Below, one piece after another: positions 1 to 64,000 of a stretch of 64,000 bases of DNA. The stretch comes from Erysipelatoclostridium sp. An173 (lineage in GTDB: Bacteria; Bacillota_I; Bacilli_A; Erysipelotrichales; Coprobacillaceae). The notes beneath the pieces were generated by a model. It saw nothing but the letters and a program-made list of their open reading frames with translations. It did not search any database and had not been told where the DNA came from. Position 1 is the stretch's first letter; each line of letters begins with the position of its first letter. Made by a program: the position numbers and the translations under genes. Location: positions 1 through 64,000 of the forward strand of contig NZ_NFKR01000002.1 of assembly GCF_002160495.1 (NCBI RefSeq). Reading direction: 5' to 3'.

Positions 1-2
1 AG

Positions 3-437
3 AATGATGAATTATTAAGAGTGGTGATGTTACTGTTTGGAATGAGTGGAAGAAGTGTTCAAGAGATAAGGGGAATTTTAGAAAAAGAATATGGTTTTAA
101 AATGAGTGAAGAGTTAAAGAAAGGAGTTGAAAATATGTGTAACTTAGCGCAAGGATTAATAATTGAAAATCAAGCATTAGGACGACAAATAGGAAAAAAA
201 GAAGGAATATTAGAAGGACGCGCTAAAGAAAAATATGAAATATTAATAAGTCTATTAGAACAAACAGATATTTCATTGAAAAAAGCAATGGAGATAGTTG
301 GATTAGTAAAAAAAGATGAAATCAAGGAAACTATTGATAAACTGATTGAAGATTTAACTTTAAAAGAAGGCTATATAAATGGAAAACCAACTACTATAAC
401 AATAGAAAGAATAATTAATGAAGCAAAGAGGAATTAG
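3..437 (+). CDS. Rpn family/PD-(D/E)XK putative transposase, C-terminal part
   Basis: This is the 3' end of a gene that begins before the window. The reading frame stays open to the first bases, and the GTG at 21 is not a convincing start because it has no ribosome binding site. The visible 145 residues are charged and helical, with a hydrophobic stretch MLLFGMSG followed by Lys/Glu-rich helices. This resembles the C-terminal region of Rpn-type recombination-promoting nucleases or PD-(D/E)XK transposase-family proteins common in gut Firmicutes. The nuclease domain itself lies outside the window, so activity cannot be judged. The stop codon lies inside a strong terminator hairpin. Confidence 0.55.
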   Translation, partial: NDELLRVVMLLFGMSGRSVQEIRGILEKEYGFKMSEELKKGVENMCNLAQGLIIENQALGRQIGKKEGILEGRAKEKYEILISLLEQTDISLKKAMEIVGLVKKDEIKETIDKLIEDLTLKEGYINGKPTTITIERIINEAKRN

Positions 438-469
438 TTTAATGTTATAACTAATTCCTCTTTGTTAAT
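424..469 (+). terminator. Intrinsic terminator after the Rpn-like gene
   Basis: A perfect 14-bp stem pairs 424-437 with 451-464 across a 13-nt loop. The following tract is only moderately T-rich. The left arm contains the stop codon of the gene above. Confidence 0.75.
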
Positions 470-594
470 CTATATTAATAAGAAAAACAATTTATAAAAT
501 GTTTTCTTTTATCATAAATTTGTAAGAATATTATCATTAAATACAGTGATATAACTAGATATAATGCGCTAGAATTTTATCAGGAGGTGGCAAT

Positions 595-660
595 ATGAAA
601 AGAATTAAAGATTTTTTTGCTATTGTAGTATTTAGTTTTAAGCTCTATTTTAATAAATAA
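595..660 (+). CDS. Possible 21-residue peptide
   Basis: A short frame starts with ATG behind an unusually strong AGGAGGTGG ribosome binding site (583-591) and encodes 21 residues. It has a basic N-terminus (MKRIKDFF), then a short hydrophobic segment and a basic end. A TATAAT-like -10 lies at 560-565, but no good -35 was seen. Such a short basic/hydrophobic peptide could be a membrane peptide, a leader peptide or noise. The ribosome binding site is the only real support. Confidence 0.35.
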   Translation: MKRIKDFFAIVVFSFKLYFNK

Positions 661-699
661 ATTAAAATTTATGATATGATGAATATAGGTGGTGATTAA

Positions 700-1134
700 A
701 TGGCTGATTTACAACGTTTTATTGATGCTCAAAAAAATAGCTATGATCAAGCTTTAAAAGAAATAAAAAATGGCTGCAAGGTTAGTCATTGGATGTGGTA
801 TATTTTCCCACAGATTAAAGGATTGGGGCATAGTTCAACTGCAGTTTATTATGCTATTGATTCTTTAGATGAGGCTAAAGAATATCTCCAAAATCCTATT
901 TTAAATAAAAGATTGTTCGAAATTAGTAATGCATTATTAGAATTAAAAAATAATAATCCAGTTATAATTTTAGGTTATCCTGATAATTTAAAGTTACAAT
1001 CATCAATGACATTATTTTATGTGGCAAGTAAAAACAAAGTTTTTAAACAAGTTATTGATAAATTTTATGATGGGCAATTTGATAAAAATACGTTAAGAAT
1101 TATTGGTATTGAAACTAATAGTGATCTGCAATAA
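700..1134 (+). CDS. DUF1810 family protein
   Basis: A 144-residue protein that matches my memory of the DUF1810 family. It starts with ADLQRFIDAQ, has the aromatic block SHWMWYIFPQ at about residues 29-38, the GLGHSSTA motif, and the SSMTLFY segment near residue 105. The family is small, single-domain and cytosolic; its biochemical function is not established. The start ATG follows a GGTGGTG ribosome binding site. It stands alone, convergent with the zinc-ribbon gene downstream, only 14 bases away. Confidence 0.8.
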   Translation: MADLQRFIDAQKNSYDQALKEIKNGCKVSHWMWYIFPQIKGLGHSSTAVYYAIDSLDEAKEYLQNPILNKRLFEISNALLELKNNNPVIILGYPDNLKLQSSMTLFYVASKNKVFKQVIDKFYDGQFDKNTLRIIGIETNSDLQ

Positions 1135-1148
1135 AGCAAATCACTATT

Positions 1149-1670
1149 TTAATATTTGATGATATTAATATTTCTTTTCATTTGCATAAATTGACTATGA
1201 TGATGATCAAGAAAATAATTTACAATATTAGATTCATTACTTTCTAAAGATAAATTTGCACTTTCTAAATAGATTTTCCATTTCTTTTCATAATTCTTGA
1301 CTACATAATAGATATTTGATAAATCAATGGCACTATGCTGATCTAAAAAATCAACTAATGAATGATTATAATATGATTTCAATATTTCGATTTGTGTAGC
1401 TACTAAAAGCATTGAAGAAGGAACCATATTTTGAACAAGAACTGCATGAGTTCTACCGCAATGTTTACACATTACTCTTTGAATTTGAATACAGATTTTT
1501 CGATCGGGAATTTTATAATGACGAGGATATGTACCAATTTTAACTAAAGTGCCTTTTTGACCACAAGTACACCTTATCTTTTTAAAATTGATTAATTTAA
1601 TTATTGAGTCGTATAATTCTTGGGTTATTTCAACATTAAAATATTCGCTATTATCGGTGATGGCAATCAT
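1149..1670 (-). CDS. Zinc-ribbon protein, DUF6431-like
   Basis: A 173-residue protein with an N-terminal zinc-ribbon-like arrangement: Cys34-X-Cys36 and Cys68-X2-Cys71, the second in MCKHCGRTHAV. Its C-terminal half is helical with no motif I recognise. Small proteins of this shape, often called DUF6431, occur next to or within insertion sequences in gut Firmicutes and may be transposon-associated DNA-binding factors. Neither a partner gene nor terminal repeats are visible here. The family name is from memory and uncertain; the metal-binding cysteines are directly visible. The 274 bases upstream hold no gene. Confidence 0.5.
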   Translation of the reverse strand: MIAITDNSEYFNVEITQELYDSIIKLINFKKIRCTCGQKGTLVKIGTYPRHYKIPDRKICIQIQRVMCKHCGRTHAVLVQNMVPSSMLLVATQIEILKSYYNHSLVDFLDQHSAIDLSNIYYVVKNYEKKWKIYLESANLSLESNESNIVNYFLDHHHSQFMQMKRNINIIKY

Positions 1671-1893
1671 ATTATCCCTCCATTTATAACTAAAAATTTA
1701 TCTAGATGTAATAGTTAAATTATTTAATTATAAAAAGGGTAATCGAAGATCAATAAAGTATAGTGGGTTATAATAGTTAATAGGTCGTTAGGGTAATACT
1801 GTATCTTCTATTATTATATCAGTTAAATTTGTTAATCGGTAGCAACAGTTTTGAATAATTATTAAAATTAAACTACTAATTTTAAATTATAAT

Positions 1894-1929
1894 AAAAAAG
1901 AGATTTCTTATTTCACTAAAAAATCTCTT
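1894..1929 (-). terminator. Terminator of the trehalose operon
   Basis: Stem AAGAGATTT (1898-1906) pairs with AAATCTCTT (1921-1929). On the minus strand it is followed by a T tract (A run at 1894-1899). It lies just beyond the stop of the phosphotrehalase gene. Confidence 0.75.
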
Positions 1930-1944
1930 GATAATCGATATATA

Positions 1945-3585
1945 TTATTTTTTGATTAAAACTAACGATTCATATGGTTTTAAAATTATTGTATCTTCTA
2001 ATGTGTTTCTTTGAACATTAGAAAGTAAAATATCATATTGACTAGCATCAACAGTAATTGTTGATTGATTATCATCATAGAAATGATTATAGACAATTAT
2101 TTCATCATTTTGATCAATTCGTTTATAAGCAAAAATAGTAGGATGATCAAGTAATAATGGCTCATACGCACCTTGTAGGATAACTGAATATTGTTTACGT
2201 AATTTAATAAGTTTTTGATAGTAATAGAACACTGAATCTAAATCTTTTAAATTGTTTTCAACATTTATATCATGGTAATTTTCATTGACAGCAATCCATG
2301 GTTCTACATTAGAAAATCCAGCGTAACGGTGATTATTCCATTGCATTGGTGTTCGTGCGTTATCTCTAGATTTACTTTGTAAGATTTGATAAATTTCATC
2401 TTCTGACATGCCATTTTGTTTTAAGATTTTAAAAGCATTTAAACTTTCAACATCTTGGTATTGTTCAATGTTATCAAAGTAGGCATTGGTCATTCCAATT
2501 TCTTCTCCTTGATAGATATAAGGAGTTCCTCTTAGTAAATGAATTGTTGTTGCAAGCATTTTAGCTGATTCTTTAGGGTAGTTTTTATCATCCCCAAATC
2601 GTGAAAGAACTCGGGGCTGATCATGACAGCACCAAAAAAGTGCGTTCCAGCCATGACCCTCTTGCATGCCTAGTTGCCAATCATTTAATAATTGTTTTAA
2701 TTCTTGAAAATCAAAAGGCATTAAAGTCCATTTTTCTTTATTTTTATAGTCTACTTTTAGATGATGGAAGCTAAATACCATTGATAATTCATGATTATTA
2801 GGATTGGTATAACCAACGCAATTATCTATTGATGTTGCTGACATTTCCCCAACCGTAATAATATCATCATATTTTCCAAAAGAATTTTGAGCTAATTCTT
2901 GAAGATATGTATGAACTAAAGGACGATCTGTATAGAATCTTTTTCCAACTCCTTCATAATCATCTTCAAATGATTCTTTATCGATTAAATTAATGACATC
3001 AAATCGAAATCCTTTTATTCCTTTTTCAATCCAGAAATTAACGATATTAGCCATTTCTTTTCTAACTTCAGGATTTTTCCAGTTCAAATCTGCCTGAGTT
3101 TCATCAAATAAATGTAAGTAATATTCATCAAATTTTTCGACATATTTCCAGGCATTACCACCAAATTTAGATTGCCAGTTAGTTGGCGGATTACCATTTT
3201 TCCCTTTTTTGAAAATATAATAATCTTTGTATTTTTGTTCGCCATTTAATGCTTTTTTAAACCATTGATGATTAGTAGAAGTATGATTAAAGACCATATC
3301 GAACATTAAGTAGATATTATGTTTTTTAGCTTCACTGATCAACTTTTCTAAATCAGCCATTGTGCCATAGCTAGGATCAATAGCGTAATAATCTTCAATA
3401 TCATAACCATTATCATTTTGCGGTGAAACAAAAATAGGATTTAACCAAATATAATCAACACCTAGTTTTTCTAAATAATCTAGATGTTTAATAATTCCAT
3501 TAATGTCACCAAAACCATCATTATTACTATCTTGAAATGATTTGGGATAAATTTGATATACAACTTTATCTTGAAAATTTGCCAT
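1945..3585 (-). CDS. treC: Alpha,alpha-phosphotrehalase (trehalose-6-phosphate hydrolase)
   Basis: A cytosolic GH13 enzyme of 546 residues, the usual family length. It splits trehalose 6-phosphate into glucose and glucose 6-phosphate. The GH13 catalytic triad is visible: nucleophile Asp196 in GFRFDVINLI, acid/base Glu247 in VGEMSA, and Asp322 in CCHDQPR. The VINLI extension after the nucleophile favours phosphotrehalase over oligo-1,6-glucosidase, and the neighbour agrees: the trehalose PTS permease ends seven bases upstream. The two form an operon reading permease then hydrolase. No TreR regulator gene is nearby. Confidence 0.92.
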   Translation of the reverse strand: MANFQDKVVYQIYPKSFQDSNNDGFGDINGIIKHLDYLEKLGVDYIWLNPIFVSPQNDNGYDIEDYYAIDPSYGTMADLEKLISEAKKHNIYLMFDMVFNHTSTNHQWFKKALNGEQKYKDYYIFKKGKNGNPPTNWQSKFGGNAWKYVEKFDEYYLHLFDETQADLNWKNPEVRKEMANIVNFWIEKGIKGFRFDVINLIDKESFEDDYEGVGKRFYTDRPLVHTYLQELAQNSFGKYDDIITVGEMSATSIDNCVGYTNPNNHELSMVFSFHHLKVDYKNKEKWTLMPFDFQELKQLLNDWQLGMQEGHGWNALFWCCHDQPRVLSRFGDDKNYPKESAKMLATTIHLLRGTPYIYQGEEIGMTNAYFDNIEQYQDVESLNAFKILKQNGMSEDEIYQILQSKSRDNARTPMQWNNHRYAGFSNVEPWIAVNENYHDINVENNLKDLDSVFYYYQKLIKLRKQYSVILQGAYEPLLLDHPTIFAYKRIDQNDEIIVYNHFYDDNQSTITVDASQYDILLSNVQRNTLEDTIILKPYESLVLIKK

Positions 3586-3592
3586 TTTATTA

Positions 3593-5425
3593 TTATCCTT
3601 TCCATTTAAAAATATTTTCTTGTTTTAATTGTACAAATTGCTCATTACATTCAATATGCTCGCCACTAGTAAATACAACCGGAGAAACAACCGATTTTTT
3701 TTGTGATAAAACATATTCAAGATCTACTTTAGCGATAGTTTGTCCTTGTTTAATACAATCTCCTTGATTAACGAAAGATTCAAAACCCTTACCATTTAAC
3801 TGGACGGTATCCATACCAATATGAATTAAAACTTCTAATCCATCATCACGTTTCAATCCATAAGCATGTTTGGTAGGAAAAGTCATTATCACTTCACCAC
3901 TAAATGGTGCAATAATTTCACCGTTTTTTAATTCTACTGCAAAGCCATCACCCATTAAGCCTTGTGAAAATACCTGATCTTCTACTTTAGATAATGGTAT
4001 TAGATTGCCAGCCATTGGGCAAATAAAATCTTTTTCTTTATTTGATTTTGCAGGGGTAGCTAATTTTTTTCTACCAGATACATAAGTTAAAATAAAGGGG
4101 ATACCAATAGCAACAGCCACCGCTAATAAATAATAACCCCAGAATTCTGGTTTGATTGAAATAATTGCTGGTAGTCCACCAATTCCAATACTGAAAGCCT
4201 GGATACCAAACCCAACTGAGATTGCAGCTGCAATCGCTGAACCAATCATACCACTAATTAATGGAAAATGATGTTTAATATTTACATCGAATAAAGCTGG
4301 TTCACTAACACCTAAATAACAGGAAATACAGGCAGGGGCATTTATTTTACGAGCATTTTTGTCATTTCTTTGTAATACAAACATCGCTAATACACTAGAA
4401 GCCTGAGCTATATTAGACAAAGCAATCATTGGCCAAAGAATAGTACCACCAAAAGTAGTAGTTAAAATAGTATCAATGATGATTGTTAAATGATGCAATC
4501 CCGTCATGACAAAAGGAACATAAATAAAACTAATTATAGCAGCTATAATTATTGCCAGGTTTGAAGTAAAAGCGCTATTAACAACATTTGCGATAATACT
4601 TTCAATGATTAAACCAATAGGACCTAAAATTACATAAGTAACAAATACAGTCAATATTAAAGAACAAAAGGGAACAATAATCATTTTAATAGCATTTGGA
4701 ATAATTTTATTAAATGATTTTTCTATAAATACCAGCATAAAACCTGCTAGCATAGCCGTAACGATTTGTCCTTGATAATCGGTTATTGAAATTTGAACAA
4801 CTCCTAATTCCAAGCTAGAAATTGACTGTGGTATAACTAAAGTTAGACCTAATATAATTCCTAATATTTGTGTGGTTTCCATTTTTTTAGTTATTGACCA
4901 GACAATTCCTACTGGAAGTAATGGGAATATTGCTTCACTAATTAACCATAGAAAATGATCAAAGCTAGCTAAAAATGGATAAATATCTGTTAAGCTTTGA
5001 GTGCCATTATTAAAAAAATTAATTTCACTAATAATGTTTCTAAAACCTAAAATTAAACCACCACAAATTAAAGCCGGAATTAATGGGGCAAAGATTTCAC
5101 CTAGTATCGCAACTATTCTTTGAACATGGTTTTGTTTAGAATCATTATTTTTTATTGTTTCTTGGTCATTTTTTTCAATATTACTTATTTTAATAAAATC
5201 ATTATAGAAATTAGCTACTTCATTACCAATAATTACTTGAAATTGTCCAGATTGATTAAATGTCCCCTTAACAGATGGAATAGATTCAATTTTAGAGATA
5301 TCAGCAACACTTGAATCAATCAAGACAAAACGCATCCTAGTTACACAATGGGTTACAGCACGAATATTTGCTGTTCCACCAATATATTTTAATAATTCTT
5401 GAGCGTCATTTTCAAACTTACTCAT
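3593..5425 (-). CDS. treP: Trehalose-specific PTS permease EIIBCA
   Basis: A membrane permease of 610 residues that imports trehalose and phosphorylates it to trehalose 6-phosphate. Domain order is EIIB (about 1-85), with phosphorylated Cys27 in VTHCVTRMRF; EIIC (about 105-450), with some ten membrane segments; and EIIA (about 470-610), with His535 in VLIHIGMDTV as the phospho-acceptor and His520 as the supporting histidine. All phosphotransfer residues are present, so it is probably active. The sucrose/trehalose family cannot be split by sequence alone, but the phosphotrehalase immediately downstream decides for trehalose. A TATAAT-like -10 lies about 45 bases upstream. Confidence 0.92.
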   Translation of the reverse strand: MSKFENDAQELLKYIGGTANIRAVTHCVTRMRFVLIDSSVADISKIESIPSVKGTFNQSGQFQVIIGNEVANFYNDFIKISNIEKNDQETIKNNDSKQNHVQRIVAILGEIFAPLIPALICGGLILGFRNIISEINFFNNGTQSLTDIYPFLASFDHFLWLISEAIFPLLPVGIVWSITKKMETTQILGIILGLTLVIPQSISSLELGVVQISITDYQGQIVTAMLAGFMLVFIEKSFNKIIPNAIKMIIVPFCSLILTVFVTYVILGPIGLIIESIIANVVNSAFTSNLAIIIAAIISFIYVPFVMTGLHHLTIIIDTILTTTFGGTILWPMIALSNIAQASSVLAMFVLQRNDKNARKINAPACISCYLGVSEPALFDVNIKHHFPLISGMIGSAIAAAISVGFGIQAFSIGIGGLPAIISIKPEFWGYYLLAVAVAIGIPFILTYVSGRKKLATPAKSNKEKDFICPMAGNLIPLSKVEDQVFSQGLMGDGFAVELKNGEIIAPFSGEVIMTFPTKHAYGLKRDDGLEVLIHIGMDTVQLNGKGFESFVNQGDCIKQGQTIAKVDLEYVLSQKKSVVSPVVFTSGEHIECNEQFVQLKQENIFKWKG

Positions 5426-5482
5426 TTTTCCTCCTAATAAAAATGAATTTCTTCACTAATATTATACATAATTTTAGTAAAG

Positions 5483-5542
5483 AAAAAAGGTCCTGTAAAA
5501 TAGGACAATCATTATTAATGATAGCTTATTTTACAAAGACCG
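5483..5542 (-). terminator. Terminator after rubrerythrin
   Basis: A long imperfect hairpin on the minus strand (GGTCTTTGTAAAATA pairing with TATTTTACAGGACC) is followed by TTTTTTC. It closes the perR-rbr transcript before the trehalose promoter. Confidence 0.8.
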
Positions 5543-5563
5543 TTTATTTAGCCATTATAGTTA

Positions 5564-6148
5564 TTACCCTAAAAAGAAAGTATTAACTTCAAAATGTGCT
5601 TGAGGATGATCACAAGCTGGACATCTTTCAGGTGCTTCTAAACCTTCATAGATGAATCCACAGTTATTACATTTCCATACTACTGGTGCTTCACGTTTGA
5701 AAGTAGTACCATTTTCTAAAGCTTCTAATAATTTTAAATATCTAGCTTCATGATGTTTTTCAGCAATTGCAATACTATCTAAAACAGAAGCGATTTCTTC
5801 AAATCCTTCTTCACGAGCAGTTTTAGCAAAGCTTGGATACATTTCGCTATATTCTTCGTTTTCACCAGCAGCAGCTGCTTTTAAATTTTCAGCAGTGTTT
5901 CCAAGTAATACTGGGAAATTTCCTTCAGTATATACTGTTTCACCAGCTAAATCTTTATTTAAGAATTTCATTAATCTTTTAGCATGTTCTTTTTCTTGAT
6001 TTGCTGTTTCTAAGAAGATATTTTGAATTTGTACATATCCTTCTTTTTTAGCGATTGAAGCATAGTAAGTGTAACGATTACGAGCTTGGCTTTCTCCTGC
6101 AAAAGCATGCATTAAATTATTTGCAGTTTTTGTTCCTTTAAGTGTCAT
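5564..6148 (-). CDS. rbr: Rubrerythrin
   Basis: A non-haem diiron peroxidase that reduces hydrogen peroxide in the anaerobic cytosol. From the chosen start it has 194 residues. The ferritin-like domain carries the ligand motifs AGESQARNRY, ETANQEKEHA and AIAEKHHEARY. A C-terminal rubredoxin-like domain has the two CxxC pairs CNNC and CPAC. An upstream in-frame ATG at 6166 exists, but the sequence right after it (GGAGGAAAA) is the ribosome binding site for the ATG at 6148, and the family normally begins MxLKGTKT. It follows perR closely and is probably co-transcribed and peroxide-inducible. Confidence 0.93.
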   Translation of the reverse strand: MTLKGTKTANNLMHAFAGESQARNRYTYYASIAKKEGYVQIQNIFLETANQEKEHAKRLMKFLNKDLAGETVYTEGNFPVLLGNTAENLKAAAAGENEEYSEMYPSFAKTAREEGFEEIASVLDSIAIAEKHHEARYLKLLEALENGTTFKREAPVVWKCNNCGFIYEGLEAPERCPACDHPQAHFEVNTFFLG

Positions 6149-6169
6149 AAGTAAATTTTCCTCCATATC

Positions 6170-6559
6170 CTAATTTTCTTTTTTTAAACAACATTCACAT
6201 GTACCGCTGAAAACAATTTCTATTTTTTCAATTCGATGGTTTGTTTGTTGTTTTACAACATTACTAATTTTTTCATCCTGGTAATTAATATCAAAAACTT
6301 TTTTACAATTATTGCAGATAAAATGATAATGGTCACTTAAGTCCCCGTCGAAATGGACTATGTTTTGGCCAACATCAAGTTTTCTGATCATTTGGGCATC
6401 CGCTAAAAAGTTAAGGTTTCTATATACGGTACCTAAACTTAATTCAGGGTGATCCTTTTTTAAATCACTATAAATTGCTTCAGCAGTTGGGTGGTCATGT
6501 CTTGCAATTAAATTGTTGTAGATAAGTTCACGTTGCTTGGAATATCTAGTTTTTGGCAT
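6170..6559 (-). CDS. perR: PerR-type peroxide-sensing Fur family repressor
   Basis: A 129-residue metalloregulator. All five regulatory-metal ligands known from Bacillus PerR have counterparts: His23 (DHPTAEAIY), Asp71, His77 and His79 (SDHYHFIC), and Asp90. The structural zinc site is Cys82, Cys85, Cys121 and Cys124. This pattern favours PerR over Fur or Zur. The ATG at 6559 is chosen because AAAGGAGG lies just before it; an in-frame ATG at 6625 sits in the promoter. The gene lies upstream of rubrerythrin, a classic PerR target, behind a 19-bp dyad, which implies autoregulation. Confidence 0.88.
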   Translation of the reverse strand: MPKTRYSKQRELIYNNLIARHDHPTAEAIYSDLKKDHPELSLGTVYRNLNFLADAQMIRKLDVGQNIVHFDGDLSDHYHFICNNCKKVFDINYQDEKISNVVKQQTNHRIEKIEIVFSGTCECCLKKEN

Positions 6560-6577
6560 TGTTACCTCCTTTACATA

Positions 6578-6625
6578 AATAGTAATGGTTACTATTATAA
6601 TATATTCTTTTGTTGGTTTAGTCAA
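6578..6625 (-). promoter_or_regulatory. perR promoter with Per/Fur-box dyad
   Basis: On the minus strand a TTGACT -35 (6620-6625) and TATTAT -10 (6597-6602) are spaced 17 bases apart. Immediately downstream is the palindrome AATAGTAATGGTTACTATT (6578-6596), eight paired positions on each side of a 3-bp centre. The position over the start of transcription fits a repressor site for PerR acting on its own operon. It resembles but is not identical to the Bacillus Per box. Confidence 0.75.
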
Positions 6626-6782
6626 CTGTTTTGCATAAGTTAGAAACTTTAATCAATTTTAAAAAAGATATTAATATTAATGTTTATTTTATTAAATTTA
6701 TAAATAACCCATTTGAAAAATAGTAATGTCTAAGAAAAGATACTTATTTTGCTCCTTTCGTTCGTTTATATTTTACATAAAT

Positions 6783-6824
6783 AAGCATTATAATACAACT
6801 TTATGTATATAATAATGCTTTTAA
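6783..6824. terminator. Weak hairpin, possible terminator
   Basis: AAGCATTAT (6783-6791) pairs with ATAATGCTT (6812-6820), with additional internal A-U pairing. It lies downstream of the minus-strand HAD gene. The T tract is poor on both strands. Nothing else recognisable was seen in 6626-6876. Confidence 0.35.
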
Positions 6825-6876
6825 AAATAAAAACAGATCAAAAACTATATCAAATAGTCTTTAATCCTGCTTTATT

Positions 6877-7734
6877 TTAATCATTTAATTCTGGGATAAA
6901 TTTATATAATGCATCAGCAATACCATCTTCATCATTTGAACCAGTGATATATTGACTGATTTCTTTTAATTCATCAACAGCGTTAGCCATTGCAACACCT
7001 AAACCAGCATATTTAACCATAGAGGCATCGTTTTGACCATCACCAAAAGCAATCATTTCTTCTTGTTTATAACCCATTGGTTTTAAAACTGCATCTAATG
7101 CTTTAGCTTTATCAATTCCTTGAGCAGTAAATTCAAAATAGAAAGGACCAGTAAACATACAGCTTAGAGTATCTTTAAATGGCGCCATCATTTCTTGATA
7201 ATTAGCTTGTAAATATTCAGGGTCGCTTGTAGTTAAAATTTTATTAATTTCAAAATCAGCGAACTTAGCTAAATCATCTACTTCACATAATTTATATTTA
7301 CCACCACGTGATTCATATTCAAAAACATTGAATGGTTTACCATTAAAATTGATATAATTGTCATATACATTTGTTACATACATATATTCACCTTTATCAA
7401 TCATTGGACGAACTCGATCAAATTTTTTCATATGTTCTAAGACTGCTTTACCTTCAGCAACTGATAATGGCTGATTAAACAATGTTTCCATTGTCTGACA
7501 ATCAACGACCTTACTTCCGTTATAACAAACAAATAAACCATGATAACGATCCATTTCTAGTTCTTTTCCTAAATCAACTAATCCTGAAGTTGGCCGTCCT
7601 GAAGCCAAAATCAATTTAATTCCTTTTTCTTCTGCTTTAATTAATGCTTCTTTTGTTTTTGGCGTAACAATTTTTTCACTATTTGTTAAAGTGCCATCAA
7701 CATCCATAATAATTACTTTATAACTATTTTCCAT
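6877..7734 (-). CDS. Cof-type HAD-IIB phosphatase
   Basis: A cytosolic sugar-phosphate phosphatase of the Cof/YidA group, 285 residues. HAD motifs are in order: DVDGTLT near residue 11, ASGRP near 44, a conserved Lys near 214, and GDGQND near 236. The large C2B cap sits between motifs II and III. Substrate is unknown; relatives act on a range of phosphorylated sugars and on FMN or PLP. It is monocistronic with a GAGGTGG ribosome binding site. A second, distinct member lies at 62005-62856. Confidence 0.9.
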   Translation of the reverse strand: MENSYKVIIMDVDGTLTNSEKIVTPKTKEALIKAEEKGIKLILASGRPTSGLVDLGKELEMDRYHGLFVCYNGSKVVDCQTMETLFNQPLSVAEGKAVLEHMKKFDRVRPMIDKGEYMYVTNVYDNYINFNGKPFNVFEYESRGGKYKLCEVDDLAKFADFEINKILTTSDPEYLQANYQEMMAPFKDTLSCMFTGPFYFEFTAQGIDKAKALDAVLKPMGYKQEEMIAFGDGQNDASMVKYAGLGVAMANAVDELKEISQYITGSNDEDGIADALYKFIPELND

Positions 7735-7853
7735 AATTCCACCTCGCTGTATCCATTATACTAAATTTCACAAATAAAATAATTGCTTTTATCAAAAATG
7801 AAAATATAAGTCAATTTTTCTGATATATAATAAAGTAATTTGATAAAATTATA

Positions 7854-8762
7854 TCAAATACTCAAATATAAATAACAAAGTATAAACGAAAAAATACCAT
7901 GGTATAAACGAGCTAGGAAATATTTTTTAAAACTATAATCGATTTCATCTAATAAATTATCAGTTTGCATCATTACACTTAACCCGCTAAATGATAAATT
8001 AAAACAAATCAAACTATAGACTAATGGCGTATGTTCAAACTGTAATAAACCAAGACTGCCGGAGCTAAATTCTAAAATTCCTAAAATAACAGCATTGATA
8101 AAGGAATCATTGATAAAGTGACTAATTGCATAACCTATAAATTGAAATACTAACATGTATCCTAAAATAAAAATAAATGCATAACATGATGATAAGATAC
8201 TTTTTTTTAGGGCATCAACGAAATTTAAATGCGGTTGTTTTATTTTAGCGATTGCTTCTTGTAAACTTAAAAAAGAATAATGTTGACGATAGCATAGGGC
8301 TTTTATTATACTAGGTATTAAATGACAGATATAAATAACTAGTGGTATTTCTAAATTTAAAGATACAAAGATAAAAGAAATAGAGGCAAAAGAAGCAATG
8401 GATAATAAATGCTGCAGTTCTTGAAGGTTAATGTATTTTAGTTCATAGGCTTCTTTGATCATTTTTACATTGGTTGGATAACCACAAAAAAAAGAAATAA
8501 AGTATATTGAAGACATGATTGGTGATAATTTAAATAATGGTTTAAAAAACCATTGAATTATATAACTAAAGAAGTTCAATAAGCCAAGTAAAAGGCATAA
8601 GGAAATAAGAATCATAAATGGTAATAATGAAGGTAGTAGATTATTGATAACAATTTTAATTACGTTATTTGATAGTGCGACAATTTGAAACATATTAAAA
8701 AAAGAAAATAAAGTAATAAAAGCAACTAAAATCAAAGTAAAATAGTAATTAATTTTTTTCAT
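7854..8762 (-). CDS. YlbJ-like/nucleoside-recognition (Gate) membrane protein
   Basis: A polytopic membrane protein of 302 residues with about eight hydrophobic segments. The conserved loop FFCGYPTNVKMIKEA (about 92-106) and the mirrored SGSLGLL loop in the second half match the Gate-domain architecture of sporulation protein YlbJ and SpmA/B relatives. YlbJ is needed for spore cortex in Bacillus. It is divergently transcribed from hflX, from a 49-base intergenic region. I infer the family from topology and the GYP motif; the sporulation role is not shown here. Confidence 0.6.
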   Translation of the reverse strand: MKKINYYFTLILVAFITLFSFFNMFQIVALSNNVIKIVINNLLPSLLPFMILISLCLLLGLLNFFSYIIQWFFKPLFKLSPIMSSIYFISFFCGYPTNVKMIKEAYELKYINLQELQHLLSIASFASISFIFVSLNLEIPLVIYICHLIPSIIKALCYRQHYSFLSLQEAIAKIKQPHLNFVDALKKSILSSCYAFIFILGYMLVFQFIGYAISHFINDSFINAVILGILEFSSGSLGLLQFEHTPLVYSLICFNLSFSGLSVMMQTDNLLDEIDYSFKKYFLARLYHGIFSFILCYLYLSI

Positions 8763-8811
8763 AAGCTTTCCTTCTTGATTTTGATAATGTAAAATATAGT
8801 AGGGTGAAATA

Positions 8812-10038
8812 ATGAAGGCATTAATTGTAGGTGTAAAATATTATAATATGAGCTATGATATCGATAAGTCTTTAGACGAGCTAGTCGAATTATGTAAAGC
8901 TTGTAATATCGAGGTAGCTAAAAAAGTTGTTCAAAATTTAGATAAAATTAATCCTTCTTTATATCTTGGAACTGGAAAAGTCCAAGAAATCAAAAATGAT
9001 CTAGATGATATTGATATAGTTATTTTTGATGAGGAGCTTTCACCACTTCAAGTAAAAAATTTAACGGATATTTTAGATATTGAAGTAACTGATCGAACTG
9101 ATTTGATTTTAAGGATCTTTGAAGTTCGGGCTCAAAGTAAAGAAGCTAAACTTCAAGTTGAAATTGCGAAAGGACAATATTTATTACCACGACTTGCGGG
9201 AATGAAAGAACATTTATATAGTCAACAAGGTGGTTTTGGATTTCGAGGTAGTGGTGAAAAGCAGATTGAATTAGATCGCCGTTTGATTGCCAATCAGATT
9301 ACACAAGCTAAACGACAATTAGCTAAAATTGTCAAACAGCGTCAAACTCAAAGACGAAAAAGAAAAGATAATGAACTACCAGTAATTGCATTAGTTGGTT
9401 ATACAAATAGTGGTAAAAGTACATTATTGAATGCTTTTTGTAATAATTCATCAAAACATGTTTTACAGAAAAATATGTTATTTGCAACTTTACAGACTGC
9501 TACTAGATATATTGAAATAAATAAATGTCCTTGTTTAATGAGTGATACAGTTGGTTTTATAAATCGTTTACCGCATCAATTGATTGATGCATTTCGTTCA
9601 ACATTAGAAGAAGTATTAGAAGCTGATTTATTGATCCATGTTGTTGATGCTTCTAATGAAAATTATGACCAATGTATTGAAACTACTAATCAGGTATTAA
9701 AGGAATTAGGAATTAAGGATACGCCGATGATTTATGCTTATAATAAAATTGATTTAAATAAATATGGTTTAGTTATTCCTAAGGAGCCATACGTATTTAT
9801 TTCGGCTAAGGAGCATATTGGATTAGATCAGCTAGAAAAAAACATCAGCGCTATCCTCTTTAAAGATTATGCTATTTATCAATTAAATATTCCATATCAA
9901 GATGGTGAAGTATTTAAGTATTTACATCAGCATTGTTTAGTGTTAGAATCTGAGTATTTAGAAAATAGTATTTATATGAAAATATCTGCTCATCCTGGTT
10001 TTATTGTTAGATATAAACAGTATTTATTAGAAAATTAA
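8812..10038 (+). CDS. hflX: GTPase HflX
   Basis: A ribosome-associated GTPase of 408 residues that splits stalled or heat-stressed 70S ribosomes. The N-terminal HflX domain ends in the glycine-rich QQGGFGFRGSGEKQIELDRR helix region (about 140-160). The G domain follows, with G1 GYTNSGKST (about 197-205), G3 DTVGF, G4 NKID and a G5-like SAK. A short C-terminal domain completes it. It starts at ATG behind AGGGTGA, and a small conserved-looking gene follows after 13 bases. Confidence 0.93.
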   Translation: MKALIVGVKYYNMSYDIDKSLDELVELCKACNIEVAKKVVQNLDKINPSLYLGTGKVQEIKNDLDDIDIVIFDEELSPLQVKNLTDILDIEVTDRTDLILRIFEVRAQSKEAKLQVEIAKGQYLLPRLAGMKEHLYSQQGGFGFRGSGEKQIELDRRLIANQITQAKRQLAKIVKQRQTQRRKRKDNELPVIALVGYTNSGKSTLLNAFCNNSSKHVLQKNMLFATLQTATRYIEINKCPCLMSDTVGFINRLPHQLIDAFRSTLEEVLEADLLIHVVDASNENYDQCIETTNQVLKELGIKDTPMIYAYNKIDLNKYGLVIPKEPYVFISAKEHIGLDQLEKNISAILFKDYAIYQLNIPYQDGEVFKYLHQHCLVLESEYLENSIYMKISAHPGFIVRYKQYLLEN

Positions 10039-10051
10039 AGGAGGTCTTATC

Positions 10052-10240
10052 ATGGATGATAAAAAACTCTTTCGTCTAGATTTATCAATTGCAGTGGAAG
10101 CTTCATCGGCTCAAGAAGCATTTGATATTCTAGTTACTGATGAAACATTGCATCAAATTAGAGAATTGGTAATTAAATCTAAAGATAACATTAAGGAAAT
10201 GTTCGAAAAAGAAGAAGATAAACCGGCAATAATCAATTAG
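10052..10240 (+). CDS. Small protein of unknown function, 62 residues
   Basis: It has a textbook AAGGAGG ribosome binding site nine bases before ATG, and its stop codon lies inside a terminator hairpin; both argue that it is real. The product is acidic and amphipathic (FRLDLSIAVEAS then EAFDILVTDETLHQIRELV), consistent with a small alpha/beta fold; no motif is recognised. It is probably co-transcribed with hflX. Confidence 0.65.
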   Translation: MDDKKLFRLDLSIAVEASSAQEAFDILVTDETLHQIRELVIKSKDNIKEMFEKEEDKPAIIN

Positions 10241-10260
10241 TTGATTATTGCTTATTTTTT
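10226..10260 (+). terminator. Terminator between the small gene and argF
   Basis: A perfect 11-bp stem GCAATAATCAA (10226-10236) pairs with TTGATTATTGC (10241-10251) around TTAG, followed by TTATTTTTTT. The stop codon of the 62-residue gene is in the loop. argF begins only 44 bases later, so either argF has a promoter very close by or this element regulates read-through. Confidence 0.85.
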
Positions 10261-10303
10261 TGCTAGAATTAAAAATATTATTAATGCCAAGGGAGGTTTT
10301 AAA

Positions 10304-11290
10304 GTGAATTTACACGGAAGAAGTTTTTTAACCTTAAAAGATTATAGTAAAGAAGAAATTAGATATTTACTAGACTTAGCTCATCAGCTAAAAAAAGAAA
10401 AAAAAGAAGGACGCTTAGGGGATCGTTTAAAAGGAAAAAATATTGTTTTATTGTTTGAAAAAACATCAACTAGAACAAGATGTGCCTTTGAAGTAGCTGG
10501 TCATGATGAAGGAGCTAATGTAACATTTTTAAGTAATTCACAAATGGGGAAAAAAGAATCAATTGAAGATACAGCTAAAGTATTAGGAAGAATGTATGAT
10601 GGAATTGAATTTAGAGGTTTTGAACAAAGTACTGTTGAAGCTTTAGCTAAACATTCAAAGATTCCAGTATGGAATGGTTTAACTGATGTTGATCATCCAA
10701 CACAGACATTAGCTGACTTTTTAACAATCGAAGAACATTTAGACAAACCATTAAATGAAGTAAAATTTGTTTTTACTGGTGATATTCGTAATAATGTATG
10801 TTATGGATTAATGTATGGTGCTGCTAAAATGGGAATGCATTTTGTGGCATTAGGTCCAAAAGAATTAGAAATGGATCCTGAAGTAGTAGCATATTGTCAA
10901 AATGAAGCTAAAAAATCAGGTGGATCTTTTACAGTTAGTGATAATGTCGATGAGGCTGTTAAAGATGCTGATGTTATTTATACAGATATTTGGGTATCAA
11001 TGGGGGAACCTGAAGAATTATATCCAAAACGAGTTAAAATGTTAACGCCATATAAAGTAACTAGAGAAATGATGGCTAAGACAGGTAATCCTAATACTTT
11101 ATTTATGCATTGTTTACCATCTTTCCATGATTTTGAAACAACATTAGCTAAAGAAAAATATGGACAAGGTATCGATATTCGTGAAGTTGAAGACGAAGTC
11201 TTTAGAAGTGAAAATTCGGTAGTATTTGATGAAGCTGAAAACCGGATGCATACTATCAAAGCAGTTATGGTAGCAACTTTAGGAAAATAA
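10304..11290 (+). CDS. argF: Ornithine carbamoyltransferase
   Basis: Joins carbamoyl phosphate and ornithine to give citrulline, in the cytosol; 328 residues, normal for the family. The carbamoyl-phosphate loop STRTRC is at residues 55-60, HPTQ at 131-134, and the ornithine/catalytic motif HCLPSFHD lies near 265 (most relatives have HCLPAFHD). The GTG at 10304 is chosen over the in-frame TTG at 10241 because GGGAGG lies seven bases before it and the earlier start would run through the terminator. Anabolic versus catabolic use is not decided by sequence; argGH and argCJB elsewhere in the window favour synthesis. Confidence 0.93.
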
Positions 11291-11361
11291 AAGCGGGACA
11301 TTGAAATGAACCCTGTTATTTGGACATACAAATAATGGAGGTTTATTTCGTTCCGCTTTTT
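11290..11361. terminator. Bidirectional terminator argF / EIIB-domain gene
   Basis: A long stem begins with AAAGCGG and continues GAAATGAACC paired with GGTTTATTTC, closing with CCGCTTTTTT. It lies between two convergent genes and has T runs in both directions. Confidence 0.75.
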
Positions 11362-11376
11362 TAGAGGAGTCAATTA

Positions 11377-12000
11377 TTATTTAGAGAAGTCTTCTTTTGT
11401 AATCATATCTAATAAACCACGATAATTATACGTTGCATAGATACTAGCTGAAATAGTGCGGACAGGAACTTTATTTTTGACAATATTCATTGCTTTAGGT
11501 TCTAAAAATGAAATCTGTGGTGCTAAATATAAGGCATCACAGTCTAAATAACTGCTGTCTAACTGATAGAAACCAATCGGAATGATTTCATAATTTAGAT
11601 GTTTCAAGGAGATTAATTCAGCAAGTTTAGTTGCAAAGAATGTTGATGATAGACCACCAGAACAACAAAGAACAATTTTTACCGGAAATTGTTTTTGATG
11701 TTTTGTTAAGGCTTCATAGAAATCATAAAATAATTTTTGTCCTTGTGAGAGATTTACTAGTTGATAATGGAGATAAAATAACATATTTTCATCTTCATCG
11801 ACTATTTGTTCTTCAACAATTCCGCTAGTCCAAATGACGATGGCACCTTTAATGTTATGGTAAATGAAATTAATTTTTTTACCACGATCATCAATATCAG
11901 TAGTAAAACATTCCATTTTCTGATCATATTTATTTTGATTACCAACTATCCATTGAAAAAACAATTCTAAATTGATATCTGAGTAAAATTCATCAACCAT
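11377..12000 (-). CDS. Orphan protein with C-terminal PTS EIIB (lactose/cellobiose-type) domain
   Basis: A 207-residue protein with two parts. Residues 1-105 form a domain I do not recognise. Residues 106-207 look like a lactose/cellobiose-type EIIB domain, with the phosphocysteine position Cys113 in IVLCCSGGLSST and the later LYLAPQISF strand. No EIIA, EIIC or hydrolase is adjacent, so it may be a regulatory sensor of PTS phosphorylation and not a transport subunit. The ATG at 12000 is used because AAAGGAGG precedes it. A cre-like site lies 66 bases upstream. Confidence 0.55.
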   Translation of the reverse strand: MVDEFYSDINLELFFQWIVGNQNKYDQKMECFTTDIDDRGKKINFIYHNIKGAIVIWTSGIVEEQIVDEDENMLFYLHYQLVNLSQGQKLFYDFYEALTKHQKQFPVKIVLCCSGGLSSTFFATKLAELISLKHLNYEIIPIGFYQLDSSYLDCDALYLAPQISFLEPKAMNIVKNKVPVRTISASIYATYNYRGLLDMITKEDFSK

Positions 12001-12065
12001 ATTAACCCCTCCTTTAAAAATAAGTATAAACAAAAATTAAGAAAAAATGTGATTTTTTCCAAAAT

Positions 12066-12080
12066 AGAAACCGCTTTCAT
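12066..12080 (-). promoter_or_regulatory. Candidate CcpA cre site
   Basis: The minus strand reads ATGAAAGCGGTTTCT, which fits the relaxed consensus WTGNAANCGNWNNCW at every fixed position. It lies between the divergent EIIB-domain gene and phosphatase gene, so it could control either by carbon catabolite repression. Confidence 0.6.
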
Positions 12081-12161
12081 TAAAAACCATAAACTAAAAC
12101 CAATGACAGTTACTATAATTAGTTGTATAATTTTAAATATCAATTATAGTTAGGTGAGAAA

Positions 12162-12935
12162 ATGTCAAAAAGAATCTATGTAGTAAGTGATATCCATGGA
12201 TATTATGATTTATTTATTAAATTATTAGAAAAAATTAACTTTAATCAAGATGATTTATTATATATAATCGGTGATATTTGTGATCGTGGGCCAGATACAT
12301 TAAAACTTATATTTTATATTCAAAAACATGATAATATAATTTTATTAAAAGGAAACCATGAATACATGATGCAAGAAGCTTTGTATTATGGTATTTATTA
12401 TAATGATTTCGATTATCCTAGTAAAGCTTTAAAAATATGGATGGCAAATGGCGGTAATACGACAATGCAAAGTATTCGCAGCTATTTACAAAAAGATAAG
12501 TTAACCCACGATGATTATCGAGTAGTTAGAGATGCTTTTTTAAAACAGCTTTATGAATATTTAGTCAATTTACCAAATTATTTAGAAATAACGGTAAATA
12601 AAAAAAGATTTATTTTAGTACATGCCGGAATTAATCCACGTTATCCTCTAGAAAAACAGCGGGTTCAGGATTTATTATGGATTAGAAATGATTTCTATTA
12701 TGCTCGTGGTGATTTAACCAAAGTATATATTTTTGGTCATACACCAACAGTTTTATTAAATGAAGATCGTAGTTTTAATATCTGGTTTGATACAGTTAAT
12801 CAAAATAAAATCGGAATTGATGGTGGATTGGCTTGTGGCAGTATTTATGGCCAGTTAAATTGTTTATGTTTAAATGATGGTAAGATTACAGTTATTAAAA
12901 AGGAGGGAGCGAATGATGAGGGGAGCTTTTTATAA
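12162..12935 (+). CDS. PPP-family metallophosphatase (Ser/Thr phosphatase or Ap4A hydrolase type)
   Basis: A cytosolic dimetal phosphoesterase of 257 residues. Metal-binding motifs are in order: SDIHGYYD (about 9-16), GDICDRGPDT (about 42-51), GNHEYM (about 69-74), then VHAG and FGHTP in the C-terminal half. This is the PrpA/ApaH-like arrangement; protein phosphatase and dinucleoside polyphosphatase cannot be told apart here. The next gene begins 23 bases before its stop and is probably translationally coupled. Confidence 0.85.
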   Translation: MSKRIYVVSDIHGYYDLFIKLLEKINFNQDDLLYIIGDICDRGPDTLKLIFYIQKHDNIILLKGNHEYMMQEALYYGIYYNDFDYPSKALKIWMANGGNTTMQSIRSYLQKDKLTHDDYRVVRDAFLKQLYEYLVNLPNYLEITVNKKRFILVHAGINPRYPLEKQRVQDLLWIRNDFYYARGDLTKVYIFGHTPTVLLNEDRSFNIWFDTVNQNKIGIDGGLACGSIYGQLNCLCLNDGKITVIKKEGANDEGSFL

Positions 12936-13737
12936 TTTAATTAATTTTATAAATACAACTAATGTAAATGATGTTTATGCTAATGCAGCTAGAAAGATCT
13001 TACAAAATATTTATTTAATACCTGAATGTACAATTACAGATGTTGCGGATTTATGTTTTGTTTCAACTGCTACGATATCCAGGTTATGTCGAAAATTGAA
13101 TTATGAGTCTTTTGCAGATTTTAAAATGGATGTTACGATGAATTTAAATTATTTTAATCGTGATACTTTAAGATTACAATTTGATCATCAGTTACCAAAA
13201 AGGGAATATTTACATAAAGGGAAAGAAGTTTTTAAAGCTCATTTTGATAATATTTTAGATAATCTACAAAAAACATATGATAGTGTTTCATATGATGACT
13301 TAGATTTTATTGTTGATAAAATTCATGAAGCTAATAATGTGTGTTTCGCTGGTAATTTTTTTACCCAATCAGTATCAATGCAGCTGCAAATTGAATTATC
13401 ATATTTAGGAAAAGAATGTAGCGGAATGTATCCATTAGAACAGCAGGTTGTAATAATTGAAAGCTTAGATGAAAACGATGTTATTATTGTTTCTAGTATT
13501 GCCGGAGGATTTATGATTGATCATCCGGATGTTATGAGAGTTATTTCTAAAAGTCCAGCTTATAAAATTGTTATTTCACAATTAGATGATTTTGTCTATA
13601 GTGATAAAGTGGATATGATCTTAAAAGTAGGCACTGATCATCACTCATTGATTGGGAAGTTTTCAATAACTTATATTTTTGAAGTATTGGAAGCATTATA
13701 TCATTTAAAATATGGAACTGAAGCAAAAGGAAAGTAA
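12913..13737 (+). CDS. MurR/RpiR family transcriptional regulator
   Basis: A 274-residue regulator with an N-terminal RpiR helix-turn-helix (about 1-75, with TDVADLCFVSTATISRLCRKL) and a C-terminal SIS domain (about 105-250) that binds a phosphosugar. The SIS part reads CFAGNFFTQSVSMQLQ where many relatives have a G-x-G-x-S loop, so effector binding may differ. The ATG at 12913 (or 12916) follows AGGAGG at 12901; the longer frame from 12874 lacks a site. It overlaps the phosphatase gene. It may control that gene and the divergent EIIB-domain gene. Confidence 0.85.
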   Translation: MMRGAFYNLINFINTTNVNDVYANAARKILQNIYLIPECTITDVADLCFVSTATISRLCRKLNYESFADFKMDVTMNLNYFNRDTLRLQFDHQLPKREYLHKGKEVFKAHFDNILDNLQKTYDSVSYDDLDFIVDKIHEANNVCFAGNFFTQSVSMQLQIELSYLGKECSGMYPLEQQVVIIESLDENDVIIVSSIAGGFMIDHPDVMRVISKSPAYKIVISQLDDFVYSDKVDMILKVGTDHHSLIGKFSITYIFEVLEALYHLKYGTEAKGK

Positions 13738-13738
13738 A

Positions 13739-13804
13739 CTAAAATACAGCATTAATACATACCTTGTCAAGTAGATAAGATATGTATTACATGCTGTATT
13801 TTTT
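13739..13804. terminator. Bidirectional terminator, RpiR gene / C39 peptidase gene
   Basis: Long two-part stem AAATACAGCA-TTAATACATA pairs with TATGTATTA-CATGCTGTATTT and is flanked by T runs on both strands. It lies between convergent genes. Confidence 0.85.
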
Positions 13805-14519
13805 ATAATAAAGAATAAGACCACATAGCTTTGATTTGCCATGATAATCGTTCATAACTCCATTGTCGCTGGCTGTTTTCACGACTATTTGGATCATTGA
13901 CGATAAAATTATTATCTTTAACTTTAGTAATAACGATAAAATGACCAGTATCGGTAAAATCTCCCGGACGAACACTACAAATAATTGGGTGTCCCTGATT
14001 AAGTTCGTTGATCATAGCAGCTTTATTTAAAGTAACTGGAGTTGCTTTTAAACCAAAATCACGACAACCTTCCTGCATTAAAGACCATGATGTCTTACTG
14101 CCTTCAAGATAATTATTATTTTGTGCATAGTTAGCAATATAACGGGGATTATATTCGATGTTGCCAGTCAAACCAACACTAACCATAGCTAGACAAGTAG
14201 GTCCACATCCGGCAGTACCGATTATTTCATCACCATATTTGTTAAAAGCCCAGCGTGAATCCCATTGGATATATAAAGGAATTCCATCAGGACTTGCCAG
14301 TTCGATAGGTTCATTATTTTGTTTGGTAGTATAATTATCTTTTAATTCGCTAGCTTGTGGATTTTTAGCGACAAAATCTATTATGTATTGGGGACAATCA
14401 GTTGTTTGGGTTATATCATTATCATTTTGATAAAGTAGTGGTGGGATTATTTGAAGAAATAAATAGCCAATCAATAATATAGCGATAAACCCAATAAACG
14501 CTGGAATTTTTTTGATCAT
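13803..14519 (-). CDS. Membrane-anchored C39-family peptidase
   Basis: A 238-residue protein with an N-terminal membrane anchor (about 5-28) and an extracellular papain-fold C39_2 domain. The catalytic residues are Cys105 in TAGCGPTCLAM, His193 in DTGHFIVI and Asp209 in VNDPN; the PLYIQWDSRW strand precedes them as in the family. A surface cysteine peptidase acting on peptides or cell-wall material is likely; the substrate is unknown. Its ATG overlaps the stop of a 34-residue membrane peptide (ATGA), and it is the last gene of the VanZ transcript. Confidence 0.8.
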   Translation of the reverse strand: MIKKIPAFIGFIAILLIGYLFLQIIPPLLYQNDNDITQTTDCPQYIIDFVAKNPQASELKDNYTTKQNNEPIELASPDGIPLYIQWDSRWAFNKYGDEIIGTAGCGPTCLAMVSVGLTGNIEYNPRYIANYAQNNNYLEGSKTSWSLMQEGCRDFGLKATPVTLNKAAMINELNQGHPIICSVRPGDFTDTGHFIVITKVKDNNFIVNDPNSRENSQRQWSYERLSWQIKAMWSYSLL

Positions 14520-14620
14520 AGATTCATTGAGAAATATTTTGTGATAATTGAATAAATGATGATTGTCCCCAAAGCTAAAATAATTAGTAAGATATTTTTA
14601 TAATTTGTTTTCTCTGTCAT
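14516..14620 (-). CDS. 34-residue single-pass membrane peptide
   Basis: A short gene between VanZ and the C39 peptidase. ATG at 14620 is preceded by GGAG, and the TGA stop overlaps the peptidase start codon as ATGA, the hallmark of translational coupling. The product has a charged start (MTEKTNYKN), about 20 hydrophobic residues, then KYFSMNL. It may be an accessory or stability factor for one of its membrane neighbours. No family is recognised. Confidence 0.65.
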   Translation of the reverse strand: MTEKTNYKNILLIILALGTIIIYSIITKYFSMNL

Positions 14621-14632
14621 AATAAAGCTCCT

Positions 14633-15145
14633 TTACATCATGATAAAACGTGGATAATACGTGTAAACAGATAAGATACTCATTGTAGTAAAACTAGATA
14701 AAAATAAAGTTGTAACTAAATTAGAACTTTTTAATTTTTTAATTACTATATAAATCAAGATACCGATGATACAGCCAATAGCATTTAAAATAATATCATT
14801 GATATCAAAAATACCCCATCTAGTTGCTAACTGGATTAGTTCAAACGATAAACTAGTACATGTTCCAATAAAAATAATATGCCCATTACTTAAAAAACTA
14901 AAATAATATTTTAGAATAATACTTAAAGGGATAAATAGAACAATGTTACCTATAACATTAACAATTAAATTAAATGTCAATCCTAAATGCTGGTATTCAC
15001 GAAGAAAAGAAAATAATTGTAAATTAATATTATTATGATAAATAGCTCCGTTTTTTAAAATTATAATTTTTATCAATAAAGCTAGATAAAGGATTGAACA
15101 TAGAAATATAAGTATTTGATATAGTTTATTCTTTTTATTTTCCAA
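14633..15145 (-). CDS. VanZ family protein
   Basis: A 170-residue membrane protein with four to five hydrophobic segments. The VanZ signature is visible: NIVLFIPLSI followed by SFELIQL and the FDINDIILNAIG motif near the end. VanZ of the teicoplanin-resistance cluster lowers glycopeptide susceptibility by an unclear route; most chromosomal relatives have no known role. The TTG at 15145 is used: AGGAGGG lies six bases before it, whereas an earlier TTG at 15163 would place that site inside the gene. It heads a three-gene unit with the 34-residue peptide and the C39 peptidase. Confidence 0.8.
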   Translation of the reverse strand: MENKKNKLYQILIFLCSILYLALLIKIIILKNGAIYHNNINLQLFSFLREYQHLGLTFNLIVNVIGNIVLFIPLSIILKYYFSFLSNGHIIFIGTCTSLSFELIQLATRWGIFDINDIILNAIGCIIGILIYIVIKKLKSSNLVTTLFLSSFTTMSILSVYTYYPRFIMM

Positions 15146-15161
15146 ATTATTCCCTCCTAAC

Positions 15162-15203
15162 AAAAAAACTATTCGACATGATTATAATATCAAAGTCGAA
15201 TAG
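15162..15203. terminator. Terminator after the histidine kinase gene
   Basis: A perfect 9-bp stem CTATTCGAC (15169-15177) pairs with GTCGAATAG (15195-15203). On the minus strand it is followed by TTTTTTT, ending the vanRS-like operon directly before the VanZ gene. Confidence 0.8.
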
Positions 15204-15233
15204 TTAATGTTTTTTTATTCTCTAAAGAAATTC

Positions 15234-16346
15234 TTACAAAAATCTTACAGTAGGCAATTTGATAGTAAAAGTAATTCTACCATCATCAATAGCAGCGCTT
15301 ATAGTACCATGATGTAATTCAACAATTTTTTTTGTTATTGCTAAACCTAGTCCAGAACCACCAGTTTTACTATTACGAGACTCATCAAGCCGTACAAATG
15401 GTTCGAAAATGTGGTCAATGTTATAGGTTTTATTTTTATCAATTGCATTGGAAACAGTGATGATGATATCATCATTTTCCTGTCTAGCACTGATTATAAT
15501 ATCAGAATTTTCAATGCTATAATTTATGGCATTTCGAATTAGATTATCAAAAACTCGTTCAAATTGATTAATATCAATTTGGACTTTTAAATTTTCAGTA
15601 ATTTGAGTAAGGCAATTCAAATTTTTTTCTTGATATAAAGGCATAAATTCATATGAAATCTGTGCCAACATAATTGATAAATTAACGGTTTCTGTTTCAA
15701 TTACCGTATCACTAAGATTATATTTAGCGATTGAAAAGAATTCTTCAATTAATTCTTCTAAGCGAATTGCTTTATCATAAGCAATTTTAGTATAATCAGC
15801 TCGTTCTTTAGCTGATAACTCTGGTTGATTAACTAATAAGTTAAGATAACCAATGATTGATGTTAGTGGTGTTTTTAAATCATGGGCTAAATATAATAAC
15901 AAATCATTTTTTTGTTGTTCAGCTTGTTTAATAGCGTGTTTGTTTTGTAAAGATTCGCGCTTGATTTGATTCATTTGATCTTCAATTTCTTTTAATTCAT
16001 ATGGTAGTTTGATCATAGTATCATTATCAGCAACTAATATTTTACCAGCTTCAAGCATTTTTTCAATATATTGCATTGATTCACGATAACGAAATGAAAA
16101 GATAATGATGGCATCAACAGCAATCATAGTAATAAAAATAGTGACTAAATTATCTTTAATTATTTGAGCTAATTGATAGACTAAATCATATTCCTGCCAA
16201 ATATATAAGTGATATACTTCATAAGAATATAATAATAAAATAATAAAAGCGATGGATGTAATACTTACAGTAATAGCTATTTTTTTGATTAGACTAGTAG
16301 TTAAACTTTGTTTAAAATGAGAATTATTCAATTGTGTATCCAACAC
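15234..16346 (-). CDS. VanS-like sensor histidine kinase
   Basis: A 370-residue membrane sensor kinase. Two membrane segments (about 22-42 and 68-86) enclose a very short external loop of some 25 residues. A HAMP-like linker follows, then HisKA with the phosphorylated His155 in YLAHDLKTPLTS, and HATPase_c with the N box (NLIRNAINYS) and G boxes (GGSGLGLAI). The YLAHDLKTPL wording is typical of the VanS group. The gene overlaps the response regulator by 23 bases. The start is uncertain: GTG at 16346 lacks a clear site and the TTG codons just after it are possible. Confidence 0.85.
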   Translation of the reverse strand: MLDTQLNNSHFKQSLTTSLIKKIAITVSITSIAFIILLLYSYEVYHLYIWQEYDLVYQLAQIIKDNLVTIFITMIAVDAIIIFSFRYRESMQYIEKMLEAGKILVADNDTMIKLPYELKEIEDQMNQIKRESLQNKHAIKQAEQQKNDLLLYLAHDLKTPLTSIIGYLNLLVNQPELSAKERADYTKIAYDKAIRLEELIEEFFSIAKYNLSDTVIETETVNLSIMLAQISYEFMPLYQEKNLNCLTQITENLKVQIDINQFERVFDNLIRNAINYSIENSDIIISARQENDDIIITVSNAIDKNKTYNIDHIFEPFVRLDESRNSKTGGSGLGLAITKKIVELHHGTISAAIDDGRITFTIKLPTVRFL

Positions 16347-17016
16347 CCCATACAGTTTTTACAAACTTTGGTTTACGAGCATTCTCGTGCATTTTTTCGC
16401 GTAGTCTTGCAACATGAGCCATTACAGTATTATTGTTATCTAAATATTTCTCTTGCCAAACAGCTTCAAATAACTCTTCAGAACTTACTACAGTGCCACG
16501 TTTTGAACATAAATACCATAAAATAGAAAATTCAATTGGTGTTAAATTTAACGGTTGATCATAAAGGGTACATTTATGAGTATCATTATTGATCATCAAC
16601 CCATTAAAATCATATACTTGCTGATTAGTAGATATATCATTTGTATTATAGCGCGTATAACGACGAATTTGAGTTTTGATACGGGCAACTAATTCTAATG
16701 GATTAAATGGTTTAGTTAGATAATCATCAGCACCTAATGTTAAACCGTTGATTTTATCCATATCATTACTCTTAGCCGTTAACATAATAACTGGGAAAAA
16801 ATATTTTTGTCGTATTTCTTTTAATAAACTAAACCCATCTAAATCAGGCATCATCACATCAAGAATAGCTAAATCATAGTGATTTTTATCTAAACTATCT
16901 AATGCCTTTTTACCATGATAATATTTATACACCTGATAACCTTCGTTTTGTAAATATAATTCAATTAAGTCAGCAATAGACTGTTCATCATCAACAACTA
17001 AAATATTATAAGCCAT
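16324..17016 (-). CDS. VanR-like OmpR-family response regulator
   Basis: A 230-residue DNA-binding response regulator. The receiver domain has acidic Asp9/Asp10, phospho-acceptor Asp53 in LAILDVMMPDLDG, and Lys in LTKPFNPLEL. A winged-helix effector domain occupies about 130-230, ending in VWGVGYTIE. The start ATG follows GAGGTGG. It is translated ahead of and overlapping the kinase. No vanHAX genes are nearby, so this is more likely a cell-envelope sensor than a resistance operon. Confidence 0.88.
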   Translation of the reverse strand: MAYNILVVDDEQSIADLIELYLQNEGYQVYKYYHGKKALDSLDKNHYDLAILDVMMPDLDGFSLLKEIRQKYFFPVIMLTAKSNDMDKINGLTLGADDYLTKPFNPLELVARIKTQIRRYTRYNTNDISTNQQVYDFNGLMINNDTHKCTLYDQPLNLTPIEFSILWYLCSKRGTVVSSEELFEAVWQEKYLDNNNTVMAHVARLREKMHENARKPKFVKTVWGVGYTIE

Positions 17017-17119
17017 AATACCACCTCGATTTCATCTTAGCTTAATTTACTAAAAAATACAAATAATTAAAAACTATTTAAGAAAATTGTAAGAAATAAA
17101 AAAATAACATGAAAAACTA

Positions 17120-17150
17120 TTGACGATATAGTTACTATATAGTGTTAAAT
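17120..17150 (+). promoter_or_regulatory. MerR-type promoter with operator in a 19-bp spacer
   Basis: TTGACG -35 (17120-17125) and TTAAAT -10 (17145-17150) are separated by 19 bases, the over-long spacing typical of MerR-activated promoters. The spacer contains the perfect palindrome ATATAGTTACTATAT (17126-17140). It lies directly upstream of the MerR-family gene, so autoregulation is expected. Confidence 0.75.
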
Positions 17151-17172
17151 ATGGTTAAAGGAGATGAATATT

Positions 17173-17946
17173 ATGAAAGCACATGATGTAGAATTAATGG
17201 TAGGAATTCCTAAACAGACTTTATTGTATTATGAAAAAGAGGGATTTATTACAGTAGCAAGGGATGATAATAATTATCGTAATTATAGTCAAAATAATAT
17301 TGAAATTTTAAAGTTAATTAAGCTGTTACGAGAAATGGAGATATCAATTGATGAAATAAAGTTAATATTGGATAACAAACTTTCAATTAGAGAGGCTTTA
17401 GAAAAGAAAAAAGAATTTATTGAACATAATAAAATAGAATTAGATAATATTGATCAAAAGATCAATGATTATATAAAAAGAAATCGGGTTAAAGTTAGTT
17501 TTAATAATCAATCAATTACTAATTGGGTTGATAAAGAAACATTATTTTGTAATCTACGTAGTATCGATTATAACGGTATAAAGATCATGATTGATGAAAT
17601 AAAAGAAATTGATTTATCAATGTGTAGTGAATTAAGACCGTTAGATATTATTCGGGTTTATTTAAATTATTATGTTGATATTGATATTCGTACTAGTTAT
17701 GATACCTATTCATTTCAAATATTGAATAATGATAGTATAGTTATGTTATTCAAATATTTTAAAAAGAATAATTTAAAAATAAATGATCCATTAGATTTAG
17801 TAACTCTTTATCAAAATAAAGATGCAGTAGCGTTAAATAAGTATTTAGATATTCATTTTAAAAAGTGGGCTAAAAAATATCATTTAGATAATCCAAGAAA
17901 TACCGATTCTCTTTTTTCTAGGTTTAAAAAAGATGATGAAAATTAA
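17173..17946 (+). CDS. MerR family transcriptional regulator with unknown C-terminal domain
   Basis: A 257-residue regulator. The N-terminal winged helix is of MerR type (VELMVGIPKQTLLYYEKEGFI, then NYRNYSQNNIEILKLIKLLREMEISIDEI). A coiled-coil linker with EALEKKKEFIEHNK covers about 80-110. The C-terminal 140 residues belong to no family I recognise; they may bind an effector. ATG at 17173 is chosen because AAAGGAG lies ten bases upstream, while the ATG at 17164 touches that site. It heads a probable three-gene unit with a membrane protein and a LytTR regulator. Confidence 0.8.
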   Translation: MKAHDVELMVGIPKQTLLYYEKEGFITVARDDNNYRNYSQNNIEILKLIKLLREMEISIDEIKLILDNKLSIREALEKKKEFIEHNKIELDNIDQKINDYIKRNRVKVSFNNQSITNWVDKETLFCNLRSIDYNGIKIMIDEIKEIDLSMCSELRPLDIIRVYLNYYVDIDIRTSYDTYSFQILNNDSIVMLFKYFKKNNLKINDPLDLVTLYQNKDAVALNKYLDIHFKKWAKKYHLDNPRNTDSLFSRFKKDDEN

Positions 17947-18054
17947 TGTATTTAATTTTTTATAACGTTGATGTCATCAAAATCGCCGTTTATGCCTAAG
18001 TCATTTTCTTTAGTTTTTTAATGAATATAATGAAGGTGTAAGGAGGGATTTAGG

Positions 18055-18678
18055 ATGAAAGAAAAAGTTATTATTGGTGAAAGGATTGGAATCAAAACTA
18101 TTTTAGCGGGATATGTAGAATGGAGCATATTTGGCTTGATGGGAGCTGTTGGATTTTATAATTTGGTTGGACGTTATTTCATTAGTGATTCTAGAGTTAA
18201 TTTGTTAGTATCATTGATTATTTTTATAGTAGTTGTGTTATTAGTAACTCCACTTTTTGGAGCAAATGAGTATTTAGAGTTTTCTAATGAAAAGGTATGT
18301 CATTATCGAGCTGGTAGTTATTTACAAAAGTGGTATCGAGCTATTATGATAATAATGAAAAAACCTGATTTGTGTAATTTGGAAATAAAAACTAGTGAAA
18401 TTTATAGTGTACAATTATCTTATGTACGTTTTACGATGCTTTATGGACAAGCTGGTTATCAGTTAAAAATGACATTTTTATTAAAAGATGGTAGTTTGTT
18501 TTCTGTTTTACCAGCAGGTATTGATGATATGAAAAAAGGAAGATTCGAACAGGCATTTTCATTATTAGAGGAAAATGGGGTAACAATTGTTGATAAATTT
18601 AATTTAAGAAGTGTTTTAAATGATAAAAACAGTTTCTATTTGCATATTAAAGAAATTGAGGATTTGGAAAAATGTTAA
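18055..18678 (+). CDS. Two-pass membrane protein with a cytoplasmic PH-like domain
   Basis: A 207-residue protein, not assigned to a family. Two hydrophobic segments (about 18-40 and 48-72) are followed by a beta-rich cytoplasmic part beginning NEYLEFSNEKVCHYRAG, which resembles the bacterial PH-like or YcxB-type domains attached to short membrane anchors. AGGAGG precedes ATG. Its last seven bases overlap the LytTR gene, so the two are likely produced together; a membrane sensor or anti-activator for the LytTR protein is a reasonable guess. Confidence 0.6.
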   Translation: MKEKVIIGERIGIKTILAGYVEWSIFGLMGAVGFYNLVGRYFISDSRVNLLVSLIIFIVVVLLVTPLFGANEYLEFSNEKVCHYRAGSYLQKWYRAIMIIMKKPDLCNLEIKTSEIYSVQLSYVRFTMLYGQAGYQLKMTFLLKDGSLFSVLPAGIDDMKKGRFEQAFSLLEENGVTIVDKFNLRSVLNDKNSFYLHIKEIEDLEKC

Positions 18679-19292
18679 AGGTATTGTTAGTTTGTCAAAA
18701 GGAAAGTAATGAAATGTTGAAATCATTACTTAAAAATAGTTTAGAAACTGTTGAGTTTATCGATGAAGAAATGGTAGATAATAATTGTATTATAATAAAA
18801 GAAATAGATGATAATATTGATGGGATTTCTAATTTAGTTAATTATCAGGGGCTTGTTTTTATGGTTAGTGATGGTAAGTATATGTTTGAATTATTAGAAT
18901 ATAAACCACTAGCATTTATTCGTAAGGATCATTTGCAAGAAGATATTGATTTTATTAGAGGTCAGTTAGAATATTTTAAGCAAGGATTAGAGTCATATAT
19001 TGATTTTAAATCAAGCTATCAAACGGTAAGAATGAAAATTAATAATATTGTATATATTGAATCTTTTGCTCATTATTTAATTATTCATAGTAAAAGTGCT
19101 AATGTGCGGGTAAGAGAAAAGCTCTCTACAACGTTAGATAAGTTAAAACCATATGGTTTTATTCAGGCTCATAAGTCATATATAGTTAATAAGCATTATT
19201 TAAAACAAAAAAATAATCGTGAATTGAAATTAGAAAATGGGATAACTATTCCTGTTGGGAAGAAATTTCAACAAGTAATTAAAGATCTTTAG
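18672..19292 (+). CDS. LytTR DNA-binding regulator with degenerate receiver
   Basis: A 206-residue regulator. The N-terminal 100 residues are the length and shape of a compressed receiver (KVLLVCQKES, later PLAFIRKDHL), but the acidic pocket and phospho-acceptor Asp are absent, so phosphorylation is unlikely. The C-terminal LytTR domain (about 115-206) is well conserved, with VRMKINNIVYIESFAHYLIIHS and FIQAHKSYIVN. LytTR proteins bind paired direct repeats upstream of their targets. No histidine kinase is adjacent; the overlapping membrane gene may take its place. Confidence 0.8.
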   Translation: MLKVLLVCQKESNEMLKSLLKNSLETVEFIDEEMVDNNCIIIKEIDDNIDGISNLVNYQGLVFMVSDGKYMFELLEYKPLAFIRKDHLQEDIDFIRGQLEYFKQGLESYIDFKSSYQTVRMKINNIVYIESFAHYLIIHSKSANVRVREKLSTTLDKLKPYGFIQAHKSYIVNKHYLKQKNNRELKLENGITIPVGKKFQQVIKDL

Positions 19293-19318
19293 TACTAACA
19301 AAATGTTAGTACTTTTTT
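19291..19318 (+). terminator. Terminator after the LytTR gene
   Basis: A perfect 9-bp stem AGTACTAAC (19291-19299) pairs with GTTAGTACT (19304-19312), followed by TTTTTT. It separates the MerR unit from the ATPase operon. Confidence 0.9.
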
Positions 19319-19320
19319 AA

Positions 19321-19600
19321 TATTAAAGTTTCAATCTTTATACATTCTTAATATCTTGCGTGCTAAGATATGGTTCGTTGAATAAGTGGTGGAGTCTGTC
19401 ATAAAGCGATTGCTTTATTTATTCAATGTAAGATTACTTAAATAACGGTATTTAAAGTTACAGGTAAATTACTATTAGTAAAAGAATTTATGTTAAATCT
19501 TTTATCTTTGACAGACCTTGAAAGGGGGAAGAATTTTATTTAGTGGTAATTTAAGTTAGAAATTTTTAAATATTTATTTAGTTATTATAGTAATTAGGAG
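19321..19600 (+). promoter_or_regulatory. Structured leader upstream of the P-type ATPase
   Basis: The 290 bases before the ATPase gene hold no gene but several paired segments. ATATCTT/AAGATAT forms a hairpin near 19350-19369. TTGAATAA (19379-19386) pairs with TTATTCAA (19419-19426), with TAAAGC/GCTTTA inside. GTCTGTCA (19394-19401) is complementary to TGACAGAC (19509-19516), which would form a pseudoknot or an alternative fold with the second hairpin. I do not recognise it as M-box, yybP-ykoY or ydaO. It may be an RNA switch responding to an ion or a nucleotide; no terminator stem was found in it. Confidence 0.4.
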
Positions 19601-19608
19601 AGTTTTAT

Positions 19609-22419
19609 ATGGTTTTAAATAAAAAAGACGAATTAGTTGAAAGCCAAATTATTTACATGACACCGGTCGAAGCATACAAGTCAATGGAGACTAGTATGGA
19701 AGGATTGTCAGATATTCAAGTAAGTCAACGATTAGAAAAATATGGTAAAAACGTAATCACCAAGAAAAAGCAGGATTCATTATTTAAAAAGTTTATATCG
19801 AACTTTACAAGTTTGATGGCACTGCTTTTATGGTGTGGTGGAATCATTGCAATTATATCTGGTAGTGTTGAACTTGGGATATCTATTTTCTGTGTCAATT
19901 TAATAAACGGCTTTTTTTCATTTTTCCAAGAATTTAAAGCAGAAAAGGCTACTGGTGCTTTGCAAAAAATGATGCCTTCATATGCAAGGGTAGTTAGAAA
20001 TAATCAAGAAGTAAAAATATTAGCGGAGGATATTGTCCCTGGCGATATTATGATTTTAGAAGAAGGGGATCGGATTAGTGGTGACGCTAGAATTTTACGT
20101 TGTAGTGATTTTAAAGTTGACCAATCAACTTTAACCGGTGAAAGTAATCCGATTCGAAAAAATTATGAAGCTTTAAAAGAAGAGACTAGTTATCTTGAAG
20201 CTGCAAATATGATTTTTACAGGGACGACTGTTTCTTCAGGAACTTGTCATTGTGTTGTAGTTAAAACTGGTATGGCAACTGAATTTGGTAAGATTGCCGA
20301 TTTAACACAAAATACTAAAAAGACATTGTCCCCATTACAAAAAGAACTTAATATTTTAACTAAACAGATTGCTGCAATTGCTTTAAGTGTTGGGATTGCA
20401 TTTATGTTGATTGCTGTTTTCATTATCCAAGATCCAATCATGGAATCATTTATTTTTGCTTTAGGAATGGTCGTAGCTTTTATTCCTGAAGGTCTTTTAC
20501 CAGCGGTAACTTTATCACTAGCACTTTCAGTTCAAAGAATGGCTAAAGAAAATGCTTTAGTTAAAAAATTATCAGCAGTAGAAACTTTAGGTTGTACCAA
20601 TGTGATTTGTTCAGATAAGACCGGTACTTTAACTCAAAATGAAATGACGGTTAATCATTTATGGACGTTTGAAAGCAAATTAGATGTTAGTGGTGAAGGA
20701 TATAGTAGTGAAGGTAATATTCATGATGGTGATAATATCATCACAGTTAATAAAAGTAACACTTTAAGATTATTATTAAGTGGAGCTGCATTATGTTCAA
20801 ATGCTAAGTTGGTACCACCAAGTAAAAACAGTGCTAATGCTCGTTATACTGTTTTAGGTGATCCTACAGAAGCATGTTTGGGTGTTGTCGCTAAAAAAGG
20901 TGGCATTGACTATAAAAAGTTAAATCAAGAGTATCCTCGAATTTTAGAGTTGCCATTTGAGTCAAATCGTAAGAGAATGACAACAATTCATCAATTAAAG
21001 GAACCATTTGAAGGAAGTAACCGGATTGCTTTTATTAAAGGGTCTCCAAAAGAAGTGATGGAACTTTGTAATAAATATTATAGTGGTGGTAAAGCTAATC
21101 AAATAAGTGAAGATGATCGTCAAAAAATTATGGCAGCTAATGATTTATACGCTAAACAAGGTTTAAGGGTATTAGCGGTTGCCTATCGATCTTTATCACA
21201 CAATGATCCAAGTTTGCCAAGTGCAATTAGGGAATATACCCCAGAAAATATTGAACGTGATTTAACATTTCTTGGTTTAGTTGCGATGCAAGATCCACCT
21301 CGCAAAGAGGTTAAAGAAGCAGTTGCTTTATGCCGTAGCGCTGGAATCAAGATTATTATGATAACTGGTGACTATGGATTAACAGCAGAAAGTATTGCTC
21401 GTAAAATTGGGATTATTCAAAGTGAAGACGCTAAAATTATTTCTGGTGTTGAACTTGCAAAAATGGATGATGACCAGTTAAAAGAAGTATTAAAAGGTGA
21501 AGTTGTATTTGCACGTATGGCTCCAGATCAAAAATATCGAATTGTTTGTGCCTTACAGGAATTAGGAAATATTGTTGCGGTAACTGGTGATGGAGTTAAC
21601 GATTCACCAGCATTAAAGAAAGCTGATATTGGTGTTGCAATGGGTATTTCTGGTACAGATGTAGCTAAAGAAGCAGCTGATATGATTTTAACAGATGATA
21701 ACTTTGCTTCAATTGTTAGTGCTATTAAAGAAGGACGGACGGTATATAATAATATTAGAAAATTCTTACGTTATATTTTCGATAGTAACACGCCAGAAGC
21801 TGCTGCTCCTGCGTTATATCTATTTTCTGGTGGTTTAGTTCCTTTACCATTAACGATCATGCAGATTTTAACGATTGATATTGGTACTGACATGGTTCCT
21901 GCTTTAGGACTAGGTGCAGAGCATGGTGAAGATAATATCATGAATCAGCCACCACGTTCATTAGATGAGCGGTTATTAAATAAATCAGTAATTATTAGAG
22001 GATTTCTTTGGTATGGATTATTGCTTACTGTATTTGCTTTAGGTGGTTATTTCTTAGTCAATTACTTATATGGCTGGCCAAATGTTTCATTGGCTCCTGA
22101 AGGAACTTTTGTTTATCAAAAAGCAACGACAATGATGTTAGCAGGTGTTGTTTTTGGACAAATTGCAATGGCTTTAAACAATCGTACTGAAACAGAGTCA
22201 GTTTTAAAGCGTGGTATTTTTTCTAACCATTATATAAATCTTGGTTTTGTAGTTGAAATAGTAATTTTACTATTAATTGTTTATGTGCCTTTTTTTAATG
22301 GTGTTTTTGGTACAGCACCACTAGGAATTTATGAATGGTTATATTTAATCCCAATTCCATTTATTCTATTTGGAATTGAAGAATTAAGAAAGAAAATTGT
22401 GAAAAAAAGAAAAAAATAA
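19609..22419 (+). CDS. P-type cation ATPase of Na,K-ATPase (type IIC)-like kind
   Basis: A 936-residue membrane pump with ten predicted helices. Motifs: TGES (176-179), phosphorylated Asp336 in CSDKTGTLTQNEM, KGSP (478-481), TGDGVND (659-665). Ion-site residues follow the Na,K-ATPase pattern, not the SERCA one: Glu294 in PEGLL of M4, Ser726-Asn727-x-Pro-Glu730 in M5, and Asp757 and Asp761 in DIGTDMVPA of M6. Transport of Na+ and/or K+ is therefore more likely than Ca2+, though databases would probably say calcium-transporting. No beta subunit is seen. Two TrkA-type proteins follow after 11 and 14 bases in what looks like one operon. Confidence 0.85.
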   Translation: MVLNKKDELVESQIIYMTPVEAYKSMETSMEGLSDIQVSQRLEKYGKNVITKKKQDSLFKKFISNFTSLMALLLWCGGIIAIISGSVELGISIFCVNLINGFFSFFQEFKAEKATGALQKMMPSYARVVRNNQEVKILAEDIVPGDIMILEEGDRISGDARILRCSDFKVDQSTLTGESNPIRKNYEALKEETSYLEAANMIFTGTTVSSGTCHCVVVKTGMATEFGKIADLTQNTKKTLSPLQKELNILTKQIAAIALSVGIAFMLIAVFIIQDPIMESFIFALGMVVAFIPEGLLPAVTLSLALSVQRMAKENALVKKLSAVETLGCTNVICSDKTGTLTQNEMTVNHLWTFESKLDVSGEGYSSEGNIHDGDNIITVNKSNTLRLLLSGAALCSNAKLVPPSKNSANARYTVLGDPTEACLGVVAKKGGIDYKKLNQEYPRILELPFESNRKRMTTIHQLKEPFEGSNRIAFIKGSPKEVMELCNKYYSGGKANQISEDDRQKIMAANDLYAKQGLRVLAVAYRSLSHNDPSLPSAIREYTPENIERDLTFLGLVAMQDPPRKEVKEAVALCRSAGIKIIMITGDYGLTAESIARKIGIIQSEDAKIISGVELAKMDDDQLKEVLKGEVVFARMAPDQKYRIVCALQELGNIVAVTGDGVNDSPALKKADIGVAMGISGTDVAKEAADMILTDDNFASIVSAIKEGRTVYNNIRKFLRYIFDSNTPEAAAPALYLFSGGLVPLPLTIMQILTIDIGTDMVPALGLGAEHGEDNIMNQPPRSLDERLLNKSVIIRGFLWYGLLLTVFALGGYFLVNYLYGWPNVSLAPEGTFVYQKATTMMLAGVVFGQIAMALNNRTETESVLKRGIFSNHYINLGFVVEIVILLLIVYVPFFNGVFGTAPLGIYEWLYLIPIPFILFGIEELRKKIVKKRKK

Positions 22420-22430
22420 AGGAGAAGAAT

Positions 22431-23078
22431 ATGAAAATAATAATTGTTGGCTGTGGGAATTTTGGAACCCGTTTAGCGAAATATTTAAATGGATTAAATC
22501 ATGATGTTGTTATTATTGATAACCGTCAGGAAACGTTTAATAATTTAGATGATAACTTTACTGGGAAAACTATTTTAGGTATTGGTTATGACAAAGATAT
22601 TTTAGAAAAAGCGGGTATTAAAACAGCAGATACTTTAGTTAGCTGTTCAAGCAGTGATGCAGTAAATGCAGTAGTAAGTCATATTGCTCATAATATTTAT
22701 CATGTTCCTAATGTAATTGCCCGTATGTATGATAATAAAAAAGCTCGAATTTTTAGATCAATGGGAATCCACATTATTTCAGTAACAGGATTAGGTGTTG
22801 AAAGAATTATGGATTATATTGATACTAGTCGTTTGCAGGTAATTAAAAAAATCGGTGATGATAGTGAAATTAGAGTTGTAAAAATCAAAGCTGGTTTATC
22901 AATGATTGGTAAAACAGTTTTAGAAATTACTAGTCATGGCGAATTTGAAGTAATTGCTATTGAACGCTATGGAACAACTATGATTCCTTTAAAAGATACT
23001 AAAATTATGGAAAATGATGTTGTCTATTTTACTGTATTAGAAGAATCAATTAATGAATTTAAACAAGCTATTTTATAA
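22431..23078 (+). CDS. TrkA/KtrA-type RCK protein, first copy
   Basis: A 215-residue cytosolic regulator made of an RCK_N Rossmann domain (GCGNFGTRLAKYL, with an acidic residue ending strand 2 in VVIIDNR, fitting NAD(H) or nucleotide binding) and an RCK_C domain from about 135. Such proteins gate TrkH or KtrB potassium channels, and the RCK_C part binds c-di-AMP in KtrA. No channel gene is adjacent; instead it follows the Na,K-type ATPase by 11 bases and precedes a second TrkA gene. A regulatory role on the pump is inferred from this context. Confidence 0.85.
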   Translation: MKIIIVGCGNFGTRLAKYLNGLNHDVVIIDNRQETFNNLDDNFTGKTILGIGYDKDILEKAGIKTADTLVSCSSSDAVNAVVSHIAHNIYHVPNVIARMYDNKKARIFRSMGIHIISVTGLGVERIMDYIDTSRLQVIKKIGDDSEIRVVKIKAGLSMIGKTVLEITSHGEFEVIAIERYGTTMIPLKDTKIMENDVVYFTVLEESINEFKQAIL

Positions 23079-23092
23079 TTATGGAGGATAAT

Positions 23093-23755
23093 ATGAGAGT
23101 AATTATTATAGGTGGTGGCCAGGTAGGAACTTATATTGCTGGTTTGCTATATGAAAATCATGATGTTAAAGTAATTGAAAATCGTCCTAAATCAATTGAA
23201 AATTTTAAAAACTATAATCTACCAGAAGAATTACTAGTTATTGGTGATGGTACCGATGTTGATGTTTTAGAAAAAGCTGGTATTAGAGAATGTGATGCTT
23301 TGGTCTGTGTTACTGGTCTTGATGAAATAAACTTAACAGCAGCAATGGTTTCTAAATTTGAATACGATGTACCACGAGTAATTGGACGTGTTAATAATCC
23401 TAAAAATGTCTGGTTATTTAACTCAGGAATGGGAATTGATACTAAGATTAATCAAGCAGATATTATTGGTCATATGATTGCTGATGAAATGAATTATCAA
23501 TCTTTAATGACTTTATTAAAATTATCAAAAGGTGATTATTCAATTGTACGTATTCGAGTAGATTATCATTCTAGTTATGTTGGAAAAACAGTATCTCAAC
23601 TTGATATGCCTAATAACGCTTTATTGATCGCTATCTACCAAGACGATGAATTATTAATTCCTCATGGTGATACAGTAATTGAAGCGGGACAGAATATTTT
23701 AGCTTTTGGTGATGATCAGGCAATTGAAAAATTGAATCAGATTTTTACTAGCTAA
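23093..23755 (+). CDS. TrkA/KtrA-type RCK protein, second copy
   Basis: A 220-residue paralogue of the preceding protein, with RCK_N (IIIGGGQVGTYIAGLL, then VKVIENRP) and RCK_C (from about 135, with VGKTVSQLDMPNNALLIAI). The two copies are clearly diverged and may form a hetero-oligomer like the tandem halves of E. coli TrkA. ATG at 23093 is used because GGAGG lies seven bases before it; an in-frame ATG at 23081 would include that site. It is the last gene of the ATPase operon. Confidence 0.85.
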   Translation: MRVIIIGGGQVGTYIAGLLYENHDVKVIENRPKSIENFKNYNLPEELLVIGDGTDVDVLEKAGIRECDALVCVTGLDEINLTAAMVSKFEYDVPRVIGRVNNPKNVWLFNSGMGIDTKINQADIIGHMIADEMNYQSLMTLLKLSKGDYSIVRIRVDYHSSYVGKTVSQLDMPNNALLIAIYQDDELLIPHGDTVIEAGQNILAFGDDQAIEKLNQIFTS

Positions 23756-23812
23756 TATAATCTTAAAAATTAGTTTTTATGCTATAATAAAGGTTCAAGG
23801 CAGGTGGATAAA

Positions 23813-24661
23813 ATGTTACAACAAGGTGATAAAATAAGTATAATTGCCTGTTCTAATGGCCTTTTAGATAGCCAAAGCAAGCAGATTGAAAACTTATATA
23901 TGATTTTAAAAAAAGCTGGATTAATACCGGTGTTAAGTCCATATCTTTACCGGCAAGAATCAGTGTTTGCCACTGATGCTAAAAATCGTGCTAAAGTGCT
24001 TATGGATAGTTATAATGATAATGAAATCAAAGCGATATTTGATGTTTCTGGGGGAAATATTGCAAATGAAATACTGGATTTACTTGACTATGATTTGATT
24101 AAAAGAAACCCGAAACCATTCTGGGGTTATAGTGATTTGACAACTGTTATTAATGCTTTATATCATCAAACTGGTCAATGTGAATATTTGTATCAAATTA
24201 GAAATATTCTTTTAAAACAGCAATATGATGATTTTAATAATAGTGTATTTTTAAATCAAAATGATTTATATGATTTTTCATATTGCTTTATTCAACAGAC
24301 CCAGATGTCAGGAGTTGTAATTGGTGGTAATATTCGCTGTTTTTTAAAGCTGGCTGGAACTAAGTATTTACCGGATTTTTCTAATCGAATTTTATTTTTA
24401 GAAAGTTATAGTGGAGATGTTGCGTTAATGACTACTTATTTAACCCAGCTAAAACAAATGGGAGTTTTTCAAAAAATTTCAGGATTGTTATTAGGAACCT
24501 TTACTGAGATGGAAAAGAATAATGAATATCCTGATATTGTAGCTTTAGCAACTAGAATTATTAATGATAAAAATCTAGCGATTGCTAAAACGGATGATAT
24601 TGGACATAGTCGAAATTCAAAGTGTTTAATTATTGGTAAAGAATATCGATTAAAAAAATAG
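23813..24661 (+). CDS. ldcA: LD-carboxypeptidase (S66 family, muramoyltetrapeptide carboxypeptidase)
   Basis: A 282-residue peptidase of family S66 that removes the terminal D-residue from murein tetrapeptides, for peptidoglycan recycling. Visible motifs are DVSGGN, the nucleophile Ser in WGYSDLT, Glu in FLESYSG and His in DIGHSRNS, the family triad. ATG at 23813 is preceded by AGGTGG; the GTG at 23804 lies in that site. Short for the family (usually about 300). A TATAAT -10 lies near 23783, so it has its own promoter. The stop codon is inside a terminator shared with argH. Confidence 0.82.
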   Translation: MLQQGDKISIIACSNGLLDSQSKQIENLYMILKKAGLIPVLSPYLYRQESVFATDAKNRAKVLMDSYNDNEIKAIFDVSGGNIANEILDLLDYDLIKRNPKPFWGYSDLTTVINALYHQTGQCEYLYQIRNILLKQQYDDFNNSVFLNQNDLYDFSYCFIQQTQMSGVVIGGNIRCFLKLAGTKYLPDFSNRILFLESYSGDVALMTTYLTQLKQMGVFQKISGLLLGTFTEMEKNNEYPDIVALATRIINDKNLAIAKTDDIGHSRNSKCLIIGKEYRLKK

Positions 24662-24690
24662 GTCAAGAAATATTTCTTGACCTATTTGCT
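24656..24690. terminator. Bidirectional terminator shared by ldcA and argH
   Basis: A near-perfect palindrome, ATAGGTCAAGAAA (24658-24670) against TTTCTTGACCTAT (24673-24685). It contains the stop codons of both convergent genes. The minus strand has the stronger T tract (A run upstream of 24658). Confidence 0.9.
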
Positions 24691-26067
24691 TGCAAATTCA
24701 GCTAAAAATTGTTCATTTAAAGCAATTACTTTTTTCATAGCCTCAATTCCTGGGGCACCGATTGTATTTCGTTTATTAACACAAGTTTCAACACTTATTG
24801 CTTCATAAATATCTTCATCAAATACATCGCAAATAGCTTTAAATTCATCAATAGTTAAATCATCTAAATCTTTATTTTGTTCAATGGCATATAAAACTAA
24901 TTTACCAATAATACCATGAGCATCTCTAAATGGAACGCCTTTATTAACTAAATAATCAGCGGCATCAGTAGCATTAGTGAAACCACCAGTAGCTGATTTA
25001 CGCATTTTTGTTTTATTAAATGTAGTTGTTTTTAACATATCATTTAATAATTGTAAACATCCTTTAGTAGTTGTTAGGGCGTCGAAAAATAACTCTTTAT
25101 CTTCTTGCATATCTTTATTATATGCAAGTGGTAGACCCTTCATTGTTGTAAGTAAGCTAGTTAAAGCACCATAAACACGTCCAGTTTTTCCTCTGATTAA
25201 TTCAGCAATATCAGGATTTTTTTTCTGTGGCATGATTGAAGATCCAGTTGAAAAAGTATCATCTAGTTCAACAAATTGATATTCATTAGTATTCCAGATA
25301 ATTATTTCTTCACTAATTCTTGACATGTGCATCATCATTGTCGCCATGGCACTTAATAATTCGATTAAATAATCACGATCACTTACGCCATCAATACTAT
25401 TTAAACATGGACCGTCAAATCCTAATAATTCAGCAGTATATTCGCGATCTAGAGGATAAGTTGTTCCCGCTAAGGCTCCAGATCCTAATGGACAGACATT
25501 CATACGTTTATATATATCTTCTAAACGACTGCTATCACGTTTAAACATTTCAAAATATGCGCCCATATGATGAGCTAAAGTAATTGGCTGGGCTTTTTGT
25601 AAATGAGTAAAGCCAGGCATTATTGTATCGATATGTTCTTTCATGATGTCATTAATAGTAGTTAATAAATCATGAATTAAAGTATTTAACATCAAAATTT
25701 GATCGCGGGTATATAAACGCATATCCAAAGCAACCTGGTCGTTACGACTACGACCAGTATGTATTTTTTTACCAGTATCACCAATACGATCAATTAAAGT
25801 TGATTCTACAAAACTGTGAATATCTTCTTGAGTATTGTCGATTTTTAATGTGCCATTTTCAATATCAGCTAAAATCTGTTGTAATGCTGTTTCAATTTGT
25901 TGACCTTCTTCTTTAGTTAAAATCCCTTGTTTGGCAAGCATCTTAACATGAGCGATACTACCTTGAATATCTTGACGATAGAATGTTTGATCAAAACTGA
26001 TTGATGCATTAAAGTCATAGACTAATTGATTGGTAGGTTTAGTAAAACGTCCACCCCATAGATTCAT
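24682..26067 (-). CDS. argH: Argininosuccinate lyase
   Basis: Last step of arginine synthesis: splits argininosuccinate to arginine and fumarate. 461 residues, typical for the aspartase/fumarase superfamily. Begins MNLWGGRFTKP as in most ArgH. Signature residues are HTGRSRNDQVA near 105 and the mobile catalytic loop TGSSIMPQKKNPD near 275, with the catalytic serine. Good AGGAGG site before ATG. It follows argG after a 37-base gap holding a hairpin. Confidence 0.95.
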   Translation of the reverse strand: MNLWGGRFTKPTNQLVYDFNASISFDQTFYRQDIQGSIAHVKMLAKQGILTKEEGQQIETALQQILADIENGTLKIDNTQEDIHSFVESTLIDRIGDTGKKIHTGRSRNDQVALDMRLYTRDQILMLNTLIHDLLTTINDIMKEHIDTIMPGFTHLQKAQPITLAHHMGAYFEMFKRDSSRLEDIYKRMNVCPLGSGALAGTTYPLDREYTAELLGFDGPCLNSIDGVSDRDYLIELLSAMATMMMHMSRISEEIIIWNTNEYQFVELDDTFSTGSSIMPQKKNPDIAELIRGKTGRVYGALTSLLTTMKGLPLAYNKDMQEDKELFFDALTTTKGCLQLLNDMLKTTTFNKTKMRKSATGGFTNATDAADYLVNKGVPFRDAHGIIGKLVLYAIEQNKDLDDLTIDEFKAICDVFDEDIYEAISVETCVNKRNTIGAPGIEAMKKVIALNEQFLAEFASK

Positions 26068-26085
26068 AAATTTCCTCCTTATAAT

Positions 26086-26105
26086 AAAAGGGCATTAGCC
26101 CTTTT
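26086..26105 (-). terminator. Terminator-like hairpin between argG and argH
   Basis: AAAAGGGC (26086-26093) pairs with GCCCTTTT (26098-26105) around four bases; on the minus strand it ends in a short T run. It begins at the argG stop and precedes the argH ribosome binding site, so it may attenuate argH or stabilise the argG message. Confidence 0.55.
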
Positions 26106-27316
26106 TATTTTTTATTATTTAATTTCATTGCTCTAACTTTAGTTGAAAGTCCATATAAAGTAATGAATCCTTCAGCATCATGATGATCATATAAATCACC
26201 AGTAGCAAAGCTTGCGATATCTTCATCATATAATGAATATGGTGAAGTAGTACCTTCTTTAATAATATTACCTTTATATAATCTAAATTTAGTTGTTCCG
26301 CTAACAACTTCTTGAGTTTTATCAACAAAAGCAGTTAAAGCTTCTCTAAGTGGTGAAAACCATTTAGCACCATAAACTAATTCTGCAAACTCTACAGATA
26401 CCAAGCGTTTATATTTTAAAGTTTCACGATCAAGAACTAATTCTTCTAATTGGCGATGAGCTTCCATTAAAATAGTTCCCCCTGGAGTTTCATAAACACC
26501 ACGAGATTTCATACCAACAACACGGTTTTCAACGATATCTACAATACCAATTCCATGTTTTCCACCTAATTCATTTAATTCTTCTAAAATAGCAGTTAGT
26601 GATTTAGCTTTACCGTTAATTTTAACTGGGACCCCTTTTTCCCATTCAAGTACGACATGTTCTGCTTCATCAGGTGCTTTTTCTGGTGAATTAGATAAAA
26701 CTAATAAATGGTCATAATTTGGTGTATTTTCAGGATTTTCAAGTTCTAACCCTTCATGAGAAATATGCCAAATATTACGATCACGTGAATAACTTGAATC
26801 AGCTGAGAATGGTAAATCAATACCATGTTCTTTACAATATTCAATTTCAGATTCTCTAGAATCCATTGTCCATTTTGGATCACGCCAAGCAGCAATGATT
26901 TTTAAATCAGGTGCTAAGGCTTTAATACCAAGCTCAAAACGAATCTGGTCATTTCCTTTACCAGTAGCCCCATGACAAATTGCAGTAGCCCCTTCTTGTC
27001 TAGCTACATCTACTAATACTTTAGCAATTAAAGGTCTTGCAGTAGCAGTTCCTAATAAGTATTTATATTCGAAGACAGCATCAGCTTGAACAGTAGGCAT
27101 AATATAGTCTTTAACATATTCATCAACTACATGTTTTACATATAATTTAGTTGCGCCACAAGCTTTTGCTCGTTCTTCAAGGCCGTCTAATTCATCGCCT
27201 TGTCCAACGTCGATACAACAGCAGATTACTTCATAGTCATAATTTTCTTTTAACCAAGGAATAATTGCAGTTGTGTCTAATCCGCCAGAGTAAGCAAGAA
27301 TAACTTTTTCTTTCAT
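26105..27316 (-). CDS. argG: Argininosuccinate synthase
   Basis: ATP-dependent joining of citrulline and aspartate. 403 residues, usual length. The N-terminal PP-loop motif is LAYSGGLDTTAI (about 8-19); GTATARPLIA and the ATICHGATGKGNDQIRFE segment (about 110-127) are also diagnostic. It is the first gene of argGH, reading away from the AI-2E family gene. A TTATAATG -10-like element lies about 35 bases upstream; no arginine T-box or clear ARG box was seen there. Confidence 0.96.
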   Translation of the reverse strand: MKEKVILAYSGGLDTTAIIPWLKENYDYEVICCCIDVGQGDELDGLEERAKACGATKLYVKHVVDEYVKDYIMPTVQADAVFEYKYLLGTATARPLIAKVLVDVARQEGATAICHGATGKGNDQIRFELGIKALAPDLKIIAAWRDPKWTMDSRESEIEYCKEHGIDLPFSADSSYSRDRNIWHISHEGLELENPENTPNYDHLLVLSNSPEKAPDEAEHVVLEWEKGVPVKINGKAKSLTAILEELNELGGKHGIGIVDIVENRVVGMKSRGVYETPGGTILMEAHRQLEELVLDRETLKYKRLVSVEFAELVYGAKWFSPLREALTAFVDKTQEVVSGTTKFRLYKGNIIKEGTTSPYSLYDEDIASFATGDLYDHHDAEGFITLYGLSTKVRAMKLNNKK

Positions 27317-27471
27317 CTAAAATTCCCCCTTAAAGTAACATTAAATTATCATTATAATAAACTAAAGTGTTTAAAATTGCAATGCTTTATCGTAATAATA
27401 ACCATTTTATTAATTGTTCATATTATAGTAATAATGATAAAATAAAATTATCTAAAAATCGGGAGGGCTTT

Positions 27472-28623
27472 ATGAATAAAATAGAAATAGATTATAAAAA
27501 AACATTAAAACTTGTCATAATTGCCATTATTGCATATTGGATTTTGAATCATTATCAAATAGTATTATCTTTGTTAAGTAAATTACTATCAGTTTTAATG
27601 CCATTTATTATTGGGTGCATGATTGCTTTTGTTTTAAATGTTTTAATGATAAGAATTGAAAAACAATTATCAAAAGTTATTGTAAATCCTAAGCTTAAAA
27701 TCCTTAAGCGGGTTTTAAGTATTCTTGGTTCAATTGCTCTGGTTGTCGGAGTAGTGGCCATTATCATTATTTTAATTATTCCAGAACTTGTTAGCGCTAT
27801 TAAAGTGATTGCTCTTTCTTTACCGGAAGTAATTGATAATTTACAAAACTGGACGGATAGTCATAGCATCTATTTACCACAACTAGAAAATCTGATTAAT
27901 CAAATAGATGTTGAAAGTCTAGGAAATGAGTTATCAAAATTTGCTAAAACAGAATTTAGTGGTGTGCTTGATTCGACCATTGATATATTAGCTGTTATCG
28001 TAAATGGGATTGTAAATTTTGTTTTAGGACTAGTTTTTGCAATATATATCTTAATGTCTAAAGAAACATTAAAGGATCAGACTAAAAGATTAATTAATGC
28101 TTATCTACCAAGCAAAGTAGCTGATAATATATTTGAAGTAGCACGACTTTCTAGAACTACTTTTTCTAATTTTATTATTGGACAAACAGTAGAAGCTTTT
28201 ATCTTAGGAGCGCTATGTACAATTGGAATGATTATTTTAGGATTGCCATATGCTCCAATGGTGGGTTCTTTAGTAGGAATTACAGCCTTTATTCCAATTA
28301 TCGGTGCTTTTATTGGTGGGGCAATTGGAGCATTTATGATTTTTACGGTTGATTATATGCAAGCTTTTATCTTTATTATTTTCCTAGTTATTTTACAACA
28401 ATTAGAAGGTGATTTGATTTATCCACGAGTAGTTGGGTCTACAATTGGCTTACCTTCAATTTGGGTTTTATTTGCAGTAACGGTTGGTGGTAGTTTATGG
28501 AGGATTACCGGAGTTTTATTAGGAGTACCAATAGTATCTGTAATTTATTCTTTAGTTAAAATACAAGTAAAAAATAGAGAGAAGCGACTGAAAGTTAAGG
28601 AGAATGTAGAGGTTATCGAATGA
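27472..28623 (+). CDS. AI-2E family transporter
   Basis: A 383-residue membrane protein of the AI-2E/UPF0118 (TqsA/YtvI/PerM) family: seven to eight helices with a long extracytoplasmic stretch of helices (about 110-190) and the conserved C-terminal GLPYAPMVGSLVGI, FIPIIGAFIGG and GDLIYPRVVGSTIGLP motifs. Members export solutes or exchange Na+(Li+)/H+; the autoinducer role is proven for few. ATG at 27472 follows GGGAGGG; the longer frame from 27367 has no site. Confidence 0.88.
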   Translation: MNKIEIDYKKTLKLVIIAIIAYWILNHYQIVLSLLSKLLSVLMPFIIGCMIAFVLNVLMIRIEKQLSKVIVNPKLKILKRVLSILGSIALVVGVVAIIIILIIPELVSAIKVIALSLPEVIDNLQNWTDSHSIYLPQLENLINQIDVESLGNELSKFAKTEFSGVLDSTIDILAVIVNGIVNFVLGLVFAIYILMSKETLKDQTKRLINAYLPSKVADNIFEVARLSRTTFSNFIIGQTVEAFILGALCTIGMIILGLPYAPMVGSLVGITAFIPIIGAFIGGAIGAFMIFTVDYMQAFIFIIFLVILQQLEGDLIYPRVVGSTIGLPSIWVLFAVTVGGSLWRITGVLLGVPIVSVIYSLVKIQVKNREKRLKVKENVEVIE

Positions 28624-28636
28624 TAACCTCATTTTT
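28609..28636 (+). terminator. Terminator after the AI-2E family gene
   Basis: GAGGTTATC (28609-28617) pairs with GATAACCTC (28622-28630), followed by ATTTTTATT. The stop codon lies at the hairpin loop. Confidence 0.9.
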
Positions 28637-28691
28637 ATTAAGATTCTATTAAAGTATATATTGGGGTGTTCTAAATGATATTTTAATGTGC

Positions 28692-28728
28692 TATAATCTA
28701 TTTAGAAAATAATCTAAATAGATTTTTA
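28692..28728 (+). promoter_or_regulatory. Promoter -10 with overlapping dyad, ABC exporter
   Basis: TATAAT at 28692-28697 runs into the perfect 11-bp dyad ATCTATTTAGA (28696-28706) and TCTAAATAGAT (28713-28723). Placed over the transcription start it could be a repressor operator; as RNA it would be a 5' hairpin followed by TTTTAG. No good -35 was identified. Confidence 0.45.
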
Positions 28729-28754
28729 GATTTGATAATTTGAGGGGGACTTAT

Positions 28755-29468
28755 ATGTTAAAAATTGAAAATTTAAGTAAGACTTTTGGTAGTAAAAAAG
28801 CAGTTGATAATTTATCACTGCATATAAAAAAGGGGCAAATATATGGTTTCATTGGTCATAATGGGGCTGGGAAAACTACAACATTAAAAGCAATTGCCGG
28901 AATACTACAATTTGATCAGGGTGATATTTTTATTGATGGTAAATCAATAAAAAACCAGCCGCTTGAATGTAAAAAAATCATGGCTTATATTCCTGATAAT
29001 CCTGATTTATATGAGTATTTAACAGGGATTAAGTATTTAAATTTTATTGCGGATGTTTATGGTGTTAGCCAGCAAGATCGTCAAGAAAGAATAAAAAAAT
29101 ATAGTGAGATGTTTGAAATTGCTGATTCATTAAAAGAACCTATTAGTGCTTATTCACATGGGATGAAACAAAAATTAGCAGTTATTTCAGCATTGATTCA
29201 TGATCCTAAATTGATTATTATGGATGAACCGTTTGTTGGTCTTGATCCTAAAGCTTCTCATTTGTTAAAAGAATTGATGCATGATTTATGTCAAGCAGGT
29301 GGCGCAATCTTTTTTTCAACCCATGTATTGGAAGTTGCTGAAAAACTATGTGATCAAATTGCAATCATAAAAAAGGGAAAATTAATTGTTTCTGGAAATA
29401 CTCAAGAAGTCATTGGTGATGATTCGTTAGAAGAAGTATTTTTAGAGTTGGAGGATGACCATGCTTAA
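28755..29468 (+). CDS. ABC transporter ATP-binding protein
   Basis: A 237-residue ATPase. Walker A is GHNGAGKTT, the signature is YSHGMKQKL (where most have LSGGQ), Walker B is LIIMDEPFVGLDP and the switch His is in STHVLE. It belongs to the exporter-type drug/lipid group (CcmA/EcsA-like). ATG at 28755 follows GAGGGGG. It overlaps the permease gene by a few bases. The pair resembles EcsAB in Bacillus, but substrate cannot be assigned. Confidence 0.9.
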   Translation: MLKIENLSKTFGSKKAVDNLSLHIKKGQIYGFIGHNGAGKTTTLKAIAGILQFDQGDIFIDGKSIKNQPLECKKIMAYIPDNPDLYEYLTGIKYLNFIADVYGVSQQDRQERIKKYSEMFEIADSLKEPISAYSHGMKQKLAVISALIHDPKLIIMDEPFVGLDPKASHLLKELMHDLCQAGGAIFFSTHVLEVAEKLCDQIAIIKKGKLIVSGNTQEVIGDDSLEEVFLELEDDHA

Positions 29469-31071
29469 AACATTAGTGAAAATTCGTTTTCAGGGCTTGT
29501 TTTTAAAGTCAATGATGGGAAGTAAAAAGAAAAAACTTAGTATTGGAAAGATGATTTTATTTTCGTTGCTTTTTATCTATTTAGGAATTGTCCTGGTAGC
29601 TGTTTTTGGATATTTTTTTGATTTAATAATCGAACCATTTATTGCAAGTGGTTATGAGTGGTTGTATTTTGGATTAATGGCTTTGGTTGTTATTTTGTTT
29701 TGTTTTTTGGGGAGTATTTTTTATACTCAACAGGAAATATATGGGGCTAAAGATAATGATTTGTTGTTATCGATGCCAATTAAAACAAGAGATATTTTAT
29801 TAAGTAGAATTTTAGTAGTTTTACTTTTGAATTATGTTTATGAAGCTTTAATTGCTTTACCGGCAATTATTGTTTATTATTTACATCAGCCTTTTAATGG
29901 TTTGCAAATGCTTATTTTTATAATTGTTTTTGTAACTTTGCCATTATTTGTTTTAGCATTAAGTTGTGTTTTTGGCTGGTTAATAACAATGATTTTAAAG
30001 AAGATACCTAGTAAAACTTTTATTACGATGGTTTTATCATTAGGAGTATTGGTAGCGTATTTTTATTTAGTAAATAAAATGCCTGAATATCTAGCTTCTT
30101 TAATAACAAATGGTGAAACGATCGGTGAAATTGTAGAAAGTAAATTATATCCAATTTATCACTTAGCTAAAGCTATTAGTGATATGAATTTATTTAGTCT
30201 GATTGTTTATTTATCAACGGCTTTAATACCGTTTGTACTTGTGATTTATTTATTGTCATTAAATTTTATTAAATTAACGACTTCAAAATCAGGAGTAAAG
30301 AAAGGAAAATTAAAACAAACAGATATTAAAACTAATGGTTTGAAAAAATCATTATTTATGCGTGAGTTAAGACATTTTACCTCTAATCCAATGGTAATGA
30401 TGAATTCAGCTATTGGAATTGCTTTTACAATTTTTTTAGCTGGGGCTTTAATTGTAAAAAGCAATGATGTAAAAATTATTGTTCAATCAATATCTCCTTT
30501 ATTGCAAGGAACATTAAGTGAGTGGCTCGTTGCTGGTTTGTGTTTAGTAATTATAGGGGTTAGTTCTTTTAACTATATTAGTGCTAGCTTGATTTCCTTA
30601 GAGGGAAATCGATTATGGATCATTAAATCATTACCACTTAAAACTAAAGATATATTAGATAGTAAATTGTTATTGCATATCGTACTTTGTATACCACCAG
30701 CTATTATCTTCTCTTTAGCGGGAATATATGTTTTTTCGCTTGATATTGTTGATGCATTAATAGTGATTTTGGTACCAGTGATCTTTATCGTTTTTGAAGC
30801 AATTTTTGGTTTATTGATAAATTTATGGAAACCAAAATTTGATTGGGTAAATGAGACAATTGTTGTTAAACAAAGTATGGCTGTAATGATTGCAATGCTT
30901 GGAACAATGGCTTTTGTTGTCTTGGTTGCCGGTGGTTATATTCTGTTATTTAATGAGTTTATTAGTGCTATTAATTATACGTATTTAATTGCAGTAATTC
31001 TAATTGTTTTGGATATCTTTGGCTATTATTTATTGAATACCTGGGGTGCTAAACAATTCGCTAAATTTTAA
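29461..31071 (+). CDS. ABC transporter permease, EcsB/YthQ-like
   Basis: A large membrane protein of about 536 residues with some twelve hydrophobic segments in two halves joined by a basic cytoplasmic loop (TSKSGVKKGKLKQT). It partners the ATPase gene, which it overlaps by eight bases when the ATG at 29461 is used (GGAGG six bases before); the ATG at 29455 is less well placed. Size and topology resemble the ABC-2-type exporters of Firmicutes whose substrates are unknown. Confidence 0.8.
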   Translation: MLKTLVKIRFQGLFLKSMMGSKKKKLSIGKMILFSLLFIYLGIVLVAVFGYFFDLIIEPFIASGYEWLYFGLMALVVILFCFLGSIFYTQQEIYGAKDNDLLLSMPIKTRDILLSRILVVLLLNYVYEALIALPAIIVYYLHQPFNGLQMLIFIIVFVTLPLFVLALSCVFGWLITMILKKIPSKTFITMVLSLGVLVAYFYLVNKMPEYLASLITNGETIGEIVESKLYPIYHLAKAISDMNLFSLIVYLSTALIPFVLVIYLLSLNFIKLTTSKSGVKKGKLKQTDIKTNGLKKSLFMRELRHFTSNPMVMMNSAIGIAFTIFLAGALIVKSNDVKIIVQSISPLLQGTLSEWLVAGLCLVIIGVSSFNYISASLISLEGNRLWIIKSLPLKTKDILDSKLLLHIVLCIPPAIIFSLAGIYVFSLDIVDALIVILVPVIFIVFEAIFGLLINLWKPKFDWVNETIVVKQSMAVMIAMLGTMAFVVLVAGGYILLFNEFISAINYTYLIAVILIVLDIFGYYLLNTWGAKQFAKF

Positions 31072-31100
31072 GCTTGTAAATAAGAAATGTTAAAATTTGT

Positions 31101-31128
31101 TTGACAAAATCATTTTCCGTATTATAAT
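31101..31128 (+). promoter_or_regulatory. argCJB promoter
   Basis: A consensus TTGACA -35 (31101-31106) and TATAAT -10 (31123-31128) with a 16-base spacer, directly upstream of the T-box leader. Confidence 0.85.
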
Positions 31129-31134
31129 ATTAGT

Positions 31135-31365
31135 CAAACTCGATGACTAAAAGAGTAGTCTTAATGATGGTTTTAGCGAGCTAGCGTTGGTGGAAGGTTA
31201 GTAATCTAGTTAAGATAAAGCGCATTTACGAGAGGAAAGTGGGAAATAATAGTATCACTTTCGGGTTATCGCCCTTATCGATGAAAGTGGTCATAAGGTC
31301 AACTTATGATAATTAGAGTGGTAACGCGGTTAATTTCGTCTCTTGGTTCAAGAGACGTTTTTTAT
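31135..31365 (+). promoter_or_regulatory. T-box leader of argCJB, probable arginine specifier
   Basis: A tRNA-sensing riboswitch. The stem I apical motif AGCGAGCTAGCGTTGGTG (from 31175) matches the T-box consensus; the T-box itself reads AGAGTGGTAACGCGG (31315-31329), two changes from the consensus; and the terminator is a perfect 9-bp stem CGTCTCTTG/CAAGAGACG (31337-31357) with TTTTTTA. On the 3' side of stem I the most likely specifier codon is CGC at 31221-31223, followed by the usual purine, i.e. arginine. Uncharged tRNA-Arg would favour the antiterminator and switch on argCJB. Specifier position is inferred from alignment by eye. Confidence 0.88.
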
Positions 31366-31394
31366 TTATATTAAAGAAATGGGGGACTAACAAA

Positions 31395-32432
31395 ATGATT
31401 AGAGTAGGTATAGTAGGGGCAACTGGATATGGTGGTTGTGAACTAGTACGATTTTTATTAACACATAAAGACGTTGAGATTAAATGGGTTTCATCAAGGA
31501 CATACACTGATCAAGAGTATAGTTCTGTTTATTCAAGTTATTTTAAATTATTAGATCAAAAATGTGTTGATGAAAATATTGAAGATTATTTAGATGATGT
31601 TGATGTTGTATTTTTTGCAACACCACAAGGGGTATGTGCTAAAACAGTTAATGAAAATGTCTTGAATAAGGTCAAGGTGATTGACTTGAGTGCTGATTAT
31701 CGTATCAAAGATGTTGCAACATATGAAGCCTGGTATGGAATTAAGCATGCTTCACCACAATTTATTGATGAGGCTGTTTATGGATTATGTGAGATTAATC
31801 GTGAAAAAATAAAAGCAGCTCGTTTAATTGCTAATCCAGGATGTTATCCAACTTGTTCAATTTTATCAATATATCCACTTGTAAAAGCAAATTTAATTGA
31901 AACAGATACGTTGATAATTGATGCTAAAAGCGGAGTTAGCGGTGCTGGTAGATCTGCTAAAGTTGCTAATTTATATTGTGAAGTTAATGAAAGTATCAAA
32001 GCTTATGGGGTAACAACACATCGCCATACACCAGAAATTGAAGAACAGCTAGGCTATGTAGCTAATAAAACTGTTTTATTGAATTTTACACCACATTTAG
32101 TACCGATGAATCGTGGCATTTTAGTAACGGCTTATGCTAAATTGAAACCAGGTGTTAGTAAAGAAGATGTTGAAAAAGCTTATCAATGTTATGATGATGA
32201 ATATTTTGTTAGGGTATTAAAACCAGGAGTTGTTCCTGAAGTAAGAAGTGTTAAGGCAAGCAATTTTGTTGATGTAAATTATCAAATTGACCCACGTACT
32301 AATCGAGTTATTATGATGGGCGCTATGGATAATTTAGTTAAAGGTGCTGCTGGGCAGGCTATTCAAAATATGAATATTATGTTTGGTCTTGATGAAAAAG
32401 AAGGTTTAATGTTAGCACCAGCAATTTTATAG
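31395..32432 (+). CDS. argC: N-acetyl-gamma-glutamyl-phosphate reductase
   Basis: Third step of arginine synthesis, NADPH-dependent. 345 residues. The Rossmann start is VGIVGATGYGG (4-14) and the catalytic Cys150 is in ANPGCYPT; the later THRHTPEIEE and TPHLVPMNRGI motifs are typical. It is first in argCJB behind the T-box, with a GGGGGA site before ATG. Confidence 0.96.
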   Translation: MIRVGIVGATGYGGCELVRFLLTHKDVEIKWVSSRTYTDQEYSSVYSSYFKLLDQKCVDENIEDYLDDVDVVFFATPQGVCAKTVNENVLNKVKVIDLSADYRIKDVATYEAWYGIKHASPQFIDEAVYGLCEINREKIKAARLIANPGCYPTCSILSIYPLVKANLIETDTLIIDAKSGVSGAGRSAKVANLYCEVNESIKAYGVTTHRHTPEIEEQLGYVANKTVLLNFTPHLVPMNRGILVTAYAKLKPGVSKEDVEKAYQCYDDEYFVRVLKPGVVPEVRSVKASNFVDVNYQIDPRTNRVIMMGAMDNLVKGAAGQAIQNMNIMFGLDEKEGLMLAPAIL

Positions 32433-32443
32433 GGGGAATAGAA

Positions 32444-33661
32444 ATGAAAATAATTGAAACAGGAACTGTTACTTCACCAAAAGGGTTTCTTGGTGTTGGT
32501 GAACATGTTGGTATAAAGAAAGAAAAGAAAGATTTAGCTTTAATCTATAGTACTGTAGCTGCTAAAGCTGTGGGGACATTTACTCAAAACGTTGTTAAAG
32601 CGGCACCAGTATTATGGGATAAAATGATCGTTGAAAATTATGACCATGCTCGAGTAATTGCAATCAATAGTGGGGTTGCTAATGCTTGTACTGGTCAAGA
32701 AGGAATCGAAAATAATGAAGAGTTTGCTAAAATAGTAGCTGATAATTTTTCAATTAATAAAGAAGAAGTATTAATTTGTTCGACAGGAGTAATTGGTAAA
32801 CAATTACCAATGGAAGTTATTAAAAATGGGGTTGAACAAGTTAAACCGTTATTAAAAGAAGATGGTGGGATGGATGTAGCAACAGCTATTTTAACTACAG
32901 ATACTAAAGCTAAACATCTTGCTGTGGAAATTGAATTAGGTGGTAAAACAGTAACTATTGGGGCTTGCTGTAAAGGTTCAGGAATGATTCATCCTAATAT
33001 GGCAACAATGCTTGGTTTTATTACTACTGATTGTAATATCTCTAAAACTTTATTAAATAAGGCTTTAAAAGAAATTATTCCTGATACATTTAATATGATT
33101 TCAGTTGATAGAGATACTTCAACTAATGATACGGTATTATTATTAGCTAATGGATTGGCTAATAATCCAGAAATTAATGAAGAAAATACTGATTATCAAG
33201 TATTTAAAGAGGCTTTATATTATGTTAATGAATTTTTAGCTAAAGCAATTGCTGGTGATGGAGAAGGGGCTACTAAATTATTAGAAGTACAGGTACATGG
33301 CGCTAATAGTATTAATCAGGCTAAAGTGATTGCTAAAAGCGTTTGTACATCACCATTAGTTAAAACAGCAATCTATGGTAATGATGCCAATTGGGGAAGA
33401 TTGCTATGTGCAATGGGTTATTCAGGGGAACAATTTGACCCATATAATGTTGATTTAAAAATTGCTAGTGAGTTTGGAATATTACAATTAGTAGCTAAGG
33501 GGATGGCAACTGATTATAGTGAAGAATTAGCAACAAAAATCTTGTCGAGCAGTGAAGTAAAAGCAATTATTGATATTCATAATGGAAATTATCAAGCGAC
33601 AGCATGGGGTTGTGATTTAACATATGATTATGTAAAAATCAATGCTGATTATCGCTCATAG
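32444..33661 (+). CDS. argJ: Glutamate N-acetyltransferase / amino-acid acetyltransferase
   Basis: Recycles the acetyl group from N-acetylornithine to glutamate and may also make acetylglutamate de novo. 405 residues, normal length. The self-cleavage site is Thr188 in HPNMATMLGF, where the precursor splits into alpha and beta chains. GACCKGSGMIHPN precedes it. It lies 11 bases after argC. With ArgJ present, the pathway here is the cyclic form; an ArgA-type synthase is not in the window. Confidence 0.95.
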   Translation: MKIIETGTVTSPKGFLGVGEHVGIKKEKKDLALIYSTVAAKAVGTFTQNVVKAAPVLWDKMIVENYDHARVIAINSGVANACTGQEGIENNEEFAKIVADNFSINKEEVLICSTGVIGKQLPMEVIKNGVEQVKPLLKEDGGMDVATAILTTDTKAKHLAVEIELGGKTVTIGACCKGSGMIHPNMATMLGFITTDCNISKTLLNKALKEIIPDTFNMISVDRDTSTNDTVLLLANGLANNPEINEENTDYQVFKEALYYVNEFLAKAIAGDGEGATKLLEVQVHGANSINQAKVIAKSVCTSPLVKTAIYGNDANWGRLLCAMGYSGEQFDPYNVDLKIASEFGILQLVAKGMATDYSEELATKILSSSEVKAIIDIHNGNYQATAWGCDLTYDYVKINADYRS

Positions 33662-33679
33662 TTAATAAGGGGGAAATAT

Positions 33680-34552
33680 ATGGTACAAACAAGAACGATT
33701 GAACAAAGTAAAGCCCAAGTATTGGTTGATGCTTTAAGTTATATTCAAAAATTTAATGGGAACATTGTTGTTATCAAATATGGTGGCAGTGCCATGACTA
33801 ATGAAGTAATAAAACATAGTGTTTTAAAAGATATCGCGGTATTAAAATCAGTAGGGATCAAACCGGTTATCGTTCATGGTGGTGGTAATGATATTAATAA
33901 ATGGTTAACAAAAGTAGGAATTAAAAGTAATTTTAAAAATGGTTTACGGGTTACTGATAAAGAAACTTTAGAAGTTGCTGAAATGGTTTTATCAGGCAAA
34001 ATTAATAAAGGGTTAGTTCAGCATATGGAACGAATTGGAACACATGCTGTTGGTTTGTCAGGGAAAGATGGTAATTTAATTACAGTAAAAAAAGCATTGC
34101 CTAAAGGTGAAGATATAGGTTATGTTGGTGAAATTATTAATGTTGATATTAATTTAATTGAAACATTATTAGAAAAAGATTATACGCCAATAATTTCAAC
34201 TATAGGTTTAGATAGTAAATATAATGCTTATAATATTAATGCTGATGATGTAGCGACAGCTGTTGCTCGCGGCTTGAAAGCAAGTAAATTAGTATTTTTG
34301 ACAGATATTGAAGGAGTTTTAAAAGATCCAAATGATCCAAGTACTTTGATATCGGTTATTGATACTAAGTCAGCTAAAGAGTTGTTTGAACAAGGGGTAA
34401 TTACTGGGGGAATGATTCCTAAATTGAAGAATTGTCTAGATGCTGTTCAAGAAGATGTAAAAAAGGTTCATATTTTAGATGGTCGTCTTGAACATAGTTT
34501 ATTGATAGAAATTTTTACAACTAATGGTGTTGGAACAGAAATTAAAAAATAA
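33680..34552 (+). CDS. argB: Acetylglutamate kinase
   Basis: Phosphorylates N-acetylglutamate, second step of arginine synthesis. 290 residues. The amino-acid kinase fold motifs IKYGGSAM and PVIVHGGGNDIN, and the C-terminal LTDIEGVL, are visible, as is GGMIPKL. The N-terminal extension (about 25 residues) is of the length linked in other species to hexamerisation and arginine feedback, which I do not claim here. Last gene of the T-box operon; argD is missing after it. Confidence 0.95.
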   Translation: MVQTRTIEQSKAQVLVDALSYIQKFNGNIVVIKYGGSAMTNEVIKHSVLKDIAVLKSVGIKPVIVHGGGNDINKWLTKVGIKSNFKNGLRVTDKETLEVAEMVLSGKINKGLVQHMERIGTHAVGLSGKDGNLITVKKALPKGEDIGYVGEIINVDINLIETLLEKDYTPIISTIGLDSKYNAYNINADDVATAVARGLKASKLVFLTDIEGVLKDPNDPSTLISVIDTKSAKELFEQGVITGGMIPKLKNCLDAVQEDVKKVHILDGRLEHSLLIEIFTTNGVGTEIKK

Positions 34553-34584
34553 CGAAGTGATTTTCATCATTTCGTTATTTTTTT
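34551..34584. terminator. Bidirectional terminator after argB
   Basis: AACGAAGTGAT (34551-34561) pairs with ATCATTTCGTT (34566-34576), one G-U pair, followed by ATTTTTTT. The stop codons of argB and of the convergent phosphoesterase-like gene lie at its edges. Confidence 0.85.
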
Positions 34585-35396
34585 AATGTAACAATATTAA
34601 TTTGATTAGGACAAAATAAACGATATTCATAACCATTTTCCATTCCTAAACCATTAGAAATAATTAGTTCACTATCATCGATAGTATGTCGACCACTTAC
34701 ATAAGTAGATCCATTTGTTTTGGTAAACAAACCACCAATTATTGGTAATCGAATATAACCGCCCATAGTATGTCCTGATAGCTGCAATGCAATAGCGCTT
34801 TTAGCAGTTGTTGTAAAATAATCTGGTTCATGAACGACAGCTAGTTTATAGCTATCTTTGTTGTTATCGTTTAATAGACCACTAATATCACCATTGCTTT
34901 CTAAACCAAATAAGCTAATCGAAGCATTTTTGTAATAGATTGGTCGATATTCATTGTGAAGAACTTCAAAACCACCTTCATTTAATATGGCGGTAACATC
35001 AGTAGCAATTGTTAAATCTTTTTCACCTAAAACCGCAAATTTACCGAATTTAGAATTAATGTTTGATAAAGTACTGATTACTTTTTCAGTTTCAAAAGCA
35101 CTACTTTGGAATAAATCACCACCAAATATCACCATATCAACATTTTGATCATTAAGCGAAGCCACAATTTCTCCTAATCGTTCAATATCACTACTATCTT
35201 CAAGATTAATATCACTTATAAAACCAATTTTAAAATTATTAAATTCTTCAGGTAAACTATCATTAGTAATAGTTGATTCTTGAATTTCATAGCCCTCTGG
35301 GGCAATAGAATGACTGTAATAATATGTAAATCCAGCCAAGAGAATAATAATTACTAAAATTAATACTTTAATTATTCTAATCTTTTTTTTCATCAT
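34575..35396 (-). CDS. Membrane-anchored calcineurin-like phosphoesterase, degenerate site
   Basis: A 273-residue protein with an N-terminal membrane anchor (about 7-27) and a YkuE-like metallophosphoesterase fold outside. Several metal ligands are altered: SDIN (Asn64 where His is expected), LGEKD (Glu125-Lys126 where Asn-His is expected) and SGHTMGG (Met211 where His is expected). GGDL (Asp94) and VHEPD (His189) remain. This suggests a pseudoenzyme or altered metal use. Its ATG overlaps the stop of the RNase J gene as ATGA, so the two are translationally coupled. Confidence 0.75.
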   Translation of the reverse strand: MMKKKIRIIKVLILVIIILLAGFTYYYSHSIAPEGYEIQESTITNDSLPEEFNNFKIGFISDINLEDSSDIERLGEIVASLNDQNVDMVIFGGDLFQSSAFETEKVISTLSNINSKFGKFAVLGEKDLTIATDVTAILNEGGFEVLHNEYRPIYYKNASISLFGLESNGDISGLLNDNNKDSYKLAVVHEPDYFTTTAKSAIALQLSGHTMGGYIRLPIIGGLFTKTNGSTYVSGRHTIDDSELIISNGLGMENGYEYRLFCPNQINIVTLKK

Positions 35397-37153
35397 ACCT
35401 TTTTATTCATGATTACTGGAATAATCATTGGATTACGTTTGGTTTTACGATAAAAATAAGAAGATAAAATATCACGGGTAGTATTTTTAATTTCTCCAAA
35501 AGTAGTTTTGCCTTGTAATAATTTTGATAAATTGACTTCAACTAGGTGTTCAGCTTCCCTGATCATTTTAAAACTATCTTTCATATAAACAAAACCACGA
35601 GAAATAATAACTGGTCGACTTAATAATTTGCCACTACGAGAATCCATGCTAATCAAGATTGAAACCATACCATCTTCAGATAAAATCTGACGATCTCGTA
35701 ATACAGCAGTTGATAAACCGCTAATATCATTACCATCAACATAAATATCTTCAACATGAATTCTTGGACCTAAACGTGCTGTTCCATTGTTTAATAATAT
35801 AGTATCCCCGTTTGATAAAACAAAAGTATTTTCTGGTGGAATACCAACATCTTGTGATAATTCAGCATGAATTTTTAACATTCGATATTCACCATGAACT
35901 GGGAAAAAGTATTTTGGTTTTGTAAGTAGCATCATCAATTTCTGTTCTTCTTGTGAAGCATGCCCTGAAGTATGTAAATTATTAAAAGCCGTATTAGTTA
36001 AAACTCGAGCACCAGCTCTAAATAGTTTATTAACAACGACATTTACGCTATAGGCATTACCAGGGATCGGATTTGATGAAAATACTACAGTATCACCAGG
36101 TTTGATTTTAACAAATTTATGAGTTCCATTGGCAATTCGACTTAAGGCAGCCAAGGCTTCACCTTGGGAACCAGTACATAATATTAAAATTTCATTATCA
36201 GGTAATTTTTTAGCTTGATCATTTTTAATGAAAAAACGATCAGGACATTTAATGTATCCCATTGCTCTAGATACTTGAATATTATTTTCCATAGAACGTC
36301 CGTAAACTAAAATTTTACGATTAAATTTTACAGCTGCTTCAACAATTTGTTGAACTCGATGAACGTTAGAGGCAAAAGTTGCTACAATCAAACGCCCCTC
36401 AGTTTTTCTAAATTCTTCTTGAACACTGTTAGCAACTATTTTTTCACTGATCGAAAAAGTTGGTACTTCAGCATTTGTCGAATCACTCATTAATAAGGTT
36501 ACACCTGTTTCTCCTAAAAATGACATTTTTTGATAATCAGCAGGATCACCTACAGGTGATAAGTCAAATTTAAAATCACCAGTTTCAATAATTCGTCCAT
36601 TTGGTGTATTAATAATAATTCCTAATGATTCAGGAATTGAGTGATTGGTTTTGAAAAAACCAATATTAAAATAACGTGAATGAATTTGATATTCATCATC
36701 AATTTCAATTATCTTAGTTGCATTAGTTAAACGTCGTTCTTCAAGTTTTCTTTTTATCATTGCACTAGCTAAAGGAGTTGCATAGATAAATGGTATTTTT
36801 ACTATTTGTAGTAAAAAAGGAATACCACCAATATGATCTTCGTGACCATGAGTTATTAATAAACCACGAATTTTCTTTTCATTTCTTTTTAAATAAGTGT
36901 AGTCAGGAATAACATAATCGATTCCTGGTAAGCCTTCTTCTGCAAATTTAACCCCAGCATCAACAATAAAAATTTCATTATCATGTTCAAAGCAGTAGGT
37001 GTTTTTTCCAATTTCATTTAAGCCACCTAACGCAAATACTTTAGTATCGATGTTATTATTTGTTTTTTGATTATTGCTTTTTTTAGAATAGTTCTTTTTT
37101 CTTATCTGTGATTTGCCAGTTTGTTTATTATATGTCTTTGGCCTTTCTTGCAT
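35393..37153 (-). CDS. rnj: Ribonuclease J
   Basis: A 586-residue cytosolic metallo-beta-lactamase/beta-CASP ribonuclease with 5' exonuclease and endonuclease activity, central to mRNA decay in Firmicutes. The metal motif HGHEDHIGG lies near 100, followed by beta-CASP and RNase J C-terminal domains (GDTVVFSSNPIPGN, HTSGHAS, FFPVHGEYRML). A basic, low-complexity N-terminal extension of about 35 residues (Lys, Asn, Ser rich) is extra compared with Bacillus RNase J1. One copy is in the window; J1 versus J2 is not assigned. Confidence 0.92.
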   Translation of the reverse strand: MQERPKTYNKQTGKSQIRKKNYSKKSNNQKTNNNIDTKVFALGGLNEIGKNTYCFEHDNEIFIVDAGVKFAEEGLPGIDYVIPDYTYLKRNEKKIRGLLITHGHEDHIGGIPFLLQIVKIPFIYATPLASAMIKRKLEERRLTNATKIIEIDDEYQIHSRYFNIGFFKTNHSIPESLGIIINTPNGRIIETGDFKFDLSPVGDPADYQKMSFLGETGVTLLMSDSTNAEVPTFSISEKIVANSVQEEFRKTEGRLIVATFASNVHRVQQIVEAAVKFNRKILVYGRSMENNIQVSRAMGYIKCPDRFFIKNDQAKKLPDNEILILCTGSQGEALAALSRIANGTHKFVKIKPGDTVVFSSNPIPGNAYSVNVVVNKLFRAGARVLTNTAFNNLHTSGHASQEEQKLMMLLTKPKYFFPVHGEYRMLKIHAELSQDVGIPPENTFVLSNGDTILLNNGTARLGPRIHVEDIYVDGNDISGLSTAVLRDRQILSEDGMVSILISMDSRSGKLLSRPVIISRGFVYMKDSFKMIREAEHLVEVNLSKLLQGKTTFGEIKNTTRDILSSYFYRKTKRNPMIIPVIMNKKV

Positions 37154-37204
37154 AAATTTCCTCCTTGTTTTATTTTGTCTTCTTTATTAAATAATTATAA
37201 CATA

Positions 37205-37236
37205 AAATAAAAGACAAGAAACAAAGTTTCTTGTCT
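37205..37236 (-). terminator. Terminator after degV
   Basis: AGACAAGAAAC (37212-37222) pairs with GTTTCTTGTCT (37226-37236); on the minus strand it is followed by TTTATTTTA. The right arm contains the degV stop codon. Confidence 0.85.
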
Positions 37237-38101
37237 AAATAATCTTTTTACATGCAGCAATTGCTAATGCATGTGGTCCAATGTGACATGAAACACTTAA
37301 TGATAACGGATCGCAAAAAATTATTGAATCATGATAGAGAGCTTCTAATTCTTGTTTTAATTCTAATCCTTGTTGACGGTCAAAAGTATAAGCTACACAT
37401 AAATGAACATTTTTACCATGACCTTCAGGATCGATTCGTTCTTCAATGTCTTTTTTAATAGCATCAATCATGATCTTAGTTGCTTTTGACATTGTTCTAC
37501 TTTTTGAAAAAGTATCTAATTTTTCGCCTTGGATTTGAAGAATTGGTTTGATTTTCATCATTCCACCTAAAATTGCTACAGCAGGTGTAATTCGCCCACC
37601 TTTACGAAGATACTCTAATGTATTTACAGTAATATAAATAGAAGCATTAAATTTATTAGCTTCGAGAATTTCTTTAATTTCTTTGGCTGATTTACCATTT
37701 TTAGCCATTTCAATAGCATCTAAAACATCCCATTTTTGAGTTACAGATATTCTTTGAGAATCAACTACTTGAACCTTACCGTCATATTCATTAGCTAACA
37801 TGATTGCTGTTTGACAAGAACCGCTTAAACCACTAGACATTGGAATATGAACAATTTCATCATATTCTTGTAGTACTTCATCCCATAGTTTACTAACATC
37901 ACCAACTAATGGCTGACTTGTAAATACTTCAGCACCATTCATCAGCTTTTCATAAAATTCATCTTGGGTTAAGTTGATATCTTCATAATATGTTTTGCCA
38001 TCAATAGTAAAGGGCATTGGTAAAACTTTAATGCCTAATTTTTTACCTTCATCTTGGCTTATTCCAGAATTACTATCGGTAATAATTGCAACTTTACTCA
38101 T
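37235..38101 (-). CDS. DegV family fatty-acid-binding protein
   Basis: A 288-residue DegV/FakB protein. FakB members bind a fatty acid and present it to the kinase FakA for incorporation into phospholipid. Motifs are VAIITDSNSGIS at the start, TSQPLVGDV (about 60), HIPMSSGLSGSCQTA (about 92), YLRKGGRI (about 160) and the C-terminal GPHALAIA. ATG at 38101 follows AGGAGGC; an upstream frame to 38143 has no site. No FakA gene is adjacent. Confidence 0.9.
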   Translation of the reverse strand: MSKVAIITDSNSGISQDEGKKLGIKVLPMPFTIDGKTYYEDINLTQDEFYEKLMNGAEVFTSQPLVGDVSKLWDEVLQEYDEIVHIPMSSGLSGSCQTAIMLANEYDGKVQVVDSQRISVTQKWDVLDAIEMAKNGKSAKEIKEILEANKFNASIYITVNTLEYLRKGGRITPAVAILGGMMKIKPILQIQGEKLDTFSKSRTMSKATKIMIDAIKKDIEERIDPEGHGKNVHLCVAYTFDRQQGLELKQELEALYHDSIIFCDPLSLSVSCHIGPHALAIAACKKII

Positions 38102-38180
38102 AAAAAGCCTCCTATCTATAAACCATATTTTACTTAAAATCATAAAAAATGCAAACTATTTAATAGATTTATGAAAATTA

Positions 38181-38248
38181 ATAGACATATTATTGAATAT
38201 GTCTATACTGTTCTATTTCTTGTAATACAGTTGTAACTTTGTTATACT
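38181..38248 (+). promoter_or_regulatory. Promoter and dyad of the GntR-ABC operon
   Basis: TTGTAA (38220-38225) and TATACT (38243-38248) are spaced 17 bases. A perfect 11-bp dyad ATAGACATATT (38181-38191) and AATATGTCTAT (38196-38206) lies just upstream, and an imperfect TTGTA...TACAA dyad spans the promoter. One of them is probably the site for the GntR protein encoded first in the operon. Confidence 0.55.
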
Positions 38249-38279
38249 ACAATTAGAATCATAAAGAAAGGGGCTTTTT

Positions 38280-38642
38280 ATGCAAATTGATCATAATAGT
38301 AATATTCCAATTTATGAACAGCTTTATCATCAATTATTAAAATATATTACAACTGGATTGTTACGCCCTGATGATAAGTTACCTTCTGTAAGAGAACTTT
38401 CATCATCATTACATATAAATCCTAATACTGTTGTTAAAGCATATCGTTTATTAGAAGAGCAGGGATTTATCCACTCTTTACCTGGTAAAGGGAGTTTTGT
38501 TAGTCGTAAGCAGACATTACAAACGGAGCTTTTTAAAAATCAGATTGATGAACTTATTAAGGAAATCGTTGTAAAAAGCAAATATGTTGATCTTTCTTTT
38601 GAACAATTATGTCAGCTTTTAGAGCGAGCATGGGAGGAATAG
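38280..38642 (+). CDS. GntR family regulator, YtrA type
   Basis: A short 120-residue GntR-type repressor of the YtrA subfamily: N-terminal winged helix (about 10-75, with DDKLPSVRELSSSLHINPNTVVKAYRLLEEQGF) and only a brief C-terminal dimerisation tail. YtrA proteins control the ABC genes that follow them, often in response to wall-active antibiotics. It starts two bases before the ABC ATPase gene's site, in a four-gene operon. Confidence 0.9.
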   Translation: MQIDHNSNIPIYEQLYHQLLKYITTGLLRPDDKLPSVRELSSSLHINPNTVVKAYRLLEEQGFIHSLPGKGSFVSRKQTLQTELFKNQIDELIKEIVVKSKYVDLSFEQLCQLLERAWEE

Positions 38643-38644
38643 CA

Positions 38645-39547
38645 ATGTTAGTTGTAAAAGAGTTATCGAAAAAAATTGGTCATAAACAAATTTTAAATAA
38701 TATTAATTTAAATATACCTAAAGGTTCTATTTATGGCATTATTGGTGAAAATGGTGCTGGTAAGACTACTTTGATTCGTCACTTAGTAGGTGTTTATCAA
38801 GGTGATACTGGTTTTGTAGAATTAGATGGGATGCGTGTATATGAAAATCCAGAAGCTAAAGCTAGGATGGTATATATTCCTGATGAGTTTTTTGATGTCT
38901 TTGGAAGAAATATTAATGATATAAAAACTTTGTATCAAGGAATTTATCCTAATTTTGATGAAATTCGATATTTAACATTAATGAAGATGTTTAAGTATAC
39001 AGGACGGGAAAATTTCAGTAAGTTTTCAAAAGGAATGAAAAAGCAAGTAATGTTTATTTTAGCACTATCTATTACTCCTGATTATTTGATTATGGATGAA
39101 CCATTTGATGGTTTAGATCCTCACATTCGTAAAGTTATTTGGGATATATTGATAAAAGATGTTAGTGAACGTGAGATGACAATTTTTATTTCTTCACATC
39201 ATTTAGATGAGTTAGATAGTATGTGTGATCATATTGCTTTAATAAGTAAAGGGAAAATAGTTTTTGGAGAATCATTGGAAAAATTAAAAGAAGGGTATCA
39301 TAAATTACAGGTTGTTTTAGAAAATGGTGATGAAATGTATGCTTTGGAACAAGAATTAAATGTTTTGTCACATCAAATGATGGGAAGAGTTCATACATTG
39401 ATCATAGTTGGAAATATTGAAAAAATTAATAAGACGGTCGCTAAATATCATCCAATTATTAGTGAAGTTTTACCTTTATCATTAGAATATATCTTCTTGT
39501 ATACTTTAGGAGGAAAGTATGATGAACTTAAGGAAGTCATGGGTTAA
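38645..39547 (+). CDS. ABC transporter ATP-binding protein, YtrB-like
   Basis: A 300-residue ATPase. Walker A is GENGAGKTT, the signature region FSKGMKKQ, Walker B YLIMDEPFDGLDP and the switch His SSHHLDELD. A C-terminal extension of about 90 residues after the core matches the YtrB group. ATG at 38645 follows GGAGG at the end of the GntR gene. It overlaps the first permease gene by 29 bases. Confidence 0.9.
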   Translation: MLVVKELSKKIGHKQILNNINLNIPKGSIYGIIGENGAGKTTLIRHLVGVYQGDTGFVELDGMRVYENPEAKARMVYIPDEFFDVFGRNINDIKTLYQGIYPNFDEIRYLTLMKMFKYTGRENFSKFSKGMKKQVMFILALSITPDYLIMDEPFDGLDPHIRKVIWDILIKDVSEREMTIFISSHHLDELDSMCDHIALISKGKIVFGESLEKLKEGYHKLQVVLENGDEMYALEQELNVLSHQMMGRVHTLIIVGNIEKINKTVAKYHPIISEVLPLSLEYIFLYTLGGKYDELKEVMG

Positions 39548-41411
39548 TGTTTCATTACTAAAACTAATCATCAAAAACAATCTTTTCCCAGCTAAAATAT
39601 CATTAATTATTTTTACCGCTGTTTATTTATTATCGCTGTTAGTGATCAACAGTGATTTTAATGTGATTTGTTTAATAGTTTTTGCTTTTAGTGCTGTAAT
39701 CTTGACATTTATCTACCCTTGCTATTTACAAAGCTATCTGGTCGATAAAAATAAATCAGCATTGATTGTTTCATTACCATTAGATACTAAAACAGTCTGG
39801 CTAACAAATTATTTAGCAGGTTATTTAATAGCTTTAGTTACCTTATTATTAGAAGGAATAATGTTAGTTATAATGATGTTTGTTTTAAAACTTGATTATA
39901 TTCCTAATAATCTTTATTTACGTTTTTTACTAACAATAATTATTTTATTATTTATTTACTATACCATTACCTTTTTAGTTTGTTGTATGTCTGGAAAAAG
40001 ATTAGGGCAGGTTGCTTTTAGTATTATGTTTTATTGTATGCCGTTAATTTTAATTGCTGGTTTTACTTATATTAGCCCTAGATTAGTACCGATGACTATC
40101 GAAAGTGTTGATTCCTGGTATTATTTTATGATGATACCTTTAGCTGCAGGAATTGGTTTTATTCAAAATGGCAGCCATTACCTTTTAATACATTTTTTAA
40201 CAGCTGTTTTGTTATTAATACTTAGTTATTATGTTTATAAACATCGTGAAAATGAATATGTTGGTGAACCGCTAGTATTCTTTAAAATTAGTATCTTTTT
40301 AAAAATGGGATTGATTATTGTTGGAACGATATTGTTTTTTTGTTTGATTCTAATAGCGACTAAATTTGATCTTAACTATGGAATATCTGGAATATTGATG
40401 ATGTTTTTAATCTATATGATTATTGGTATTCTAGTATCTTTAATAGTAGAGGTTATTTTTAAAGGAAATCATATTTATCGTAATTTAGCGATCTATATCC
40501 CGGTTATTGCAATGGTATTTGGATTAAATTACTTGATTGTTAATGAAAGATATCTTAATTTTTATAAAAATGAAGAAAATCTTTTAGGCAGTATTAATAA
40601 TATTTATCTTAGCGATTATAATTACTCATTGGAATTAGATACTGAAATGGTTAGAGACGTTCAAGATTATTTAAGTAAACATCGTAATAAGGTATATGTT
40701 GATGAGTATTTTGAAAAACAAAAAGAACGAATGTATTTGCATATTTATAATGATAATGTAAGTTATGATCTATTTACTGATAGTGATTTAATCGTTGATT
40801 TTTTTGAAAATGAAGGAAACAAGTATTTTGATGAGCTTTTTGAATATGATGATCTTGTGGATGAAAAATATGTATCAACGTATATAAATTTTGATGAATA
40901 TCATGGGATAAATTTTTATTTTAATCAAGATGATATCAATAAATTAATGGCTTCTATCAATAATCAAAAAATTGTACCAAAAGATTTAATAGAAAAAGAC
41001 TTTATTGAATTTTATGGTAGTCATGATAAGTGGATTATTCCATTAGATGATCAGCTTTTTGATATTATTAAAGATGAGGCATTTTTAAAACGTAGTATTT
41101 TTGTCGGTGAAGCTAATACATATTTATACGATTTGACATCAGAAATTGCTAGTACTAGTTATGCTCCGCAGTTCCAAGCAGTTTTAGAAAATGTTGTTGG
41201 TGAAAAAATTAGTTTATATTATTTAAATACAGAAACTGAATATGATTTTGGTTTAGAGGAATTTTCTGATACTCAGGTAATTTATAGTAGTTTATACAAC
41301 GTTGTTACTCGAAGTGATGAAGAACACTCTATAGTTGTAAAATATACAGCAGAAAAAAATGGAGATACCTTTGTCGTAACTTCAATCGAGGCAGGTGAAT
41401 TGGGTGAATAA
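39519..41411 (+). CDS. ABC exporter membrane protein with long extracytoplasmic domain (first)
   Basis: A 630-residue protein. The N-terminal 350 residues contain about eight membrane segments of ABC-2 type. The last hydrophobic segment (near 330-350) leads into a 270-residue hydrophilic, acidic domain rich in Asp, Tyr and Asn, presumably outside the cell. No known domain is recognised there. The AGGAGG site lies inside the ATPase gene. It is probably one half of the permease with the next gene. Confidence 0.75.
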   Translation: MMNLRKSWVNVSLLKLIIKNNLFPAKISLIIFTAVYLLSLLVINSDFNVICLIVFAFSAVILTFIYPCYLQSYLVDKNKSALIVSLPLDTKTVWLTNYLAGYLIALVTLLLEGIMLVIMMFVLKLDYIPNNLYLRFLLTIIILLFIYYTITFLVCCMSGKRLGQVAFSIMFYCMPLILIAGFTYISPRLVPMTIESVDSWYYFMMIPLAAGIGFIQNGSHYLLIHFLTAVLLLILSYYVYKHRENEYVGEPLVFFKISIFLKMGLIIVGTILFFCLILIATKFDLNYGISGILMMFLIYMIIGILVSLIVEVIFKGNHIYRNLAIYIPVIAMVFGLNYLIVNERYLNFYKNEENLLGSINNIYLSDYNYSLELDTEMVRDVQDYLSKHRNKVYVDEYFEKQKERMYLHIYNDNVSYDLFTDSDLIVDFFENEGNKYFDELFEYDDLVDEKYVSTYINFDEYHGINFYFNQDDINKLMASINNQKIVPKDLIEKDFIEFYGSHDKWIIPLDDQLFDIIKDEAFLKRSIFVGEANTYLYDLTSEIASTSYAPQFQAVLENVVGEKISLYYLNTETEYDFGLEEFSDTQVIYSSLYNVVTRSDEEHSIVVKYTAEKNGDTFVVTSIEAGELGE

Positions 41412-42966
41412 CTTATATAAAAATGATTTGAAGCAATTAAAAAATGTCTTTATTATTTATAGTGGTTTTATTTTACTCGATTTGGTTTTATACTTTACTT
41501 CTTATCAAGACGATTTTCCAGTTACGATGTTAAAAGCAATAGTATTTATTGCTTCAATCATAGTTCCAGCTTTTAATTTACGTTATTTATTTGATTCAGG
41601 AAATTATTCACAGTATTTATCATTACCAATTACTAAAAAACAATCATTTATAATCAAATATCTTAGTGGATTAACCGTTCTTTTATTGCCACTTGTATTT
41701 TATAGTCTAATTGCTCTTATATTTGATTTACATAATTTTGGTAATGTTTTGATTATTTTACTTATGATTATTGGGATATATTATTCACTTGGTAATTTAA
41801 CAGCTTATTTAACCACTTCAATAATCATGAATATTTGTCTCCAGGTCATTGTTTTTGTAGCACCAATTATTATCTTTATTTGTATCTTTGCGGTTTATCA
41901 AACATTTATCAGGGGCATTATTATTACAGCGTTACCAGATACGGTCTTGGATTTGTTGATTCCTATTTATTCATTGATGAAAGCTGGCATTGAAAGTGTG
42001 GCTATAAATGAAATATTGATCTGTATTTTCTATAGTCTTGCTTTTACTATTTGTGGTTTTCTTGCTTGTTTAAAAAGAAATTCGTTAACTAATTATCATG
42101 GTTTTACTAATAATGTAATTGCTCAAATTATTAAAATGGTAATAATTGTTGTTATTTCCTGGATGTTCACGGGATTAACAGATGTTCCCTCTATGTCGAT
42201 AAGTGTGTTATTTGCAATTAGTATAATTGCTACTTTCATGACTGTCTTTTTAATACAATATATTTATACAAAGAAAATAAAATATAAAGCAAATATATTA
42301 CAGGCTAGTATTATTTCTATTATAACTTTGGGATTATTTCTTGGGGGTAAAAGTTTTATTGAAGATTATATTCCAGGTAATATTGAATCGGTTACGATCA
42401 ATCATGATATACAGTTTGCTTTAAGTAAGAATCTTTTAAATAAAAATGCTTATTTAAAAGATAAAAATATGATTGATACTGTCGTTGAAATTCATCAGGA
42501 AATTTTAGATACCAAATGCAGTTATGGTGATTATGAGATTGGAATTGTTTATCAGTTAAAAAATGGAAGACAAATAGTGCGTAATTATTGGCTTAATTAT
42601 AATGATTACCAAGCAATCGTTGAAAAGTTTAATCAGGAAATGATTCGTGTCTGGTATTATGATTATTATCAATTAGTAGATATGCTTGATGTTATTTATC
42701 AAATTGATTTTGCTGATGAATCTGAAAATATTGATGAACAAATTATTAATAGTGAAGATATTGAGTTATTCAAAAATATTTTAATTCAACAGCTACAGGC
42801 TTTTGAAAATGACCATAGTTTATTAAATGAAGTAGAAAAGAGTAGTCCTAGTAGTATATATTTTGGATATGATCCTGAAGATAAGGCAATTGACTTGATT
42901 TCATACAGTTATAACGATCCATTAGATCGAACAATTCAGGAATATAATAAAATTAAAGCAAATTAG
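41404..42966 (+). CDS. ABC exporter membrane protein (second)
   Basis: About 520 residues with the same layout as its upstream neighbour: some eight to nine membrane segments in the first 320 residues, then a hydrophilic tail of about 190 residues. The two are probably ancient paralogues that form a heterodimeric permease. GTG at 41404 is chosen because GAGGCAGG lies eight bases before it; GTG at 41395 is inside that site. It overlaps the first permease by eight bases and ends the operon. Confidence 0.75.
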   Translation: MNNLYKNDLKQLKNVFIIYSGFILLDLVLYFTSYQDDFPVTMLKAIVFIASIIVPAFNLRYLFDSGNYSQYLSLPITKKQSFIIKYLSGLTVLLLPLVFYSLIALIFDLHNFGNVLIILLMIIGIYYSLGNLTAYLTTSIIMNICLQVIVFVAPIIIFICIFAVYQTFIRGIIITALPDTVLDLLIPIYSLMKAGIESVAINEILICIFYSLAFTICGFLACLKRNSLTNYHGFTNNVIAQIIKMVIIVVISWMFTGLTDVPSMSISVLFAISIIATFMTVFLIQYIYTKKIKYKANILQASIISIITLGLFLGGKSFIEDYIPGNIESVTINHDIQFALSKNLLNKNAYLKDKNMIDTVVEIHQEILDTKCSYGDYEIGIVYQLKNGRQIVRNYWLNYNDYQAIVEKFNQEMIRVWYYDYYQLVDMLDVIYQIDFADESENIDEQIINSEDIELFKNILIQQLQAFENDHSLLNEVEKSSPSSIYFGYDPEDKAIDLISYSYNDPLDRTIQEYNKIKAN

Positions 42967-43013
42967 TTGTAATTATTTTATAAATAGGGATAATGTAAGT
43001 GAGGTGATAATAA

Positions 43014-43319
43014 ATGAAAATATTAGAAAGTAATGAATTTGATAATGCAATTGCTAGTGGAGTTGTTCTAGTTGATTTTTATGCTGACTGGTGTGGACCA
43101 TGTAAAATGTTAGCCCCTGTAATTGAAGGGTTAGCCGATAAAATGACAAATGTTTCTTTTTATAAGCTAAATGTTGATAATTCTAGTGATATTGCTAGAA
43201 GATATGGAGTGCAAGCTATTCCTAACTTAATTATTTTTAAAGATGGAAAAGCTGTTGATCAAATTACAGGTTTTGTTCCTGAAGGTGAAATTGTTAATCA
43301 TCTAGAAAAAGTTTTATAA
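43014..43319 (+). CDS. trxA: Thioredoxin
   Basis: A 101-residue cytosolic dithiol oxidoreductase with the canonical active site WCGPC (Cys27 and Cys30) and cis-Pro in AIPNLIIF. GAGGTGA precedes ATG. Single gene with its own terminator; no thioredoxin reductase is adjacent. Confidence 0.96.
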   Translation: MKILESNEFDNAIASGVVLVDFYADWCGPCKMLAPVIEGLADKMTNVSFYKLNVDNSSDIARRYGVQAIPNLIIFKDGKAVDQITGFVPEGEIVNHLEKVL

Positions 43320-43343
43320 TTTGAAAAATTTAAATATTTCAAG

Positions 43344-43385
43344 TAGATAAGGGGACATTACATGATGTTCCTTTTCTATTTTTTA
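43344..43385 (+). terminator. Terminator after trxA
   Basis: A stem with one bulge, TAGATAAGGGGACAT against ATGTTCCTTTTCTA, followed by TTTTTTAT. About 25 bases after the stop. Confidence 0.7.
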
Positions 43386-43544
43386 TAAAAAAGAAAAAGC
43401 ATGTATACAGTTAATATTGTGCAATCGTAGTTTGTTTTAAAATATTAATTTTTTGAGTAAATATATTCTTTTTAATTATGACTAATTATTAAACAATAAG
43501 AAAAACGTCAATTATTATGTTATAATTTAATCGAGGTGAATGTC

Positions 43545-44162
43545 ATGGCTAGAAAAACACTTAGATTAACAAAACGGGGCTTTTTTGCAATTGTAATAGC
43601 TGTTTTGGTTGTAGCTTTATTATTACTTGTTATTTTTAATCAAGATAGCAGTGAGAATACTATAAAAAAAGAAGAAACGAATGTTGAAATTAGTAATGTT
43701 GTAGCTGAAAATCAGGTTTTAAAAGTTGAACTGTTAGAACTGGTAAATGAAAGAAATTACCTAGAGAGTTATCAGGAAGTAATTATGAGAATTGAAAAGG
43801 GTGAAAAAGTTCTTGGTTATAAAATAGCAAGAAATCAAAGTTTCAATAAAGTAATGCAGTTATTGCCACCTGGTGAAGATGCTCCTTTACTTAATCATAG
43901 TAGTCAAAAGCCTAGTCATGAAGCATATATTTTAGTTTTAACAGGTGATATAGTTGAATATCAAAATCAAGATGGTAAAAAAACATATCAGATTGTAAAT
44001 GGCCAATTGAGTTATTATCAACAATCTCTATTACTAGAAAGTGAATATAATAGTGTATATATTGCTTCTATTGACGGTAAAAAAGAAAAGATGGTAAATT
44101 TAGATGACTATCAAAAAGCTTTAGCTTCAACAGAAAGTTATATGACAATGTTACAGTGGTAA
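43545..44162 (+). CDS. Membrane-anchored extracytoplasmic protein of unknown function
   Basis: A 205-residue protein, not recognised. It has a basic N-terminus (ARKTLRLTKRG), one membrane helix (about 15-33), a coiled-coil-like Glu/Leu-rich stretch (about 50-85), and a beta-rich C-terminal domain outside. ATG at 43545 follows GAGGTGA; a GTG at 43536 lies in that site. It is flanked by terminators and stands alone. The topology resembles divisome or wall-associated bitopic proteins, but nothing more specific can be said. Confidence 0.65.
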   Translation: MARKTLRLTKRGFFAIVIAVLVVALLLLVIFNQDSSENTIKKEETNVEISNVVAENQVLKVELLELVNERNYLESYQEVIMRIEKGEKVLGYKIARNQSFNKVMQLLPPGEDAPLLNHSSQKPSHEAYILVLTGDIVEYQNQDGKKTYQIVNGQLSYYQQSLLLESEYNSVYIASIDGKKEKMVNLDDYQKALASTESYMTMLQW

Positions 44163-44192
44163 AAAAAGATTCGAATTATTCGAATCTTTTTT
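44162..44192. terminator. Bidirectional terminator
   Basis: A symmetric hairpin, AAAAAAGATTCG against CGAATCTTTTTT, sits between the convergent unknown membrane gene and the PII-like gene. Confidence 0.9.
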
Positions 44193-44200
44193 AAATAATA

Positions 44201-44536
44201 TTATTTGCCATTTAAACCATCGACAAAAGTTAAATCGATGCCAAACATAATACCAGTATTTGGATTATTAATACCACCTAAAGTTTCATCGATAACTTTA
44301 CGGGCTTTTTCGACATCTTTTTTATCTAAAATGAAAAAAAGAGTTTTGCTGCTTTCACGAGGATCTTCTAAAAAGATCCGTAAAGATTCAATAATAAAGC
44401 TATCATTACTTTTTAATGTGTTTAACATCCCTTTACTATCAATAATTGTTCCCCCGCTAATACCATTATCTTGTAGTACGCATAGTAAGTCATCAAGCTT
44501 TTCGACTTTATGAAGAACTAAAAAAAGTGCTTGCAA
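44201..44536 (-). CDS. PII-like small protein
   Basis: A 111-residue protein with a ferredoxin-like alternation: LFLVLHKVEKLDDLLCVLQDNGISGGTIIDSKG, then KTLFFILDKKDVEKARKVIDETLGG and a final strand GIMFGIDLTFVDG. This matches the trimeric PII/GlnB-like fold in pattern, and close relatives in Clostridia are listed as PII-family or hypothetical. The uridylylated T-loop Tyr of true GlnB is not visible; the loop is replaced by an acidic SLRIFLEDPRESS segment. Partner unknown; no amtB nearby. Confidence 0.55.
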   Translation of the reverse strand: MQALFLVLHKVEKLDDLLCVLQDNGISGGTIIDSKGMLNTLKSNDSFIIESLRIFLEDPRESSKTLFFILDKKDVEKARKVIDETLGGINNPNTGIMFGIDLTFVDGLNGK

Positions 44537-44638
44537 ACAGATCCCCTCCTTTTTAAATATTATAAACTAATTTCTTGTTCTTTGCATTAACAAATATTTA
44601 GTTTATAATAAACAATATATTAAAGGGGGCCAAATTAT

Positions 44639-45820
44639 ATGAAGTTTGAATTTTCAAATCGAATCAGTGGGGTTAAAGCTTCGGCAGTAAGAGAAATACT
44701 AAAACTAATGAATGATCCAGAAATTATTAGTTTTGGTGGTGGTAATCCAGCTAGCGAAACTTTTCCGGTAAGTAAATTAAAAGAGATTAGTGATGATATT
44801 TTTGATAAACAGCCTAATTCAATTTTAGAGTACGGTATTACTGAAGGAAATCAAAGTTTTAAAGATGCTGCAATCAAGTTTTTGTCACGAAATGAAAAAA
44901 TTGTTAATGACTATGATGAAGTTATGGTTACTTCTGGTTCACAACAAATTATGGATTTTGTGACAAAATGTTTGTGTAACGAAGGTGACTTAGTAGTTTG
45001 TGAAAATCCTAGTTTTTTAGGTGCTTTAAATTCTTTTAAAAGCAATGGTGCTAAATTAGTAGGAATTGAAATGGAAGATGATGGAATTAATCTTGAAAAA
45101 TTAGAAGCAGTTTTAAGCGGTGAAAAGAAACCAAAATTAATTTATTTAATTCCTAATTTTCAAAACCCAACAGGAATTACTACTTCATTAGCTAAAAGAA
45201 AAGCTATTTATGCTTTAGCCAAAAAATATCAAGTAGCAATATTAGAAGATAATCCTTATGGTGATTTACGATTTAAAAATGAAGCGATTCCTTCAATTAA
45301 ATCTTTAGATGATGAAGGATTAGTTATTTATGCAGCAAGTTTTTCTAAAATTATTTCACCAGGAATGCGTGTAGCTATCATGGTTGGACATAAAGATTTA
45401 CTAGCTAAGTGTACTATCGCTAAACAGACTAATGATGTTCATACAAATGCCTGGGCGCAAAGTGTAATGGCACGCTTTTTACAAGAAACTGATATGGATG
45501 CCCATTTAAAACAATTACAAGCAGTGTATGATCGAAAATGTCATTTGATGCTCGATGAAATTGAAAAGCATTTTAGTAAGGATTGTAAATGGACTAAACC
45601 AGATGGTGGGATGTTTATTTGGGTTACTTTACCTGAAAGAATTGATATGCTTGAATTTGTTCAAAAAGCAATTGAACGTAAAGTAGCTGTTGTACCAGGT
45701 AATGCTTTTTATGATGATGATAGTAAACCATGTCAATCTTTTAGAATGAATTTTTCAATGCCAAGTGATGAAGATATTGTTAAAGGAGTGGCAATATTAG
45801 GAGAATTGATGCATGATTAA
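44639..45820 (+). CDS. PLP-dependent class I/II aminotransferase (2-aminoadipate/LysN-like)
   Basis: A 393-residue fold-type I aminotransferase. Visible motifs: ISFGGGNPASETFP near 30, VTSGSQQIMDFV, IYLIPNFQNPTG (PLP-contacting Asn), EDNPYGDLRF and the Schiff-base Lys in AASFSKIISPGMRV. This is the subgroup related to MocR catalytic domains and to archaeal/Thermus LysN, which transaminates 2-aminoadipate, aromatic or branched substrates. It does not look like ArgD. It overlaps the following HAD gene by eight bases. Confidence 0.88.
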   Translation: MKFEFSNRISGVKASAVREILKLMNDPEIISFGGGNPASETFPVSKLKEISDDIFDKQPNSILEYGITEGNQSFKDAAIKFLSRNEKIVNDYDEVMVTSGSQQIMDFVTKCLCNEGDLVVCENPSFLGALNSFKSNGAKLVGIEMEDDGINLEKLEAVLSGEKKPKLIYLIPNFQNPTGITTSLAKRKAIYALAKKYQVAILEDNPYGDLRFKNEAIPSIKSLDDEGLVIYAASFSKIISPGMRVAIMVGHKDLLAKCTIAKQTNDVHTNAWAQSVMARFLQETDMDAHLKQLQAVYDRKCHLMLDEIEKHFSKDCKWTKPDGGMFIWVTLPERIDMLEFVQKAIERKVAVVPGNAFYDDDSKPCQSFRMNFSMPSDEDIVKGVAILGELMHD

Positions 45821-46412
45821 AAATGTTGTTTTTGATATGGGGAATGTAATATTGCGCTGGGATCCTCAATATATTGCTGAAAAACTAAGTAATAATGAAA
45901 AGGAAAAAGAAATTATTATTAATGAATTATTTGCTTCTAAACAATGGGCTTTACTTGATGAAGGTAAAATTAGTCTTGAAGAAACGGTTGCTAGTTTTAG
46001 CTCAAAGCATCGTGAATTATTAAAATATGCTTTATATCATTGGCATGATTACTTTGAACCATTTACAGAAATAATACCATTGATAAAAAGATTGAAGACT
46101 AACAATTATCGAATTTACTTGTTGTCTAACTGCAGTAAGCAGTTTGATGAATATAGTTATAAAGTTGAGGCTTTTAAATATTTTGATGGATTTTATATTT
46201 CAGCAAAACATCAATTAATGAAGCCAGATGTTAAAATTTATCAGGATTTTTTAAATGATTTTTATTTGCAGGCTGAAGAATCAATTTTTATTGATGATGT
46301 CATGGCTAATGTTGATGGTGCTAAACAAGCAGGAATGGCTGGATATTGTTACAATGGTAATGTTTGTAAACTAGAAAAGTATTTAATTGATGAAATAAAG
46401 TTAGATTTTTAA
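45813..46412 (+). CDS. HAD-IA phosphatase, YihX-like
   Basis: A 199-residue phosphatase. HAD motif I DMGNVILRWD at the start (usual DxDGT written as DMGNV, as in the YihX group), Ser in LLSNCSKQFD, Lys in MKPDVKIY and the acidic pair FIDDVMAN. YihX-type enzymes release phosphate from alpha-D-glucose 1-phosphate among other substrates. Translationally coupled to the aminotransferase gene. Confidence 0.87.
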   Translation: MIKNVVFDMGNVILRWDPQYIAEKLSNNEKEKEIIINELFASKQWALLDEGKISLEETVASFSSKHRELLKYALYHWHDYFEPFTEIIPLIKRLKTNNYRIYLLSNCSKQFDEYSYKVEAFKYFDGFYISAKHQLMKPDVKIYQDFLNDFYLQAEESIFIDDVMANVDGAKQAGMAGYCYNGNVCKLEKYLIDEIKLDF

Positions 46413-46420
46413 TTATAATT

Positions 46421-46447
46421 GAGAAATCGTTTTCGATTTCTCTTTTT
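46421..46447 (+). terminator. Terminator after the HAD-IA gene
   Basis: GAGAAATCG (46421-46429) pairs with CGATTTCTC (46434-46442) around TTTT, followed by TTTTT. Confidence 0.9.
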
Positions 46448-46454
46448 ATATTAC

Positions 46455-46845
46455 AATAAAAACCACAGATAGTCTGTAGGTCATAGAAAAGCTTTAGCGT
46501 AGTGATAATGTAAAAATCCACCTATATAATAGAGTTGCGGCCTGGAAAACTGCAAAACTAAAAAACAGTAGGAGAGAGTCAGATGAATGAAAAAAATCAA
46601 ACAAATGACTTACATAGTCTATCACATACAAAGTGGAATTATAAATATCATGTAGTATTTACACCAAAATATTGTAGAATGGTATTTTATGGGAACATAA
46701 GTATGCAAAGATCATGTGCATATGTTGGTAGAAATACCGCTGAAAATAAGTGTATCAGGATTTATTGGATTTTCAAAAGAAAAGAGCAGCTAGATGATAT
46801 ATATGTTTAAAAATGTTTTGAGCGATGGTGAGAAAATCGACAATG
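46455..46845 (+). mobile_element. Remnant of an IS200/IS605-type insertion sequence
   Basis: The span around the broken tnpA gene. The 120 bases before the gene contain short inverted pieces such as would lie at the left end of an IS200 element, but no intact end hairpin could be defined. The exact borders are not visible, and no tnpB accompanies it. Bases 46846-47073 after it show no gene. Confidence 0.55.
46583..46825 (+). pseudogene. tnpA: Broken IS200-type transposase (tnpA)
   Basis: The first 35 residues read DLHSLSHTKWNYKYHVVFTPKYCRMVFYG in effect, the well-known N-terminus of Y1 (HUH) transposases of IS200. After that the match stops: a middle section with the HUH motif is missing. 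A later piece in another frame (about 46770-46800, reading FIGFSKEKSS then stop) corresponds to the conserved GFLKGKSS segment. An internal deletion and a frameshift have therefore destroyed it. An open frame to 46810 remains but is not functional. Confidence 0.8.
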
Positions 46846-47073
46846 ATATAATAATGACAATAATAAATAGGAATCAAAGAAGGTATCTCAATGAGAAAAT
46901 AATAGTTAGATTTATCATTTCGTATTTGATGGGGTATTTATTACAAATATAATCTAGTGAACTGTGTTTGATATCTAGATTTTTAAAAAGTCAGGTAGTA
47001 ATTGCCTATTGAATTAAGTATGAAATTTTGGTCATTTTTTAAATAGTATAGATAAAATCATCTATTTATTTAG

Positions 47074-47087
47074 TGTAAACGGATTCA
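47074..47087 (+). promoter_or_regulatory. Candidate CcpA cre site
   Basis: TGTAAACGGATTCA matches the cre consensus TGNAANCGNWNNCA at all fixed positions. It lies about 45 bases upstream of the -35 of the RDD-PTS operon, consistent with catabolite control of sugar uptake. Confidence 0.65.
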
Positions 47088-47131
47088 TAATTGTACAAAT
47101 AATAAATATATATTAAAGTGATAAAAAATTA

Positions 47132-47160
47132 TTGACATGAATATTTTGCTGTATTAAGAT
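47132..47160 (+). promoter_or_regulatory. Promoter of the RDD-PTS operon
   Basis: TTGACA (47132-47137) and TAAGAT (47155-47160) with a 17-base spacer, 35 bases before the TTG start of the RDD gene. Confidence 0.75.
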
Positions 47161-47194
47161 AATGACATGCCAAGGATAAAAAGGGGTGAGTTTT

Positions 47195-47752
47195 TTGAAT
47201 AAGTTAGTGAAATTAATTGGCAGACGTTTTATTGCCTATGTAATAGATTGGTATATCGGGGGAATATTTATAAATATACCAATCGTATTGATTTATGGGT
47301 GCGTTTTTAACCAAACACAGATGCAGACAAATTTACTGGAAATAAGTAAAGAAAGTTTATTAGTAGCTTATTTGGCTGGAATTGCAGGAGTTGTTTTTGG
47401 TATATTCTATTTTTTTATTATACCATTTTTCATTTGGCCAGGACAAACATTAGGAAAACGAATTTTAAAAATAAAAATTATTAATAATAATGGTCAAGAT
47501 ATTTCTTTTTTCAGCCTATTTTTAAGGCAAATTATAGGACTTACTGTATTAGAAGGTGTAATCATTTCTTTAACAGGAACAATAAGACAATTATTTGATT
47601 TACTTTTTCATACAAGTATTTTTACTTCAAGTAATCTGATGATATTTGCATATGTACTTTCATTTATTTCTTGTCTATTTGTGTTGATAAAAGGACGTGC
47701 TTTACATGATTTCATTGCATCGACAAGAATCGAGTATTTAAAATCATCATGA
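47195..47752 (+). CDS. RDD family membrane protein
   Basis: A 185-residue protein with four membrane segments. The RDD pattern is visible: Arg-Arg in GRRFIAYVIDW at the start of helix 1 with its Asp, and GQTLGKRILKIKI after helix 3. Some RDD proteins act as Na+/H+ antiporters; most have no proven role. TTG at 47195 is used because AAGGGGTG lies just before it; the GTG at 47186 is inside that site. It is the first gene of a unit with the PTS EIIC gene, 39 bases apart. Confidence 0.8.
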   Translation: MNKLVKLIGRRFIAYVIDWYIGGIFINIPIVLIYGCVFNQTQMQTNLLEISKESLLVAYLAGIAGVVFGIFYFFIIPFFIWPGQTLGKRILKIKIINNNGQDISFFSLFLRQIIGLTVLEGVIISLTGTIRQLFDLLFHTSIFTSSNLMIFAYVLSFISCLFVLIKGRALHDFIASTRIEYLKSS

Positions 47753-47791
47753 TTATTTATCTTTGGTAAATTAATAAAAGGGGGAAATTAT

Positions 47792-49123
47792 ATGAATTTT
47801 ATGGAGAAGTTTGAAGACAAGCTGTTACCTATTGCTGCGATGATCGGACAAAATAAATATCTTGTATCACTGCGTGATGGAATGACACTTGCGATGCCGT
47901 TATTAATTGTTGGTTCGTTTTTTACATTGATTACCAATTTTCCAATCACTGCCTGGACCGATTGGTTAGCAGCAACAACGATTAATGGTCAATCATTATC
48001 GTCTTTACTTTCTATTCCATCAACAGTTACTGTTTCTATTATGGCTATATTCATTATTTATGGAATCGGGATGAACTTTGCCAAACAGGAAGGAATCAGT
48101 CCATCTTCTGGTGGAATTACTGCTATTTTAACCTGGTTTATTTTAATGCCATTTACAACTTTGTTTACACCAGATGATAGTATTGTTTCTTTGTTACCAA
48201 AAGATAGTGTTCCTTTTTCTGTTTCTAGTATTCCGCTTGATTGGGTAGGAGCTAAAGGAATTTTTATTGGTATTATCTGTGCCTTTACATCTATTTTACT
48301 ATATAAATATATTTTTAATAAAGGATGGGTAATCAAAATGCCAGATGGTGTTCCACCAACTGTCAGTCAGTCATTTTCCGATTTAATTCCTATTTCCATG
48401 GTTGTTATTATTTTTTTAATGGTCCGCGTCTTATTTGTATTGACACCTTGGAATGATCCTTTTACTTTTGTTTATACAATATTACAAACACCGCTTCAAA
48501 ATGTTGGAGATTCTTTAGGAGCTATGATAATCGTCTATTTGGTTGCTCATGTATTATGGCTGTTCGGTATTCATGGAACAAATGTTACTGGATCTGTGTT
48601 TAATCCAATTTTGATTGTATTGTCTTCAGAAAACCAGGCTGCGGTAGCTGCTGGTCAAGCTCCTATACATATCATTAATCAGCAATTTCAGGATTTATTT
48701 GCCACATACGGTGGTGGCGGTTCAACTTTGTCATTACTGCTTGCAATGTTCTTTTTCTGTAAATCAAAAAGAATTAAGCAATTAGGGAAGTTAGCCATCT
48801 TACCTGGCTTTTTTGGTATTAATGAACCGGTAATTTTTGGATTGCCGATTGTTTTGAATCCAACATTAGCTATTCCGTTTATTTTGATACCATTAATTAA
48901 TATAGTAATTAGTTATATAACGATGTTTATTGGGCTGGTTCCTATTACAAATGGTGTTATTTTACCTTGGACAACCCCACCTATCATCTCTGGTTTTTTA
49001 GCCAGTGGTTGGCAGGGTTCAATCTTACAAGTTGTATTGATTATTTTGGGTGTGTTTATTTATTTGCCATTTATTAAAGCAATTGATAAAGAGTATCTTT
49101 TAGAACAAGAAGAAAATGTATAA
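47792..49123 (+). CDS. PTS lactose/cellobiose-type EIIC permease
   Basis: A 443-residue membrane subunit of the Lac family, with about ten helices. Diagnostic motifs: the N-terminal FEDKLLPIAAMIGQNKYLVSLRDGM, HGTNVTGSVFNPI near 265 and the conserved GFFGINEPVIFGLPIVLNP near 355 with its sugar-site Glu. EIIA and EIIB partners are not next to it and would have to be supplied in trans. The sugar may be cellobiose, lactose, chitobiose or another beta-disaccharide. A terminator follows. Confidence 0.88.
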   Translation: MNFMEKFEDKLLPIAAMIGQNKYLVSLRDGMTLAMPLLIVGSFFTLITNFPITAWTDWLAATTINGQSLSSLLSIPSTVTVSIMAIFIIYGIGMNFAKQEGISPSSGGITAILTWFILMPFTTLFTPDDSIVSLLPKDSVPFSVSSIPLDWVGAKGIFIGIICAFTSILLYKYIFNKGWVIKMPDGVPPTVSQSFSDLIPISMVVIIFLMVRVLFVLTPWNDPFTFVYTILQTPLQNVGDSLGAMIIVYLVAHVLWLFGIHGTNVTGSVFNPILIVLSSENQAAVAAGQAPIHIINQQFQDLFATYGGGGSTLSLLLAMFFFCKSKRIKQLGKLAILPGFFGINEPVIFGLPIVLNPTLAIPFILIPLINIVISYITMFIGLVPITNGVILPWTTPPIISGFLASGWQGSILQVVLIILGVFIYLPFIKAIDKEYLLEQEENV

Positions 49124-49196
49124 TAGATATTCTTTAAAGCTTTTACGAAATAAATAGATTTTGATTGTTTCATTGGACAATTATAAAAATTAATAT

Positions 49197-49268
49197 ATAC
49201 CTCTTGATTGCAAAATTATCTTTGGTAAATAGTTTATCTTGTCAAATTTGCTGTCGAGAGGTATTTTT
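49197..49268 (+). terminator. Terminator after the PTS EIIC gene
   Basis: A long stem, ATACCTCTTGA with GCAAA (from 49197) against TTTGC and TCGAGAGGTAT (to 49264), followed by TTTTTG. It separates the PTS gene from lacZ. Confidence 0.75.
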
Positions 49269-49373
49269 GTCTATAGTTATACATGATGTAGAATCATTGT
49301 TAAGACTGATAATTTTTGAAATAGTAAGTTTTCATAGAATGTTGGGTACCTATAAATTGTAAAAATTAACAGG

Positions 49374-49802
49374 GATTTGCATACGATGTTGAAAGTGGTT
49401 CACTAACTATAGTTATCGACCAATTTGACTGCTTTTTAGATGGGATATTTATTCAGAAATCAAAAACAAAAATATTGAAAAAGATAAAGGTCATGTTGAC
49501 TATTCAGATAAATCTATATCTTGCTTTAGAACACAAAACTCTCTGTGTTTCATAGTTGCTTTGAAGATGGAGAAAGTGTAAAATCAGTATTAGAGGAAAC
49601 CGGTTACTTATAAACGAATATCTATCTTTGAAAAAGAAAATATGTTGATGAAAGTGAAACTGGGTGGATAGGTCAAAGAAATTGTATGTTAAGATGGCAA
49701 TTCAATATTGAAAGGTCAGATCATGATTTAAAACCAATTGTATTTGTATCAAAAATTAAGGGACTGGCAAATAACATATTCGAAGAAACAATTAAAGATT
49801 AA
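49374..49802 (+). pseudogene. Decayed coding sequence, family unknown
   Basis: The 785 bases between the PTS EIIC gene and lacZ hold no intact gene. This part reads as protein-like text in successive frames: GFAYDVESGSLTIVIDQFDC, then SCFEDGESVKSVLEETGYL with a stop, and finally SETGWIGQRNCMLRWQFNIE running to a stop at 49802. Frameshifts and stops join these pieces, which looks like one gene of about 140 codons that has decayed. I do not recognise the family. Confidence 0.45.
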
Positions 49803-49908
49803 GTTTAAATAATAGAGTTACTAATGATTTAGGATTTTTTCATTTTGAAATAAATCTGTAAAGATAGCCAGTAATCTTTATAAAATATATTATATAAGGA
49901 GGGTAAAA

Positions 49909-52900
49909 ATGAAAGAAAAAAATATAATGCCTACGTTAGATTGGTTAGAAAATCCGGAAATATTTGCAGTAAATAGATTAGATGCAACAAGCAATCATAA
50001 ATATTATCAAAATCTTGATGATGCTTTGAATAGTAAATCGATGGAATTAAAACAATCATTAAATGGAATATGGAAATTTAAATATGCAAAAAATTCTCAA
50101 GAAAGAGATGTAGATTTTTATAAAGAGGAAAGAGATTGTCGTGATTTTGATGAAATTACTGTTCCTGGTCATATTCAAATGCAGGGTTATGATCAAATGC
50201 AGTATATAAATACCTTATATCCATGGGATGGACACGAAGAACTTAGACCGCCATTTATTTCTAAAGAATATAATCCAGTAGGAAGCTATGTTCGTTATTT
50301 TGAACTGAATAGTGCACTTCAAAACAAAAAAGTTAATTTGGTTTTTGATGGTGTTGAAACAGCTTTTTATGTTTGGTTAAATGGAAAATTTGTTGGATAT
50401 AGTGAAGATTCATTTACACCATCTGCTTTTGATGTTTCTGATGTATTAAAAGAAGGAAAAAATAAACTAGCCGTTGAAGTTTACAAACGTTCAAGCGCAA
50501 GTTGGTTAGAAGATCAAGATTTTTGGCGTTTTTCTGGTATTTTTAGAGATGTAAATTTGTATGCTTATGACGATTTACATATAAGAGATTTATTTATATA
50601 TACTGATTTAAAAAATAATTATCAAAATGCTCAAGTTAGAGTAGAATATGATGTTGTTGGAGCGGAATATGGAAGTTTAAGCCTGGATATTTTAGATAGA
50701 GATAATCACACTGTTTATCAAATGAAGCAGGATAACTTTCAGAATCTTAATTTCGAATTAAATAATGTTCATTTATGGTCTGCTGAAGATCCATATTTAT
50801 ATACATTTGTATTTAGTTTATTTGATTCAAATAGTCGTTTAATTGAAGTAGTACCTCAAAAATTTGGTTTTAGAGAATTTCAAATGGACAATGGTATTAT
50901 GAAAATAAATGGCAAAAGAATTGTTTTTAGAGGTATTAATCGCCATGAGTTTTCTGCGGATAGAGGAAGGGCTATTACTAAAGAGGACATGTTGTTTGAT
51001 ATCCAGTTTATGAAAAAGAATAACATTAATGCAGTACGTACATCACACTATCCAAATCAATCATTGTGGTATGATTTATGTGATGAGTATGGTATCTATT
51101 TAATTGATGAAACTAATTTAGAAACGCATGGATCATGGCAAAAACTAGGAAAATGTGATCCATCTTGGAATATTCCTGGAAATCTGCCGGAATGGAAAGA
51201 TGTTGTTATTGATCGTGCTCAATCTATGTTTGAAAGAGATAAGAATCATCCGTCTATTCTTATTTGGTCATGTGGAAATGAATCATACGCTGGGACAAAC
51301 ATTGTAGCCATGGCGCAATTTTTTAGAGAACATGACCCGCGTCGACTAGTTCATTATGAAGGTTGTTTTTGGAATAGAGATTATAATGATGCTACTGATA
51401 TGGAATCACGTATGTATGCAAAAGTTGCTGATATTGAAGAATATTTGGGAACAAATCCTGAAAAACCATATATTAGCTGTGAATATATGCATGCCATGGG
51501 AAATTCACTTGGTGGAATGAAGCATTATGTTGACTTAGAAGATCAGTATGACCAATATCAAGGTGGGTTTATTTGGGATTATATAGATCAGGCTGTTTAT
51601 TATGTTAATGAGCAAGGAAATAAAGTTTTAGGGTATGGTGGTGATTTTAAAGATCGCTTTACTGATTATAATTTTTGTGGTGATGGTATCATTTTTGCTG
51701 ATAGAACTCTTTCACCAAAGGTTCAGGAAGTTAAATATTTATATCAGGATATTGTCATTTCACCTACACAAAAGGGTGTGGTGATAAAAAATAAAATGTT
51801 ATTTACCAATACAAATCAATATGATTTTGTTTACGTGTTAAAACAAGGTGATCATATTTTACAAAAAGGAACAGTAAAAACTGATATTGCACCTGGGCAG
51901 ACAAAAGAAATTGAAATTCCTTGGTTAAGCGTCGAAAATCAAGAAGCTGTTAAAATTGTCAGTGCAATCTTAAAGAAAGATACTTTATGGGAAAAGGCCG
52001 GATATGAAGTTGCTTATGGGCAGTCGGTAGTTGGTTCATATCATAACCAAATTCATCATGAAGATGAGTTGAAAATTGTTGTTGGAGATGGCAATATTGG
52101 AGTGCGATGTGGAAAACTTAAGGCGCTATTTGCTAATAGTGAGGGCTTGATTTCATTAAAAAATGATGGGATTGAATATATCGCAAGAGCACCTAGACCA
52201 GTTTTCTGGCGTGCAACAACTGATAATGAGAAGGGTTATAAACATGATGTTCATTCTATTGCTTGGTATGGGGCTTCAATTGCTTTTGATTGTACGAAGT
52301 TTGAATATCAAATTGGTGAAGATGGAAAAAGTGTTTGTATTTTGTATCGTTATGAATTGCCAGTATTACCAAAGACAAAAGTCGATGTTATTTATACAGT
52401 AAGCGCTCATCAGTTTATTAAAGTAAATATGAAATATTATGGCCAAGAAGGACTACCTGAAATCCCATTAATTGGAATGCGTTTTAAATTGTATAAGACA
52501 ACAGATTACTTTAAATATTACGGTTTAGGACCACAAGAAAATTATATTGACAGAAAGAATGGAACAAAACTAGATATATATAAACAGAACATTTTAGAAA
52601 ATGTGACTCCATATCTTAAACCACAAGAATGCGGGAATAGATGTGGTGTTCGATATTTAGACTTGATTGATGATAATCAAAAAGGGATAAGGTTTGAAAT
52701 GTTAAAGCAACCATTTGAAGCTACAGTATTACCTTATAGTTTTGAGGAACTTCAGCAGTCACTGCATCAAGAGGAGTTGAGTCCTTCTTATTATACATAT
52801 GTTACCATTGCTTCTAAACAAATGGGAGTTGGTGGTGATGATAGTTGGGGAGCACCAATTTTACCACAATATTGTATAAGTGGAGCGGACTCTGACGAAT

Positions 52901-52926
52901 ATGAATTTATGATTTCTTTAATTTAA
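49909..52926 (+). CDS. lacZ: Beta-galactosidase, GH2 LacZ type
   Basis: A cytosolic GH2 enzyme of 1005 residues, close to E. coli LacZ in length. Five domains: sugar-binding jelly roll (MQGYDQMQYINTLYPWDG, VGSYVRYFEL), Ig-like, TIM barrel, Ig-like and the C-terminal beta-sandwich (bgal_small_N). Catalytic residues lie in WSCGNESYAG (acid/base Glu) and ISCEYMHAMGNS (nucleophile Glu). No signal peptide. Strong GGAGGG site before ATG. It sits after a PTS EIIC gene although it acts on unphosphorylated sugar. Confidence 0.95.
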   Translation: MKEKNIMPTLDWLENPEIFAVNRLDATSNHKYYQNLDDALNSKSMELKQSLNGIWKFKYAKNSQERDVDFYKEERDCRDFDEITVPGHIQMQGYDQMQYINTLYPWDGHEELRPPFISKEYNPVGSYVRYFELNSALQNKKVNLVFDGVETAFYVWLNGKFVGYSEDSFTPSAFDVSDVLKEGKNKLAVEVYKRSSASWLEDQDFWRFSGIFRDVNLYAYDDLHIRDLFIYTDLKNNYQNAQVRVEYDVVGAEYGSLSLDILDRDNHTVYQMKQDNFQNLNFELNNVHLWSAEDPYLYTFVFSLFDSNSRLIEVVPQKFGFREFQMDNGIMKINGKRIVFRGINRHEFSADRGRAITKEDMLFDIQFMKKNNINAVRTSHYPNQSLWYDLCDEYGIYLIDETNLETHGSWQKLGKCDPSWNIPGNLPEWKDVVIDRAQSMFERDKNHPSILIWSCGNESYAGTNIVAMAQFFREHDPRRLVHYEGCFWNRDYNDATDMESRMYAKVADIEEYLGTNPEKPYISCEYMHAMGNSLGGMKHYVDLEDQYDQYQGGFIWDYIDQAVYYVNEQGNKVLGYGGDFKDRFTDYNFCGDGIIFADRTLSPKVQEVKYLYQDIVISPTQKGVVIKNKMLFTNTNQYDFVYVLKQGDHILQKGTVKTDIAPGQTKEIEIPWLSVENQEAVKIVSAILKKDTLWEKAGYEVAYGQSVVGSYHNQIHHEDELKIVVGDGNIGVRCGKLKALFANSEGLISLKNDGIEYIARAPRPVFWRATTDNEKGYKHDVHSIAWYGASIAFDCTKFEYQIGEDGKSVCILYRYELPVLPKTKVDVIYTVSAHQFIKVNMKYYGQEGLPEIPLIGMRFKLYKTTDYFKYYGLGPQENYIDRKNGTKLDIYKQNILENVTPYLKPQECGNRCGVRYLDLIDDNQKGIRFEMLKQPFEATVLPYSFEELQQSLHQEELSPSYYTYVTIASKQMGVGGDDSWGAPILPQYCISGADSDEYEFMISLI

Positions 52927-53180
52927 TCATAATTTATATTATGAAGGATATGTATAAATTGGTATTTTATTATAGGAATTTTAAATTTAATGATGATTTT
53001 TAAAATATTATTGGTTATTTTATATAAAAGATTAGTTATGATTAATTTTTAGAAAATTAATCAAGGACAAGAAATATTTAAAAAGATTATCATGATAATA
53101 TTGCTTTCTTTTTAAAATTATTTAGGATAAATAATCAATTCTTTTTAAAGATGGAAAAATTTTTTCAATAATTAATATAT

Positions 53181-53220
53181 AAAGAACAGATGTTAGAAAA
53201 TAACAGATGTTCTTTTTTTA
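53181..53220 (+). terminator. Terminator after lacZ
   Basis: AAAGAACAGATGTTA pairs with TAACAGATGTTCTTT with one tandem GA/AG mismatch, followed by TTTTTTT. It is about 255 bases after the stop codon. Confidence 0.75.
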
Positions 53221-53562
53221 ATCGTTATATGAGGCAACTCTCCTCAAAATAAATGGTAAGCAAAATTAGTGAAAATGCATTGGAACAATCGTGAAATTTA
53301 AAAATTGTTCCTCATTCAAAGAATGTCTTGTGATTGATGGATTGAATGTTTGATTGTCATGCATCAATTTATGTAGTCGTTGCTACATGAATTATTTATA
53401 AAAATGATTAAATGGACAGATCATTGATAGGGCTAAATAATGATAATTACTTTGTTAACACAGAACTTGAAAATTTAAATGATTTAAAAATAGATTAACT
53501 ATTTTTAATTAGATGTGTATTAACGCTTTTTTAGTTTATTTTTTGAGTAGTTTATTAGTTAG

Positions 53563-53585
53563 AAAAAAGGCTTATCCTTTTTTGT
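53563..53585 (+). terminator. Possible second terminator or attenuator
   Basis: AAAAAAGG (53563-53570) pairs with CCTTTTTT (53576-53583) around CTTAT. It could act in either direction, 190 bases before the MetE-like gene. Confidence 0.45.
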
Positions 53586-53727
53586 ATATTTCCATGATAT
53601 AAACAACGTTTAATATATCCTTGCATTACTGTTTTATTGAGTTTTAATGGTAATATATCGAAATTGATTTTAGAAAATGGCTATAGTTTAAAACTATAGC
53701 AAAGCTCATATTTTTAATATTTTACAA

Positions 53728-53768
53728 TTTTCTAAAAAAACGATACCATTTTTTTAGAAAAAAGGTGG
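53728..53768 (+). promoter_or_regulatory. A-U hairpin abutting the ribosome binding site
   Basis: TTTTCTAAAAAAA (53728-53740) pairs perfectly with TTTTTTTAGAAAA (53749-53761). The AGGTGG ribosome binding site (53763-53768) follows at once. Such a stem could affect initiation or RNA stability for the MetE-like gene. A switch role is only a guess. Confidence 0.4.
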
Positions 53769-53775
53769 TAGAAAA

Positions 53776-54879
53776 ATGTTAAAGATCAAATATGATATTG
53801 TTGGGTCTTTTTTAAGACCACAAGAGATAAAAGAAGCACGTAAAAAATACTTTGATGGTAAAATTAGTATTGAAGAGTTAAGAGAAGTTGAAGATCAAGA
53901 AATTGAAAAATTAGTAGCAAAAGAAGTAGAACATGGATTAAAAATCGTTACTGATGGTGAATTTAGACGTCGCTGGTGGCATTTAGACTGGTTAAAAGAA
54001 TTTGATGGTTTTACGACTAAACATTTAGAAAAAGAGCGTAATGGTCAAGTAAATAAGATTGAATTAGGAATGGTTTGTGGAAAAATAAGTTATGATCGTA
54101 GTGCTAACCATCCAGAAATACAGGCGTGGGATTTTTTATATAATTTAGTTAAAAAATATCCTGGGGTTGAAGCTAAAAAATGTATCTCAGGTCCTAATAT
54201 GATTTTAGTAGATCATTTTTTACAACTTGGGTTAAAAGAAATTCCTTATTATGGAACAGATTTAAATGCTTTGATCGATGATATTGCTCTTGCTTATCAA
54301 GAAGCGATCAAGGATTTCTATGATCATGGTTGTCGTTATTTACAAATTGATGATACATCATGGACTTATATGATCGATGCAGATTTTTGTAAAAAAGTTA
54401 GTGATTTAGGTTATCAAAAAGAAGAAGTTTTACAATGGTTTAAAACTGTTTCTACTAAAGCGTTAGAAAATAAACCTAAGGATATGATTATCGCTAATCA
54501 TTTTTGTAAAGGTAATTTTAAGGGTTATCCATTGTTTGCCGGATTATATGATTCGATAGCACCAATTATTTGTCAAATCCCTTATGATGGCTTTTTTGTT
54601 GAATATGATGATGAACGTTCTGGCTCTTTTGAACCATGGTCAATATTAAAAGGTAGTGATAAAACATTTGTAGCTGGTTTAATATCTACTAAAAATCCTG
54701 TTTTAGAAAGCCATGATGAAATTAAAAAACGTTATTTACAAGCAAAAGAAGTAGTTGGTGATAATATTGCTTTATCGCCACAATGCGGTTTTGCTTCAGT
54801 AGAAGAGGGAAACTGTATTGATGAAGAAGTTCAATGGCAAAAAATAGATTTACTAGTTTCTTGTAAAGATTTTTTATAA
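53776..54879 (+). CDS. MetE C-terminal-domain homologue (YxjG/YxjH-like methyltransferase)
   Basis: A 367-residue cobalamin-independent methionine synthase-like protein consisting of the C-terminal catalytic barrel only, as in Bacillus YxjG/YxjH. Motifs: DIVGSFLRP at the start, ISGPNMI near 140, YLQIDDTSW, IANHFCKGN with the zinc-site His-x-Cys, and a second zinc Cys in LSPQCGFAS near 340. Zinc-ligand layout is intact. It probably methylates homocysteine or a related thiol from a donor other than the triglutamate folate. RBS AGGTGG follows a hairpin. Confidence 0.85.
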   Translation: MLKIKYDIVGSFLRPQEIKEARKKYFDGKISIEELREVEDQEIEKLVAKEVEHGLKIVTDGEFRRRWWHLDWLKEFDGFTTKHLEKERNGQVNKIELGMVCGKISYDRSANHPEIQAWDFLYNLVKKYPGVEAKKCISGPNMILVDHFLQLGLKEIPYYGTDLNALIDDIALAYQEAIKDFYDHGCRYLQIDDTSWTYMIDADFCKKVSDLGYQKEEVLQWFKTVSTKALENKPKDMIIANHFCKGNFKGYPLFAGLYDSIAPIICQIPYDGFFVEYDDERSGSFEPWSILKGSDKTFVAGLISTKNPVLESHDEIKKRYLQAKEVVGDNIALSPQCGFASVEEGNCIDEEVQWQKIDLLVSCKDFL

Positions 54880-54908
54880 AAAGCTTTTGGAAATCCAAGA
54901 GCTTTTTT
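54879..54908 (+). terminator. Terminator after the MetE-like gene
   Basis: AAAAGCTTTTGGA pairs with TCCAAGAGCTTTT (with one bulge), followed by T residues. It overlaps the stop codon region. Confidence 0.8.
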
Positions 54909-55068
54909 GGTTTATAAATACTAAATTTGAAGGTTTATTAAAAAAATATGGTTAAATCATCATTTTTTAGCAGTTATTTTGTTAAGTTTTGTGGATTTTG
55001 TTTATTTTTTTACAAATTATGTATATAATATAACAATATAGTAAAATAAATGAGGGGGAAATATTGGC

Positions 55069-55983
55069 ATGAAATCTACAGAACGATATTCTTCATCGAC
55101 GGCAACACATGTAAAATTTGATGTTTATTTGCCAACTGTAATGATTCGCTATAAAGCTGTGGTCCAGATTCATCATGCCATGTCTGAGCATTCGGGACGA
55201 TATGAGCGCTTTGCTGAATATTTGGCACATGAAGGTTTTGTGGTAGTTGTAAGTGATTTTCCAGGGCATGGAACTTCATTGTTTAATTATGAACAAGGTT
55301 ATTTTGGAATTGGCGATGCTACCAAGACATTAGTAGAAGATATGCATCGGTTACGAAATATTATGGCAGCTAGATATCCGGATTTACCATATTTTATGAT
55401 TGGTAATCAATTGGGATCGCTGGTTTTAAGACAATATCTAGCTAATTATGGGGATTTTGTTCAAGGGGCTATATTGTTAGGAACTTGTGGTAAACAGCAT
55501 TTTATTAAATTAAAAAAATTGATTATTAAAGGTGATATATTATTTAAAGGACCAATGCATCGCTCAAAAACAGTTCGTAAAAATGTTATCAATAAGCTGT
55601 TTTCACATGATAAAGATAGTTATTATCAAACTGGGGATAACCGGGAAATGGCTCAGTATGTAGAAGATCCATTTACAGATTTTACATATACAAATAATGC
55701 TTATAATGAAGTGTTAGAATTGATACGTGAAGTATCACTTAATCAAAATATAAAAAAAATACCTAACTATGTTTCTATTTTAATTCTTTCTGGAGCTAAA
55801 GATCCTTTCGGTGATTTTGGGATTGGACCTAAATGGTTATATGATAATTTAAAGGCTCAAGGACAAAAAGATATAACTTTAAAACTTTATAATGATAGTC
55901 ATAATGATTTGTTACATGATAAACAACGTCTAGAAATATACCAGGATATTTTAGACTGGTTGAATAATCGGACCTTCATTTAG
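55069..55983 (+). CDS. Alpha/beta hydrolase (lysophospholipase-like) lacking the nucleophile serine
   Basis: A 304-residue alpha/beta-hydrolase-fold protein of the serine aminopeptidase/monoacylglycerol lipase group. The family layout is present: IHHAMSEHSGRYERFAEYL, DFPGHGTS, SGAKDPFGDFG (Asp245) and NDSHNDLLHD (His278). However, the nucleophile elbow reads GNQLG (112-116), so Gln114 occupies the position of the Ser in GHSMG. The DNA there is CAA and in frame, with no sign of decay elsewhere. It is probably a non-hydrolytic relative. AGGGGGA lies before ATG; the gene is monocistronic. Confidence 0.82.
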   Translation: MKSTERYSSSTATHVKFDVYLPTVMIRYKAVVQIHHAMSEHSGRYERFAEYLAHEGFVVVVSDFPGHGTSLFNYEQGYFGIGDATKTLVEDMHRLRNIMAARYPDLPYFMIGNQLGSLVLRQYLANYGDFVQGAILLGTCGKQHFIKLKKLIIKGDILFKGPMHRSKTVRKNVINKLFSHDKDSYYQTGDNREMAQYVEDPFTDFTYTNNAYNEVLELIREVSLNQNIKKIPNYVSILILSGAKDPFGDFGIGPKWLYDNLKAQGQKDITLKLYNDSHNDLLHDKQRLEIYQDILDWLNNRTFI

Positions 55984-55984
55984 A

Positions 55985-56028
55985 ACCCTTATAGTTGGTT
56001 GACAAATAACCACTATAAGGGTATTTTA
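55985..56028 (+). terminator. Terminator after the alpha/beta hydrolase gene
   Basis: ACCCTTATAGT with GGTT pairs with AACC and ACTATAAGGGT (56012-56022), followed by ATTTTAT. Two bases after the stop codon. Confidence 0.8.
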
Positions 56029-56127
56029 TATGTGCACGAAAAAAAGATATTAAACAGCTTATTGCCTTTATTTGACTTGACTGTGTTCAAGTCATTCATT
56101 GTTTATATCAAGAAAAAGGAGTAATTT

Positions 56128-57501
56128 ATGGCAGCTAAAGATATGGAAAAATTAGTAAATCACGCAAAAACAATGGGATTTGTTTACCAAGGTTCACAAA
56201 TCTATGATGGTCTTGCAAATACTTGGGATTATGGTCCTGTTGGTGTGGAAATGAAAAACAATATTAAACAATTATGGTGGAAACGTTTTATTCAACAATC
56301 ACCTTATAATGTTGGATTAGATTCTGCAATTTTTATGAACCCTAAAGTATGGGAAGCAAGTGGACATGTAAGCAGCTTTTCAGATCCTTTAATCGACTGT
56401 AAAGAATGTAAAACAAGACACCGTGCTGATAAATTAATTGAAGCTTATGATCCAAACGTTCATAGTGAAGGATGGACAAGTGAACAAACAGTTCAATATA
56501 TTAAAGATCACAACATCGTTTGTCCTAATTGTGGTAAAAGTAATTTTACTGACGTTCGTCAATTTAAATTAATGTTTGAAACAAGAATGGGTGTTGTTGA
56601 AGATGATAAATCAGTAGTTTACTTAAGACCAGAAACTGCTCAAGGGATTTTTGTAAACTTCAAAAATATTCAAAGAACAACACGTAAAAAAGTTCCTTTT
56701 GGAATTGGACAAATTGGAAAAGCATTTAGAAATGAAATTACACCAGGTAACTTTATTTTTAGAACTCGTGAATTTGAACAAATGGAATTGGAATTTTTCT
56801 GTAAACCAGATACTGACTTAGAATGGTTTGAATATTGGAAAGAATATTGTCAAAAATTCTTATTTGATTTAGGATTAAAAGAAGAAAATTTACGTTTTAG
56901 AGATCATGAAAAGGAAGAATTATCTTTCTATTCAAAAGCAACTTGCGATGTTGAATATAATTTCCCATTTGGTTGGGGTGAATTATGGGGAATCGCTGAT
57001 CGTACTGATTACGATTTAACACAACATCAAAATTATTCAAATAAATCAATGGAATATTTAGATCCAACAACAAATGAAAAATATGTTCCATATGTAATTG
57101 AACCTTCTGTTGGTGCTGATCGTTTATTCTTATCAGTACTTTGTGATAGTTATGAAGAAGAAGAGTTAGAAGGTGGCGATACAAGAACAGTAATGCATTT
57201 ACATCCTTGTGTAGCACCATTTAAAGCAGCAATTTTACCACTGACTAAAAAACAAAGTGATAAAGCAACAGAAGTATATAATTTATTATCAAAATATTTT
57301 AATTGTGAATTTGATGTCGCTGGACAAATTGGAAAACGTTATCGTCGTCAAGACGCTATTGGTACACCTTATTGTATTACTGTTGACTTTGATTCAGTAA
57401 ATGATAATACTGTAACAGTTCGTGATCGTGATACAATGGAACAAATTCGTTTACCAATTGATGAATTAGTTGATTATTTAAATAAAAAATTAATCTTTTA
57501 A
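56128..57501 (+). CDS. glyS: Glycyl-tRNA synthetase, single-chain dimeric type
   Basis: A 457-residue class II synthetase of the eukaryote/archaea-like alpha2 type, also usual in Firmicutes of this kind. Features: motif 1 around [14 protein letters not shown], a zinc-like pair CKEC...CPNC in the insertion, motif 2 with [21 protein letters not shown], motif 3 in [12 protein letters not shown], and a C-terminal anticodon-binding domain from about 365. AAAGGAG precedes ATG. A GACTTGA/TCAAGTC hairpin near 56080-56098 lies upstream but no T-box is seen. First of a core gene run with dnaG and rpoD. Confidence 0.96.
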
Positions 57502-57516
57502 TAAGGAGCTGATTAG

Positions 57517-59274
57517 ATGCCAAGACTATCACCGGAAAAGATCACGGAAATTAGACAAAGTGTTGATATAGTTGATGTGATTGGTACATATTTGCCACTG
57601 CAAAAAAAGGGGCGTAATTATCTTGCTTTATGTCCTTTTCATGATGATTCTAATCCTTCAATGTCAATTTCACCAGAACGTCAGATTTATAAGTGTTTTG
57701 TTTGTGATCATGCTGGTAATGTCTTTACTTTTTTAAAAGATTATCTAAAAATCCCCTACATTGAAGCTGTCAAGATGGTAGCTCAAATGGGTAATGTTGA
57801 TATTAGTCAATATAACCTAGAAAATCGGGTTAAACATGTTGATGAAAAATTAGAACCATTATTTTTAATGCATGAAGAGGCCAATAAGATTTATCGTCAC
57901 TATTTGACGACAAAACTTGCTTTAACAGCTAAAGAGTATTTAGATAAACGACAAATGGATGATGAAATAATTGAAACATTTGAAATTGGCTATGCACCTT
58001 CTAACCAGATTTTATTAAAAGCTTTTGAAAAAATGAATTTTGATAAAGTAAAAATGTATGAATCTGGTTTGATCATCGAAGCTGGTAATGGCTATGATCG
58101 CTTTGTTGATCGAATCATGTTCCCGCTTCACGATGCCCTTGGAAGAGTCGTTGGTTTTAGTGGGCGAATTTATCAGCCTAGTCAAAATGAATCTAAATAT
58201 ATGAATTCCCCAGAATCAGCCATATTTATTAAAGGGAATACTTTATATAATTATCACCGAGTAGGTGAAGCAACACGTCAGGCTGGATATGTAATTATTA
58301 CTGAAGGGTTCATGGATGTTATTGCCTTTTATAAAGCTGGAATAAAAAATGTTTTAGCTATTATGGGGACTGCTTTAACTAATGGTCATATTCAGTTATT
58401 AAAACGATTGACACGAACTATCTATCTTTGTTTAGATGGCGATCGGGCTGGACGTAATGCAACAATAAAGAGTATGGAAATATTGTTACAAGCTGGTTTT
58501 AAAGTTAAGGTTATTGCTTTGCCAGATGGTTTGGATCCTGATGAGTTTTTAAATCAGCAAGGACAAGCAGCACTTCAAGTATTAGTAAATAATCCGTTAT
58601 CAGCTTTAGATTTTAAAATGGATTATTATTATGAAATGACTAATATGAATAATTATGAAAATCGTAAACAGTATTTAGAGATGATTGCTCGAGATATTAG
58701 CAATCTTGATGATATTGTTGATCAAGATTATTATGTCCAGAAACTAGAGAAAAAATCCGGATTTTCTAAAAATATTATTGAACAATTAATTTATAAAAAT
58801 ACGATGCAGATAGTTAATCAGGTTAAACAGGTTAATTATCCAGTTAAAAAGCAATCGACAAAATTGCTTGATAAATATACTCAAGCTCAACAAGATTTAT
58901 TATATTATATGATGCTTGATAAAAATGTCGCATTAAAGTATGAAGCGAAGATTGGATTTATGATTGAAGATAATTATCGAATTATCGCTTCATACATTGT
59001 TGATTATTATCGCCAAAATCCAGTTTTAGAAATTGCAGATTTTATTGATAGTATTGAAGATGAGAATTTAGTCCAAAATATTATTGAAATTTCGCAATTA
59101 GAATTACCAGAATTGAAGGATTATCAAGCAATTGATGATTATATAAAAGTAATTAAAGAAAAAACTGTAATTATGCGTAAAAAGGAATTAACAGATGCTT
59201 TGGCTAATACGTTTGATCCTAAACAAAAAGCCCAGATTTTAAAAGAAATCATAGCATTGAAAGATAAGGAGTAA
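57517..59274 (+). CDS. dnaG: DNA primase
   Basis: Synthesises RNA primers for replication. 585 residues. An N-terminal CHC2 zinc finger ([12 protein letters not shown]...CFVCDHAGN, about 40-65) is followed by the catalytic core with the TOPRIM domain ([17 protein letters not shown] near 262 and [12 protein letters not shown]), and the DnaB-binding C-terminal region, which is diverged. It lies 15 bases after glyS and four before rpoD, the classic macromolecular synthesis arrangement. Confidence 0.96.
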
Positions 59275-59278
59275 TTGT

Positions 59279-60535
59279 ATGAAGAAAAAAAGTGTAACTG
59301 CACTATCGTTTGATGATTTGAAAAATATTGTTTTAAATGATGCCAAAAAAGGAAATGGTATTTTGACACAAGATCAAATAGATAATTATTTATCTACTTA
59401 TGATCTAAGTGATGAAATGGCTGAAGATTTACTAGAATTCATCGGTCAAAATGATATTGTTATTTCTGACGATGGATTAGATGATTTAGATGTTGAAGAT
59501 GATGTTTTATTAGCTGGTGTTCCTGATGATTTAGGATTAGATGATGATTTAGGTCTTGATGATGACTTAGGATTGGATGATGATACACCTGATTTAGATT
59601 TTGCTGGTGATTTTGATATGATGACTGGTGATACAATTCATATGTATCAAGTTGCTGAATCTGATGCTGAAATGGATCAAAATCAATTAGGAAGCAATGT
59701 TAAAATCAACGATCCAGTTAAAATGTATTTAAAAGAAATTGGACGTGTTGAACTGTTAACGCATGATGAAGAAATCTCTTTAGCAAAAAGAATTTTAGAA
59801 GGTGACGAGGAAGCTAAAAAACAATTAGCAGCTGCCAATTTACGTTTAGTTGTTTCTATTGCTAAAAGATATGTGGGACGTGGAATGTTATTTTTGGATT
59901 TGATTCAAGAAGGAAATATGGGGCTTATTAAAGCTGTTGAAAAATTTGATTATACTAAAGGATTCAAATTTTCAACTTATGCAACATGGTGGATTCGTCA
60001 GGCAATTACTAGAGCAATTGCTGATCAAGCTAGAACAATTCGTATTCCTGTTCATATGGTAGAAACAATTAATAAATTAACTAGAATTCAAAGACAATTA
60101 ATTCAAGAGTTAGGTCGTGAACCAACAGCAGAAGAAATTGCTGAAAGAGTTGATGGTATGTCACCAGAAAAAGTTCGTGAAATTCAAAAGATTTCTTTAG
60201 AACCAGTATCATTAGAAACACCTATTGGTGAAGAAGATGATTCACATTTAGGCGATTTCATTGAAGATGAAGGGGCAATGTCTCCTGATGATTATGCAGC
60301 TAACGAACTTTTAAAAGATGAATTAAATGAAGTTTTATTAGAGTTAACTGATCGTGAAGAAAAAGTTTTACGATTAAGATTTGGTCTTGATGATGGTCGT
60401 ACTAGAACATTAGAAGAAGTTGGAAAAGAATTCAGTGTTACTAGAGAAAGAATTCGTCAAATTGAAGCTAAAGCTTTAAGAAAATTAAAACATCCATCAC
60501 GTTCAAAACGATTAAAGGATTTCTTAGATCGCTAA
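59279..60535 (+). CDS. rpoD: RNA polymerase primary sigma factor
   Basis: Housekeeping sigma factor of 418 residues. Region 1.1-like N-terminus, an acidic linker (about 64-108) with three tandem copies of LGLDDD (85-102), then region 1.2 ([18 protein letters not shown]), 2.4 ([15 protein letters not shown]), 3 and 4.2 ([31 protein letters not shown]). All core parts are well conserved. The Asp-rich repeat is unusual in its regularity. dnaG precedes by four bases and trmK follows by one. Confidence 0.97.
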
Positions 60536-60536
60536 A

Positions 60537-61229
60537 ATGAAACTATCAAAAAGATTACAGCTAATTGCTGATGTAATTAGTGAATATAAACAAGGAAGCA
60601 CTTTAGCAGATATTGGCAGTGATCATGGTTATTTGCCTTGTTATTTAGTAAAAAATCAAATAATTACATGTGCTTATGCTTGTGATGTGGCTAAAGGGCC
60701 ATTAGAGTCAGCTAAAGAAACGATTAAAATGCATGGTTTAGAAGATCAGGTCTTTGCCCTGTTAGGAAATGGGTTAGATCCACTTATTAATCGCCAGGTT
60801 GATATGATAAGTATTAGTGGCATGGGTTCTTATTTGATTAGTGAAATCTTAGATGCTCATCGTGAGTATTTAAGAGGAGTTAAAGTAATGTTTTTACAAG
60901 CTAATGCTAATAATGATCACTTACGCAAGTATCTCTTTGCCAATGACTGGATCATTGTTGATGAAAGAATGGTTAAAGATGCTGGACATATATATGAAGT
61001 GATGGTTGTTACTAGTCGAAAAAATAAAGCAATTACTTATACGCGAAAAGATGAAGAATTTGGACCGATTCTGATTAATAATCAAGGCTCTTTATTTAAA
61101 GAAAAATGGGAAAAACAATATCGTGTTTATCAAAAAATTCAAACTACTTTACCACACGATCATCCCCGTTATCATGAAATTAGTGATAAAATGAAAATGA
61201 TAGAGGAGGTATTACATGAACGGAGCTAA
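60537..61229 (+). CDS. trmK: tRNA (adenine(22)-N1)-methyltransferase
   Basis: A 230-residue SAM-dependent enzyme that methylates A22 of tRNA, homologue of Bacillus YqfN/TrmK. The SAM-binding loop is LADIGSDHGYLPCYL (about 23-37); the SGMGSYLISEIL motif near 94 and FLQANANNDHLRKYL near 120 are typical, with a helical C-terminal extension. The start lies one base after the rpoD stop with little ribosome binding site, so translation is probably coupled. It overlaps nif3 by 14 bases. Confidence 0.93.
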   Translation: MKLSKRLQLIADVISEYKQGSTLADIGSDHGYLPCYLVKNQIITCAYACDVAKGPLESAKETIKMHGLEDQVFALLGNGLDPLINRQVDMISISGMGSYLISEILDAHREYLRGVKVMFLQANANNDHLRKYLFANDWIIVDERMVKDAGHIYEVMVVTSRKNKAITYTRKDEEFGPILINNQGSLFKEKWEKQYRVYQKIQTTLPHDHPRYHEISDKMKMIEEVLHERS

Positions 61230-61968
61230 TATCATTGCCCATTTAGAAAAATATTTTCCTTTACATTTACAAATGTCCTGGGATAAATGTGGGGTTCAAT
61301 GTGGTAATGTTGATAAAGAAATTAATAAAGTTATGGTAGCTTTAAATGCTGATATTATCAGTTTACAAAAAGCAATTGATAACGATTGTCAAATGTTAGT
61401 TACTCATCATCCATTCTGGTTAGAAGAAGTTAATAACTTAAATACTAATAATCATCATGGTAAGTTTATGGAATTAGCATTTAAAAATGATATCTTAGTT
61501 TATAGTTTACATACTTGTTTAGACCGTGGTCAAAATGGAATTTCAATGAATGACTGGTTAATTAATGCTTTGGATGTAACTGATGTTAAATGTTATGATG
61601 AACTTGAAGTTGGAAAAATGGCAACATTAAAACAACCATGTCTGACTAGTGAACTTGTTGATCGAGTTAAAAAAGTTTATAACGTGCCAGTACGTTTAGC
61701 GGGAAAAGAAAAGTTAATTAAAACAGTAGCTATTTGTGGTGGTAGTGGTAGTGATGATTTGCAACAATTAGTTAATCGTGTTGATGCCTATATTACTGGT
61801 GATAGTAAACATCGTCATGCCAAGTATGCTTTAGATCATGACATTGTATTAATTGATGTTCCTCATCATTTAGAAGTTATCATGGAAGATAAATTAGTTG
61901 AAATTTTAAACGAATTGGATATTGAAGCAATTAGTGCAAAAAGCCAGGATTATTTTAAATATTATTAA
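61216..61968 (+). CDS. Nif3-like dinuclear metal center protein (YqfO)
   Basis: A 250-residue Nif3/DUF34 family protein. Metal-ligand motifs: LVTHHPFW (about 56-63), YSLHTCLD near 96 and the C-terminal DVPHHLEVIMED. The YqfO-type insertion domain of Bacillus (about 100 residues) is absent, as in the short form. Proposed as a GTP cyclohydrolase I type 2 by name only; its role is unsettled. The order rpoD-trmK-nif3 is conserved in Firmicutes. GAGGAGG precedes ATG. Confidence 0.92.
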   Translation: MNGANIIAHLEKYFPLHLQMSWDKCGVQCGNVDKEINKVMVALNADIISLQKAIDNDCQMLVTHHPFWLEEVNNLNTNNHHGKFMELAFKNDILVYSLHTCLDRGQNGISMNDWLINALDVTDVKCYDELEVGKMATLKQPCLTSELVDRVKKVYNVPVRLAGKEKLIKTVAICGGSGSDDLQQLVNRVDAYITGDSKHRHAKYALDHDIVLIDVPHHLEVIMEDKLVEILNELDIEAISAKSQDYFKYY

Positions 61969-62002
61969 AACAGTGTTTAGTTAAATTCTAAACACTGTTT
62001 TT
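61967..62002. terminator. Bidirectional terminator after nif3
   Basis: A perfect 14-bp stem AAAACAGTGTTTAG (61967-61980) against CTAAACACTGTTTT (61988-62001). It ends the dnaG-rpoD run and the convergent HAD gene. Confidence 0.92.
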
Positions 62003-62004
62003 CA

Positions 62005-62856
62005 TTAAATTAAATTATGGCGTTTCATGGCATTGTAGATACCATCATTAGTAATATCATCAGTTACTTCATCGGCAACCGCTTTTAAACCTTCTTTAGC
62101 GTTACCAACGGCAATACCAACATTTACATATTCAAGCATTTCTTTATCATTCATGCCATCACCAAAAGCATAAGTATTTTTACGATCAATTCCTAAATGA
62201 TTAATTAAAGTTTCAATAGCATTAGCCTTATGAATATTAGGAACTGATAATTCACCACTGTCATCACCAAACATAGGTACTGTACAATGAATAACATTAA
62301 ATTCATTTTTGAATTCATTAATAATATCATCAAAAGGAATATTTGGATTTTCTAAAAAACAAGCTTTATTAATATCATCACGGCGTAATTCTTCACCTTC
62401 AATCAAAGCATTAATAAAGTGATTTTCTTTACGTTGCCAGCGTTTTCTAGCTTCTAAATCATTTTCGATATCACCATAAATAATACGCTCCAATCTTTTT
62501 ACAAGATTTTTACTAGCAAATAAACCACCATTACTTTCAACATAGTAATCAAAATTATTAGCTTCAAAATAATCAACCATATGATTTACAGCCTCTTTAG
62601 TAACTTTTTTGTGATAAAGCATGGTATCACCGATTTCAACATAACCGCCACCAGCACCAATAACACCATCAATACCACAATCAAGGATAAAATCATAGAT
62701 TTCAGCTTTACTTCTACCAGTACATAAATATACTAGATTTCCTTTAGCTCTAGTTAAAGCAATTGCTTTTTTAGTTGATTCAGGGACATATTCAACCCCA
62801 TCAACTCCGGCAACTAAAGTACCGTCAACATCAAAAAATATAATCTTTTTTTCCAT
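62005..62856 (-). CDS. Cof-type HAD-IIB phosphatase, second copy
   Basis: A 283-residue sugar-phosphatase-like HAD protein. Motif I FFDVDGTLV, motif II CTGRSKAEI, the conserved Lys in IHKANAI, and motif IV FGDGMNDKEML. Cap type C2B. It shares the fold but little close sequence with the copy at 6877-7734 and differs in the cap, so the substrate is likely different. Own GAAAGAA ribosome binding site, monocistronic. Confidence 0.9.
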   Translation of the reverse strand: MEKKIIFFDVDGTLVAGVDGVEYVPESTKKAIALTRAKGNLVYLCTGRSKAEIYDFILDCGIDGVIGAGGGYVEIGDTMLYHKKVTKEAVNHMVDYFEANNFDYYVESNGGLFASKNLVKRLERIIYGDIENDLEARKRWQRKENHFINALIEGEELRRDDINKACFLENPNIPFDDIINEFKNEFNVIHCTVPMFGDDSGELSVPNIHKANAIETLINHLGIDRKNTYAFGDGMNDKEMLEYVNVGIAVGNAKEGLKAVADEVTDDITNDGIYNAMKRHNLI

Positions 62857-62937
62857 ATTCTTTCTCCATTATTTATTATTAACATCCTGCATTATATCAT
62901 CGTTGTAATTAGAACATTATTATTTTCAAATTATGAA

Positions 62938-63849
62938 TTAAATTATTTTGCTCATATCAAGTTCTGGTTTTTGATAAGTATTATGATCTTGATAATCAAA
63001 TTGTTTTAAATATTCAATCACCTGATTAGTTAAATATGTTGGTGTTGAAGCCCCAGAACTAACAGCAGCGATTTTTTTGTTTTTAAGCAATTCAATATCA
63101 ATATCATGAACACTTTCAATCATATATGTCTCTTTTAAAGATTTTTCTTTAGCTATATTAGCTAATTTTTTAGTGTTATTGGAATGAGGATCACCAACAA
63201 TAAAGACAATATCAACTTCTTGAGGAATTTTTGCAATAGCTTCCTGACGAATAGTTGTCGCTTGACAGGTTTCTTTAGCGATTGTTAAATTAGGAAGTTT
63301 TTCTTTGGCGTAATTACAAATTTGATAAACATCATATAATGACATTGTAGTCTGGTTAGTAATTACATAATTTTTATTAGGATCTAATTTATCAATATCG
63401 AGATTTTGTTCGATTAAATGAATATGTTTAGGATCAATACCTAATGAACCTTCAGATTCAGGATGACCATTTTTACCAATATATAATACTTCATAATCTT
63501 TAGCTAAATATTCTTTAATTAAATCATGAGTTTTGATTACATCAAGACATGTTGCATCAATAACTTCTAGTTTTTTTTCTTTAGCTTTTTTTATTACTTT
63601 TTCATCAACACCATGAGCAGTGATGATTATCGTACCATGATCAACCTGGTCTAGTAATTCTAATCGTGATGCTCCTTTTTTATCGAGGGTTTTAATACCA
63701 AGATTTTTAAGGGCATCAACAATATACTGGTTATGGACGATCATACCTAAAATATAAACATCTTTTTTATTTGCTTGTTGCTTAGCTATTTGAATAGCTC
63801 TAACAACGCCTTTACAATAGCCTCTTGGACTAATTGGATATACTTTCAT
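62938..63849 (-). CDS. ispH: 4-Hydroxy-3-methylbut-2-enyl diphosphate reductase
   Basis: Last step of the MEP pathway, giving IPP and DMAPP; a cytosolic [4Fe-4S] enzyme of 303 residues. The three cluster cysteines are Cys12 (GYCKG), Cys101 (DATCLDV) and Cys195 (KETCQAT). His41-equivalent and His in TAHG (near 79) and the catalytic Glu/Asn loop are present. It ends SSGASTPTYL. A GAGGTGA site lies before ATG; the end of an upstream gene is 17 bases away, so it may belong to that transcript. Confidence 0.95.
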   Translation of the reverse strand: MKVYPISPRGYCKGVVRAIQIAKQQANKKDVYILGMIVHNQYIVDALKNLGIKTLDKKGASRLELLDQVDHGTIIITAHGVDEKVIKKAKEKKLEVIDATCLDVIKTHDLIKEYLAKDYEVLYIGKNGHPESEGSLGIDPKHIHLIEQNLDIDKLDPNKNYVITNQTTMSLYDVYQICNYAKEKLPNLTIAKETCQATTIRQEAIAKIPQEVDIVFIVGDPHSNNTKKLANIAKEKSLKETYMIESVHDIDIELLKNKKIAAVSSGASTPTYLTNQVIEYLKQFDYQDHNTYQKPELDMSKII

Positions 63850-63866
63850 TTAAGTCACCTCGAAAT

Positions 63867-64000
63867 TTATTGTATCATATTTTCAAAGGTGACGTCATTA
63901 TTGTCCTGGTTATTTTCGGTTTTTTGTTTTTCAATCGGAGTAATACTGTTTTCTACTTCATCAAAATCAATATCATTAATATGACTAACTGCATTTATGA
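63867..64000 (-). CDS. C-terminal end of an unidentified gene
   Basis: A frame open from the window edge to a TAA at 63867-63869. The 44 visible residues are hydrophilic and acidic, rich in Asp, Asn, Glu and Gln (IEKQKTENNQDNNDVT), typical of a disordered C-terminal tail. In Bacillus the neighbour of ispH in this region is a helicase gene, but nothing in the visible part confirms that. The upstream part lies outside the window. Confidence 0.5.
   Translation of the reverse strand, partial: INAVSHINDIDFDEVENSITPIEKQKTENNQDNNDVTFENMIQ

Follow-up and report, generated by a model that had tools for sequence, protein, structure and literature searches.

In the genome of Erysipelatoclostridium sp. 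An173, the window (the whole 64,000-nt stretch of DNA that was analysed) contains an intergenic leader followed by genes for a P-type ATPase and two TrkA-like proteins, so that the leader does precede an ion-transport operon, as had been proposed from the sequence. Just upstream (18055-19292) are the genes of a regulator of the LytTR type and of a small membrane protein, and the same pair is found before the ATPase in a relative, locus L005. The features of the leader and the operon are given below.

19291-19313, + strand: intrinsic terminator of the upstream LytTR gene (terminator scan), after which the intergenic region of the leader starts
19361-19369, + strand: likely extended -10 element TGC TAAGAT (TGCTAAGAT), which would place the start near 19376, without a good -35 box (sequence; position as in the promoters of relatives)
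19377-19385, + strand: 5′ strand of stem P1, GTTGAATAA (sequence, covariation)
19386-19400, + strand: conserved 15-nt bulge GTGGTGGAGTCTGTC with nothing opposite, putative ligand-binding core and switching strand (bulge conservation)
19401-19407, + strand: 5′ strand of stem P2, ATAAAGC (covariation)
19412-19418, + strand: 3′ strand of P2, GCTTTAT (covariation)
19419-19427, + strand: 3′ strand of P1, TTATTCAAT (covariation)
19480-19506, + strand: A+T-rich hairpin AAAAGAATTTATGTTAAATCTTTTAT at the place of the G+C terminator of relatives; its role as a terminator is doubtful (no strong terminator scored)
19509-19516, + strand: TGACAGAC, perfect complement of 19394-19401 (sequence; GACAG elements related to it in relatives)
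19609-22419, + strand: P-type cation ATPase (among solved structures closest to Na,K-ATPase alpha subunits, by a narrow margin over SPCA1 and LMCA1)
22431-23078, + strand: TrkA-like protein with TrkA_N and TrkA_C (domain scan)
23081-23755, + strand: second TrkA-like protein (domain scan)

The hairpin occupies 19377-19427 and consists of a 9-bp P1, the one-sided 15-nt bulge GTGGTGGAGTCTGTC and a 7-bp P2. The sequence-only reading had described a hairpin closed by TTGAATAA (19378-19385) and TTATTCAA (19419-19426); this was recovered, the full stem being GTTGAATAA/TTATTCAAT together with ATAAAGC/GCTTTAT. The same reading had placed GTCTGTCA (19394-19401) inside the hairpin and noted its full complementarity to TGACAGAC (19509-19516), 108 bases downstream, and both positions were verified exactly. 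In the leader before the same ATPase in L005, the P1 sequence is kept and the bulge and P2 are lost, which makes it a natural deletion of the switch core.

By itself, an 8-nt complement is weak evidence, since a perfect complement of 8 nt, with its halves separated by 30 nt or more, also turned up in 86% of 1000 shuffles that preserved the dinucleotides of the intergenic region, and the intergenic region holds seven such pairs. A complement with at least four G+C, as in the An173 leader, was found in only 0.3% of 1000 dinucleotide shuffles. The fold energy of the 286-nt leader was ordinary (z -1.67). An 8-mer complement could arise by chance alone, but its conservation rules chance out. The case for a real RNA element is instead made by the recurrence of the core in relatives and in Clostridia, by strong covariation and by the recurring complementarity between bulge and downstream sequence, which are described in the following.

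When 31 genomes were searched by BLAST with the leader, the hairpin, and not the whole leader, proved to be the most widely conserved part; a plasmid BLAST with the An173 leader gave no match. Within the window's family, a covariance model of the hairpin core (R1) matched in 15 of 43 genomes; in a sample of 296 genomes from the class it matched in 8, and new distant loci were found in one family (L037, L038, L040 and L041) and in another (L036), while L039 was dropped. One exact-pattern scan of GTDB genomes gave at least 116 stretches with at least 117 sites. Most true loci among the matches listed were from Clostridia and from gut and rumen genomes of the Oscillospiraceae type; the genomes listed also included Gemmiger, Massilimicrobiota, Faecalitalea cylindroides, Longibaculum muris and Anaeroplasma bactoclasticum, as well as chance sites in the coding DNA of unrelated phyla. 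Counting base pairs proved too lax as a test of structure, as 536 of 2340 random positions passed compared to 86 of the 117 sites, and covariance scores were therefore adopted.

With a later covariance model, R2, 77 matches were obtained in the 100 pattern loci given to it of the 116 listed. The remaining 16 comprised ten loci whose records were presumed identical to those of family loci, another four that were near-duplicates, and L155 and L161, which were unlike the RNA by eye. Members mostly scored 40-80 with R2; L120 scored 28.6, and L042 and L043, at 28.4 and 27.4, rose to 36.5 and 37.4 with a third model, R3. Several loci were dropped by eye as coding or as being without the core (L039, L044, L045, L048, L261, L262, L271, L274, L275 and L277-L279). 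Covariance models and pattern scan together yielded at least 97 copies, distributed over Erysipelotrichia-like Bacilli, Anaeroplasma-like bacteria and Clostridia; L272, L273 and L276 were found after this tally and stand outside the 97.

R3 matched in 6 of 391 genomes drawn from the class of the L058 genome, the Clostridia (E ≤0.001), two of these matches being false ones in coding frames and one being the centre genome, and in 16 of 395 genomes of the window's class (E ≤0.005), four of which were false ones in coding frames. The distribution of the RNA is thus wide but patchy. The control consisted of 63 viral contigs that contain the bulge 15-mer; their best R3 score was 28.5 bits, inside a coding frame. 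Two candidates lie near the margin: a possible member in Limosilactobacillus gorillae (L126) has the 15-mer immediately ahead of a gene for a Na+/H+ exchanger, but no clear P2; in a Bacilli MAG (L145, about 5145-5209) the 15-mer is accompanied by a P1 of 11 bp that looks good by eye, the score is weak, and the downstream protein is without a Pfam match.

Alignment A4 consisted of 86 rows, 83 of them distinct, from which 13 of the 77 R2 matches were excluded, namely L097, which is a near-duplicate, and 12 weak matches, among them L110, L113, L117 and L159 (under the E limit of 0.002). In the distinct rows, fitted to the structure in a way that favours it, 94.3% of the cells formed standard pairs compared to 75.4% in shuffles. 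Changes on both sides were found in 13 of the 16 pairs, amounting to 263 cells against 75 in shuffles (sd 9), and the covariation score was 0.501 against 0.163 (sd 0.009). When the structure was slid by 1-3 columns, the score reached at most 0.134. The covariation in homologous leaders on which the sequence-only reading had staked its case is thus present. P1 and P2 both vary freely in sequence across A4. The bulge, with the consensus GNGRUGGAGNCUGUCA, is near-constant. Among 37 copies in which the search pattern did not fix it, 10 of 16 positions were invariant and three more differed once, leaving positions 1, 2 and 10 of GTGGTGGAGTCTGTCA as the variable ones; some bias attaches to these figures, as the copies were found by models containing the bulge. 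Since most loci came from one exact-pattern scan, both the conservation of the bulge and the proportions of genes given below are partly ascertained. A conserved, structured aptamer with covariation support, as expected of a riboswitch, is present.

A sigma-70-like promoter was found within 75 nt upstream in 85 of the 96 copies listed that had enough upstream sequence, compared to 121 of 1810 random windows. The -10 box ended at a median of 9 nt before P1, and at 12 nt or less in 73 of the copies listed, from which the RNA is predicted to start at or just before P1. The promoter of the An173 copy itself fell below the threshold in a scan at 9 of 12 matches; by alignment to the relatives its predicted start is at the foot of P1 and not downstream of 19516. 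The RNA lies in the predicted 5′ UTR of functionally related genes, as judged from the promoters and first genes. Some copies occur in pairs: Faecalitalea cylindroides (L143) has divergent copies at 1636-1694 (-) and 1848-1904 (+) in one intergenic region, one of them before TrkH, and L085 has copies with long P2 extensions at 1754-1847 (-) and 4007-4173 (+), preceding a phosphate transporter and a membrane pyrophosphatase.

Downstream of the hairpin, within 150 nt, 70 of the 97 copies listed had a strong terminator. As a test for the longest complement was too lax, a motif was searched for in the terminator arm in its place. The extended motif complementary to both halves of the bulge was present in the 5′ arm of 49 of these 70 terminators compared to 4 of 192 other terminators of the same loci (Fisher p 1.8e-31). 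Sixteen arms were without even the shorter motif; on visual inspection, most of them seem able to pair with a different part of the bulge. One natural compensatory change was found in L025, where a CUGGC bulge goes with a CCAG arm. The two pairings had been suggested to be mutually exclusive or to form a pseudoknot, a view strengthened by the recurrence of the bulge/downstream complementarity across the copies. The usual pairing of the GTCTGTC strand with the arm of a terminator, and the breadth of the family, go beyond the earlier observation.

An expression platform overlapping the aptamer is accordingly present across the family, and the An173 copy departs from it in the G+C terminator. Terminator scans scored no strong terminator after the An173 hairpin, and its output step is uncertain since the clear G+C-rich terminator is missing or replaced by the A+T hairpin. 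In seven relatives (L021, L022, L028, L030, L031, L034 and L035) a second GACAG/ACAGAT element, GAAAGGAG-like, was observed after the U-run of the terminator, and it is this second element, rather than the terminator arm, to which TGACAGAC of An173 corresponds.

Other forms of the platform were also seen. In Anaeroplasma-like copies and in copies before ATP-synthase genes, the 5′ strand of P2 carries GGCAG or GACAG, followed by a T-run, and in L276 a GGCAG is located between a Shine-Dalgarno-like GAGG and the start codon. The Bacillus and Neobacillus loci L053, L088, L110, L113 and L117 contain the same 15-mer and possibly a P1, and precede ArsB/NhaD-type permeases where inspected. In these loci the bulge itself forms part of a hairpin that resembles a terminator; they were kept out of the 97 because of their weak scores.

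The first gene could be called in 90 of the 97 copies listed, with one representative scanned per named cluster, and in 85 of these 90, in this partly ascertained set, it encoded an ion transporter, an ion pump or pyruvate kinase. The largest cluster among the copies listed consisted of ArsB/NhaD/CitMHS-type permeases (n = 22), followed by TrkH (n = 18), membrane pyrophosphatase (n = 16), PHO4-type (PiT-like) phosphate transporters (n = 12), pyruvate kinase (n = 6), P-type ATPase (n = 5) and Na+/Ca2+ exchangers (n = 2). Two further first genes encode DUF1538 proteins, which matched the NCBIfam UmpA/UmpB subunits of a Na,Li,K/H+ antiporter below the cut-off, and single ones encode a Na+ decarboxylase beta subunit and MnhE (Mnh/Mrp), with five other singletons. 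The seven copies without a gene call include L027, before TrkH by translation, and L043, before an AtpI-type gene. The motif GNTVKA, a mark of K+-independent and mostly H+-pumping pyrophosphatases, was present in 13 of the 16 pyrophosphatases listed, the other three proteins being incomplete. Pyruvate kinase is a K+-dependent enzyme. A fluoride switch was considered and rejected, as no CrcB or CLC-type gene occurred among the first-gene clusters.

Comparison across the copies reveals a compact hairpin at the predicted 5′ end of the transcript, with a bulge complementary to the 5′ arm of the terminator that follows. Located before ion-transport and energy genes of gut and rumen bacteria, the strongly conserved hairpin resembles an ion-sensing RNA switch of a new class. 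We consider the An173 leader to be one copy of an uncatalogued cis-regulatory RNA class, most likely a riboswitch, which would act by competition between bulge and terminator, and put the probability of this reading at roughly 0.7. The initial impression of a riboswitch-like leader gains support from the covariation, from the predicted 5′ start at P1 and from the lack of any Rfam match.

The mechanism may be depicted as follows: The bulge would be both the ligand-binding core and the switching strand. When free, it would pair with the 5′ arm of the terminator and RNA polymerase would read through; when held in the hairpin by the ligand, it would leave the terminator to form and the genes would be off. 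In a variant, the ligand would stabilise a pseudoknot of bulge and arm, with the opposite sign and the genes on.

A small hairpin whose conserved bulge overlaps the pairing partner of a terminator would also fit an antiterminator or attenuator in which a conserved RNA-binding protein binds hairpin and bulge and the protein, not the RNA, senses the state of ions or energy; BglG/LicT-type proteins bind RAT hairpins that overlap a terminator arm in this way. We regard this as unlikely, as the identical 15-nt core precedes different genes in distant Bacilli families and in Clostridia, and no candidate RNA-binding gene recurs as the first gene among the copies listed. Less probable still is a trans-acting RNA or ligand-free attenuation, with the bulge as a seed or structural element only. 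The ambiguous sign of the switch and the An173 copy without a clear expression platform would agree with it, but the near-invariant loop in freely covarying stems, the consistent 5′ UTR position and the common theme of the genes do not.

For the riboswitch reading, the genes, which are the sole basis for naming a ligand, point tentatively to an alkali cation with Na+ first, at somewhat less than even odds; K+ would be the second candidate, about half as probable. TrkH, TrkA and pyruvate kinase argue for K+. The decarboxylase, Mnh and the exchangers of the NhaD-like and Na+/Ca2+ types argue for Na+, as does the overlap of the gene set with that of the Na+-I switch in the portions of two papers at hand (PMC9337991, PMC9646797). 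Against Na+ stand the GNTVKA motif in 13 of the 16 pyrophosphatases listed, and pyruvate kinase and the phosphate transporters, which are no obvious Na+ genes. Simple strand competition in the Clostridia would moreover turn the genes OFF with ligand, although a switch that senses Na+ would be expected to turn Na+ exporters ON. The direction of the switch as deduced from strand logic differs between the Clostridia, the Bacillus-like and the Anaeroplasma-like forms, and the terminator hairpin made from the bulge in the Bacillus-like form would invert the sign.

A riboswitch of the same anatomy with a ligand other than an alkali cation, such as c-di-AMP, protons (pH), a compound of the phosphate or adenylate kind or some other indicator of an energised membrane, is a possibility to which we give lower odds than to Na+. 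H+-coupled and phosphate-linked genes are present (membrane pyrophosphatase, PiT, pyruvate kinase and the ATP-synthase leader gene) and c-di-AMP is linked to K+ transport, but genes for monovalent cations dominate or recur (TrkH, UmpAB-like, Mnh/Mrp, Na+ decarboxylase and Na+/Ca2+ exchanger), and no ydaO-type match was found in the Rfam scans. In a bolder and rather improbable version of the riboswitch reading, the class would be the first direct RNA sensor of K+ (or protons). By means of different platforms it would switch off uptake genes such as TrkH and switch on genes for efflux or for the use of K+ (UmpAB-like antiporter, pyruvate kinase), and it would form an ion regulon without a protein sensor in a part of the gut Firmicutes.

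If true, a further alkali-cation class with a core of about 50 nt across Bacilli and Clostridia would reveal how Na+/K+ balance and energy coupling are controlled in many gut and rumen bacteria. It would also make a function assignable to poorly named transporters under the shared switch (ArsB/NhaD-like, DUF1538 and PiT-like).

The whole Rfam 15 library gave a single match in the window, a T-box at 31134-31346 (RF00230, 121.8 bits) directly upstream of an argC-like gene at 31395, and none at the leader; a T-box was accordingly rejected for the leader. A scan of 19200-19700 with E up to 10 returned nothing beyond obvious chance matches. M-box, yybP-ykoY, ydaO, nhaA-I and nhaA-II were without an Rfam match in the window and in 18 member loci, and no Rfam 15 riboswitch family at all matched these 18 loci or the L103 leader. 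The opinion that the leader is not an M-box, yybP-ykoY or ydaO therefore agrees with the lack of a match at the gathering score. In the open-licence PMC literature, which was also searched for the core sequence, no earlier report of this RNA was found.

RF03071 (Na+-I) did not match the window, the 18 member loci or the L103 leader by its Rfam covariance model at the cut-off, and it was found in none of 50 genomes, that of the window and 49 more, all of which have the new RNA, while the control Lactococcus lactis matched. This absence is compatible with a replacement of one RNA by the other, but the Sodium family is seldom found in any case.

Few classes of alkali-cation riboswitch, namely Na+-I, Na+-II, Li+-I and Li+-II, are named in the available parts of five papers (PMC9337991, PMC9646797, PMC9481103, PMC9971707, PMC11109978). 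Na+-I (DUF1646 motif, RF03071) is described in excerpts of two of them as a small leader RNA that controls termination and precedes nhaD (Na+/H+ antiporter), oxaloacetate decarboxylase and ATP-synthase genes (PMC9337991, PMC9646797), so that the new RNA resembles it in being a small leader with an overlapping gene set. The Na+-I model is composed of two extended substructures of paired bases, and its conserved positions lie in the loop of P2 and at the foot of P1, whereas the new RNA has one stem with a 15-nt bulge. The Li+-I/Na+-II (nhaA-I) and Li+-II (nhaA-II) riboswitches are, in the accessible portion of one source, alkali-cation switches before cation transporter genes (PMC9646797). The gene set of the new RNA is wider than theirs, and no Rfam match to them was obtained in the scans made. 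The ydaO/yuaA c-di-AMP riboswitch precedes K+ transport genes, as the new RNA also does, but is unlike it in sequence and size and gave no Rfam match. Finally, the BglG/LicT-type RAT antiterminator is likewise a short hairpin, one strand of which competes with the 5′ arm of a terminator; RAT hairpins serve sugar PTS genes, whereas the new RNA serves ion transport.

Follow-up and report, generated by a model that had tools for sequence, protein, structure and literature searches.

What do two RCK genes do directly behind a P-type ATPase? RCK proteins classically gate TrkH/KtrB, and this question is raised by a locus at positions 19609–23755 of the window, i.e. the whole stretch of 64,000 nucleotides analysed here from Erysipelatoclostridium sp. 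An173. According to our analysis, the locus is an operon of three genes:

19609–22419, + strand: ATPase, P2C-like (Na,K-ATPase-type) P-type, 936 aa (Pfam, NCBIfam, PDB profile ranking, tree)
22431–23078, + strand: RCK1, TrkA_N + TrkA_C, 215 aa, GxGxxG and Asp30; top PDB match TrkA half 1
23093–23755, + strand: RCK2, TrkA_N + TrkA_C, 220 aa (start as in relatives), GGGQVG with Glu33; TrkA half 2 slightly preferred

Conservation of the gene order

RCK1 begins 11 nt behind the ATPase open reading frame. The earliest ATG of RCK2 lies at 23081, but its relatives start at the position equivalent to 23093, with GGAGG ahead, so that a gap of 14 nt between the RCK genes is correct. Open reading frames and conserved start thus agree with the 11 and 14 nt that the earlier note had given.

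The order ATPase-RCK1-RCK2 was found in 72 of the best 80 RCK2 relatives, belonging to Bacillota, Chloroflexota and one deltaproteobacterial MAG, plus one further locus (L109) with a broken RCK1. Both RCK genes directly follow the ATPase in 17/17 sampled Bacillota genomes whose ATPase is more than 50% identical, and a Streptomyces fungicidicus plasmid carries ATPase-TrkA-TrkA with 4-nt overlaps. The gap between ATPase and RCK1 has a median of 2 nt (4-nt overlap in 32/91), while the genes flanking the operon vary among relatives. Loss of the order in relatives, looked for as a refuting outcome, did not occur, and conservation reaches far past the range guessed beforehand. Distances between the ATPases track those between the RCK proteins (r 0.76 and 0.81), a result that joint inheritance would also produce.

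The association has exceptions. RCK2-like genes stand without the ATPase in six of the best 80 RCK2 relatives, once behind a KimA-like permease. Conversely, no RCK accompanies an L. plantarum plasmid ATPase that is nested in the clade at 52% identity, nor the more distant cyanobacterial, actinobacterial and mollicute-like ATPase relatives. The ATPase fold is therefore not dependent on RCK.

Class and ion sites of the ATPase

The ATPase contains the Pfam domains E1-E2_ATPase and Cation_ATPase_N/_C. It groups with Na,K-ATPase at a support of 100/100, apart from SERCA, SPCA1, LMCA1 and two LMCA1-type paralogues of the same genome, in a tree built without PMCA, ENA, P3 and archaeal P2C ATPases, the NCBIfam scores of which, where modelled, were far lower. 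A placement firmly within the Ca2+ pumps was looked for and did not occur. PDB profiles rank in the same direction (Na,K 693, SPCA 647, LMCA1 639 and SERCA 626 bits). In NCBIfam, the ATPase stays under the cut-off of every named class: the IIC model TIGR01106 is missed with 628.6 against 946.1 bits, and the PMR1-type Ca model gives a slightly better score, 656.8, which is likewise below its cut-off. A search for the Na,K beta subunit (PF00287) gave zero matches, as did the control everywhere. An AlphaFold model of the ATPase (15 sequences; pTM 0.40; pLDDT 65, and below 50 over much of the membrane region) was set aside.

The ion-coordinating positions were located by alignment with Na,K-ATPase:

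20488–20490, + strand: codon of Glu294 in M4 (Na,K-ATPase E327)
21784–21798, + strand: M5 ligands Ser726, Asn727 and Glu730 (S775, N776, E779)
21877–21891, + strand: M6 ligands Asp757, Thr760 and Asp761 (D804, T807, D808)
22159–22161, + strand: Gln851 in M8 (Q923), kept in 80/81 operon-type ATPases
22255–22257, + strand: Glu883 in M9 (E954), kept in 77/81 operon-type ATPases

The six side chains named in the earlier note, E294, S726, N727, E730, D757 and D761, are all present. The equivalents of E327, Y771, S775, N776, E779, D804, T807 and D808 are invariant in all 81 operon-type ATPases aligned, so that the ligands of sites I and II are complete throughout. Position 804 is N rather than D in SERCA, LMCA1, SPCA1 and the genome's own Ca-ATPase paralogues, and all of these except SERCA have G, T or A at one or more of the other ligand sites. 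The six-ligand match therefore goes beyond chance. Together, tree, profile ranking and ion sites bear out the proposed Na,K-type affinity.

Na+ site III is incomplete in the alignment of operon-type ATPases (Y771, T774, Q923, D926 and E954 were checked). Y, Q and E are retained and the T774 position holds N, D, T or S, but Asp926 is missing; its position is Met854 in this ATPase and is not conserved, with M, N or A among operon-type relatives. A 3Na:2K cycle is therefore not to be assumed, and a stoichiometry of fewer than 3 Na+ would be predicted.

RCK proteins, K+ channels and the leader RNA

Both RCK proteins combine TrkA_N and TrkA_C (Pfam) with GxGxxG and an acidic residue, and in the PDB match TrkA and the two-subunit TM1088A:TM1088B. 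No RCK1 relatives were found in viral contigs. The c-di-AMP control suggested in the earlier note found no support: the RCK_C motif (I/L)(I/L)X2DX1RX5N(I/L)(I/L) (PMC10117811) occurs in 0/91 RCK1 and 0/91 RCK2 proteins, a weak test since the genome's own KtrA-like proteins miss the strict motif too.

That the RCK genes lack a K+ channel is true of the operon, which holds no TrkH/KtrB partner gene, but not of the genome, where three TrkH/KtrB genes lie outside the operon. Each of them has an adjacent RCK gene, and no lone trkH/ktrB that the pair could serve was found in the genome. Across seven operon-bearing genomes, 13/13 TrkH/KtrB genes have their own RCK partner. The operon pair is therefore surplus, not orphaned, and a role as partner of an orphan TrkH was rejected.

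Upstream of the ATPase lies a leader RNA with two parts:

19377–19427, + strand: 5' hairpin with GAAUAA stem, 15-nt 5' bulge GUGGUGGAGUCUGUC and stem AUAAAGC/GCUUUAU (covariance model R1)
19510–19522, + strand: GACAGACC segment, complementary to the bulge GAGUCUGUC (8/9)

R1, built on six leaders, matches once in this genome (79.3 bits). Strong matches occur in 18 Erysipelotrichales genomes, in each of which the leader precedes only this ATPase or TrkH/KtrB, and relatives without the operon carry the same element ahead of KtrB/TrkH genes. As an element common to KtrB, the leader may link the pump to the regulation of K+ uptake, and it is a possible K+-related RNA sensor. In relatives, an intrinsic terminator has the same GACAGACC segment as its 5' arm. 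The pairing of bulge and GACAGACC in the window is not significant by itself (shuffle p 0.39). For most single sequences, shuffling likewise gives no significance to the pairing of the bulge with GACAG downstream (p 0.02–0.53); the evidence for this pairing is its position together with two compensatory changes (U-A to G-C in both L218 and L230). Scanning 14 kb of the window (up to E 5) and 12 operon loci with Rfam 15 revealed no leader family at the operon. Six members of the class with small genomes gave R1 matches at E 2e-4 to 9e-3; these resemble coding sequence or A/T hairpins and were rejected.

A putative K+ homeostasis module

We posit, with a probability of roughly 0.62, that the three genes form a K+ homeostasis module in which the P2C-like ATPase is controlled by a heteromeric ring of RCK1 and RCK2. 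A Na,K-type ATPase with two RCK genes and a leader common to K+-channel genes is probably a nucleotide-controlled K+/Na+ pump. RCK1 and RCK2 would represent a TrkA split into two proteins, assembling like TrkA or TM1088A:TM1088B, and the ring would act on the cytosolic face of the ATPase. They might bind NAD(H), ATP or ADP in their GxGxxG pockets and switch the pump on or off. Driven by ATP, the pump would import K+ and probably export Na+, in place of the KtrB used by relatives. Against this reading count the RCK-less ATPase relatives, the RCK2-like genes without the ATPase, the lack of Asp926 in site III, and a question of fit, since the channels and transporters known as RCK targets are dimers or tetramers, whereas the ATPase is a monomer.

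The RCK pair might instead be co-transcribed with the ATPase for joint expression and act in trans on TrkH/KtrB as an extra gating ring. TrkH/KtrB are the classical RCK targets, three such genes exist in this genome, and TrkH can have a divergent RCK pair of the same gene order beside it. We nevertheless consider this unlikely, as each TrkH/KtrB in the seven genomes is already paired and co-expression alone poorly explains a gene order held across phyla while the flanks change.

Other readings concern the transported ion. A pump exporting only Na+ or only H+ without K+ counter-transport, its RCKs sensing redox or energy state, would fit the missing Asp926, the lack of a recognized beta-subunit gene close to the operon and the biochemically reported Na+-pumping ATPase of a cyanobacterium (PMC2928168); it seems quite unlikely given the complete K+-coordinating residues of site II and a leader and RCKs that both indicate K+ homeostasis. 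That the ATPase is a P2A pump for Ca2+ or another divalent ion, superficially resembling Na,K-ATPase, is very improbable: the PMR1-type model outscores the IIC model, both under cut-off, but the tree separates the protein from SERCA, SPCA1 and LMCA1, the profile ranking favors Na,K, the ATPase has D804 and Q923 where SERCA has N and E, and the leader is shared with KtrB. The tree and the ion sites were the grounds for rejecting a Ca2+-pump identity.

Like the animal alpha subunit (P2C), the ATPase of the proposed module lies on the same side of the 100/100 branch, with full site I and II ligands and Q923 and E954 kept. It differs in its length of about 936 aa, in the absence of Asp926 and Thr772, in its RCK partners and in an operon without beta subunit or FXYD. 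Archaeal (methanogen) P2C ATPases are likewise prokaryotic, of uncharacterised function and with Na,K-type sites; they are reported with all three Na sites and are set apart here by description, not sequence. Their role is posed as a question in PMC10654040, whose section on them mentions neither RCK nor bacterial cases. The module offers a testable answer, namely that the pump is part of K+ homeostasis under nucleotide-sensing rings of the K+-channel type.

In agreement with the earlier note, no description of an RCK-P-type ATPase pairing was found in the openly licensed papers searched. We hold it somewhat better than even that RCK rings extend their control to a primary P-type pump. This would be a Na,K-ATPase homologue widespread in bacteria, with RCK1 and RCK2 as its dedicated subunits and, in Erysipelotrichales, expressed via an undescribed attenuator-like leader RNA common to KtrB K+ transporters. 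If so, primary active pumps would join the list of RCK targets, and a beta-less model of the Na,K-ATPase cycle with a soluble regulator would become available. TrkA/KtrA rings and TM1088A:TM1088B (3l4b) share the two RCK units per functional TrkA and the GxGxxG nucleotide pocket, but RCK1/RCK2 lie behind a P-type pump and not with TrkH/KtrB. KhtTU and CpeAB also place an RCK protein beside a non-channel transporter; theirs is a secondary antiporter with the c-di-AMP motif (PMC10117811), while here it is a primary pump and the motif is absent. KdpFABC (P1A) similarly combines a K+-uptake P-type ATPase with a piece of K+ channel systems, but belongs to a different P-type class and takes the channel (KdpA), where the module takes the cytosolic gating ring.

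Layout and conservation of the operon

The ATPase gene is followed on the same strand by genes for two TrkA/RCK proteins, RCK1 and RCK2. The features of the operon and its leader are as follows:

19377-19427, + strand: leader hairpin GAAUAA-GUGGUGGAGUCUGUC-AUAAAGC...GCUUUAU-UUAUUC, conserved in same-genus genomes
19510-19522, + strand: 3' copy GACAGACC, sole remainder of the terminator pairing; the terminator arm is indistinct in the window
19609-22419, + strand: ATPase ORF, 936 aa; Pfam P-type ATPase with N- and C-terminal cation-ATPase domains
22431-23078, + strand: RCK1; Pfam TrkA_N and TrkA_C
23093-23755, + strand: RCK2; Pfam TrkA_N and TrkA_C; start at the ATG used by relatives, behind GGAGG

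Since the RCK2 relatives begin at the ATG corresponding to 23093, the gaps are 11 and 14 nt, as the earlier note on this DNA had stated. The next gene downstream encodes an LD-carboxypeptidase (Pfam) and lies outside the module. Upstream, positions 18055-19292 encode a 207-aa protein without Pfam match and a LytTR protein; this pair is kept beside the operon at locus L054, and a similar pair is found elsewhere in the genome (L083 1360-2581).

The ATPase-RCK1-RCK2 operon is old and stable. Its gene order, whose conservation across Erysipelotrichia the earlier note had raised, is present in 16 of 196 genomes of the order, including the window's own, with unrelated flanking genes. When one genome per species was scanned with an RCK2 profile and the best 80 loci were retained, 72 contained the full trio in this order; these loci came from Bacillota (among them Clostridium intestinale, Bacillus marasmi, Caldibacillus thermoamylovorans and numerous gut MAGs), from Chloroflexota and from a single deltaproteobacterial MAG. 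RCK1 is broken in L109, L105 is truncated at a contig end, and six loci are true exceptions (L101, L125, L147, L156, L157, L162). From the ATPase side, matches exceeding 50% identity occurred in 17 of 392 Bacillota genomes, and in 17/17 of these the two RCK genes follow the ATPase; six mollicute-like genomes had a match of 39-41% identity without RCK genes behind it. A Streptomyces fungicidicus plasmid also carries the trio, its genes overlapping by 4 nt; no RCK genes accompany the L. plantarum plasmid ATPase (52%) or the cyanobacterial ATPases (43-44%). The ATPase-RCK1 gap has a median of 2 nt, with a 4-nt overlap in 32/91, and ATPase and RCK distances co-vary (r 0.76 and 0.81), as expected from joint inheritance, if they are so inherited.

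In the single-contig same-genus genome G003 (L057 3877-6701), the ATPase lies in two frames of 385 and 553 aa with RCK genes and leader intact; an assembly error, phase variation or decay into a pseudogene could account for this. In Roseiflexus relatives, RCK2 is immediately followed by another P-type ATPase, of P2A-like type (L108 6826-9429; L155 5700-8351).

Family and ion sites of the ATPase

No NCBIfam ion class reached its cut-off for the window ATPase, the sole model passed being the general HAD-IC P-type. Against PDB, the operon-ATPase profile scored highest with Na,K-ATPase (693 bits), followed by SPCA (647), LMCA1 (639) and SERCA (626). The Na,K-type affinity that had been left to phylogeny was borne out by a maximum-likelihood tree of 35 sequences, in which the branches of Na,K, SERCA and SPCA are long and PMCA, ENA, P3 and archaeal P2C sequences are not represented: a 100/100 branch sets the window ATPase, together with its bacterial relatives and the two Na,K alphas, apart from SERCA, SPCA1, LMCA1 and two LMCA1-type ATPases of the same genome. 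A quick tree of 55 rows without SPCA1 gave the same grouping.

The ion sites were compared in an alignment that included Na,K-ATPase alpha1 and alpha3 (from PDB alignments), LMCA1, SPCA1 and SERCA1a (identical to 1iwo). Residues E327, Y771, S775, N776, E779, D804, T807 and D808 (animal Na,K-ATPase numbering) are retained in 81/81 distinct operon-type ATPases, so that the six Na,K-type ligands first noticed in the window (E327, S775, N776, E779, D804, D808) are invariant; Q923 is found in 80/81 and E954 in 77/81. At the D926 position M, N or A prevails, T772 is nearly always replaced by I, and T774 is usually N, D, T or S. In the Ca2+ pumps, in contrast, position 804 is N and positions 923 and 954 differ; in the ATPase paralogues of the same genome, position 775 is G and position 779 is A. 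On this residue pattern, sites I and II resemble those of Na,K-ATPase and site III is only partly preserved, a loss that would alter pump stoichiometry.

A leader RNA shared with K+ channel genes

The 5' leader of the operon is strongly conserved among same-genus genomes. It is single-copy in its own genome, occurs once per genome in nearly all carriers, and is present in 14/43 genomes of the family. A covariance model found it in 18/196 genomes of the order (E <1e-12). At this threshold it precedes the operon ATPase in its own genome, G003, G057, G074, G094 and G063, and all remaining matches precede a TrkH/KtrB gene (PF02386 confirmed for four). By genus, it stands before KtrB/TrkH in g3, g10, g11, g16, g25 and g65 and before the RCK-ATPase operon in g1, g19 and g44; loci beyond the window are L200-L209, L218, L226, L227 and L230. 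This distribution suggests a link between the operon and K+ uptake. In most leaders the bulge of the hairpin, GAGUCUGUC, shows complementarity to the 5' arm of a downstream intrinsic terminator, and the element therefore looks like a transcription attenuator. Compensatory changes occur in two leaders, L218 and L230, most single sequences being unconvincing alone. No Rfam family matches the leader, and the RNA is undescribed.

The RCK pair and its possible control of the pump

The earlier note saw no K+ channel for the RCK proteins. The genome does hold three TrkH/KtrB genes, but none is alone, each being adjoined by its own RCK gene; in six other operon-bearing genomes, 10/10 TrkH/KtrB genes likewise neighbour their own KtrA- or TrkA-like gene. 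The operon pair is not the orphan of a channel. The best solved relative of RCK1 is the first half of TrkA, RCK2 has a slight preference for the second (95.3 vs 91.5 bits), and both match the two-subunit TM1088A:TM1088B entry, with four copies per chain. From these matches the pair is best read as a putative split TrkA.

GxGxxG is present in 89/91 RCK1 and 82/91 RCK2, followed by an acidic residue in most RCK1; KtrA rings are switched by ATP/ADP (PMC4714889). The proposed c-di-AMP regulation fared less well. A diadenylate cyclase is encoded, and the published c-di-AMP motif (PMC10117811) was found in 0/91 RCK1 and 0/91 RCK2, which makes such control less likely. The test is a weak one, because the KtrA-like proteins of the same genome also lack the strict motif.

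With pump class, ligands, operon, RCK domains and leader sharing established here, we infer that RCK1 and RCK2 would assemble into a ring or hetero-oligomer, dock on the cytosolic face of the pump and tune its rate by NAD(H)/ATP/ADP. The pump would import K+, probably in exchange for Na+, and may take the place of KtrB under the same regulation. The ATPase and the RCK proteins each belong to a known family, and public annotation shows the ATPase and TrkA genes side by side. A 2023 review (PMC10654040) regards the function of prokaryotic P2C ATPases as an unsolved question, and neither RCK nor KTN is mentioned in it. Full-text searches of the open-licence literature turned up no description of a P-type ATPase under RCK control, and within that scope the combination is undescribed.

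In many Erysipelotrichales, a TrkH-like gene is immediately preceded by an RCK pair of greater divergence, in many cases close to a two-component system (L069-L081); the first member of the pair is frequently a short protein, some 140-150 aa long, with TrkA_N only. In a Thermoflexales MAG (L147 3-3503), a related RCK pair lies behind a KimA-like APC permease in place of the ATPase, which again connects RCK pairs of this kind with K+ transport.
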